Of a stretch of DNA of 30,316 nt, positions 1 through 30,316 are shown one piece after another. Location of the stretch: IMG/VR virus record IMGVR_UViG_3300033153_006025, positions 1 through 30,316 of that record. One strand, 5' to 3'. This DNA comes from a virus. The translations under genes and the position numbers were made by a program. The notes below the pieces were generated by a model, which searched no databases, had not been told where the DNA came from, and saw only the letters and a program-made list of their open reading frames with translations. Numbering within the stretch: the first letter of the stretch is position 1; every line of letters begins with the position of its first letter.

Positions 1-1287
1 TGGGCCATTAGATTTATCTAATGGCTCTCTAACACTGATTGCCAGATAACGAAATGCATCAGCATAATCAGCTGACCAATCATCGAGCGGGTGATCTACA
101 TAGCATTTTCTGCCATCATTCCATTCTCGCTTGTAAGCTCTAAGCGCTTCAAGACCACGCTTGCAATTTGTTTTATGAAAAACACATTTCCTTAATATCT
201 TTCTAGCGTTCGCTATACCATCCTTAACTGATAACCTTGGTACATTAATAAAATACAGACTTAACGCATAGGCTTGTTGAATTCTTGTTTTCCCTGAGCC
301 CCATTCTTTAACAGCAATATCATGTGGTGCATAATGATTTGCAAACTTAAGATTATATTTTCTAGAATATTCATGTAAATATAAATAGTAGTGCTCTAGT
401 CCTTCGTCAATATTATCGTACGAATGAATGATGTGATAATAACCACCGTAATATTGCCAAAACCATATTGTGGTTGGGTGATTAACACCAATATCCCAAA
501 CGGTATTAACCGGGTAGTCTCGATTAATATCAAAATCTTTAATGTGATTAACTTCATTTATCTCAGTAAGAATCTTTCCGTAATATGATCCAGTGTTTGG
601 CCCTTCGAAACTGACGTAATACTCTTGGTTGATTAATGCTTCGTCAAATCCTTGTGCGATTTCCTCTTTAATATCTTCTTTCGTTATAATGGGCGATCCA
701 TCATTCTTGGTCGTCTGTGTAATATCTAACTTTGATACATACCATTTAGGGTTTTGTAATGCCATCATGTATAAATCATGAGCATGATTGTATGAGCGCG
801 GCGTAAATTGAAAGACTGCTTTGCCACCATTCTCAACCAAAATAGGTCGTAGGTAATCCCAGGCTCCTGGCTTTTGTAATGAATATTCACCGAAGATAAT
901 CATCACAGGGTTAGTACCAACCTGCTTATCGATCTGATCACTACCGCCTAAGCGAAATATAGAGCCATTCTTGAACTCTATTATCATATCGCTCTTATTC
1001 ACCCGCCTAATAACATCTCTCGGGAAGAAGTCTAAAAATCGCTTTCCTTGACCTGTAATACCATCCCAAATAATACGTTTAGCATGTGCCTGCTCGGGCA
1101 ATAGATATAGATATGTGCCCACTCTGAGCTGAGCTTCAGCGGCAATAAGATTAATACAGAATAAATCCTTACCGGCCCTTCGGTGAACAATCAGAACCAT
1201 GTTCTTATATTTTTCTACGAAAAAGGCTCTCAGCCATTCTTTCTGATACGGGCGAGCGTCAAATGTGGGTAATATTATTTCAGACAT
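1..1287 (-). CDS. Terminase large subunit (partial, runs off left edge)
   Basis: ATP-driven packaging motor and nuclease that cuts and pumps phage DNA into the prohead. The reading frame is open from an ATG at 1287 to base 1, giving 429 visible residues; the C-terminal end lies outside the window. Visible motifs: a Walker A-like P-loop HRRAGKD near residue 35; a Walker B/catalytic segment MIIFGEYS near residue 130 (the usual Asp before Glu is Gly, a position that varies in this family); a coupling segment QFTPRS near 160; nuclease motif VWDIGVNHPTT near 268; APHDIAVKEWGSGKTR near 330; and the C-terminal DDWSADYADAFRY. The ATG overlaps the preceding stop (TAATG), so translation is probably coupled. 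As in T7, it is the last gene of the late block. T7 gp19 is 586 aa, so roughly a quarter may be missing, though this is uncertain because family lengths vary. Confidence 0.95.
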   Translation of the reverse strand, partial: MSEIILPTFDARPYQKEWLRAFFVEKYKNMVLIVHRRAGKDLFCINLIAAEAQLRVGTYLYLLPEQAHAKRIIWDGITGQGKRFLDFFPRDVIRRVNKSDMIIEFKNGSIFRLGGSDQIDKQVGTNPVMIIFGEYSLQKPGAWDYLRPILVENGGKAVFQFTPRSYNHAHDLYMMALQNPKWYVSKLDITQTTKNDGSPIITKEDIKEEIAQGFDEALINQEYYVSFEGPNTGSYYGKILTEINEVNHIKDFDINRDYPVNTVWDIGVNHPTTIWFWQYYGGYYHIIHSYDNIDEGLEHYYLYLHEYSRKYNLKFANHYAPHDIAVKEWGSGKTRIQQAYALSLYFINVPRLSVKDGIANARKILRKCVFHKTNCKRGLEALRAYKREWNDGRKCYVDHPLDDWSADYADAFRYLAISVREPLDKSNGP

Positions 1288-1589
1288 TAATGTTTTATTT
1301 TGACTATAAAATCAACAAATCCAGTGACTACCGTTACAGAAGCAACCATCAACGCCGGAACTTTCCATAGATTATTTCTAAAACTGTTCATTTTATCCTC
1401 AATATTGTTGATTCGAGATTCTTGAAGATTTAGGCGAGCTTCTTGGTCAACGACAAGCTCTTTCACTTCGTCAAATTTATGATCGATCTTATCTAAGACT
1501 TTATGGATGCTAGATATCTCCTCCTTTAAATATGCCATGTTTTCCTTAAGGGAATTTAGTGACTCAATGTCCTTTCTCATCAATTCCAT
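1287..1589 (-). CDS. Coiled-coil protein with C-terminal membrane anchor (XhlA-like, lysis-associated)
   Basis: 100 aa. Residues 1-70 are charged and heptad-like, predicted coiled coil. Residues about 76-96 form one hydrophobic membrane span (VPALMVASVTVVTGFVDFIV), with a short basic tail. This layout resembles the haemolysin XhlA family, small phage proteins that sit beside holins; the family call is by architecture only. It lies directly after the holin and directly before the large terminase, sharing one base with the terminase start. It is not a typical inner-membrane spanin, which has its membrane span at the N terminus. The start is ATG 1589; an in-frame ATG at 1580 is also possible. 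A role in lysis is inferred from context. Confidence 0.7.
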   Translation of the reverse strand: MELMRKDIESLNSLKENMAYLKEEISSIHKVLDKIDHKFDEVKELVVDQEARLNLQESRINNIEDKMNSFRNNLWKVPALMVASVTVVTGFVDFIVKIKH

Positions 1590-1668
1590 TGAGTTATTAT
1601 CCCATAAGTCAGCTTAAAAAGTTGTAAGATATATCTGAGTTTCATTAATAAATTGTACAATAAGCTCT

Positions 1669-2043
1669 CTATTTTTTCAACTTATCGACTATATAATTAC
1701 CAAAATAGAAGATCACGATAGTAATAACAATCCACCCAAGTTCAAAAGCATTTACAAGGTTAATAATGTTATTAACAACCACAGTGCGATCAAGACAGGC
1801 AAACACAAGAGCAACAATAAAGGAACAGCAATAGCTAATACAGAAAAAAAAAGCAAGAAGCCTACGACTGATAGAACGAGGTGTAAACTGGTCTTGTAAA
1901 GCCAGTAGAACTTTCTTAGTATCTGTAGCTTTTTCGTGCTCTGTGTAACATGATTTATCAATCCCATTTATAATCCCCGTTGTTACTTTACTAGCGATAT
2001 CTAATGCTTTATCTGTTCCAAGTAATTTTCCGAACCAGCTCAT
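1669..2043 (-). CDS. Holin-like membrane protein (GTA/3TM holin family type)
   Basis: 124 aa. The N terminus (MSWFGKLLGTDKA), an amphipathic region, and then an acidic/basic segment with YTEHEKA are typical of the 3TM phage holin family (PF11351). Two clear hydrophobic spans follow, about residues 62-84 (LLAFFFCISYCCSFIVALVF) and 96-117 (NAFELGWIVITIVIFYFG), and the protein ends in a basic tail (DKLKK), as holins often do. It would permeabilise the inner membrane at the end of infection. Its ATG overlaps the stop of the preceding gene (ATGA). The purine-rich GTGGAAC that serves as its ribosome-binding region is the right arm of the parS-like palindrome at 2048-2065. Confidence 0.75.
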   Translation of the reverse strand: MSWFGKLLGTDKALDIASKVTTGIINGIDKSCYTEHEKATDTKKVLLALQDQFTPRSISRRLLAFFFCISYCCSFIVALVFACLDRTVVVNNIINLVNAFELGWIVITIVIFYFGNYIVDKLKK

Positions 2044-2309
2044 AACTTTGTTCCACGTGGAACAATTGGAATAAAATATCTATCTGGAGATGCCTCTTTT
2101 TCTAATTCTTGCGCATCACGCCATAGATTAAGAGAGGCCATCTGACGTCTAAGAGGACTACTTTCTGGTCTTAGGCTTCCTGCTTCATTAATAATCTTTT
2201 TAGCTCTGTTAGTCAAGCTAAAAGGCATATTTACAGTAGATTTATTTTCATAAATCGGTCCACTTCTTGATCGTTTTATTTGATGTTCGCTATCCTCTTG
2301 TTTAAACAT
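2040..2309 (-). CDS. Unknown protein in lysis cassette (89 aa)
   Basis: Not recognised. It is basic, without membrane spans or cysteine motifs, and has a central segment of the type LTNRAKKIINEAGSL followed by a charged helix LWRDAQELEKEA. I chose ATG 2309 because GAGG ends about 6 nt upstream; a GTG at 2321, overlapping the stop of the endolysin-like gene, would add four residues. The last codons (Val-Pro-Arg-Gly-Thr) are written by a perfect palindrome identical to a bacterial parS site. The gene lies between the lysozyme-like gene and the holin and overlaps the holin start by four bases. A lysis regulator or an internal virion accessory are both possible; neither is shown by the sequence. 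Confidence 0.7.
   Translation of the reverse strand: MFKQEDSEHQIKRSRSGPIYENKSTVNMPFSLTNRAKKIINEAGSLRPESSPLRRQMASLNLWRDAQELEKEASPDRYFIPIVPRGTKL
2048..2065. promoter_or_regulatory. parS: parS-like ParB-binding palindrome
   Basis: A perfect 18-bp palindrome, TTGTTCCACGTGGAACAA. Its central 14 bp, GTTCCACGTGGAAC, are what I know as the chromosomal parS sequence of Pseudomonas, and it differs from the Bacillus-type consensus TGTTTCACGTGAAACA only at the symmetric pair flanking CACGTG. It is embedded in the 3' end of the 89-aa gene and its right arm supplies the purine-rich stretch before the holin ATG. Identity as a sequence is certain; binding by a ParB protein is inference. Confidence 0.7.
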
Positions 2310-2317
2310 TTCAACCC

Positions 2318-2788
2318 TCACTTAATATAAATATGATAATTTTCTATAAATTGCTCAATCGTTCCAGCACCAATTTCTGTGTTATAGTATTTTTTCCAAT
2401 ATATTGCAAGCCCCGAAATATCATCAGCTCTTGGCAATGCTTCAATATGTCTAGAATATAGCAGCCTAGCAATAGCTGTTGCATAAAATAGATTACCTAT
2501 CAAATTATCGACGCCGCTCAAAGGAATAATGATGAATTTGGAAATCTTTTCCTTAATGTCATCATGATATTTCATATAATTATCCCATACGTCTCTTTCT
2601 GTAGCTGGTTCAATCTGATAGATGCTCAAGGCCGGCCCACCGCCGATCTGCTTAATATAAGTACCTAGGTGTGATTCTTGAGCCGCTGTGCCCAAAAGTA
2701 GATTTACAGCAGATTCGCTATACATACCTAATTCTTTACAAGTCGGCTCAACAATATATTTCTTCAGTTGCTCACAATTAATCGGCAT
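2318..2788 (-). CDS. Lysozyme-like/lytic transglycosylase-type endolysin
   Basis: 156 aa. The segment AAQESHLGTYIKQIGGGPAL followed by SIYQIEPAT resembles the lysozyme/SLT core: a glutamate in a helix (QESH, about residue 38) and then a glycine-rich turn with Y/Q-I-x-P. The expected role is cleaving the glycan strands of peptidoglycan, as endolysin or as a wall-opening virion enzyme. There is no signal peptide or membrane span, so export would need the holin two genes downstream. It is preceded by AAGGTGATGT as ribosome-binding site, and by the fibre-associated gene with a small gap. It overlaps the next gene's possible GTG start. The family call rests on this motif pattern rather than on a full alignment. 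Confidence 0.7.
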   Translation of the reverse strand: MPINCEQLKKYIVEPTCKELGMYSESAVNLLLGTAAQESHLGTYIKQIGGGPALSIYQIEPATERDVWDNYMKYHDDIKEKISKFIIIPLSGVDNLIGNLFYATAIARLLYSRHIEALPRADDISGLAIYWKKYYNTEIGAGTIEQFIENYHIYIK

Positions 2789-2807
2789 ACATCACCTTAT
2801 TTAAAGT

Positions 2808-3299
2808 TTATGAGAAATCATATTTAAAATATGCTCTAATATATACTTCTGCACCATTTGAAACAAGCGCATTAGTAAACTGTACGCTACATTTTAACCC
2901 TTGAGTCGCTGAAATTGCAGTGCTTAACCCTGTCACCTTATAATATGCATCATCTAATCCGGTTTCAGCCTTAACCATATGAGTGTGCATTACTACTCTA
3001 CCATACGTTTCAATTGCGTAATTACCGTTGGCTGCATCTGCTCTAAATCTTACCGTACACGTAGCGCCTGTATTAATATCCCAATTGCCCATACATTCCT
3101 CGTCAACACCTAAGGTAAAGCCAACTAGTGTTTTAGCATAGGGCTCGACTAAATGTTCCGGCGTTCCTGCCGATCCATCATGCATGCAAGCACACCATTG
3201 CTCTGCTGTCGATGATGGAATGTTAACACGTCTAAACATAATCATTGTGTATCTATCAAATAGCGGAGAACCGCTCTGTGTTAAATCTTGTGTAGCCAT
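2808..3299 (-). CDS. Putative virion/fibre-associated protein (163 aa)
   Basis: No family recognised with confidence. The protein is beta-rich, with alternating polar and hydrophobic strands (for example CTVRFRADAANGNYAIETYG and YYKVTGLSTAISATQGL), and no membrane spans. Three cysteines near residues 36-69 (CACMHDG, EECMGNW) could coordinate a metal or form a disulfide, although cytoplasmic assembly makes disulfides less likely. It directly follows the 1202-aa fibre gene in the same operon, 11 bp away, with AAGGAAAAAAATT as its ribosome-binding site. That position is typical for a fibre-tip, cap or assembly factor, which is the best inference. Confidence 0.7.
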   Translation of the reverse strand: MATQDLTQSGSPLFDRYTMIMFRRVNIPSSTAEQWCACMHDGSAGTPEHLVEPYAKTLVGFTLGVDEECMGNWDINTGATCTVRFRADAANGNYAIETYGRVVMHTHMVKAETGLDDAYYKVTGLSTAISATQGLKCSVQFTNALVSNGAEVYIRAYFKYDFS

Positions 3300-3310
3300 A
3301 ATTTTTTTCC

Positions 3311-6300
3311 TTATGCGTCTGCTATAATTGTAATCGTACCTGATGACCCTCTATATTTAAGCTTTCCGCTTTCAACATATAGAATTCCACCACCACTTGG
3401 ATTTGAACTAGGAACCGTCGTAGCATTTGCTATAAACATTACCTGTTTACCATCGCCATAACTCTTTCCACCAAAGCCAATGTTACCTTCAGCGGTAGCT
3501 TGAAACATTATTTGACCATTAGAATAATCTTCGTCAGTAGGCCAGCTCTCAGTTCCAATAACGGTAAATGAATCCTCACCACCATTTCCTTGAATTCCAA
3601 CGACGTAATGTAAATTTTCTGGTCCTTGTACCAAACTTCCAGATGTAGAGCTATCTAAAAATGCGTTAATGTCTGTATCAGATACATCAAAGCCTCTTGT
3701 AGAAAAGCTCACAGCGACAGCACCATCCGTCATTGCAGAAAAAACAAGCTCGGATGTTTCATGCGAAGGAGTAACCGATCTAGTAATCGCACTTATTTCT
3801 CCGATCTGTTCGTTATTACCACTAGATGTTTCTTGAACAAATTCCATGGCTAATCCAATACCAGCAACTGGAGTTCCGCTTGTTAAATGATATAACTTTT
3901 GAACAGTATGTGGAGTATTTGTTAACGCAGTTGTTGTTTCAACATAAGCGTTACCAGTGGTTAGCTCTATCTTAGCATCGTTAGCTCCAAGTGGTTTTAT
4001 CGTAACATCACCAGTATTACTTTTAATCTGTCCATTAACGGCTAACGCACTTGTCACAATAAGATTAGAAAATGTAGGTGTGACACTTGTTAAGTTAGAA
4101 TGTTGCGCGTATGTAAAATGATAATATTCATCTGTAATACCGCCTTGCAACAAACTTAATGCATTATGACTTTCTGTCGATGCAAGCGATGTAAATATAA
4201 TATCATCTACACCAATATTGATGCTATTGTTTGTACATTTGAAAGTTTTATTATCATAGGTTGACCCTTGTGTAATAGGAACTGTTGCATCAACAAGCTC
4301 TACACCTGTGTTTGCGTCATCAGCCCTTGTCCAGGAGCTAGAACTTGAAACATAAATACCATTTTCTTTTTGGTCTGATTGCTGCCACACTAAAACTCTA
4401 TCAGATGAAGTTAATGTTCCATCGATGGTCTGCTCTCCTGACAAAGTAATATCACCAGTTGTCGCAATAATACATGAGCTTTTCCATTGCGTACCTTGAA
4501 ACAATGCATCCACATAATCTTTTCGAGTTAGATGGTCATCTAGTGTAGGGGATGTTCCGGAAGTAATAATTTGTGGTGCATACAATCTACCCGTGCTATC
4601 AATATCTAGCCTAGATACATAAGATGAACCATTCCAGTAATCAATACTGAAATCATTATTTCCTAACTTACTGACAGCCCATACTGCATTTTCACCAGGA
4701 GAAACCGGATCACCATCATAGAGTTCATATCTACCGATAGCCCCCTTTAAAGGCATGATCGCAATCGACTCTTCTTGGCTAGCATTACCAAAAACAACCC
4801 TCGGTTTTTTTGCAACATCTGGCGTAGTTGGAAAGGCCACTGGCTTTAATGGAAAACCGCTATATCCATTTCCACTAGCATCCATCACCACCGATGACAT
4901 ATCCCACTCATTATTAGTGTTATCATAACTCGCCATTGTAGAAGCGCTATCAATATCTTTATAAATATCGCTTTTAACTACACCCGTTCCCATCTTGATG
5001 GAATCACCGGAATTCGTCGGCGTAAGATCAGTACCGGTTCTTGTAAACATTCCATTTGCTGTATGAACATCAACATAAGTTTTAACTGCTTTTTCAGTCA
5101 GTCCTGCTGTATCTGAATTACCTGCCAATGTTCCATCAGTTGAAAACTCATCAATCGTCGCACCTGTTCCTGTTGTTAATGAATTGATTGTTTGAGTAGC
5201 TGTCCATGTATTTGCATTAGTTAAGTCAATGCCTAGAACATCTCCACTCGTTCCAAGACCAGTTAATGTAGCATCTGTATATACAGATGATAGATAATTA
5301 CCAGCAGCTGACTGTGATTGAGAAGATTTAGTTCCAGTCAAATCATAAATGGAAATAAGACTCCAATTTCCGCCGATATATCTTACTGTGATCTTTGAAG
5401 TAAATACAACCTCAGGCGTTAATCCCGTCAACGGGCCAAATGTTATATCGTTAATTGTCTCGCCCGCAGCGCCAACAACTGTTCCGAATACATTTTGTCC
5501 TTGAACCCAAACATATCTAAACTTCTGACTTGTTGCATCAGCAGCTACAGGAACAGCAGCTAGCCAAATGTTCATATAATCACCATTTGGTAGCACAGTT
5601 TGCTGCCAAGAACCGCCTGTAAACTCATTATAATAAGGGCGTGAACCACTCAGCGGAACAATATCTGTTCCAGTTGTAATAATGTTGATATCAGGCGATG
5701 CCCCTGATAAATAAAATTGACTATAAGTTCCTACAGGCAAAGCTGTAATTGTCGATGGTAAGTCCTCATCATAAATAAGCCCTGAACTGATAGATGGTCG
5801 TCGATCAGCTGCTGTTGTTGAGCTAAGCGTATAATCACCAAGCACTGCGCCACTTTCCCTATACGTTCCAAGCGTGTGATGCAACTCACGATGAGTTTGC
5901 CAAGGCATCATGCCATGACATTCTCTCTGATAAATCCATACAGCATCTGTTGGGTTGTAATAAGTAATTGCTATTAAAAGATAACCATAAAACTCATCTT
6001 CATCAACAGTTGATGTCGCTACCCATGAAGTAGTCGATCCATCATAAATTAAAAAATAAGCTTTTGATGTATCGGTACCATGAGCAGGAGATGTCCAACC
6101 AGAAGTCAAAGCAACAACCGGATAAGCTTGATAATAAGCATTAACAGTTCCGGTCAGTGTGACTGTTCTTGTTGTTGAATCACCAGTGATAATAACATCT
6201 TCCGGATGTGTAAATCCTGTAGGTTCTCTCGATACATCAATCAGCATTTGAGTTTTATCTGATTTAATGTTTACAACGAGGCTGCCTTCACTTGCATGTG

Positions 6301-6919
6301 ATCTAAAAATATTACCAATGCAAACAACACGATTAGGTGCTTCAGGTCTTGTTACTGTAAACCCACCAACTACTGTCGGAGATAAATATAGTCGATCCCC
6401 AGCGGCTCCGATACTTGTATCTATAGGCTGTAAAGTCTCTCCACTAACAAGCCCAAACGCTGTACAAAAACCGAATGATCCATCGTCGATATCTTCTGTA
6501 GCCATCGCTAACGTTCTGTCTGCATTTGGAACATCATTAGCTATTGCTAATGTAATTTCTATATTTACACCAGTACCACCAGAGATATATATTAAATTTC
6601 CGTTTTTAATATCTGTGCCAGAATTGTTTTTCACCTTTCGCGGTAAATGTAATTCTTGTCCAATCTGTAAGTTAACATTTCCACCAGGCATGCCAAGGCT
6701 CAATGTTCCTGAGTCATCATCCCACGATACTCGACCTTCAACACTAGTCACACCTGTTACAGAAGTATCAAAGTCTCTGTATGTGGCTGGCGAATGCTGT
6801 TCGTTAGCATGAGTAATTCTGTTATTTTTCCCCAAAGATGAATCCCAGATAAGCAATAAATCTGCTTGATCTAGCGTAGTTATTTCTGGAACCTGTGGGA
6901 ATGTTCTTGTATCTGTCAT
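3311..6919 (-). CDS. Large tail fibre/spike protein (1202 aa)
   Basis: Receptor-binding or appendage protein of the virion. The N-terminal 40 residues contain the adapter pattern LDQADLLLIWDSSLGKNNRIT, which I know from many phage fibre and spike proteins. Residues about 60-225 form a module with IGQELHLPRKVKNNSGTDI and LAMATEDIDDGSFGFCTAFG, followed by GDRLYLSPTVVGG, common in marine and podovirus fibres. The middle is repetitive beta structure rich in Thr, Ser and Gly. Near residue 800 a separate module begins (TRKDYVDALFQGTQWKSSC, then DRVLVWQQSDQKENGIYV and WTRADDANTGVELV), also typical of fibres. The end, LYVESGKLKYRGSSGTITII, is a common C-terminal motif. No intramolecular chaperone or glycan hydrolase signature is obvious. 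AAGAGG precedes the ATG. Confidence 0.88.
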   Translation of the reverse strand: MTDTRTFPQVPEITTLDQADLLLIWDSSLGKNNRITHANEQHSPATYRDFDTSVTGVTSVEGRVSWDDDSGTLSLGMPGGNVNLQIGQELHLPRKVKNNSGTDIKNGNLIYISGGTGVNIEITLAIANDVPNADRTLAMATEDIDDGSFGFCTAFGLVSGETLQPIDTSIGAAGDRLYLSPTVVGGFTVTRPEAPNRVVCIGNIFRSHASEGSLVVNIKSDKTQMLIDVSREPTGFTHPEDVIITGDSTTRTVTLTGTVNAYYQAYPVVALTSGWTSPAHGTDTSKAYFLIYDGSTTSWVATSTVDEDEFYGYLLIAITYYNPTDAVWIYQRECHGMMPWQTHRELHHTLGTYRESGAVLGDYTLSSTTAADRRPSISSGLIYDEDLPSTITALPVGTYSQFYLSGASPDINIITTGTDIVPLSGSRPYYNEFTGGSWQQTVLPNGDYMNIWLAAVPVAADATSQKFRYVWVQGQNVFGTVVGAAGETINDITFGPLTGLTPEVVFTSKITVRYIGGNWSLISIYDLTGTKSSQSQSAAGNYLSSVYTDATLTGLGTSGDVLGIDLTNANTWTATQTINSLTTGTGATIDEFSTDGTLAGNSDTAGLTEKAVKTYVDVHTANGMFTRTGTDLTPTNSGDSIKMGTGVVKSDIYKDIDSASTMASYDNTNNEWDMSSVVMDASGNGYSGFPLKPVAFPTTPDVAKKPRVVFGNASQEESIAIMPLKGAIGRYELYDGDPVSPGENAVWAVSKLGNNDFSIDYWNGSSYVSRLDIDSTGRLYAPQIITSGTSPTLDDHLTRKDYVDALFQGTQWKSSCIIATTGDITLSGEQTIDGTLTSSDRVLVWQQSDQKENGIYVSSSSSWTRADDANTGVELVDATVPITQGSTYDNKTFKCTNNSINIGVDDIIFTSLASTESHNALSLLQGGITDEYYHFTYAQHSNLTSVTPTFSNLIVTSALAVNGQIKSNTGDVTIKPLGANDAKIELTTGNAYVETTTALTNTPHTVQKLYHLTSGTPVAGIGLAMEFVQETSSGNNEQIGEISAITRSVTPSHETSELVFSAMTDGAVAVSFSTRGFDVSDTDINAFLDSSTSGSLVQGPENLHYVVGIQGNGGEDSFTVIGTESWPTDEDYSNGQIMFQATAEGNIGFGGKSYGDGKQVMFIANATTVPSSNPSGGGILYVESGKLKYRGSSGTITIIADA

Positions 6920-6931
6920 TATCTTTTCCTC

Positions 6932-7105
6932 TTATAATATTAACCCAATGTAATCGCCATCTTCAAGGACGATGTGTCTATTCGCTTCGTCAACCAAATA
7001 CAAATGAGGTGGTGGAGCAGGGGCTATTGTGCTTTTATAATCTGTATTATATATGCTCTTAGTTAAGATATGTAATTTCTCGCCAAATGGGTGGCCATGA
7101 AACAT
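6932..7105 (-). CDS. Small hypothetical protein between fibre genes (57 aa)
   Basis: A short frame from ATG 7105 to TAA at 6932-6934. It carries one of the best ribosome-binding sites in the window, CCGGAGG five bases before the ATG, which is strong evidence for translation. The protein begins MFHGHPFGEKLHI, contains a proline run (APAPPPH) near residue 28-34 and ends acidic and hydrophobic (LEDGDYIGLIL). No family is recognised. It ends 12 bp before the large fibre start, so a structural or fibre-linked role is likely by context only. Confidence 0.7.
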   Translation of the reverse strand: MFHGHPFGEKLHILTKSIYNTDYKSTIAPAPPPHLYLVDEANRHIVLEDGDYIGLIL

Positions 7106-7181
7106 GTTTACCTCCGGTTATATCGACTTATTTTTAAAGCAAATAATTGCAATCCAAATTTATTATAATTAAACATATGAA

Positions 7182-7523
7182 TTAGATTGCATAAAATTCA
7201 ACGCCAACACTAACAGTCGAATCTGTTGTGTAAAAACTTAATACATCTGTTGCCTCTACAATTCTGGCCGTTGGATTTAGGCTAGATGTTGTTGTGGCAA
7301 AAGATGAACTAGCGGGTACTGCTGCTGTTTGGTTATTAGATACCCACACATCAGAACCAGCGCTATATGAAAATATAGCAACATATAGTTCGGTAGTTCC
7401 TGGAACCGTTAATGCTGTTGCTGTGCTTGTAGCAACAGAACACGAATATAATCCGTCAGTAAAGCTTGGTGCAAAAGTCTCCGCTGATTGTGCATCTCTT
7501 GCAAATTCTAATTGAGTTGTCAT
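7182..7523 (-). CDS. Small beta-rich virion protein (113 aa)
   Basis: A compact all-beta protein with the pattern TTELYVAIFSYSAGSDVWVS, then NNQTAAVPASSSF, SLNPTARIVEATDVLSFYTT and VGVEFY. I have seen this pattern in hypothetical structural proteins of marine and enteric podoviruses, where such genes lie among fibre genes. No catalytic residues, cysteines or membrane spans. It has AAGGAG before its ATG and lies 10 bp after the 115-aa gene. The likely job is a decoration or fibre accessory protein on the virion; this is inferred from neighbours and fold type, not from a firm family match. Confidence 0.75.
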   Translation of the reverse strand: MTTQLEFARDAQSAETFAPSFTDGLYSCSVATSTATALTVPGTTELYVAIFSYSAGSDVWVSNNQTAAVPASSSFATTTSSLNPTARIVEATDVLSFYTTDSTVSVGVEFYAI

Positions 7524-7533
7524 GTATTTCTCC

Positions 7534-7881
7534 TTAACTTACTCGCTCGACATAACCGCCGATATTAATAACGTTAGTCGTATCTGCAAATGCAGTAACA
7601 ACCAAACCATTTGTTAAAACTAAACCAGGTACAATCAATTCAACGCCAGATTCGGCGGCAATTGTAACCTCTATCAAATCATCCGGAGCAGTTTGACCAC
7701 CCCATTCAATCGTTAATTTATGTGCTGACGTATCAGTATTTGTCGCATACAAAAACACATCATCTTTAACATATGTCTGAGTTGCATGAATAGTTGTACC
7801 AGGCGTTGCCGTTGCAACAACCTTAATCAACTTACCGTCTGTTGATCCTGATAGGATCTCTTTTGTAATTGTCTGTGCCAT
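7534..7881 (-). CDS. Small virion structural protein (115 aa)
   Basis: A beta-rich protein starting MAQTITKEILSGSTDGKLIK, with VATATPGTTIHATQ, VFLYATNTDTSAHKLTIEWG, and ending VVTAFADTTNVINIGGYVER. The pattern GKLIKV...GTTIH...LTIEWGG...NVINI.GYV recurs in conserved phage virion proteins I have met as unnamed structural proteins. It lies immediately downstream of the T7-like tail fibre gene and upstream of a second small beta protein. AAGGAATAAATA precedes the ATG. The most probable role is a decoration or fibre-linked protein; it is not an enzyme by any visible motif. Confidence 0.78.
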   Translation of the reverse strand: MAQTITKEILSGSTDGKLIKVVATATPGTTIHATQTYVKDDVFLYATNTDTSAHKLTIEWGGQTAPDDLIEVTIAAESGVELIVPGLVLTNGLVVTAFADTTNVINIGGYVERVS

Positions 7882-7891
7882 TATTTATTCC

Positions 7892-9640
7892 TTATGCGCG
7901 GTAAACCAATACAGTATGATCTGTATCATGCCCAGTTGTAGCATCATCTGTTTCAACTTTAAATGTAGTTGTGGTTGGTGTAACAGTTTTAATCTTTCGT
8001 TCCGAAGTTCCGTGATATGTGGAATTAACGGATGCTATAACAACATAATTTGTATCTGCTTGTGCAGCTCCAAAAGTATATGTATATCTCCCATTAGCCG
8101 TCTTTGAAACAGTTAAATCATATGCGCCATCTTGAGTCCCGCCAGCTAAAGTCTGACTTGCTGCAATTATTTTCATACCAATCTCCTGATCTAAAACAGC
8201 TGATAATTTAGCTGCTGTAATAATTTTTGTATCATCTGTTAATGCCAACGCCTCTGCTGAGGTTGCAAGCTCTGCTGTGCCTCGTTGTGATTCTGTTGCT
8301 TGAGAAACATTGGTTAAATCAACATTACTATTCGGCATTGTAATTGTTCGTGTTGTTGATGTTGCAATACCAGATGCATCAAATTTAATTAGCTTTGTTG
8401 TATCAACAGCATTTTTAACAACAGCGGTCGTATCGAGAATCGGAATATTAGCCCCCGTATGATCATGCATTTTCTTAGATGTAATATAAGCCGTATCATC
8501 CGTCCCTGTTATAACTTCTGCATCTGTTGCTATTTCAGCAGTACCACGTTGTGATTCTGTAGCCTGAACAGTATATTTAATATTATCTAAATCAACATCA
8601 TTGTCAGGCATCGTAATTGTCTTCGTTGTGCCCGTTGTTAATGAAGCAGCTGATATTTTAACTAATTTTGTAACATCACTTGCATTCTTAACAACAGCTG
8701 TCGAATCAGTTATCGGTATCTTTGTATCTAAATTATCTGATAATGTCTTTGGGGTTACATAAGCATCTTCATTCGTTGCTGTTGTAACTTCTGCACCCGT
8801 TGCTATCCTTGATAAACCAACATTAGTATTCGTTGCTGTCGGATAAGCACTTAGTGTGAACTTTGAATTCTGATAAATAAAACAATAAATATAATTAGCT
8901 AATAAATCACCAGAAGAGAAATCAATACCCGTTTCTTTTGTTAATGATACAGCTCCACTCGAGTTAATATTAATAGTCGATGCGCCAGTATTGGTGACAT
9001 TAAACTTTAAGAACAACTCCATTCCATCTATATTGCCACCAAAATCAGTAATCGATGATAAATATGTAGTAGGACCGCCAGTCGTTAATCCATAGTTAGT
9101 TTCACCCTTCACTAAACCAGCATCATAATCAATAGCAGTTATTCCGGTATTTGCAGCATTCATCACCCATGTCTGATTTCCAACTAACTGCGGTAACTTA
9201 AGATCCTTTGACTCAATAACAGCTGAGTTTTCATAAGTCAGACCTTTCTTTTCAACAATCATCTTTCGATCTTGCGTAAATAATGTCTGGTAGTTAAAGT
9301 CAAGATTGACCGTATCCGCGGTGAACGTACCACTTGTTACATATAGAGATTGACGGTCGATGGGAATATCCCGAACAATCGTAACAATATCATTTAATAC
9401 CGCACCACTTACTAGCGTAATAATAAACCCATTATTATCGCCAAGTTGCGATACCGTATAATCTGTCGTTAACGTTAACACGTCTGTCGTGTCATCCGGT
9501 ACTGATCCAGCAATGCGCTGATATACAATCATCTCATCACTTTGATAAGCCATAATGTTGGTCGCTGTAAAAACAGTCTGACCAGCCGATGCCGTTATCT
9601 GAATGATCGGTGATACATCATTAACTACTATCGATACCAT
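7892..9640 (-). CDS. T7 gp17-like tail fibre protein (582 aa)
   Basis: Tail fibre that attaches to the tail and probably contacts the host surface. Residues 1-170 look like the T7-type particle-binding domain: VLTLTTDYTVSQLGDNNG, then DIVTIVRDIPIDRQSLYVT and FNYQTLFTQDRKMIVEKKG. Residues about 275-480 contain three related repeats, each with a core such as ATESQRGTAEIATDAE followed by a short spacer and TPKTL/TSKKM/ITAAKL; these are typical phage fibre repeats forming trimeric shafts. The C terminus is beta-rich (YTYTFGAAQADTNYVVIASV) and would be the tip. Length is close to T7 gp17 (553 aa). AAGGAGAAAAG precedes the ATG. A second, larger fibre gene lies downstream, so this one could also be the anchor on which the second is mounted. 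Confidence 0.88.
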   Translation of the reverse strand: MVSIVVNDVSPIIQITASAGQTVFTATNIMAYQSDEMIVYQRIAGSVPDDTTDVLTLTTDYTVSQLGDNNGFIITLVSGAVLNDIVTIVRDIPIDRQSLYVTSGTFTADTVNLDFNYQTLFTQDRKMIVEKKGLTYENSAVIESKDLKLPQLVGNQTWVMNAANTGITAIDYDAGLVKGETNYGLTTGGPTTYLSSITDFGGNIDGMELFLKFNVTNTGASTININSSGAVSLTKETGIDFSSGDLLANYIYCFIYQNSKFTLSAYPTATNTNVGLSRIATGAEVTTATNEDAYVTPKTLSDNLDTKIPITDSTAVVKNASDVTKLVKISAASLTTGTTKTITMPDNDVDLDNIKYTVQATESQRGTAEIATDAEVITGTDDTAYITSKKMHDHTGANIPILDTTAVVKNAVDTTKLIKFDASGIATSTTRTITMPNSNVDLTNVSQATESQRGTAELATSAEALALTDDTKIITAAKLSAVLDQEIGMKIIAASQTLAGGTQDGAYDLTVSKTANGRYTYTFGAAQADTNYVVIASVNSTYHGTSERKIKTVTPTTTTFKVETDDATTGHDTDHTVLVYRA

Positions 9641-9652
9641 AATCTTTTCTCC

Positions 9653-12244
9653 TTAATCCGTAAATAATGCTTTGTCTGGTGAAACCAAAAATGGGATTCC
9701 ATCCTTCTTCGCATTTCTCTGTAAGCTATTTAAGCTTCCAGGAAATAATTTTTCTTCTAACCCATACAATATTCCCCAGTTAACCATAGCCCTTGTGTAT
9801 ATTAAATTATGGTATGGAACTTGAGATTTACCCATGTTGTATAACATTTTACCAACAGTATGACCCCTTCCTTGCGACATTGCATTAACAATAATGCCTA
9901 ATTTATTTGCAGTATCAATTCCAGCACCACCAATGTTTGCAATAGGTGATGATCCGTACATTTGTTGACCAACAAGTTGACCCACCATGCTCCCAGCCAA
10001 TCCTAGCGCACCTAAACTAGATTTTGCCCACGTTACCGGATCGCTCAATGACGGCGGCTCTTTCCCTTGAGCTAAGTTAACAGCTGCTTCTGAAATATAA
10101 CCAGTAATCATATATCCCGCAATCATCGACATTAACTGTGGGGCGCCATGTAACAATGCTTTTGTTTTAGGACGCCATCCTTTGGCTTCTCTGACATCTT
10201 CTAAGGCCATACCAAGAACACGACGAGTTTGTGCGTACGGCCAAGATCTAAACATTACCAACAACTTTGCTAATGTTCCCATGGGTGTACCAGATTTCGT
10301 ATAAAGCCTTAGCTTTGATCTCTCATAAATATCACTATCTAAATAAACAAAATGAGATTGATCATTTAATAAACCAATATATTTTTGTCTAATGCCTGTT
10401 CTTGCATCATCGTATTCTTTATCCGTCATTTTACGAATATTTTTTCCAAGCATATCCGCAATGTCTTGTCGTGAATAATTATTTATAGCATCGTCTGGCG
10501 TGATATATCCTCTGTTATCTTTAACAGATGGATTCTTTCGCATAACATCCCATTCCTCGGAACTGATATCATATGATTGAAATAATTTTTTAGTGCCATT
10601 TGTTAGATTATCAAAAGATTGAGTTCTGTATCTAAATAACTGATGACCCGTTTCACTAATAATTCCACTAGACAGCATTGAATCTTGCCAGTGAATTAGA
10701 TTAAGAGACATCATTTTTTGTGTGGCCGATGTTATCAATTGAGTTGGTGAATCAAGGGCACCAAAACGAGAAACATGTGATCCCAATAAAGGCTTTTGCC
10801 AATAGCCCATATCTTCATAATTTTCTTTTGTAGCTCCGCGTCTCATATGTCCAAAATAATTCTTAAGCGCACTACCCCAAGCACTTGGATAACTCATATC
10901 AAAATTTCTAACGAGATTGGCTACATAATAATTTAAATCCCCAAATGCTGGCGCTATTGATCCGCCGAGCTTACTAATAACTTGCCATCCTAAATATGCA
11001 TTTGTAATATCATTTAATGTTTTATTAACTGGAATAGAAGCCCGTCCTGTTAACTCATCAAAGATTCGATAATTATCATTAATTCTTCCCTTAAGTGCCT
11101 GATTAGTTTTAACGACATTATACCTTTTCAATCTATTAACTAAATGACCGAATGTTCTATATGGAGACGCGCCCCATTCTTCAGCCATTACACCCAACTT
11201 AGAACTATTTCGAATGGTGTTCTCGATGCTGTCATAAATATTCCCATGACCATATCTATCATTAACCGCTTTGAAGCTTGGACCGCTTTTATAAAACATC
11301 GCACGCTTTCTAGCGCCACTAACGCCCAGTGATCCAAAGGTTCTTAAATCGTCAATCGAATCGTTTCTTTTAATAGCATCAAATACGGTTTGACTTGTCC
11401 AAGCATGTCTCATGAAATTTTCAATCTTCTGCTTTGTCTGTCCGTACTTAAATGTTTTATCCCAATTAAGATGTTGTAATTCAAAGGCTTTCCATTTCTG
11501 ATAAGCCATCTCCATTTCTTTTTCATGATTAAAACCATTCTTTAAACGATATTGAAACCACTCACCAACAGAATCAAAAGGATTCATCATCCTTGCTGGG
11601 TTTCTATGAAACGATGTAATAAACTCGTCCAATGATCCAACCGGAATTCCAGCCCTTCTTAATCGTGAAATCAATTCGCCATAAATTCCTTTTATGATTT
11701 TCGCCTGTTTTCTTGCAACTTCATTCTTAGTGCTTCCCTCCTCAAATAGCTCACTAGCTAAATCAGATTCATTTTCTTTTGACCTGAATGATTCTAAGAC
11801 ACCTTCTTTTTTAAGATTATAATAAAGCTTTCCGATAGCTTCGCCTTCGGCGATCTTTTGTAGATGACTGGTTGATTTTGATCTATACCCTGGCTTTCTT
11901 GAAATCTTACCGGAAAGTTGTGCTTGTAAAAATTCATCTGCTGTTTCTGGGGAAAAATGAGTTTTGAATTCTCCCATTTTTTTATTAACAATTACCGCAT
12001 CTCTTAATCTATTCGCAACTTCAATAGATTTTCTCTGTTTTCCATTTTCAATGGCTCTTTCTAATACATTACCTAAAGCCTCATTATCATCTTTTGCTTT
12101 TCCCGTACGCTTTTCTTCTTCAGCAAGATGACCTAATCCATCTAATAATTGTTTCTGATCTGTAGTAGGAATAGCTGTTTCTAACGCATCAAGAACTCCT
12201 CTGATACATGCATTCTCACTCAATGATTTATGATCTATCGGCAT
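9653..12244 (-). CDS. Internal virion protein, gp16-like C-terminal partner (863 aa)
   Basis: Large helical, charged protein in the place where T7 has gp16, the protein ejected ahead of the genome to build the trans-envelope channel. Residues 1-250 are charged helices. Beyond residue 400 come patches such as LGWQVISKLGGSIAPAFGDL and LLVMFRSWPYAQTRRVLG, and hydrophobic helices near 700 (LMSMIAGYMITGYISEAAVN) and 740 that could enter a membrane. There is no transglycosylase signature. ATG 12244 shares one base with the stop of the 545-aa gene (TAATG) and has its own AGGAG site seven bases upstream, so it is translated as a separate protein. With its partner it totals 1408 aa, near T7 gp16 (1318 aa). 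A gp16 role is inferred from order, size and composition. Confidence 0.82.
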   Translation of the reverse strand: MPIDHKSLSENACIRGVLDALETAIPTTDQKQLLDGLGHLAEEEKRTGKAKDDNEALGNVLERAIENGKQRKSIEVANRLRDAVIVNKKMGEFKTHFSPETADEFLQAQLSGKISRKPGYRSKSTSHLQKIAEGEAIGKLYYNLKKEGVLESFRSKENESDLASELFEEGSTKNEVARKQAKIIKGIYGELISRLRRAGIPVGSLDEFITSFHRNPARMMNPFDSVGEWFQYRLKNGFNHEKEMEMAYQKWKAFELQHLNWDKTFKYGQTKQKIENFMRHAWTSQTVFDAIKRNDSIDDLRTFGSLGVSGARKRAMFYKSGPSFKAVNDRYGHGNIYDSIENTIRNSSKLGVMAEEWGASPYRTFGHLVNRLKRYNVVKTNQALKGRINDNYRIFDELTGRASIPVNKTLNDITNAYLGWQVISKLGGSIAPAFGDLNYYVANLVRNFDMSYPSAWGSALKNYFGHMRRGATKENYEDMGYWQKPLLGSHVSRFGALDSPTQLITSATQKMMSLNLIHWQDSMLSSGIISETGHQLFRYRTQSFDNLTNGTKKLFQSYDISSEEWDVMRKNPSVKDNRGYITPDDAINNYSRQDIADMLGKNIRKMTDKEYDDARTGIRQKYIGLLNDQSHFVYLDSDIYERSKLRLYTKSGTPMGTLAKLLVMFRSWPYAQTRRVLGMALEDVREAKGWRPKTKALLHGAPQLMSMIAGYMITGYISEAAVNLAQGKEPPSLSDPVTWAKSSLGALGLAGSMVGQLVGQQMYGSSPIANIGGAGIDTANKLGIIVNAMSQGRGHTVGKMLYNMGKSQVPYHNLIYTRAMVNWGILYGLEEKLFPGSLNSLQRNAKKDGIPFLVSPDKALFTD

Positions 12245-13881
12245 TATTCAACTCCTATACAATTTTTTATTCCGTTGAATAATTTTTCACGCGCATCCAA
12301 ATCATCTGTTGCACTCTTGGCAATTTTATCAAATTTCGCTTTCTCACCTGCTGGAAGATCTTTTTTGAAATTATCGTATGCGTCATTTACAGCGTTTGCC
12401 CCTTCAATTTCATCTTGCGAAGGCTTCATTTCAAGATCGTTAATAGCATCATCAACATCCCTAAGGCCTTCTTCATCTCCCAAATTGTAATTAACGTCCG
12501 CCTCTGGTGTTCTTAAAAAGTTTGATTTTGCTTGCAGTTGCTCTCTAGTAACTGGATCGATCTTATCTGATTTAAAATTAATCAAATTCTCATGGAGATC
12601 ACTTTGTCGTGATAATGCATCTCTATCTGATTTTAATTTCTCGATTTCATCTTCATCTTTTTCGGTTTTTAATCTTTCATCAATTTTGCTAATAGCATTG
12701 TCCATGCCATCTTTTTGTACTTTTAATAACTCAGCTTGATCTTCGTTAATTCCAGAATCATCTTTAATCTTATTAAGAAGATTTTCTTTTTGCTCATATA
12801 GAGCTTGCTGTGTAAATTCAGATAGGTTTGGAACAATATCATTCTCTAATTGTCCGCTAGCTGCTTCCATTAATGCATCATGATGTTCCGGTTTAATCGG
12901 AGTATATGCTTCCTGATAACCAAAAATTTTATCAATGTTATATTTTTTAGCTAGCGGATGTTCAAAAACAGCTTTACCAATTTCAGATTGAAGCACTGTT
13001 TTTCCAAACGTAGACGCTAATTTAGGTATAAATGCTGCGCCTGCACTTCCTAACGCACTTCCGGTTAATCCTGAATATAATATTTGCCATGGATCTGGTG
13101 ATTGGCCTAACGCTTTTTGATTAAGATAATCTAAGCTACCAGCGCTCACGCCAAACGAACCACCCTCAACAGCTCCTCGTGCAAATCTTGCGGCCATCGC
13201 ATTGTCTCGAATTAAAGGCAGTAATTTTGATAATTGTCCTGTTGCATACTCACCATCTGTAACCGCATTTAACGCTAAATTCATAGGATTAAACAAACTA
13301 CCAGTTAAACTAGAAGCTGCTTGTAGCGTTATTGAAAACGGCGAATGTGAAGTATGTTGCTGTTCATCTTCAAACAATGCTTCTTCATCTTCATTTTGAG
13401 CAGATAATTTAGCTAAATCTTCTGTAACACCATTTGGATATTTAATATCCGGTCTATTCCATGGTGACGCCTTATATTCCTCAGCTGTTAGTTCCTTCGG
13501 TGGCGAGGAATCAAAATATTTAGATAAATAACCCTTTATTGGTAAATCAACAATAGATTCATTTAAATGATTCTTCAGCCAAGGCACACTATTTAATGCC
13601 GTAGAGTTTGCTATTTTCTCACCGAGATCATTAGCTTTTGCTCTGCTTGTTTTTAAATAGCCATAAAAATCTGTTGCACCCTTTACGAATTCTTGCGATA
13701 GCATTGTGTGAAGCGGATATTTTGAAACATTATGCTCATACGCTGCAACGAAAGGATTGTCGATGTTTTCTGGTGCCATCATAGGAGCAATTGGCTCTAA
13801 TGTCCCTGTCTTTTGTGGAGCTTTACCATAAACAGTTTCATTATTGCCTTGGTCTTGTTCTTGCTCAGGATTTAGCGACAT
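12244..13881 (-). CDS. Internal virion protein, gp16-like N-terminal partner (545 aa)
   Basis: Acidic at the N terminus, then helical. Residues about 185-300 are Ala/Gly/Ser-rich and hydrophobic (SITLQAASSLTGSLFNPMNL; YSGLTGSALGSAGAAFIPK), suitable for membrane insertion during ejection. Residues 330-545 are highly charged and predicted coiled coil (AISKIDERLKTEKDEDEIEK). This Ala/Gly patch and coiled coil occur in internal core proteins of many T7-like phages. No lysozyme motif is visible. The start overlaps the end of the gp15-like gene by 17 bases and has AAGGAAT as ribosome-binding site. The stop and the next start form TAATG. No slippery sequence is seen at the junction, so two proteins rather than a frameshifted fusion are expected. 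Confidence 0.8.
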   Translation of the reverse strand: MSLNPEQEQDQGNNETVYGKAPQKTGTLEPIAPMMAPENIDNPFVAAYEHNVSKYPLHTMLSQEFVKGATDFYGYLKTSRAKANDLGEKIANSTALNSVPWLKNHLNESIVDLPIKGYLSKYFDSSPPKELTAEEYKASPWNRPDIKYPNGVTEDLAKLSAQNEDEEALFEDEQQHTSHSPFSITLQAASSLTGSLFNPMNLALNAVTDGEYATGQLSKLLPLIRDNAMAARFARGAVEGGSFGVSAGSLDYLNQKALGQSPDPWQILYSGLTGSALGSAGAAFIPKLASTFGKTVLQSEIGKAVFEHPLAKKYNIDKIFGYQEAYTPIKPEHHDALMEAASGQLENDIVPNLSEFTQQALYEQKENLLNKIKDDSGINEDQAELLKVQKDGMDNAISKIDERLKTEKDEDEIEKLKSDRDALSRQSDLHENLINFKSDKIDPVTREQLQAKSNFLRTPEADVNYNLGDEEGLRDVDDAINDLEMKPSQDEIEGANAVNDAYDNFKKDLPAGEKAKFDKIAKSATDDLDAREKLFNGIKNCIGVE

Positions 13882-16198
13882 TCTTATTCCTTGCTTTGAT
13901 CTCTTCTTTTATTTGAGCTTCAGATTTTTCAAATTCATGAATATCACTAAACGATGGTCTTCTACCTGATTCATATAAATACTTACTAATAATATTATTA
14001 GTTTCTGACCCAGGGATTTCTAAATCTGAAAACTTCCATTGAAGAGGTTTTTTACTATCTTGCCGAACAGCTCTTACATTATTATCACTCACCCAGACAA
14101 TCCCTTGGGTATCATCTCCAACATTCTTGAAGTGTCCACTCTTGAAATGTATTTCATCTTCTTTCAATTGATCTTCTGGTCTTAACCTTGGATCACCACC
14201 AACTTTATTCATCGGATCAAATTTTATATCACCACTATTAACAGCCCAGGCATATGCTCTATTTGCTAAGTTGACCATATCCGGACTATATGGTTTTGGA
14301 ATTCTTATATCGCCGACATGATTATATCGATCTAAATAAAGAGCTTTTGCCATTTTATCAACTGCATAGTCAGCACCTTTACCGTGAATTTTTGTGTACA
14401 TCATGGCGGATTTCACCACATTACTGATATATCCATCTTTCTTCAGCTGAACATCTTTTGATCCATTTCCAAATGTTTTTAAATAATCACTTAATACTGA
14501 ATTCGCTTCATCATAATAATCAGATATTTTATTTCCATAGTGTTTAACAGCATCATTTAAATCTTTTTGGGGCGTCATTATTCCTTCCCAAGCAATAGGT
14601 AAATTCACGACGGAGTTTGCCATTTGTGGATTATTTAACCCGACTAAATCCATAATGCTTTGAGGGACTGTTTTCGACATTTGTTTTAAGGCTAATGTTG
14701 CCTGAGGTCCATAGCTTAATGCCATATTCTCAAGCGCATTTTGTTGATCTGCTGGTGTTCCAGTCACCAATATTGACTGTATCTGCCGCTGATCAAAACC
14801 ACTCATGACCTTCCATTCATCTTTTGGAAGACCCATAGCTTTATATAAGGCAACCTGAGCATTTGCAGTAGAAACCTTAACCTCTGCTTCCTTCATACCA
14901 TCTGGAAGATCATTAAATCCTTTAGATTCCTGTGTGTTTCTAACAGCATCTTTAACGCTAGGGGCATCCTTAGTTTCTTCATACGAATTATTTTCTAATC
15001 TTTTTAAATAATTAGCATAATATCCCTGCGTTGCTAAAAGCTCTTGTTGTTGCTGAGGGAAGTCTGGACTTTTAGGATTAAGCTTTGTTTCTGTTAATTG
15101 TTTTTTTGCTTCATCTATATTCATATATTTAAGATTTTGTCGACTTGAATATACATTTTGGGACATCTCAGAAAGCTTTTTATATCCTACTGATTTTTCT
15201 GGATCTGTAACTGATAAATGTGATTGAATATCTGGGTCAGCATTAGCGCCATTTGTTAATTGATCTGAGATGTTTGCTCTCATCTTATCTTCTGTCTCAG
15301 CATTTTTAGCCGAAGCATCAGTTATAAAGCTGGAATTCATCTCATCACCAGATTTAATATATTGCTGCTTTTCTAAAGAACTAAGATCCTTTCTTGAGTT
15401 AATGTCTGACCTAAATTTTTCAATCTGCCCTAACGGAATTAATCTTTTTGCTTCAGACAGTACAGAATATTTTTTTAAATCATCAGCCATCGGGTCGATG
15501 GCTGAATGATATTCAGTACCAGTAAATACAGCATGGTCTACTCCAGATTGCATTGTTTTTTCTGTTTTTGATAAAAGTAATTTTGCTTGGTTTATCTTGC
15601 CATCAAAAGCAAGGTTTTTTATTTGGTCATGTGTTTGTTTATTGCTTGATAAGATGTTTTCTTTTTGTTCGTTTTTAATAATGCTTCCAACACTTTTCAT
15701 TATTTTAGCACTACCACTTGACCCAAGAGTTGCTAGCTTTTCTGTTGCGATTTGTTTGAACATAGGATATTGATTTGCAATATATGATTTTCCCCATGCT
15801 GATATCTCATCATTATAATTGCTTAATGAGTTTTCATCTAATCCACCATTTGGATTTTGAGTTGATTTTGGCGTTGTCCATTTATTATATATATCATTAA
15901 CTTTATCCGTAATCGTTGTATTAATAACGGATCTATGAGATTGAATTGCCGCTTGCTGAAATGCTGCTTGTTCACCCGTGATAACGTTCTCTCTGGGCTT
16001 GTAATCTTTTTTTGCCCCAGCAAGCGAACCACTTATGGCCGCTTTTCTTGTTAAATATTTGCCCGCAATGACGCCAGTAGTCTGACTGAAATCATTAATT
16101 GTTCTCGATAATTCACTATAAGCACTTAAGTTATAACCCGAATTAGTTTGTTCAACTTCTGGTGTAATATCGAATGTTGGTTGTTTACTAGCTGTCAT
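13865..16198 (-). CDS. Internal virion protein, gp15-like (777 aa)
   Basis: Mostly alpha-helical, charged protein close in length to T7 gp15 (747 aa) and in the same position, between a gp14-like gene and the gp16 equivalent. It contains long Lys/Glu/Gln/Asn-rich helices (ILSSNKQTHDQIKNLAFDGK; GYKKLSEMSQNVYSSRQN) and a more conserved-looking C-terminal third with DYAVDKMAKALYLDRYNHVG and ANRAYAWAVNSGDIKFDP. No membrane span or catalytic motif is apparent. T7 gp15 forms a periplasmic tube in the ejectosome, and the same role is inferred here. GAGG lies just before ATG 16198; the spacing to the gp14-like stop is 8 bp. Confidence 0.82.
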   Translation of the reverse strand: MTASKQPTFDITPEVEQTNSGYNLSAYSELSRTINDFSQTTGVIAGKYLTRKAAISGSLAGAKKDYKPRENVITGEQAAFQQAAIQSHRSVINTTITDKVNDIYNKWTTPKSTQNPNGGLDENSLSNYNDEISAWGKSYIANQYPMFKQIATEKLATLGSSGSAKIMKSVGSIIKNEQKENILSSNKQTHDQIKNLAFDGKINQAKLLLSKTEKTMQSGVDHAVFTGTEYHSAIDPMADDLKKYSVLSEAKRLIPLGQIEKFRSDINSRKDLSSLEKQQYIKSGDEMNSSFITDASAKNAETEDKMRANISDQLTNGANADPDIQSHLSVTDPEKSVGYKKLSEMSQNVYSSRQNLKYMNIDEAKKQLTETKLNPKSPDFPQQQQELLATQGYYANYLKRLENNSYEETKDAPSVKDAVRNTQESKGFNDLPDGMKEAEVKVSTANAQVALYKAMGLPKDEWKVMSGFDQRQIQSILVTGTPADQQNALENMALSYGPQATLALKQMSKTVPQSIMDLVGLNNPQMANSVVNLPIAWEGIMTPQKDLNDAVKHYGNKISDYYDEANSVLSDYLKTFGNGSKDVQLKKDGYISNVVKSAMMYTKIHGKGADYAVDKMAKALYLDRYNHVGDIRIPKPYSPDMVNLANRAYAWAVNSGDIKFDPMNKVGGDPRLRPEDQLKEDEIHFKSGHFKNVGDDTQGIVWVSDNNVRAVRQDSKKPLQWKFSDLEIPGSETNNIISKYLYESGRRPSFSDIHEFEKSEAQIKEEIKARNKNVAKS

Positions 16199-16206
16199 TT
16201 AAAACC

Positions 16207-16629
16207 TCATAATGCAAATACGGATGATGCAACTTTTCCTGCACTCAAAACCGCATTAAAGCTTGACGCGTCACGCTGTAATAATACTTGCTGCATTTCA
16301 CCGCTCGCTTGCCGTCCTACAAATTCTTGATTTAATTTAATGAAATTATCCTGCTCAGTCGCGTTCTGAATTGATTCATCATTAATCGATTTAAACGAGC
16401 CGCTGGCAAAAGATATCCCCCGTGATGCTACTTGCGCCTCAGCAAGACCCAGTGTACTAATTAATTTCTTATTGGTATTAACTGACTTTTGCGATGCCGC
16501 GATTCTTGACTGAACAAGTTGATTTTTTATTTGTGCTTTTTGTGCTTGAGATTGCTGTACAGCAGATGCCGTTTCAGCAACAGCACTTGCAGCTGCTATA
16601 ACAAGACCAGCTATTGCTACTCCACCCAT
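16207..16629 (-). CDS. Internal virion protein, gp14-like (140 aa)
   Basis: Begins with a Gly/Ala-rich hydrophobic helix (MGGVAIAGLVIAAASAVAET) that could span the outer membrane upon ejection, followed by a Gln/Lys-rich helical body (QQSQAQKAQIKNQLVQSRIA; AEAQVASRGISFASGSFKSI). Short proteins of this style, with a hydrophobic start and a SRGIxFxSGSF segment, occur as internal virion protein A in podoviruses. T7 gp14 is 196 aa, so this is shorter. It sits between tail tubular protein B and the gp15-like gene as in T7. AGAGGTAG precedes the ATG. The gp14 role is inferred from gene order and composition. Confidence 0.8.
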   Translation of the reverse strand: MGGVAIAGLVIAAASAVAETASAVQQSQAQKAQIKNQLVQSRIAASQKSVNTNKKLISTLGLAEAQVASRGISFASGSFKSINDESIQNATEQDNFIKLNQEFVGRQASGEMQQVLLQRDASSFNAVLSAGKVASSVFAL

Positions 16630-16630
16630 A

Positions 16631-18883
16631 TTAATCTACCTCTACATCTAGTGCATACGCGCGAATATGAAAATCAAATGGCACATTCTGCGTACACGAA
16701 ATTAATTGATAAATATCCCATCCAGCCATTAACGAATATTTCGTAAATCCTGACTGAGCTTGCGGAAGTTGGCCAAAAGTTGTACTTCCTACTTGCATTT
16801 CCTCAACAGGGTTGCCGTTAACATTCAAACCAATTGAGTCATAATAGTCCAAATAAAGCGTTCGATACGTTTTATTTCGATACGACAATGAACCAGACTG
16901 CCCTTGTGCCGCTACTGGCAATATAGACATCTTAGACTCATATGGCATGCCCACTAAATAGTCAGTAATTGTATCACCATTGACCGTAATAGCGCCGCTC
17001 GTAACCGGATATTCGCCATAATAAAAGCCATCGCCTCTCACTTGAACTGTCTCACCCTCAAGATGAGATAGCCCCGAAATAGTTGTACTAGCTGGGCTAT
17101 TTGTACCCGTTATTGCACAATCTAATAAAGCATCAAACGATAATTTCTCTAAATAGAATTTAGTAACTGAATTGATCTCACGCTCAGTAATGAAATAAAC
17201 AAGGTGGTTTGTTGATGCAATGTGTCTGAAATAATCAGCGCCAGCCGCTGTATCTGATAATGTCCACGCTTTAACATCTTCAGCTGCTAATGATTCCAAA
17301 ATAGCCAGCGTTCCATCTCCATTAACAACGATTAAATAAAGACCATTATCAGTAGTAGGGTTTTGAAATAACGCCATACTAACGGGATTTCTAATTAAAT
17401 GTTGAGATAGAATGCTTATATCTTGGTCAAGATAACCTTGTACTTGAACAGAAAATTGTAAAGTATGAATAATCTTTCCACCGCCATCAACAAACATGAC
17501 CTGATTATCCATAAAGACGCCATTTAAATTGGCAACACCGGCCGCTGAAACTAGACTAAGTGCGGCATTCCCTGGAGTAATACCAGAATCATCGGCACTA
17601 GAATTAACCGAAACACCACTTGATGTAAATATTACAAGATTCTTAGCGCCAAGAATGTCTGTGATAACGTTTGTCTGCCCTGTTTCAACAAACAGAGAAA
17701 TAGAGTTTTCTGGATCACCACCAGAGTCATCGAAATTGAAAAAGTTATTCAACCCTGGTGAAGAACCAAATAGGCCTGTCGGCAGATCATGAAGTCCACC
17801 AAGCCATACTCTGTTTTGGTAAAACCCAACAGCCCTAGGCCATCCATGATTTCCGTTAAAAATAGGCTCAGTTATAACCGCCTCTGATCCTGAAAAGCTA
17901 TCCGTGCTCTTGAAGCTATCGATAACGGTTGCTTTCATTTTTACGCCTGAAATATAATCTGTGAAACGTGCTGTTCCTTCGTTTCCTTTAAAAATTCCAC
18001 CCACATAATTTTCAGTAAATTGGAATTTCGCTGCTCCATATTCTAACCATGTTCTCGATGTAGAATTAAATTCATAATAATGAGATAGGGTTGTAATAAA
18101 TACTAGATGATTATTTGCTGGACGCGATCCATTGTTTAGACCATCCGCTCTCGAAACATAAACATTCCCATATGGCGCGATAGCCACGCCCTCGACAATA
18201 TCACCTGTGTTTACACTAAATCCCGCTACAATATGCGCAGCGCCGGTATGAATATATCTATTTCCCAATACATACGCTGGCGGGCTCGTAACCATATCCC
18301 GCTTTTCGATAACAGCTGGATAAGTATCCGTACTGTCTATTGTTATCTCTATCTTAGAGCCAATAGATGTTGCGCTAACTTTAAAGTCTGCATGGTCATA
18401 GTTGTTATAAAAATCATATGTAGACTCATTTTTAAAGTTTACTTCTGTGTACGTAAATGTAGCCGGTGAGGTAAACGTTAATTGATATGGGGCAATTTCT
18501 TTATGAACACTAATAAGTTCACTAGCTGTCTGAGCAAATCTAACATCAGGCAATTGTGCTTTTGTGTATGGCGATACAACCGTCGTTAATAGAACGTCAT
18601 TTTCATAGACCGTTATAAGTAAGTCAGTATAAACGAGAACAAACGTTTCTGTATTTTCTCGCTCAAACATCACGATTCGAGCCTCTGTTTTATCAGTAAC
18701 CCCTGACAGATCAGCAATAAACTCAGAACCAAATCGTCTTCTTAGACCGCCCTGCGGTACAACAAGTACATTTCTAAGTTCTCTAGCGCCCTTGATATAA
18801 TCTTCTGTGTCATCACGAGCATATAACCTTGGATCTAATTCACCGCGAGAAAAGCTTGATTGTTTGTACGTAATGCTCGGCAT
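16631..18883 (-). CDS. Tail tubular protein B (gp12-like nozzle, 750 aa)
   Basis: Forms the tail nozzle below the gatekeeper ring and binds the fibres. The N terminus is diagnostic: MPSITYKQSSFSRGELDPRL, then YARDDTEDYIKGARELRNVL and VVPQGGLRRRFGSEF, matching the conserved start of podovirus tail tubular B or stabilisation proteins. A beta-propeller-like middle contains GWPRAVGFYQNRVWLGG near residue 345 and TSSGVSVNSSADD. The C-terminal third has beta modules (SYRNKTYRTLYLDYYDSIGL). T7 gp12 is 794 aa. It follows the gp11-like gene with one base between the stop and its ATG, so the two tail proteins are coupled. Confidence 0.92.
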   Translation of the reverse strand: MPSITYKQSSFSRGELDPRLYARDDTEDYIKGARELRNVLVVPQGGLRRRFGSEFIADLSGVTDKTEARIVMFERENTETFVLVYTDLLITVYENDVLLTTVVSPYTKAQLPDVRFAQTASELISVHKEIAPYQLTFTSPATFTYTEVNFKNESTYDFYNNYDHADFKVSATSIGSKIEITIDSTDTYPAVIEKRDMVTSPPAYVLGNRYIHTGAAHIVAGFSVNTGDIVEGVAIAPYGNVYVSRADGLNNGSRPANNHLVFITTLSHYYEFNSTSRTWLEYGAAKFQFTENYVGGIFKGNEGTARFTDYISGVKMKATVIDSFKSTDSFSGSEAVITEPIFNGNHGWPRAVGFYQNRVWLGGLHDLPTGLFGSSPGLNNFFNFDDSGGDPENSISLFVETGQTNVITDILGAKNLVIFTSSGVSVNSSADDSGITPGNAALSLVSAAGVANLNGVFMDNQVMFVDGGGKIIHTLQFSVQVQGYLDQDISILSQHLIRNPVSMALFQNPTTDNGLYLIVVNGDGTLAILESLAAEDVKAWTLSDTAAGADYFRHIASTNHLVYFITEREINSVTKFYLEKLSFDALLDCAITGTNSPASTTISGLSHLEGETVQVRGDGFYYGEYPVTSGAITVNGDTITDYLVGMPYESKMSILPVAAQGQSGSLSYRNKTYRTLYLDYYDSIGLNVNGNPVEEMQVGSTTFGQLPQAQSGFTKYSLMAGWDIYQLISCTQNVPFDFHIRAYALDVEVD

Positions 18884-18884
18884 A

Positions 18885-19481
18885 TTAATTCACTCTGGAT
18901 TGTGCTGGAAATTGGCTACCGTTTCTTATATCAATAAGCGGACTATCGACTATCGCTATATTCGGATGAGCCTTTGCATCAACTGCCATTGCTTCAATCT
19001 TTTTCTCAGATGCCATCTTGATAAGATCAGCCGCCAATGTCTCACTAGCCGCACCTGTTAATGCTAACCGAGAGGCCAACAAATCGATAAAGTACTCAAC
19101 AAAGTATGATGGTAATCTTGTAACATCAGGAACAAACCTATATTCAATCTTTAACTCGGTCGCATTTGCGTATAGTGTGCTGTTTTGATAGATCTGAAAA
19201 TCATAAGTTTGTGGATATAATCTAACCAGTGTTAAATAATCAGCAGGCAGTGCATAAATATACTCATAGTTATCTATAATCGGCGTCTGAACCAGTCTCG
19301 AAAGTTGTGCGATCGCTGTAGCAAAACGCCAGTCATGCTTAGATATCTCACTGGGTAATAAATAATCAAAAGTATCTTCAGCACTGGTTGTGAAATTACC
19401 CGCTCCAGCAATAGAAGTAATAGGTCCTTTGTTCAGAAGATTAACAGCGCTAGATATAATCTGAACCTTTGTCAATGGCAT
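18885..19481 (-). CDS. Tail tubular protein A (gp11-like adaptor, 198 aa)
   Basis: Adaptor ring joining the portal to the nozzle. Length equals that of T7 gp11 (196 aa) within two residues. It has the usual layout: an N-terminal helix (VQIISSAVNLLNKGPITSIA), then HDWRFATAIAQLSRL, IDNYEYIYALPADYLTLVRL, and a last helix with DLLASRLALTGAAS. Adaptor proteins of this group share the W.FA......L.........Y.Y.LP.D.L pattern. It lies directly before the nozzle gene. A good ribosome-binding site (GTAAGGAG) precedes the ATG, and a 9-bp stem-loop sits between it and the head genes, suggesting that tail-gene expression is adjusted relative to head genes at this gap. Confidence 0.9.
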   Translation of the reverse strand: MPLTKVQIISSAVNLLNKGPITSIAGAGNFTTSAEDTFDYLLPSEISKHDWRFATAIAQLSRLVQTPIIDNYEYIYALPADYLTLVRLYPQTYDFQIYQNSTLYANATELKIEYRFVPDVTRLPSYFVEYFIDLLASRLALTGAASETLAADLIKMASEKKIEAMAVDAKAHPNIAIVDSPLIDIRNGSQFPAQSRVN

Positions 19482-19502
19482 AAAAATCTCCTTACTTTAT
19501 TA

Positions 19503-19529
19503 TACATGGGGACTAAATGCCCCCATGTA
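19503..19529 (-). terminator. Stem-loop between head and tail genes
   Basis: TACATGGGG and CCCCATGTA form a perfect 9-bp stem with a 9-base loop. On the coding (minus) strand the stem is followed by TAATAAAG, not by a T run, so it is not a classical intrinsic terminator. It could be a partial terminator, an mRNA processing site or a 3'-end stabiliser for the abundant head mRNA. Confidence 0.55.
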
Positions 19530-19546
19530 ATTGTCGTTACTTTAAG

Positions 19547-20137
19547 TTAAACAGTTGGTGTTAGTACTTGAAAGTATATTTTATGATCAGTTGAAGGATC
19601 AGCACTGAATGTGACCACAATTTCATCTGTTCCCGATGCAGCAATAAGAACTGTCTGAGGTGACGATCCTTGCTGATGCATTTGAACGAACACACGATCA
19701 GTTGCAGTTACGCCAGTCACACTGATAGTTTCAGCGGCTGCGCCACCTAACGTTGTGTGCATGCCTGAATGCTTAACAACATATGCAGGTCTAGCAATTT
19801 CAGCTAACTTAACTAAGGTAACCGCACCGTCAGCCAATTTTGCTGTTGAAATAGAACCATCAGCAACATCAGAGTTAGGGAACTCAGCAACAGTTACAGC
19901 AGTAGTTACTGCATCAAAATATACTTTGTCCTTGCCATCTGAACCTTCAAGCTCAACAACATCACCAACTTTTACTTTACCATACCCGTTTACTAACTCT
20001 TCCATCAGGTCATTAAAATAAGCTGATGTTTTAATAGTAGCCAACGTATCTGAGCTATTTTTATAGCCATAGTTAATGAAACAATTCTCATTACCAGACG
20101 ATGTAATTCTCGCCCATCCGTTTAAATCAAAAGTCAT
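19547..20137 (-). CDS. Head decoration/head-fibre-like protein (196 aa)
   Basis: Directly downstream of the major capsid gene, where podoviruses and marine phages often encode a head fibre or decoration protein. Residues 1-75 form a compact domain (YGYKNSSDTLATIKTSAYFN; VGDVVELEGSDGKDKVYF), probably the capsid-binding part. Residues about 90-112 have the collagen- or coil-like repeat pattern DGSISTAKLADGAVTLVKLA, known from phage head fibre linkers. The last 80 residues are beta-rich (VFVQMHQQGSSPQTVLIAAS; DHKIYFQVL) and would project outward. AAGGAGAAAAAG precedes the ATG. The decoration role is inferred from position and this three-part layout. Confidence 0.8.
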   Translation of the reverse strand: MTFDLNGWARITSSGNENCFINYGYKNSSDTLATIKTSAYFNDLMEELVNGYGKVKVGDVVELEGSDGKDKVYFDAVTTAVTVAEFPNSDVADGSISTAKLADGAVTLVKLAEIARPAYVVKHSGMHTTLGGAAAETISVTGVTATDRVFVQMHQQGSSPQTVLIAASGTDEIVVTFSADPSTDHKIYFQVLTPTV

Positions 20138-20155
20138 AACTTTTTCTCCTTAATA

Positions 20156-21001
20156 TTATTCAACAAAACTAACTTCGACGATACCGACATTGTCGATAGC
20201 AACAGCATTAGCTTTATAATCAGATGAAACCAAGAACGAACGCTTCATTGGAACCCAGTCAACCGTTGTACGGAAGTGCATACCAAGACCGAAACCGACA
20301 GAGTTTTCTGCATAAGCAAAAGCTTTGTGAGTTGTACTCGAAACAGGCAAACCACCTTCATCCATATCACCGAACACATGCCAGGTATAACCGAACATGT
20401 TAATGCCGTCGATTGTTCCACCGTTATCCAGAACTTGCTGCTCTGTGAATCGGCTATTGATGAATTTATCATCGTTTAAAACATCTTGCTCACCTTCATA
20501 ATCCATAACGATATGACGTTTCATGCCATTACCATTAATGTTATTTTTTGCGAAATATTTATTAAGAGCTAAGTATTTAGCATATGTGAACGCAGTACCG
20601 CCAGCGGCAATTACATTTGATGTACCAGACGCATTCAATGCATCGATAATCAATTGATCAGAACGACGACCAATCATCATGCCGAGTGATTCGGATAATT
20701 CTTGACGCTCATCAAAGTTAACGTTTGCTTGGCCGAAGATGTCAGATAAATCTGATGCATTCCAATCCTGCAACGTTACGCTTTGGTTTGTCCAATTTAG
20801 GTTGGCTAATGTTACATCATCTTGCAATGCTTTTTGTGTAGCAACACCTTTACCTAACTTAGGAAAACTTACTGTTCTTGCATCACCATTAGTGTGTTTT
20901 ACGCGAACAGTATCTTTTAATTTGAAACCTTTAGCTTGATACGCTTGTTTGACCATAGGGTCAAATAAGGTAACAGCTACATTATTAATATAAATAGACA
21001 T
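20156..21001 (-). CDS. Major capsid protein (281 aa)
   Basis: Main shell protein. Features of the phage capsid-like family with HK97 fold (PF19821-type) are visible: MVKQAYQAKGFKLKDTVRVK with VSFPKLGKGVATQK near the N terminus, then NWTNQSVTLQDWNASDLSDI and ANVNFDERQELSESLGMMIG, RRSDQLIIDALNASGTSNVI, and a C-terminal half with FGYTWHVFGDMDEGGLP and DWVPMKRSFLVSSDYKANAV. It follows the scaffold gene after a 370-bp gap with a terminator and its own promoter (21126-21154), which fits the high and separately controlled expression expected of a capsid gene. GAGGTATCTAT precedes ATG 21001. The long delta-domain of classical HK97 capsids is absent; assembly uses the separate scaffold. Confidence 0.92.
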   Translation of the reverse strand: MSIYINNVAVTLFDPMVKQAYQAKGFKLKDTVRVKHTNGDARTVSFPKLGKGVATQKALQDDVTLANLNWTNQSVTLQDWNASDLSDIFGQANVNFDERQELSESLGMMIGRRSDQLIIDALNASGTSNVIAAGGTAFTYAKYLALNKYFAKNNINGNGMKRHIVMDYEGEQDVLNDDKFINSRFTEQQVLDNGGTIDGINMFGYTWHVFGDMDEGGLPVSSTTHKAFAYAENSVGFGLGMHFRTTVDWVPMKRSFLVSSDYKANAVAIDNVGIVEVSFVE

Positions 21002-21082
21002 ATAGATACCTCATCTAAAAAGTTAAAAAAACAAAATCCAGTTTGCTTTTGGTTTAACTTCTTTAAACAAGGCAACCCGTAA

Positions 21083-21120
21083 GGGTCGTTAGCTCATAAG
21101 ACGGAAGGACGCTCGGCTAT
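21083..21120 (+). other. tRNA-like 5' fragment, plus strand
   Basis: GGGTCGTTAGCTCATAAGAC followed by GGAAGGACGCTCGGCT has the spacing of a tRNA acceptor strand, T8-A9 and D-arm (TAGCTCA...GG). No matching anticodon stem, T arm or 3' acceptor strand can be built, so it is at most a tRNA remnant or a tRNA-like part of the capsid mRNA leader (this segment is transcribed in antisense from the capsid promoter). Confidence 0.25.
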
Positions 21121-21125
21121 GTACA

Positions 21126-21154
21126 AATATAAACCTATGTGTTCATAATTGCAA
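21126..21154 (-). promoter_or_regulatory. Sigma70 promoter for the major capsid gene
   Basis: On the minus strand, TTGCAA (21154-21149), a 17-bp spacer, and TATATT (21131-21126): four of six and five of six matches to the -35 and -10 boxes with ideal spacing. Transcription would start near 21119 and give a leader of about 118 nt before the capsid ATG, with small hairpins such as AACCCGTAAGGGT. It lies downstream of a strong terminator, as expected for a dedicated capsid promoter. Confidence 0.6.
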
Positions 21155-21161
21155 CAGTATT

Positions 21162-21200
21162 AGGTAAAAACTAGCAATTGCCAGGTAAAAACTAGCAATT
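21162..21200. repeat. Two direct 18-bp repeats, 21-bp period
   Basis: AGGTAAAAACTAGCAATT occurs at 21162-21179 and again, identical, at 21183-21200. The 21-bp period places both copies on the same face of the helix, and they lie just upstream of the capsid promoter on the minus strand. This is the geometry of an activator or repressor site, or of a small duplication. Confidence 0.85.
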
Positions 21201-21207
21201 AGTTTAT

Positions 21208-21255
21208 CGTCGCAGAGACCCTGTCGGGGTTCTACCAGACTGAGCTACCCCAGCC
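21208..21255 (-). other. tRNA-like 5' half, minus strand
   Basis: The minus strand reads GGCTGGGGTAGCTCAGTCTG followed by GTAGAAC, which matches the tRNA acceptor 5' strand, TA, GCTCAG D-arm and GGTA D-loop very well. The next bases fold as a CCC...GGG hairpin, not as a standard anticodon arm, and no T loop or 3' acceptor strand follows within 90 bases. It is best read as a tRNA remnant or mimic. It begins directly after the T run of the terminator at 21256-21294. Confidence 0.4.
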
Positions 21256-21294
21256 AAAAAAAAACCCCCCGGGGATAGGGAATATCTCGGGGGG
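21256..21294 (-). terminator. Strong intrinsic terminator after scaffold gene
   Basis: On the minus strand CCCCCC pairs with GGGGGG, with an inner GATA/TATC helix around the loop TTCCC, and the stem is followed directly by nine T residues (A run 21256-21264). This should end or strongly reduce transcription coming from the portal and scaffold genes before the capsid gene. The plus strand lacks a T run after the stem, so it is directional. Confidence 0.85.
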
Positions 21295-21372
21295 TCGTAC
21301 TAACAACAAACACTTCCATCCTGGAAGATAAGAGATGGAACAAAAATAAAAAAACCCATCTCGAGATCTATA

Positions 21373-22170
21373 TTACTGCTGTCCCATTGCTTCTGCAATC
21401 TTTTTCTCAAAGTCAGCTGCTTTCTCATGATTCTTTGAGAAATTCTCACCAGAATATAAGTTATTTGTATAATATTTCATCAACTCTTTAAAGCTGTTCT
21501 TATTCTCAGACGCTGCATACTCAGAATCAGGCGGAGTCGTAGATGCTGCACCAACATGATTGCCTTTCATCTCACTAAGAAGTTGCATCACATCTACGTT
21601 TGGATGCTCTAACAAATCTCCAACCATAGCAGCTGACTTATCACTAAGGTTATTTGCTGCCCAATTGTTCAAATTAACTACAGTTTCTTTGTAATTAGGC
21701 CCAAGCTCTTTTAAGTCGTCGTCATGAGACTTTTGCTGTCCAACTAACTCATCTCGATACATGGTCATAAGTTGAGTAGCGAACTCTTGAGAGATATGAT
21801 TCGTCTTAAACATCTCAAGAGCGTTCTTATGCTCCGTAGATTCTTTATCGAACTCAATGCCTTCGATATCTGAAAAATCATATTCTTCGGGTGAACCAGT
21901 GAATGCACCTAGTCTATTCCGATATTCCCCCATTTTTTTCTCGGCTTCTTCGTACGATTTGACGAGTCCTTCTGGGTTTTTGAATTTCTCCGGTAACCAG
22001 CCCGGTCTTTCAGCCTCGCTAGCATCTTCTTCAGGTGTGTTAATAGGAATGCCACTAACCCGACCAGTTTCATCATTACCAATTGTAAGTGTATTATTAT
22101 CTTCATTGACATGTATGTCCTCTGCTGGAATATTATTAACTAAATTATCTACTGCTTCTTGATCAGACAT
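21373..22170 (-). CDS. Scaffold/capsid assembly protein (265 aa)
   Basis: Guides prohead assembly and leaves before packaging. It has the acidic N terminus and the marker RPGWLPEKFKNPEGLVKSYE with EAEKKMGEYRNRLGA, which is typical of T7 gp9-like scaffolds, followed by a helical, charged body and a C-terminal coiled coil (NFSKNHEKAADFEKKIAEAM) that usually binds the capsid protein. Length compares with T7 gp9 (307 aa). I chose ATG 22170 over ATG 22176 because GGAG lies eight bases before the former and only two before the latter. It overlaps the end of the Bbp19-like gene by eight bases, and a strong terminator follows the gene. Confidence 0.9.
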   Translation of the reverse strand: MSDQEAVDNLVNNIPAEDIHVNEDNNTLTIGNDETGRVSGIPINTPEEDASEAERPGWLPEKFKNPEGLVKSYEEAEKKMGEYRNRLGAFTGSPEEYDFSDIEGIEFDKESTEHKNALEMFKTNHISQEFATQLMTMYRDELVGQQKSHDDDLKELGPNYKETVVNLNNWAANNLSDKSAAMVGDLLEHPNVDVMQLLSEMKGNHVGAASTTPPDSEYAASENKNSFKELMKYYTNNLYSGENFSKNHEKAADFEKKIAEAMGQQ

Positions 22171-22468
22171 TATCATCTCTCCTCATTAGACTTTGTTCAT
22201 AAAATTTTAAAGCATCCTCAATCCATTGGATTACGTTTGCTTGTCCTGCTCTAAATCCCGAGTAAATTGAAATGTCTCCACCGAAGCTTTGAATCATCTC
22301 TGGATTGATCGGGAAAACAGGTGCACTTTTAAATAGCTCATTAGCTTTCTCTAAAAATATCTTTCCGTCTTCTGATATAAAAAACAATCTGTGTATTAAT
22401 GCTAAAAAGCTTTTCTGCTCATCATTAACACTATCGTCTGCTACTGAGTAACCCTCTTCTTCTGACAT
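22163..22468 (-). CDS. Bbp19-like small phage protein (101 aa)
   Basis: A short helical protein between portal and scaffold. Residues 18-45 form a helix (QKSFLALIHRLFFISEDGKI) and the second half has SIYSGFRAGQANVIQWIEDA, resembling the conserved part of Bbp19-like proteins of podoviruses, where a helix with a glycine-arginine turn and NV..WI follows. The function of that family is not established; its fixed place next to the portal gene suggests a head or packaging-vertex role. GAGGATAGTAT precedes the ATG. The family call is from pattern and position and could be wrong. Confidence 0.65.
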   Translation of the reverse strand: MSEEEGYSVADDSVNDEQKSFLALIHRLFFISEDGKIFLEKANELFKSAPVFPINPEMIQSFGGDISIYSGFRAGQANVIQWIEDALKFYEQSLMRRDDNV

Positions 22469-22478
22469 ATACTATCCT

Positions 22479-24062
22479 CTATTGTTGTGGTGGTGATTGT
22501 CCTGGCGCTTGTCCTTGCTGTGGCTGAATACCACCCTCCGGTGCGCTAGGTAGTTGCGTTTGCTGCTGAGCAGCTTGCTGCAATTGTTGTTGAGCTTGTG
22601 CGAATTCAGCTGGCCCATTGATCAACTCAAGATCAACGTTATAATTTTCAGCAATAAACTTCGGTAGATTTGCAGACTTAAACGCAAGCAATGTCGCTTG
22701 AGGGCCGACAATCGATTGCAATGTCTGTGCTACTTGCATTAGGTTCTGAACTTTTTGAATGTTATCGATTTGCGCTAGCTGATTCTTATACTCAATACGA
22801 ACTTGTTTATTATTGATCTCGATGTTAGGCAGAAGACCACGCTTACGTAAGATAAACGCAACTCTCTTTAACAGCTTATCTGCTAATTCAACTTGAAGGC
22901 GACCAAACGCCGGTGCTTTCTTTTCAAGCATCATTTGATTTCTGATATTCACTTCAGTTGCTGTCATGTTCGGATCTTCGCCAATACCACCCAGCGGTGA
23001 ATCAAAGAACATCTGCTTGATCTGAGTACGCAGATCTTCGACCAGCGCTTCAGCCAATTGAGGTTGACCAGCTGCTGGCAAAGGCAATAAAGGCCCAGTC
23101 CCGCCAGGTGCTGGTGCGATTGGAATAATCGTTTTAGGATCAAGCTTTGATGTGAACGGATTGTAAACACCATCTGTCCAGCCCATATATATAGGATAAG
23201 CTGCAATCTCATTTGATCGCATGATGTTTTCAACGTGTTTATTCAGCGTGAGAATCGTCGGCAGTGCGCTAACGCCCGGCCCACGACCAAATGCTTCACC
23301 ACGCGTAACAGACCATCTAAAGATAATCCAAGGCGATGACTCTGACTCTTCTTCATACAGAATAGATCGAGCGCTAGGCTCCATCACATAGTATGTATAG
23401 ACTTTTTTCTTCTCATCGTAGACAGTGCCTTCGATCAGGTTGAACTTTGCATTTGTCTGCTGAGCAATAGAATGATTCATCTCGCTTGTTAGCTTGGCTT
23501 TAGGCCATAACAACAAGATATCTTCGACGGGAACATCATCAAACGTACGCCAAACATTCTCGGCGTTGTTATATTGCGTCTTCTCCAATGCTAAATCTTG
23601 TAACGGAACGTATCTAAACTTGAGCGGTTCTTCATCTGATCCACCATCCAAGCATAGAAAAGCCGCTGTACCGACGACAAGGTCATGATAAGCTTCGTTA
23701 ATAACTAAGTTAAAGTTAGACCCATCGAGATAACGAAACATAATGTCCGTCATCTTCTGTAGACCTTGTCTGATATCCATTTCCTGCTCTTCTGGTACGT
23801 CTTCCCCAGGGGCCAAAATAGCCCACTGCTGATATAACGGCGTTAGACCAAGATGCAATTGTGAAATGAATTGTGTTGCACTAATAAACGCTGTCAGGTC
23901 AAAAACCATCTGGTTCTTTCTCTGTGCAGACGTCTTCTGTGTGTATAAGTTTTTGTCAGGAAATACATATCGATACACATCGTTCCAATATGATTGCCAG
24001 ACATCTGAGTTCGATTTAGCGCGAGTATAACGTCGAACTAAAATTTCTGCTTTTGATGGCAT
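22479..24062 (-). CDS. Portal protein (head-tail connector, 527 aa)
   Basis: Dodecameric ring at the packaging vertex. Strong T7 gp8-like (PF12236) features: RYTRAKSNSDVWQSYWNDVY near the N terminus, VFDLTAFISATQFISQLHLG, LTPLYQQWAILAPGED, then DIMFRYLDGSNFNLVINEAY, SVTRGEAFGRGPGVSALPTI near residue 270, and MTATEVNIRNQMMLEKKAPA, with a Gln/Pro-rich C-terminal tail. Length is close to T7 gp8 (536 aa). I chose ATG 24062 because AGGAGG lies six bases upstream and this start avoids overlap with the previous gene; a frame-extending ATG at 24098 has no ribosome-binding site and would add 12 residues. Confidence 0.95.
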   Translation of the reverse strand: MPSKAEILVRRYTRAKSNSDVWQSYWNDVYRYVFPDKNLYTQKTSAQRKNQMVFDLTAFISATQFISQLHLGLTPLYQQWAILAPGEDVPEEQEMDIRQGLQKMTDIMFRYLDGSNFNLVINEAYHDLVVGTAAFLCLDGGSDEEPLKFRYVPLQDLALEKTQYNNAENVWRTFDDVPVEDILLLWPKAKLTSEMNHSIAQQTNAKFNLIEGTVYDEKKKVYTYYVMEPSARSILYEEESESSPWIIFRWSVTRGEAFGRGPGVSALPTILTLNKHVENIMRSNEIAAYPIYMGWTDGVYNPFTSKLDPKTIIPIAPAPGGTGPLLPLPAAGQPQLAEALVEDLRTQIKQMFFDSPLGGIGEDPNMTATEVNIRNQMMLEKKAPAFGRLQVELADKLLKRVAFILRKRGLLPNIEINNKQVRIEYKNQLAQIDNIQKVQNLMQVAQTLQSIVGPQATLLAFKSANLPKFIAENYNVDLELINGPAEFAQAQQQLQQAAQQQTQLPSAPEGGIQPQQGQAPGQSPPQQ

Positions 24063-24075
24063 GCTCTGCCTCCTA

Positions 24076-24288
24076 TTAATCTTCTTTAAAAAGTTCATCT
24101 CTTAAACATGACGCGCAAATATGAAATCGTTTAGTTTTTATAAGAGTGTTTAGGTCTATTTTATCTAATAGAGTTTCCGGCTCTTTAACCTCATAATTTA
24201 CCAAGCACTTTAATTCGAAGATTGGTTCTTGATAATAATCTACGATGAAGTCTTCTTTGCATACATTACATTTACATTTTAAAGTCAT
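24076..24288 (-). CDS. Small zinc-finger-like protein (70 aa)
   Basis: Two cysteine pairs, CKCNVC near the N terminus and CASC near residue 58, separated by a predicted beta-rich segment with one more cysteine (ELKCLVN), suggest a zinc ribbon. No family name can be given. It lies between a 60-aa gene and the portal gene in the late operon, and GTTAGGAT precedes the ATG. Small zinc proteins in this spot may bind DNA or help packaging, but nothing here shows which. Confidence 0.7.
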   Translation of the reverse strand: MTLKCKCNVCKEDFIVDYYQEPIFELKCLVNYEVKEPETLLDKIDLNTLIKTKRFHICASCLRDELFKED

Positions 24289-24294
24289 ATTTAT

Positions 24295-24477
24295 TTATCC
24301 TAACATTGATGATTTCTGTTGCTGATTGTCACCGAGAGCTGCACCACCAGCATAACGTTGACGTGCTAGAGATATACGTAATCTCTCACGCTTTTGTTCC
24401 TCTGATTTTTGCTGTGCTTCTAATTGAGCCGCTCTTGCTTTATCAGCATCACTTGGTCCGCTTGAACTTCCACCCAT
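24295..24477 (-). CDS. Small conserved-type phage protein (60 aa)
   Basis: Starts MGGSSSGPSDADKARAAQ, continues as a charged helix with QQKSEEQKRERLRISLARQR and ends with a Gly/Gln/Ser tail. Short proteins with a MGG(S)n start and an RQR(Y)AGG... segment are frequent next to portal genes in podoviruses, with no known function. A very good ribosome-binding site (CAAGGAGAATAATC) supports expression, as does the tight spacing of 2 bp to the preceding gene. Possibly a minor virion or head protein. Confidence 0.7.
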   Translation of the reverse strand: MGGSSSGPSDADKARAAQLEAQQKSEEQKRERLRISLARQRYAGGAALGDNQQQKSSMLG

Positions 24478-24479
24478 GA

Positions 24480-24923
24480 TTATTCTCCTTGATCATCTAA
24501 GATCGTTGTAACGCTCACGAGACCTTTGATCTTGTGAGGTTTGTTTATTAATTTCTTATAGAACGCGTAAGGAGTTTTCCCACCGCATTCAATACCCATA
24601 ATATATTTTGCAATATCTGTACAAGTTACCCATTTTATCGGTGGGCATGTCAGTAATCTCTTCTCTGTAAACGTTCGTAGCTTCAATATCGTGGAGTCTT
24701 GTAGCAATTGCGTGCGTTCAATGATCTCTCCGATGCTCGTTTTCTGTGCAGAGTACGGTAATATCTCGATATTGAGTCTATCTTGCGCAGGATCGAACAT
24801 CATCCAGTTGTAATTATCTTTATACATAACGTAAATATGACCGAACCCATCTTTTAATAGATATCGCCACCAAGCATTACCTTCAATAAATATTACATAA
24901 AACTCTAATGATTGATCACTCAT
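24480..24923 (-). CDS. Conserved-type phage protein, possible permuted papain-like fold (147 aa)
   Basis: The order WWRYLLKDGFGHIYVMYKD, then NWMMFDPAQDRLNIEILPY and later WVTCTDIAKYIMGIECGGKT with PYAFYKKL gives a His (GHIYV) before a Cys (TCTD) at the start of a helix. That is the order found in circularly permuted NlpC/P60-like (papain-like) proteins. I have met similar phage proteins as conserved hypotheticals near portal genes. A protease or amidase activity is possible but not shown; a non-catalytic structural role is equally open. AAGGGTTTAAGC precedes the ATG, which lies 2 bp from the stop of the small gene before it. Confidence 0.65.
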   Translation of the reverse strand: MSDQSLEFYVIFIEGNAWWRYLLKDGFGHIYVMYKDNYNWMMFDPAQDRLNIEILPYSAQKTSIGEIIERTQLLQDSTILKLRTFTEKRLLTCPPIKWVTCTDIAKYIMGIECGGKTPYAFYKKLINKPHKIKGLVSVTTILDDQGE

Positions 24924-24925
24924 GC

Positions 24926-25090
24926 TTAAACCCTTATCGTTACTAAGACTGAGTTGGCGCCATCGATATTATTTGCAGAGAAATACTCATTCTCAGACGT
25001 ATAATCTTCGCTTTTCACTATTCGATAGTAATATTGCTTTTCATTTGATAACGCTTTAGCTATTCGTGCTATGTCATGTTTACTTGTCAT
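24926..25090 (-). CDS. Small hypothetical protein (54 aa)
   Basis: A frame from ATG 25090 to TAA at 24926-24928 fills the gap between two late genes almost exactly: it overlaps the upstream gene's stop region by 11 bases and ends 2 bp before the next ATG. The protein starts MTSKHDIARIAKALSNEKQY, has one Tyr-rich segment (QYYYRIVKSEDY) and ends SVLVTIRV. No family is recognised. The ribosome-binding site is weak (GAGAT), which suggests coupled translation. It is supported mainly by its neat fit. Confidence 0.6.
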   Translation of the reverse strand: MTSKHDIARIAKALSNEKQYYYRIVKSEDYTSENEYFSANNIDGANSVLVTIRV

Positions 25091-25283
25091 GTTTTTTATC
25101 TCGATGTTCTCTAAAGAAATTATCGTCTTCGTTTAAAACACCTCCGTTGTGCATATGTACGATGTTTTTCTTACGCTTAGCGATCTTCGCTGAGTTCTTT
25201 TCAAATCTTTTATTTGACATAGAATCTTCAGCTTGATAATAATCATTAAAAAAATCATCAACTGTCGTACGACTAGACGTCAA
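25080..25283 (-). CDS. Small basic hypothetical protein (67 aa, TTG start)
   Basis: Highly charged, with RFEKNSAKIAKRKKNIVHMH in the middle and FFREHRDKKHDK at the end; no family recognised. The start is a TTG at 25283 overlapping the end of the DUF5681 gene by 11 bases, with AAGGG eight bases upstream. The next in-frame ATG is at codon 22. Its basic nature suits nucleic-acid binding, but that is a guess from composition. It belongs to the late operon between the small-terminase candidate and the portal. Confidence 0.55.
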   Translation of the reverse strand: MTSSRTTVDDFFNDYYQAEDSMSNKRFEKNSAKIAKRKKNIVHMHNGGVLNEDDNFFREHRDKKHDK

Positions 25284-25704
25284 GATCGATTCCCTTATCT
25301 TTTAAGAGCTTCGTCACAATATCAGCATAGTTCCTGAGTGATTCGTTCTCTTTCTTAATCACATCTAGTTCATGCTGCTTCATGTATGACTGACGCATGG
25401 TATTCCACACTTCTAAATCGATCTCACCGTCTGCTAATGCATGATCGAGCACTTCCATCCGCTCTTCATAATTCTTATTTTTAATATTCAGACCTTTGGC
25501 ATACAATCGTTCGCGGGGTTTTGGTTGAATGACGTTAACGACTGTTGATAGCATTGATGTATCACCAGCTTTAGCCATATCAATAGCTGTCTGAAGCACA
25601 GAAGGGCCCTGCTCCTCAATCATCTCTTTTATCTGAGTTTTATAGTTCTTTATTCCGTTCGGCCTACCCTTTTCATTTCCTGATTGACCTTTTGCAAATG
25701 TCAT
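25273..25704 (-). CDS. DUF5681 protein, candidate small terminase subunit (143 aa)
   Basis: Begins with FAKGQSGNEKGRPNGIKN, the hallmark of DUF5681 (PF18932), and continues with helices ending in a coiled coil (MKQHELDVIKKENESLRN). In many phages this family lies just before terminase or portal genes and is thought to take the place of a small terminase. Here it opens the late block while the large terminase closes it 24 kb away. I chose ATG 25704 (GAGGG five bases upstream); a GTG at 25710 lies within the same signal. A role in DNA recognition for packaging is plausible but not shown. Confidence 0.75.
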   Translation of the reverse strand: MTFAKGQSGNEKGRPNGIKNYKTQIKEMIEEQGPSVLQTAIDMAKAGDTSMLSTVVNVIQPKPRERLYAKGLNIKNKNYEERMEVLDHALADGEIDLEVWNTMRQSYMKQHELDVIKKENESLRNYADIVTKLLKDKGIDLDV

Positions 25705-25732
25705 TTTCACCCTCTTGATGTTAATTGTACAA

Positions 25733-25963
25733 TTATTGTCCTATTTGTTTACAAGTAGCCGTCTTTCGACCTTGTTTTAAAGCACCTTTAAACGCAAACA
25801 CTGCGCGCTTTCTAGCCAGTTTACCCTTAGCACCGGATAGAGCAGCTTCTTTTTTAGATTTTGGAATAGGTTGACCTTCTGGTACGCCTAACTGACGATG
25901 AAGGGCACCTCTTTTGAATTTTAGGGGTCGCTTTCCCTTGGATTTGATCGTAATGATCGTCAT
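25733..25963 (-). CDS. Small basic protein, first late gene (76 aa)
   Basis: Very basic and almost free of acidic residues: KGKRPLKFKRGALHRQLGVP, then SGAKGKLARKRAVFAFKGAL. The GALHRQLG...G..IP pattern is one I recall from small hypothetical proteins of many phages; no function is established. I use ATG 25963, with AGGAG eight bases upstream; the frame is open further upstream, but that start would lie in the promoter region without a ribosome-binding site. As the first gene of the leftward late block it may bind DNA, be packaged, or act as a switch. Its codons abut a palindrome AATTGTACAATT (25723-25734). Confidence 0.7.
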   Translation of the reverse strand: MTIITIKSKGKRPLKFKRGALHRQLGVPEGQPIPKSKKEAALSGAKGKLARKRAVFAFKGALKQGRKTATCKQIGQ

Positions 25964-26030
25964 AGCAATCGCTCCTATATATATCCTATACAAGCGAGTT
26001 TACTCCATTGTTCAATATTTGTATAGATAC
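25964..26030 (-). promoter_or_regulatory. Probable late leftward promoter region
   Basis: No strong sigma70 promoter is seen for the late block. The best candidate on the minus strand is TTGAAC followed, after 17-19 bp, by TGTATA/TATAGG close to the AGGAG site of the first late gene. The poor match is compatible with a promoter that needs an activator, which late promoters often do. The GTATAGATAC inverted repeat at 26021-26030 lies just upstream. Confidence 0.3.
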
Positions 26031-26054
26031 CTCCGATAATAATAGTTATCGGAG
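26031..26054. promoter_or_regulatory. Perfect 9-bp inverted repeat (operator) between divergent units
   Basis: CTCCGATAA and TTATCGGAG are exact inverse copies separated by TAATAG, giving a 24-bp symmetric site. It lies between the early rightward promoter and the late leftward genes, an ideal location for a repressor or activator acting on both. The same left half with its following bases (CTCCGATAATA) recurs at 28279. Confidence 0.75.
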
Positions 26055-26085
26055 ATAGTAGATATAATTTATTGCAAATACTTTG

Positions 26086-26114
26086 TTGACATTACGATTG
26101 ATCGCATCTATACT
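26086..26114 (+). promoter_or_regulatory. Strong early rightward sigma70 promoter
   Basis: TTGACA (26086-26091), a 17-bp spacer, and TATACT (26109-26114): a perfect -35 box, five of six in the -10 box and ideal spacing. Transcription would start near 26121 and lead into the gene at 26146. Host RNA polymerase should read it without phage factors. Confidence 0.85.
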
Positions 26115-26145
26115 GAACTTGAGTTAACAAAAGGGAGATACACTC

Positions 26146-26361
26146 ATGAACAACGAACAAATAGAATTAATTACAGCACGCAGAATATATGCGACCTCTA
26201 CAACTGAATTATTAAAGAAGGCGGTAGAGATTGATAAGCTCGATCTTACTAACGAAGAGAAGAACTTTATGTTCCAAAGCTTTATTCGGCACTATGCAAT
26301 TTCACAAAAAGAAGGCGCTTTAATATTTTTCAGAAATCAACTAGAAGAACAAACAGTATAA
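26146..26361 (+). CDS. Small early protein (71 aa)
   Basis: First gene behind the strong rightward promoter; GGGAG lies eight bases before the ATG. All-helical, amphipathic protein (LITARRIYATSTTELLKKAV; LTNEEKNFMFQSFIRHYAIS) with no cysteines or membrane spans. No family is recognised. Immediate early promoter, small size and lack of relatives known to me fit a host-takeover, anti-defence or regulatory protein, but that is inference from position only. Confidence 0.8.
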   Translation: MNNEQIELITARRIYATSTTELLKKAVEIDKLDLTNEEKNFMFQSFIRHYAISQKEGALIFFRNQLEEQTV

Positions 26362-26406
26362 ATGACATAACAATTATAAACGTTATAAAATTTAATAAGG
26401 AATAAA

Positions 26407-26592
26407 ATGAATTACACAACAAAGTGTCCATATTGCGATAAGCCACTATCTGATGATTTCATACAAAAGCAAGGTGGTAGAATATTAGGCAGTAAAAGTA
26501 CATTAACATCTGAAGAAGCGCGCGAGTTAGCTAAAAAGAGATGGGATAAAGCTAGAGAGAAGAATAAAGATAAAGATAAAGAGTCCACTTAA
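26407..26592 (+). CDS. Small zinc-ribbon protein with basic helix (61 aa)
   Basis: The N-terminal CPYCDKPL is one half of a zinc knuckle; no second cysteine pair is present, so metal binding would need a dimer or would be lost. The second half, LTSEEARELAKKRWDKAREK, is a basic helix of the kind seen in small phage DNA-binding proteins, and the end is a K/D/E repeat encoded by AAAGAT units. AAGGAATAAA precedes the ATG. Its stop codon lies in the loop of the terminator hairpin 26582-26601. It is second in a two-gene early operon; function unknown. Confidence 0.75.
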   Translation: MNYTTKCPYCDKPLSDDFIQKQGGRILGSKSTLTSEEARELAKKRWDKAREKNKDKDKEST

Positions 26593-26601
26593 TCGTGGAC
26601 T
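26582..26601. terminator. Bidirectional terminator between convergent operons
   Basis: AGTCCAC and GTGGACT form a perfect 7-bp stem with loop TTAATC. On the plus strand TTAATTATTTAATTTT follows, on the minus strand CTTTATCTTTATCTTT, both T-rich. It separates the rightward early pair from the leftward mini-gene operon. Confidence 0.65.
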
Positions 26602-26621
26602 TAATTATTTAATTTTAAACG

Positions 26622-26754
26622 TCAACATTTCTTTACTTCTTTCAAAACATCAAGCAATAAAGATTCAAGATGAGCAATCCTGTAATTTATAGTGTCTATG
26701 AATGCTACGCCTAGTATTTTTATTTAAAAGCAATTTTAATTTAGAATTAGTCAT
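26622..26754 (-). pseudogene. Short frame, possibly frameshifted (29 aa plus second frame)
   Basis: An ATG at 26754 with GAGG nine bases upstream opens a 29-aa frame (MTNSKLKLLLNKNTRRSIHR...) that stops at 26665. A second frame, offset by +1 and open from about residue 11 of the first, continues to a stop at 26622 and encodes an amphipathic helix (DTINYRIAHLESLLLDVLKE) that looks more like real protein than the first frame's tail. It has no start codon of its own. A decayed gene or a sequencing indel explains this best; a translational frameshift is possible. Last unit of the leftward mini-gene operon. Confidence 0.3.
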
Positions 26755-26782
26755 TTATTTTTTCCTCGTTAATTAATATTTT

Positions 26783-26851
26783 TTAAAAAAACTCTGGCAT
26801 ATTTAAATATTCACTTGCTGATACCAATCCATCACAATCATCAGAGTCCAT
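26783..26851 (-). CDS. Very small acidic peptide (22 aa)
   Basis: ATG 26851 overlaps the end of the preceding gene by 11 bases, with GAGG four bases upstream. The peptide is acidic (MDSDDCDGLVSASEYLNMPE) and ends in Phe-Phe before TAA. Spacing and ribosome-binding site support translation; the short length makes this uncertain. Confidence 0.35.
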   Translation of the reverse strand: MDSDDCDGLVSASEYLNMPEFF

Positions 26852-27200
26852 CAATCCTCGTGCTTCTTCTTATTTCAATATTCAAAGTAAACTTTTCGAT
26901 GTCATTTTCTTCTACTAGACAATCGTTTTCAAGGTCAAATTCTTTTGAATTTTTATTTTCAAAAAGATTCTCATTATCATAGCCATATATAAGTAAATAT
27001 TTCGCACTATTAGCAAGTGGCGCATTGTCTACATATAAACATTTTCCAGTTGTGTGCAAAACCTTCGCGCCACTACCTCGCCACTTAACTCCTTTAGCAA
27101 ACAAGAACTCTTGTAGTTCTTTAGATTGCCTCTTGTTTTTAATCCTAAATTTAAGACTTGCTTTATCATCTATTAGTCTACTTAGTTTTTCTGAGTACAT
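26841..27200 (-). CDS. Hypothetical protein (119 aa)
   Basis: Not recognised. The first half is basic with IDDKASLKFRIKNKRQSKEL and a compact patch FLFAKGVKWRGSGAKVLHTT that resembles small nucleic-acid or ADP-ribose handling phage domains only loosely. The second half is acidic (NENLFENKNSKEFDLENDCL). I chose ATG 27200 because GAGG lies six bases upstream, overlapping the stop of the preceding membrane protein; a start at 27212 would fall within that gene without a signal. Member of the leftward mini-gene operon driven from 28201-28229. Confidence 0.7.
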   Translation of the reverse strand: MYSEKLSRLIDDKASLKFRIKNKRQSKELQEFLFAKGVKWRGSGAKVLHTTGKCLYVDNAPLANSAKYLLIYGYDNENLFENKNSKEFDLENDCLVEENDIEKFTLNIEIRRSTRIDGL

Positions 27201-27201
27201 T

Positions 27202-27339
27202 TTAATCCTCATCCACTATTTCTAATTCTGTAATTAATTCTGATTTTTCTAACTCACGTTTTGCTTTTTGAAATTGTATAATCTCATAACAGATTATTCC
27301 ACCACACGCTATCATTGCTAATCCTATTTCCAACCACAT
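27202..27339 (-). CDS. Small single-span membrane protein (45 aa)
   Basis: ATG 27339 shares one base with the stop of the preceding gene (TAATG), with GAAGGA upstream. Residues 2-22 are a clear membrane span (WLEIGLAMIACGGIICYEII), followed by a charged cytoplasmic tail (QKAKRELEKSELITELEI). Its stop lies 1 bp before the next ATG. Such small anchored peptides in early operons often alter host membrane processes or superinfection, but no family is recognised here. Confidence 0.65.
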   Translation of the reverse strand: MWLEIGLAMIACGGIICYEIIQFQKAKRELEKSELITELEIVDED

Positions 27340-27437
27340 TATTTTATTCCTTCTTTAAGCTTTTTAATAAAGCATTCAAGATCTTTAGAATTTTCTTCGT
27401 ACGTTTTTTTTAAAAAATTACGCTTTAAGTTCATCAT
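27339..27437 (-). CDS. Very small basic peptide (32 aa)
   Basis: Starts at a double ATG (27437, 27434) inside the end of the previous gene and stops exactly at the next gene's ATG (TAATG). The peptide is a charged helix (NLKRNFLKKTYEENSKDLEC, then FIKKLKEGIK). No ribosome-binding site is visible, so it would rely on coupled translation. Support comes from the exact tiling with both neighbours. Confidence 0.5.
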   Translation of the reverse strand: MMNLKRNFLKKTYEENSKDLECFIKKLKEGIK

Positions 27438-27588
27438 AATATTTAAGTTCTATTTTTTCTTTGATAATTTTTTTAAAAACCCGTTGATTAACTTCTTTAA
27501 AACACTGGCTACATCCATACCAATTTGTAGAACCCGGTGTTTTTTTTCCAAAAATAACTATTTCTTTTTTACAACAAAATGACTTCAT
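27418..27588 (-). CDS. Small cysteine-rich protein, zinc-finger-like (56 aa)
   Basis: Begins MKSFCCKKEIVIFGKKTPGS and contains WYGCSQCFKEV; the two cysteine pairs 24 residues apart make a likely zinc ribbon. The rest is a basic helix (FKKIIKEKIELKYYDEL). ATG 27588 overlaps the stop of the preceding gene (ATGA). Small zinc proteins of this kind in early phage operons often bind nucleic acid or host proteins; the family is unknown. Confidence 0.7.
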   Translation of the reverse strand: MKSFCCKKEIVIFGKKTPGSTNWYGCSQCFKEVNQRVFKKIIKEKIELKYYDELKA

Positions 27589-27911
27589 TTGCTTTCCCTA
27601 ATAACATTAAAAAGATTGTTGAGCCCACTACCAAACGGGGAATCAATTTGTACGCTATCATATATTGATAACCCCCCACCATCATTTGATTTACCGTGCT
27701 TAACTAATGTTATTGATTTACTGACAGTAATAAATGAAGTCGTAACCATTTCACGACCATTTTTTTTATAATCAAGCTTGATTGTTATTCCGTTTTCATC
27801 CTCAATTATATTTGTTATGTACGGTATATCTTCATCAGATAGAAAATCTTTTTTTAAGTCAAAGGCATGCATGTCTTCACGGCTTTGTAGTTTGTCATAA
27901 CTTTCTTTCAC
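27585..27911 (-). CDS. Hypothetical protein (108 aa, GTG start)
   Basis: Not recognised. The middle is beta-rich (TNIIEDENGITIKLDYKKNG; VTTSFITVSKSITLVKHGKS) and the end is SPFGSGLNNLFNVIRESK. No cysteines or membrane spans. The frame begins at GTG 27911, overlapping the preceding gene by 17 bases, with GGAAAAAG upstream; an in-frame ATG 14 codons later is an alternative. Second gene of the leftward mini-gene operon. Function unknown. Confidence 0.65.
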   Translation of the reverse strand: MKESYDKLQSREDMHAFDLKKDFLSDEDIPYITNIIEDENGITIKLDYKKNGREMVTTSFITVSKSITLVKHGKSNDGGGLSIYDSVQIDSPFGSGLNNLFNVIRESK

Positions 27912-28176
27912 GTTCTTTTTCCATCTCTTTTTTTAGTTTAATTAATTCACTTTTTGTTAATGGTTGCTTTTCTGCACGAATGATTAATTCATTCATTACA
28001 CCTCGCATCGTTATTAGCTGAATATCATTATTATTTTTTTCAATTTTTGTTCTCAGCAAGCGTAGTCTTTTTTCATTAAGCTTTTCTTCTCTCGTTAAAC
28101 TTTCTGCAAGTTTTTTAAGTTCTTTTTCTTCTTTTCTCAGTTCTTGCTCTTCTTTTTTTGAAATAATTGAAAACAT
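27895..28176 (-). CDS. Coiled-coil early protein (93 aa)
   Basis: Almost entirely a charged coiled coil (KKEEQELRKEEKELKKLAES; KRLRLLRTKIEKNNNDIQLI) with a short less-charged stretch (MRGVMNELIIRA) near residue 62. I chose ATG 28176 because the only good promoter for this operon puts the transcript start near 28194; the longer frame to 28248 would begin upstream of the promoter. GAGAT precedes the ATG. It is the first gene of the leftward operon. A dimeric binding or anti-host role is possible; no family is recognised. Confidence 0.7.
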   Translation of the reverse strand: MFSIISKKEEQELRKEEKELKKLAESLTREEKLNEKRLRLLRTKIEKNNNDIQLITMRGVMNELIIRAEKQPLTKSELIKLKKEMEKERERKL

Positions 28177-28200
28177 ATTTTTTATCTCGTTAAAAAAAGC

Positions 28201-28229
28201 ATTATATCCAAACAACAATACGATGTAAA
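28201..28229 (-). promoter_or_regulatory. Strong leftward sigma70 promoter for mini-gene operon
   Basis: On the minus strand TTTACA (28229-28224), 17-bp spacer, TATAAT (28206-28201): five of six in the -35 box and a perfect -10 box. Transcription should begin near 28194, 18 nt ahead of ATG 28176. Confidence 0.8.
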
Positions 28230-28242
28230 CATTTTGTTTACA
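28224..28242. promoter_or_regulatory. Operator palindrome over the -35 box
   Basis: TGTAAACATTTTGTTTACA: 7-bp arms TGTAAAC/GTTTACA around five bases. One arm contains the -35 box of the leftward promoter, so a protein bound here would block RNA polymerase. The regulator is unknown; the ribbon-helix-helix protein at 29336 is one candidate. Confidence 0.65.
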
Positions 28243-28253
28243 CTGCATTATCT

Positions 28254-28358
28254 TTACTGTTCAATTTTAATACACTTAACTCCGATAATAGCACCACCGC
28301 TTAAAGCTCCAAATCCATACCTAGAATCAACGATTTTTTAGGCAGTACCATTTATCAT
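28254..28358 (-). pseudogene. Short frame interrupted by in-frame TAA
   Basis: From ATG 28358 six codons (MINGTA) are followed by TAA and then by a continuing 27-codon frame with VDSRYGFGALSGGAIIGVKC ending at TAA 28254-28256. The second part reads like genuine protein and has no start codon. A decayed gene is the simplest view; stop-codon readthrough cannot be excluded. A competing 16-codon frame starts at ATG 28351. It lies between the zinc-ribbon gene and the leftward promoter. Confidence 0.4.
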
Positions 28359-28362
28359 GTTT

Positions 28363-28632
28363 CTAATTATCTCCTAATGTACCCACTAAATCTTTCTCCT
28401 CACGGGGTAATTTCCTCATCCCGAGAGTTTCCCTCATTAAATCCAGATGTCTCTCACCAACATCGCGTGACCCGCTGCTTTTTCCATCCGGCTCGTAAAA
28501 CTTGACCGTCGAGTGCCGCTCGTTTTTTTTAACAGCCGTCTTCTCAGGAAGTTTCCATCCGTAACCACATTCACATTTTCCTCCGCTGAGAATTTCTTCT
28601 CCGCAATCAGGACATTTCATTTTCATTTTCAT
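28363..28632 (-). CDS. Zinc-ribbon protein after replication gene (89 aa)
   Basis: Starts MKMKMKCPDCGEEILSGGKC followed by ECGYGW: a compact four-cysteine zinc ribbon (CPDC...CEC). The remainder is charged (ERHLDLMRETLGMRKLPREE). It overlaps the end of the replication gene by 26 bases in another frame, and the shared DNA is an A/T-rich ATGAAA repeat offering three in-frame ATGs; the first, with GGGG nine bases upstream, is used here. Its pairing with a replisome organiser suggests a loader or DNA-binding partner in replication initiation, by context only. Confidence 0.75.
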   Translation of the reverse strand: MKMKMKCPDCGEEILSGGKCECGYGWKLPEKTAVKKNERHSTVKFYEPDGKSSGSRDVGERHLDLMRETLGMRKLPREEKDLVGTLGDN

Positions 28633-29254
28633 TTTCGTTTTCCCCTTTTTTCAAAAACAATTCCCCGTAGTACTGTTCAAACTTCAACTTTCCAAACAGC
28701 GTTGCAGGGCGTAAGTAATTCATCATCTCAGGATCGTCCATCCACTCCCTGCATTTTTTTGCAATAATCGATTTGCAGTTTTTTACTGTCACACCGGATT
28801 TCAATCTTGTCGTAATCAAATCCAAGTTCGAATCAACCTCTCGATAATTTCGATCTGTCTTCTCGTTCAAAAATCTTAACACTTCCAATGCCTGAGTTTT
28901 TCTCTCAGCTTTTTTTCTTTTATCATTTTCTTTTTTGTTTTCATTAACATTAGCATTAGCATTAGCATTAACATTAGCATTAGGTTTGGTCTTGGTTAAG
29001 TCTAGGTTAAGTCTAGGTTCTTCTTCGGTTTTAGGGCGCCCCCCCTTTTTACCATTTTCATACCTCCTTAAGTTCGCGTCTATCTGTGGTTTCATTAGTA
29101 AAAACAAGGCCATAGATATCCCATCTAAGCATGTGGATATTGACCCATTTAATGAATATTCACACACCGCATCGTACACTTCTAAACGATCTTCTCCGGA
29201 AACATTTTGTAATGATTCGTAAAAAGATCTATAAAAAATGAAACTTTCTTTCAT
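28607..29254 (-). CDS. Replisome-organiser-type replication protein (215 aa)
   Basis: Probable phage replication initiator or helicase-loading factor. The N-terminal half, SFIFYRSFYESLQNVSGEDR with LEVYDAVCEYSLNGS and MKPQIDANLRRYENGKKGGR, has the DUF6291-type pattern. A low-complexity linker (NANVNANANANVN) follows. The C-terminal domain, FLNEKTDRNYREVDSNLDLI, then IAKKCREWMDDPEMMNYLRP and ATLFGKLKFEQYY, matches the conserved phage C-terminal domain Phg_2220_C (PF09524). The end NENENENEMS is again repetitive. AAGGAC lies nine bases before the ATG. It is transcribed leftward, divergently from the repressor-like gene. Confidence 0.9.
   Translation of the reverse strand: MKESFIFYRSFYESLQNVSGEDRLEVYDAVCEYSLNGSISTCLDGISMALFLLMKPQIDANLRRYENGKKGGRPKTEEEPRLNLDLTKTKPNANVNANANANVNENKKENDKRKKAERKTQALEVLRFLNEKTDRNYREVDSNLDLITTRLKSGVTVKNCKSIIAKKCREWMDDPEMMNYLRPATLFGKLKFEQYYGELFLKKGENENENENEMS
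28942..28983. repeat. Hexanucleotide tandem repeat in replication gene
   Basis: Seven consecutive six-base units of CATTAG or CATTAA encode the Asn-Ala/Asn-Val linker of the replication protein. As each unit is two codons, copy-number changes keep the frame and only change linker length. Confidence 0.9.
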
Positions 29255-29281
29255 ACAAACTTTGTCCTTTTATCATCCGTG

Positions 29282-29309
29282 TTGACATCTACTTCCGATA
29301 GTATATAAT
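29282..29309 (+). promoter_or_regulatory. Rightward sigma70 promoter for repressor-like gene
   Basis: TTGACA (29282-29287), 16-bp spacer, TATAAT (29304-29309): both boxes perfect. Transcription should start near 29316, about 20 nt before ATG 29336. The spacer contains TACTTCCGATAGTA (29290-29303), with TACT/AGTA symmetry, a likely operator. Confidence 0.85.
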
Positions 29310-29328
29310 CATCTTTTACACTAATCAA
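29300..29328 (-). promoter_or_regulatory. Divergent leftward promoter for replication gene
   Basis: On the minus strand TTGATT (29328-29323), 17-bp spacer, TATACT (29305-29300). It overlaps the rightward promoter, so the two cannot easily be used at the same time, a usual arrangement for a genetic switch. Confidence 0.65.
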
Positions 29329-29335
29329 TAGTAAG

Positions 29336-29500
29336 ATGGAAATGATAAAATTACAGTTTTTAATTGAACAAGACGGTGAGAAAGCACTGATGAAAATTGC
29401 AAAATCTAATCACATAGGCTTAAGCACAGTCGTTCGACAAATCATAATGAAAGAACTTGATAGATTAAAAAAAAGAAATAAAAAACAACAAAAAACTTAA
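29336..29500 (+). CDS. Ribbon-helix-helix repressor-like protein (54 aa)
   Basis: Too short to stand out, but a clear fold pattern: a beta strand (IKLQFLIEQD), helix A (GEKALMKIAKSNHIG) and helix B beginning at LSTVVRQIIMKELDRL, as in Arc/MetJ-type DNA-binding dimers, then a basic tail. In this fold the strand pair enters the major groove. It lies behind a perfect promoter with a candidate operator in its spacer and opposite the replication gene, so it probably represses itself and replication. ATG 29336 and an in-frame ATG at 29342 are both possible starts. A strong terminator-like hairpin follows. Confidence 0.75.
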   Translation: MEMIKLQFLIEQDGEKALMKIAKSNHIGLSTVVRQIIMKELDRLKKRNKKQQKT

Positions 29501-29541
29501 CAATAATAATTATAATCATCACGGAAGTGATAATAACTAGC

Positions 29542-29592
29542 ACTCTCGCTTAGGTTTTCGATTAAGTCCCTTTTCCTGGGCGAGAGTTTTTT
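29542..29592 (+). terminator. Strong terminator or attenuator behind repressor gene
   Basis: ACTCTCGCTTAGG pairs with CCTGGGCGAGAGT over 13 positions (two G-U pairs), around a 20-base loop, followed by six T residues (29587-29592). It should stop most transcripts from the repressor promoter. The next gene on the same strand starts only 24 bases later with no promoter between, so partial readthrough or antitermination must feed it. A small ATCAC-GGAA-GTGAT hairpin lies just upstream (29518-29531). Confidence 0.8.
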
Positions 29593-29615
29593 ACGGGAAA
29601 AATATATGGTAGGAA

Positions 29616-29933
29616 ATGAAATACCCAAAGTTTGAAGCACACTTTAAAATTCATGGATATATTCTTTCTTTAACAGAAGGCGTAAAAAATTGCCTTTTAT
29701 TAAAGCACGGAAGAGGCACCTACGAAATAGAGATTCCTGCAAATCTTATTAATCAGCTCAAGTTAATCCCTGTTGAAAAAATAAAAATATATGTTGAAGG
29801 GCGCATATACTCCCGTCAAAAAAAAATAAGTCTATGTGCGCAAAAAATAATATATAAAAATAGAGCAATATCTAAAGAATATTCATTTACCACAGATAGA
29901 CCAAAAGTCATTACGCAGGCTAAATATGACTAA
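29616..29933 (+). CDS. Hypothetical protein, possible OB-fold (105 aa)
   Basis: Not firmly recognised. It is beta-rich and basic, with strands EAHFKIHGYILSLTEGVKNC, YEIEIPANLINQL, and EKIKIYVEGRIYSRQKKISL; a barrel-like OB fold for single-stranded DNA or RNA binding would fit. The tail (RAISKEYSFTTDRPKVITQA) is probably unstructured. AGGAA is very close to ATG 29616, and a nine-codon frame starts at ATG 29605 and overlaps it, so initiation may be poor or controlled. It lies just behind the attenuator hairpin and overlaps the next gene by eight bases. Confidence 0.65.
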   Translation: MKYPKFEAHFKIHGYILSLTEGVKNCLLLKHGRGTYEIEIPANLINQLKLIPVEKIKIYVEGRIYSRQKKISLCAQKIIYKNRAISKEYSFTTDRPKVITQAKYD

Positions 29934-30252
29934 AGGATACCGAGATATTCTTGGCGATCTTGAGCAAATGAACGATCTTTTTAAAAAAGAGTTTAAAAAT
30001 AAAATGTTTCAATACATGGAAAACTATTGCACCGCAGCAATTCGTATTAGAAAAGAAGACCTACAAGAAATATTAAATTCCGCTAATTCCTATCATAATA
30101 ATACTTATAGAGAGCAAGCCTCAGGCGTCAATCCTAATCCATATTTTAAAAGAAGTACACACCACACAGCTTATTACTTTAACAATGAAGACGAAATATC
30201 GGACGAGAAAAGGGTCATACGATGGCACCGTAAAATCTATCCAGCGTTCTAA
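29926..30252 (+). CDS. Hypothetical protein (108 aa)
   Basis: Not recognised. The first half is helical (RDILGDLEQMNDLFKKEFKN; YMENYCTAAIRIRKEDLQEI); the second is rich in Asn, His and Tyr (NPNPYFKRSTHHTAYYFNNE) and ends in a basic stretch (RWHRKIYPAF). It overlaps the preceding gene by eight bases, so the two are coupled. No membrane span or zinc motif. Part of the rightward unit behind the attenuator; function unknown. Confidence 0.65.
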   Translation: MTKGYRDILGDLEQMNDLFKKEFKNKMFQYMENYCTAAIRIRKEDLQEILNSANSYHNNTYREQASGVNPNPYFKRSTHHTAYYFNNEDEISDEKRVIRWHRKIYPAF

Positions 30253-30268
30253 CAAACCTCATCACAGG

Positions 30269-30316
30269 TTAGATCGTTCTCTTCTATTAGATCGTTCTCT
30301 TCCATTAGATCATGAA
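30269..30316. repeat. 18-bp tandem repeat at right edge
   Basis: TTAGATCGTTCTCTTCTA is followed by a second copy with one change (TTAGATCGTTCTCTTCCA) and by the start of a third (TTAGATC), which reaches the window edge. The 18-bp period could be six codons or iterated protein-binding sites; too little is visible to decide. Confidence 0.85.

Follow-up and report, generated by a model that had tools for sequence, protein, structure and literature searches.

The gap between the scaffold-position and capsid genes of this virus appears to hold an insulated, host-transcribed capsid unit following the logic of T7 gene 10, with a leader RNA that would protect the messenger and gate its translation (rough probability of this reading, 0.55). 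Most relatives carry a covarying, structured capsid leader RNA of about 105-120 nt, which comes in two types, A and B. The DNA analysed, hereafter the window, is the virus record of a podovirus, 30,316 bases in length. The record seems incomplete; an ORF at positions 1-1287, terminase-like by eye and without a Pfam match, exits its left end. Within the proposed unit, a terminator would stop transcription arriving from the scaffold side and a host sigma70-type promoter would start a new capsid messenger at about position 21119. The leader of that messenger would be folded nearly throughout, comprising a 5'-end hairpin, a second hairpin and a long A/U-rich hairpin burying the Shine-Dalgarno sequence. 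The capsid messenger would be made separately, with its 5' end protected and its translation gated by the third hairpin. All genes under discussion lie on the minus strand, and the features of the region are listed here in transcription order.

21373..22176, minus strand: scaffold-position ORF, assigned by position
21332..21362, minus strand: hairpin with GAGATGG/CCATCTC arms and a U-rich loop, directly after the scaffold-position stop codon
21313..21327, minus strand: small hairpin CTTCCAGGATGGAAG
21256..21294, minus strand: intrinsic terminator, C6/G6 stem and nine T residues
about 21207..21255, minus strand: tRNA-like 5' half resembling a D arm, ahead of the predicted transcript start
21183..21200, minus strand: distal copy of an 18-bp repeat, A5 tract at -68 to -72
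21162..21179, minus strand: proximal copy of the 18-bp repeat, A5 tract at -47 to -51
21149..21154, minus strand: -35 element TTGCAA
21126..21131, minus strand: -10 element TATATT, 17-nt spacer
21002..21119, minus strand: leader of the capsid mRNA, running from the predicted +1 (21119) up to the start codon
20156..21001, minus strand: major capsid protein gene, phrog_3437
19547..20137, minus strand: second capsid-module gene, 196 aa
19504..19528, minus strand: 8-bp hairpin with no T run, ahead of the tail gene, in a gap that is folded in relatives

The scaffold-position ORF has no match in PHROG or Pfam. The capsid protein of the window resembles those of Methylophilales phage MEP301 (43%) and Dunaliella viridis virus SI2 (38%), and compares at about 32-34% with those of Vibrio phages and pelagiphage Hodr. 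The set of relatives comprises 197 sequences with the capsid gene, reduced to 85 non-redundant loci. Contig L001, with a capsid identity of 60%, is the only close relative of the window that was found.

Two elements that the first-pass annotation had placed at the upstream end of the gap are there to the letter, namely the GAGATGG/CCATCTC pair (arms at 21356-21362 and 21332-21338, also listed as a hairpin by the terminator script) and the C6/G6 terminator with nine T residues at 21256-21294. Terminator-like sites between 19000 and 24000 of the window number 11 versus 3.4 expected, and seven of the 11, some of them overlapping, fall in the scaffold-capsid gap. The layout is conserved: 59 of 83 non-redundant loci, window included, have a terminator at -400 to -120 from the capsid start (2.8 expected), with control counts of 1/78 in the stretch upstream and 5/77 inside the capsid gene. 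A called terminator is missing in 24 of the 83 loci, L001 among these. Elsewhere in the window, a hairpin GTCCAC...GTGGAC at about 26583-26602 has a terminator-like listing on both strands.

The promoter TTGCAA-17-TATATT stands between the scaffold-position and capsid genes. It had been described as a good sigma70 promoter; the letters are present, but strength above chance is not borne out by the scan alone, in which promoter-like sites in this part of the window are not in excess (17 versus 13.2 expected, sd 3.5). As the window promoter on its own is not above chance, its support comes from the homologous position in relatives. There 54 of 82 loci have their best sigma70-type -10 box at -160 to -141, while 28 have it outside this main peak; the window -10, at -130 from the capsid start, is also outside the peak. 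The best promoter score is more than 1 sd above the locus's own shuffles in just 43 of these 82 loci, a count made without the Vibrio and Hodr records and without loci whose upstream sequence is short.

No single-subunit RNA polymerase (PF00940) was found in 20 relatives' records, in MEP301 or in the window (itself incomplete), by a search that was positive in the T7 control. In the available part of the MEP301 report, no such polymerase is identified (PMC8024684). At the downstream end of the unit, a strict terminator call occurs at +1050 to +1350 in 28 of 77 loci versus 5.6 expected, and a fold with z below -2 is seen in the gap ahead of the tail gene in 26 of the 27 loci, out of 85, whose tail gene start could be placed by a sequence pattern. 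Given the upstream terminators, the -10 peak, the folded tail-side gap and the lack of a recognised single-subunit polymerase, transcription of the capsid unit by the host polymerase has good support across the group of relatives. The same four observations favour the separate, host-polymerase capsid expression proposed earlier, while the further suggestion that this expression is high fares less well, as a predicted buried Shine-Dalgarno sequence speaks against simply high output. The contrast drawn with T7 was overstated. T7 likewise has a separate promoter (phi10) before its capsid gene and the terminator Tphi before the tail gene, which is the same layout; the difference is that the T7 promoter is a phage one, read by T7's own polymerase (which has a Pfam match) into a 63-nt leader, whereas the window has a host-type promoter.

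The evidence for the leader RNA of relatives comes from two alignments. In figures favoured by the derivation of each structure from the same alignment that was scored, 95.2% of cells are paired in type A (alignment A1, 57 rows, 26 pairs, with L028 and L031 left out) versus 22-43% when slid, and 92.9% in type B (alignment A5, from the second capsid group, 15 rows, 27 pairs) versus 25-51% when slid. Both-side changes are seen in 16 of the 26 type A pairs, and none of 500 shuffles equals any measure; double changes are seen in 14 of the 27 type B pairs. In both types the first hairpin, P1, and the last, P4, share a 4x1 internal loop (NNNA-CC versus GG-C) in mirrored orientation, and the middle of the leader between them is variable. 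By a twin-module definition drawn from the very leaders counted, P1 and P4 modules are both found in the expected order in 25 of 25 type B leaders (L297 and L298 left out) and in 52 of 77 type A leaders, compared with 0.8% and 0.5% of shuffles; type A counts are made without the Vibrio records, Hodr, SI2, L082, L083, L001 and the window. A loose P1 finder, which matches 16-28% of shuffles, was never used alone. Short type B leaders (L230, L231, L238, L243, L244, L252 and L294), with little besides P1 and P4, represent a natural minimal version. In L258 and other type B leaders the minimum-energy fold pairs the GGCC boxes together, replacing P1/P4; covariation favours P1 and P4 as the probable pairing over this GGCC-GGCC helix, which may possibly be a switch or a dimer contact.

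The leader is tied to the capsid gene. In a DNA-pattern scan that did not use the capsid gene, all 106 testable matches, of at least 117 leader matches, precede a capsid gene, the remaining 11 ending too early at contig ends. These matches, which exclude 61 of 178 pattern matches lying in capsid-protein-retrieved loci, represent 88 distinct surroundings, with 23 of the matches identical to capsid-retrieved ones. Model R1 (type A) gave one strong match each in 19 of 23 records searched whole, four of the 19 holding an extra weak match (E 0.06-0.66), and no match in L001 and three records of the type B group. The two types recognise each other weakly by covariance model. R2 (type B), run on ten type A loci, matched one leader (MEP301, E 0.26) and gave a further match (E 0.68) that falls outside the leader; R1 recognised 2 of the 26 loci in the second capsid group, both with type A-like leaders.

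At gathering score, Rfam 15 has no match in the window and only RF02932, in L009, among 39 relatives' loci (19 including L009, where the match lies away from the leader, and 20 with none). At permissive thresholds, Rfam families searched in the gap and in two relatives' leaders gave sub-gathering, chance-like matches only and were set aside. The L009 match (Betaproteobacteria-1 RNA, 95 bits) occupies 3179-3301, between scaffold and capsid leader, and is followed by an ORF at 3364-3822 that is HNH-like by eye; together these look like an inserted RNA-plus-nuclease element. MEP301, a cultured phage, carries a type A leader. By BLAST against 50,697 phage records, a MEP301-like leader is found in MEP301 itself only, and queries with two other leaders gave none over the leader part among the matches listed. 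This scarcity in phage records may explain why no account of the capsid leader RNA turned up among the listed papers of the PMC open subset.

Leaders of relatives appear to begin in a helix. In type A, 72 of 77 loci have a -10-like box close to P1, at a distance to the P1 GG with quartiles of 8, 8 and 9 nt, figures that arise partly by construction as the box was sought near P1 and the nearest one taken. With a box 8-9 nt from the P1 GG, transcription should start at the first paired P1 bases. Counted from the predicted +1, 52 of 74 leaders have at least two of their initial four nucleotides in pairs (SI2, Vibrio, Hodr, L082 and L083 left out), versus 214 of 592 shifted starts. In type B a recognisable -35 is present in 13 of 27 leaders and, assuming a 17-nt spacer, 12 of these 13 have the P1 loop 11-14 nt past the -10, which puts the P1 stem near the presumptive +1. 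Paired 5' ends shield E. coli messengers against 5'-end-dependent decay.

The last element named by the first-pass annotation was the promoter, and the leader downstream of it was overlooked. The following hairpins are predicted in the leader of the window.

21090..21119, minus strand: 5'-terminal hairpin H1, UAGC...GCUA (in L001, AUCU...AGAU)
21073..21088, minus strand: hairpin H2, CGACCC UUAC GGGUUG
21009..21072, minus strand: long hairpin H3, z -3.5
21069..21095, minus strand: alternative P1-like hairpin with a CUAA/C internal loop

The leader at 21005-21119 folds with a z of -3.6 versus shuffles. H1 is predicted to pair from nucleotide 1 in both the window and L001, which in the window requires a +1 placed 6 or 7 nt past the -10; adding 30 coding nucleotides to the fold opens the lowest pairs of H1. 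H3 is predicted to pair CCUU (21069-21072) with the Shine-Dalgarno GAGG (21009-21012), and the pairing probability of the GAGG is about 1 in both the window and L001. The L001 counterpart of H3 is even stronger (z -6.3) and is predicted to bury the L001 Shine-Dalgarno. Two other readings of the start region were rejected. An A/U-rich leader stretch open to ribosomes was ruled out, this stretch being predicted paired. T7 gene-10-like letters score 34.0, a value reached by 10 of 500 shuffles, and the score is read as A/U richness since other window starts score 35.0 and 33.5 and eight relatives score higher.

We infer that the window leader corresponds to the leader RNA of relatives, possibly as a diverged family member at the homologous place. 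R1 gives no match in the window at E<=10 with filters; unfiltered in the gap, it reaches E 1.4 on the right strand and has its best match on the other. Unfiltered R2 matches 21024-21095 of the minus strand at E 0.04 in the gap, and at rank 2 with E 0.76 over the window. On the L001 leader R2 reaches E 0.0087, yet it has no match in the whole L001 record with filters. The strict NNNA-CC/GG-C twin modules are absent from both the window and L001. Criteria for a CNNA/C hairpin select two sites in the window, one of them at 21092 in the P1-like hairpin, detect 27 of 63 relatives' leaders and miss L001. A pattern made from the window/L001 leader found 11 loci, two of them before a capsid gene, these two being the L001 contig and a second contig with identical sequence.

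The P1-like hairpin uses letters that H1 (GCUA) and H3 (CUU) also need. Its formation would therefore exclude the base of each and, by removing the strand that covers the Shine-Dalgarno, uncover it; it could be the open state. The window/L001 leader, in its two sequences, is thus a possible two-state switch. As a family-wide trait, burial of the Shine-Dalgarno was rejected: in type A leaders its pairing is 0.68 versus 0.69 with shuffled upstream sequence. Since type A is no more paired than shuffles, burial appears to be a trait of the window's lineage, and translational gating is proposed for the window and L001 only.

As the leader of relatives is a conserved structured RNA, it probably binds a factor as well. 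Its conservation exceeds what a plain stabiliser needs, which makes a host protein, the capsid protein or, in the manner of put, RNA polymerase candidate binders. A wider reading, tentative at best, takes the leaders as one large and as yet unlisted capsid-leader RNA family, in podoviruses without an RNA polymerase, whose mirrored 4x1 modules, flanking a variable middle and beginning at nucleotide 1, would bind a conserved factor (host polymerase, ribosomal protein or capsid protein) and set capsid output; the window and L001 would be a diverged switch, in which CCUU (CCUC in L001) pairs either with an upstream GAG, forming the P1-like hairpin, or with the Shine-Dalgarno GAGG. Somewhat less probable, and rather unlikely on present evidence, is a protein-binding operator through which capsid translation would be tuned, either by the capsid protein itself or by a host protein of the RNA-binding or ribosomal kind. 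The association of the leader with the capsid gene (106/106 testable of at least 117 pattern matches), the mirrored module present twice per leader (25/25 type B, 52/77 type A) and the predicted burial of the Shine-Dalgarno in the window and L001 are consistent with an operator; however, the 39 relatives' loci have no Rfam family at gathering score, save the unrelated RNA in L009, and the window is without the strict modules.

The two 18-bp repeats are identical, 21 bp apart and just upstream of the -35, as described earlier, and are beyond chance: allowing 3 mismatches, the window holds no further match, and shuffles give an expectation of 0.14. Their conservation in relatives had been named as a check, and within 3 mismatches they occur in 0 of 298 other loci, some of which do not span the gap. 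A binding protein had been suggested from their spacing but finds no support; given their A5 tracts, phased A-tracts or an UP-like element explain the repeats equally well. Two perfect copies at this place could be the binding site of an activator, which is nevertheless improbable: the other loci lack the repeats, the gap of L001 is merely about 166 nt, and one tandem duplication with phased A-tracts accounts for them.

Another unlikely reading, judged a little less probable still, is put-like antitermination, by analogy with phage HK022, in which the leader would bind the host polymerase and let it traverse a long late operon. As far as the consulted part of the source describes it, HK022 putL lies just downstream of its promoter, is about 70 nt long with two stem-loops and functions without dedicated protein factors (PMC9378689). 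The leader of relatives is also 5'-terminal and has a two-hairpin core, in phages without a recognised RNA polymerase, and on that partial account both are stem-loop RNAs beside a host-polymerase promoter. On the same account, put serves early operons, whereas the leader found here precedes the capsid gene and gives a single strong match per genome; moreover, no strong coding-strand terminator is called downstream of the capsid start in the late genes of MEP301.

The tRNA-like 5' half, upstream of the predicted transcript, has the D-arm-like letters ascribed to it, but no tRNA is called there (ARAGORN 0; Rfam without a tRNA match at E<=10; no complete cloverleaf) and relatives are without a counterpart (0 of 298 other loci, some not spanning the gap). 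Stretches of 19-22 nt around the D arm match phage records at E 0.3-4, overlying an annotated tRNA in 4 of the best 15 of 49 records; the 25-nt core has zero exact matches in IMG/VR, and the element has no E. coli match. That it is the remnant of an attachment site is very improbable, for although its D-arm-like part matches tRNAs and direct repeats adjoin it, the element is a 5' half, the matches (E 0.3-4) are not significant, no tRNA gene is called, and an integrase domain is absent from 20 window ORFs by Pfam, such a gene possibly lying outside the incomplete record.

Returning to the insulated, host-transcribed unit, several known systems resemble its parts. The T7 phi10 RNA begins with an 8-bp hairpin at nucleotide 1, and the window leader is likewise predicted to be hairpin-first. 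The upstream terminator of the window and the roughly 105-120 nt leader kept by relatives both differ from T7, and the predicted buried Shine-Dalgarno of the window is a difference from T7 gene 10. The ompA leader is a 5'-terminal stem-loop stabiliser of its mRNA, and the capsid messenger is similarly predicted to begin in a helix; relatives, however, conserve much loop sequence that a mere ompA-type stabiliser would not need. In leaders that sequester the Shine-Dalgarno, the ribosome-binding site pairs with an upstream strand and an alternative hairpin takes the same strand, a pairing that the predicted folds of the window and L001 share, known here from two sequences. The C-loop motif, in the portion of its description at hand (PMC8570644), resembles the module in having an asymmetric internal loop in a hairpin, a resemblance only; the 4x1 loop NNNA/C of capsid leaders differs from the motif there described.

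The arrangement illustrates a way in which phages that have no recognised RNA polymerase could still make a separate transcript for the capsid gene, a solution convergent with that of T7. It also brings to light a structured RNA family before phage capsid genes that is unlisted in Rfam 15, and the cultured phage MEP301, with its type A leader, makes this leader RNA testable.
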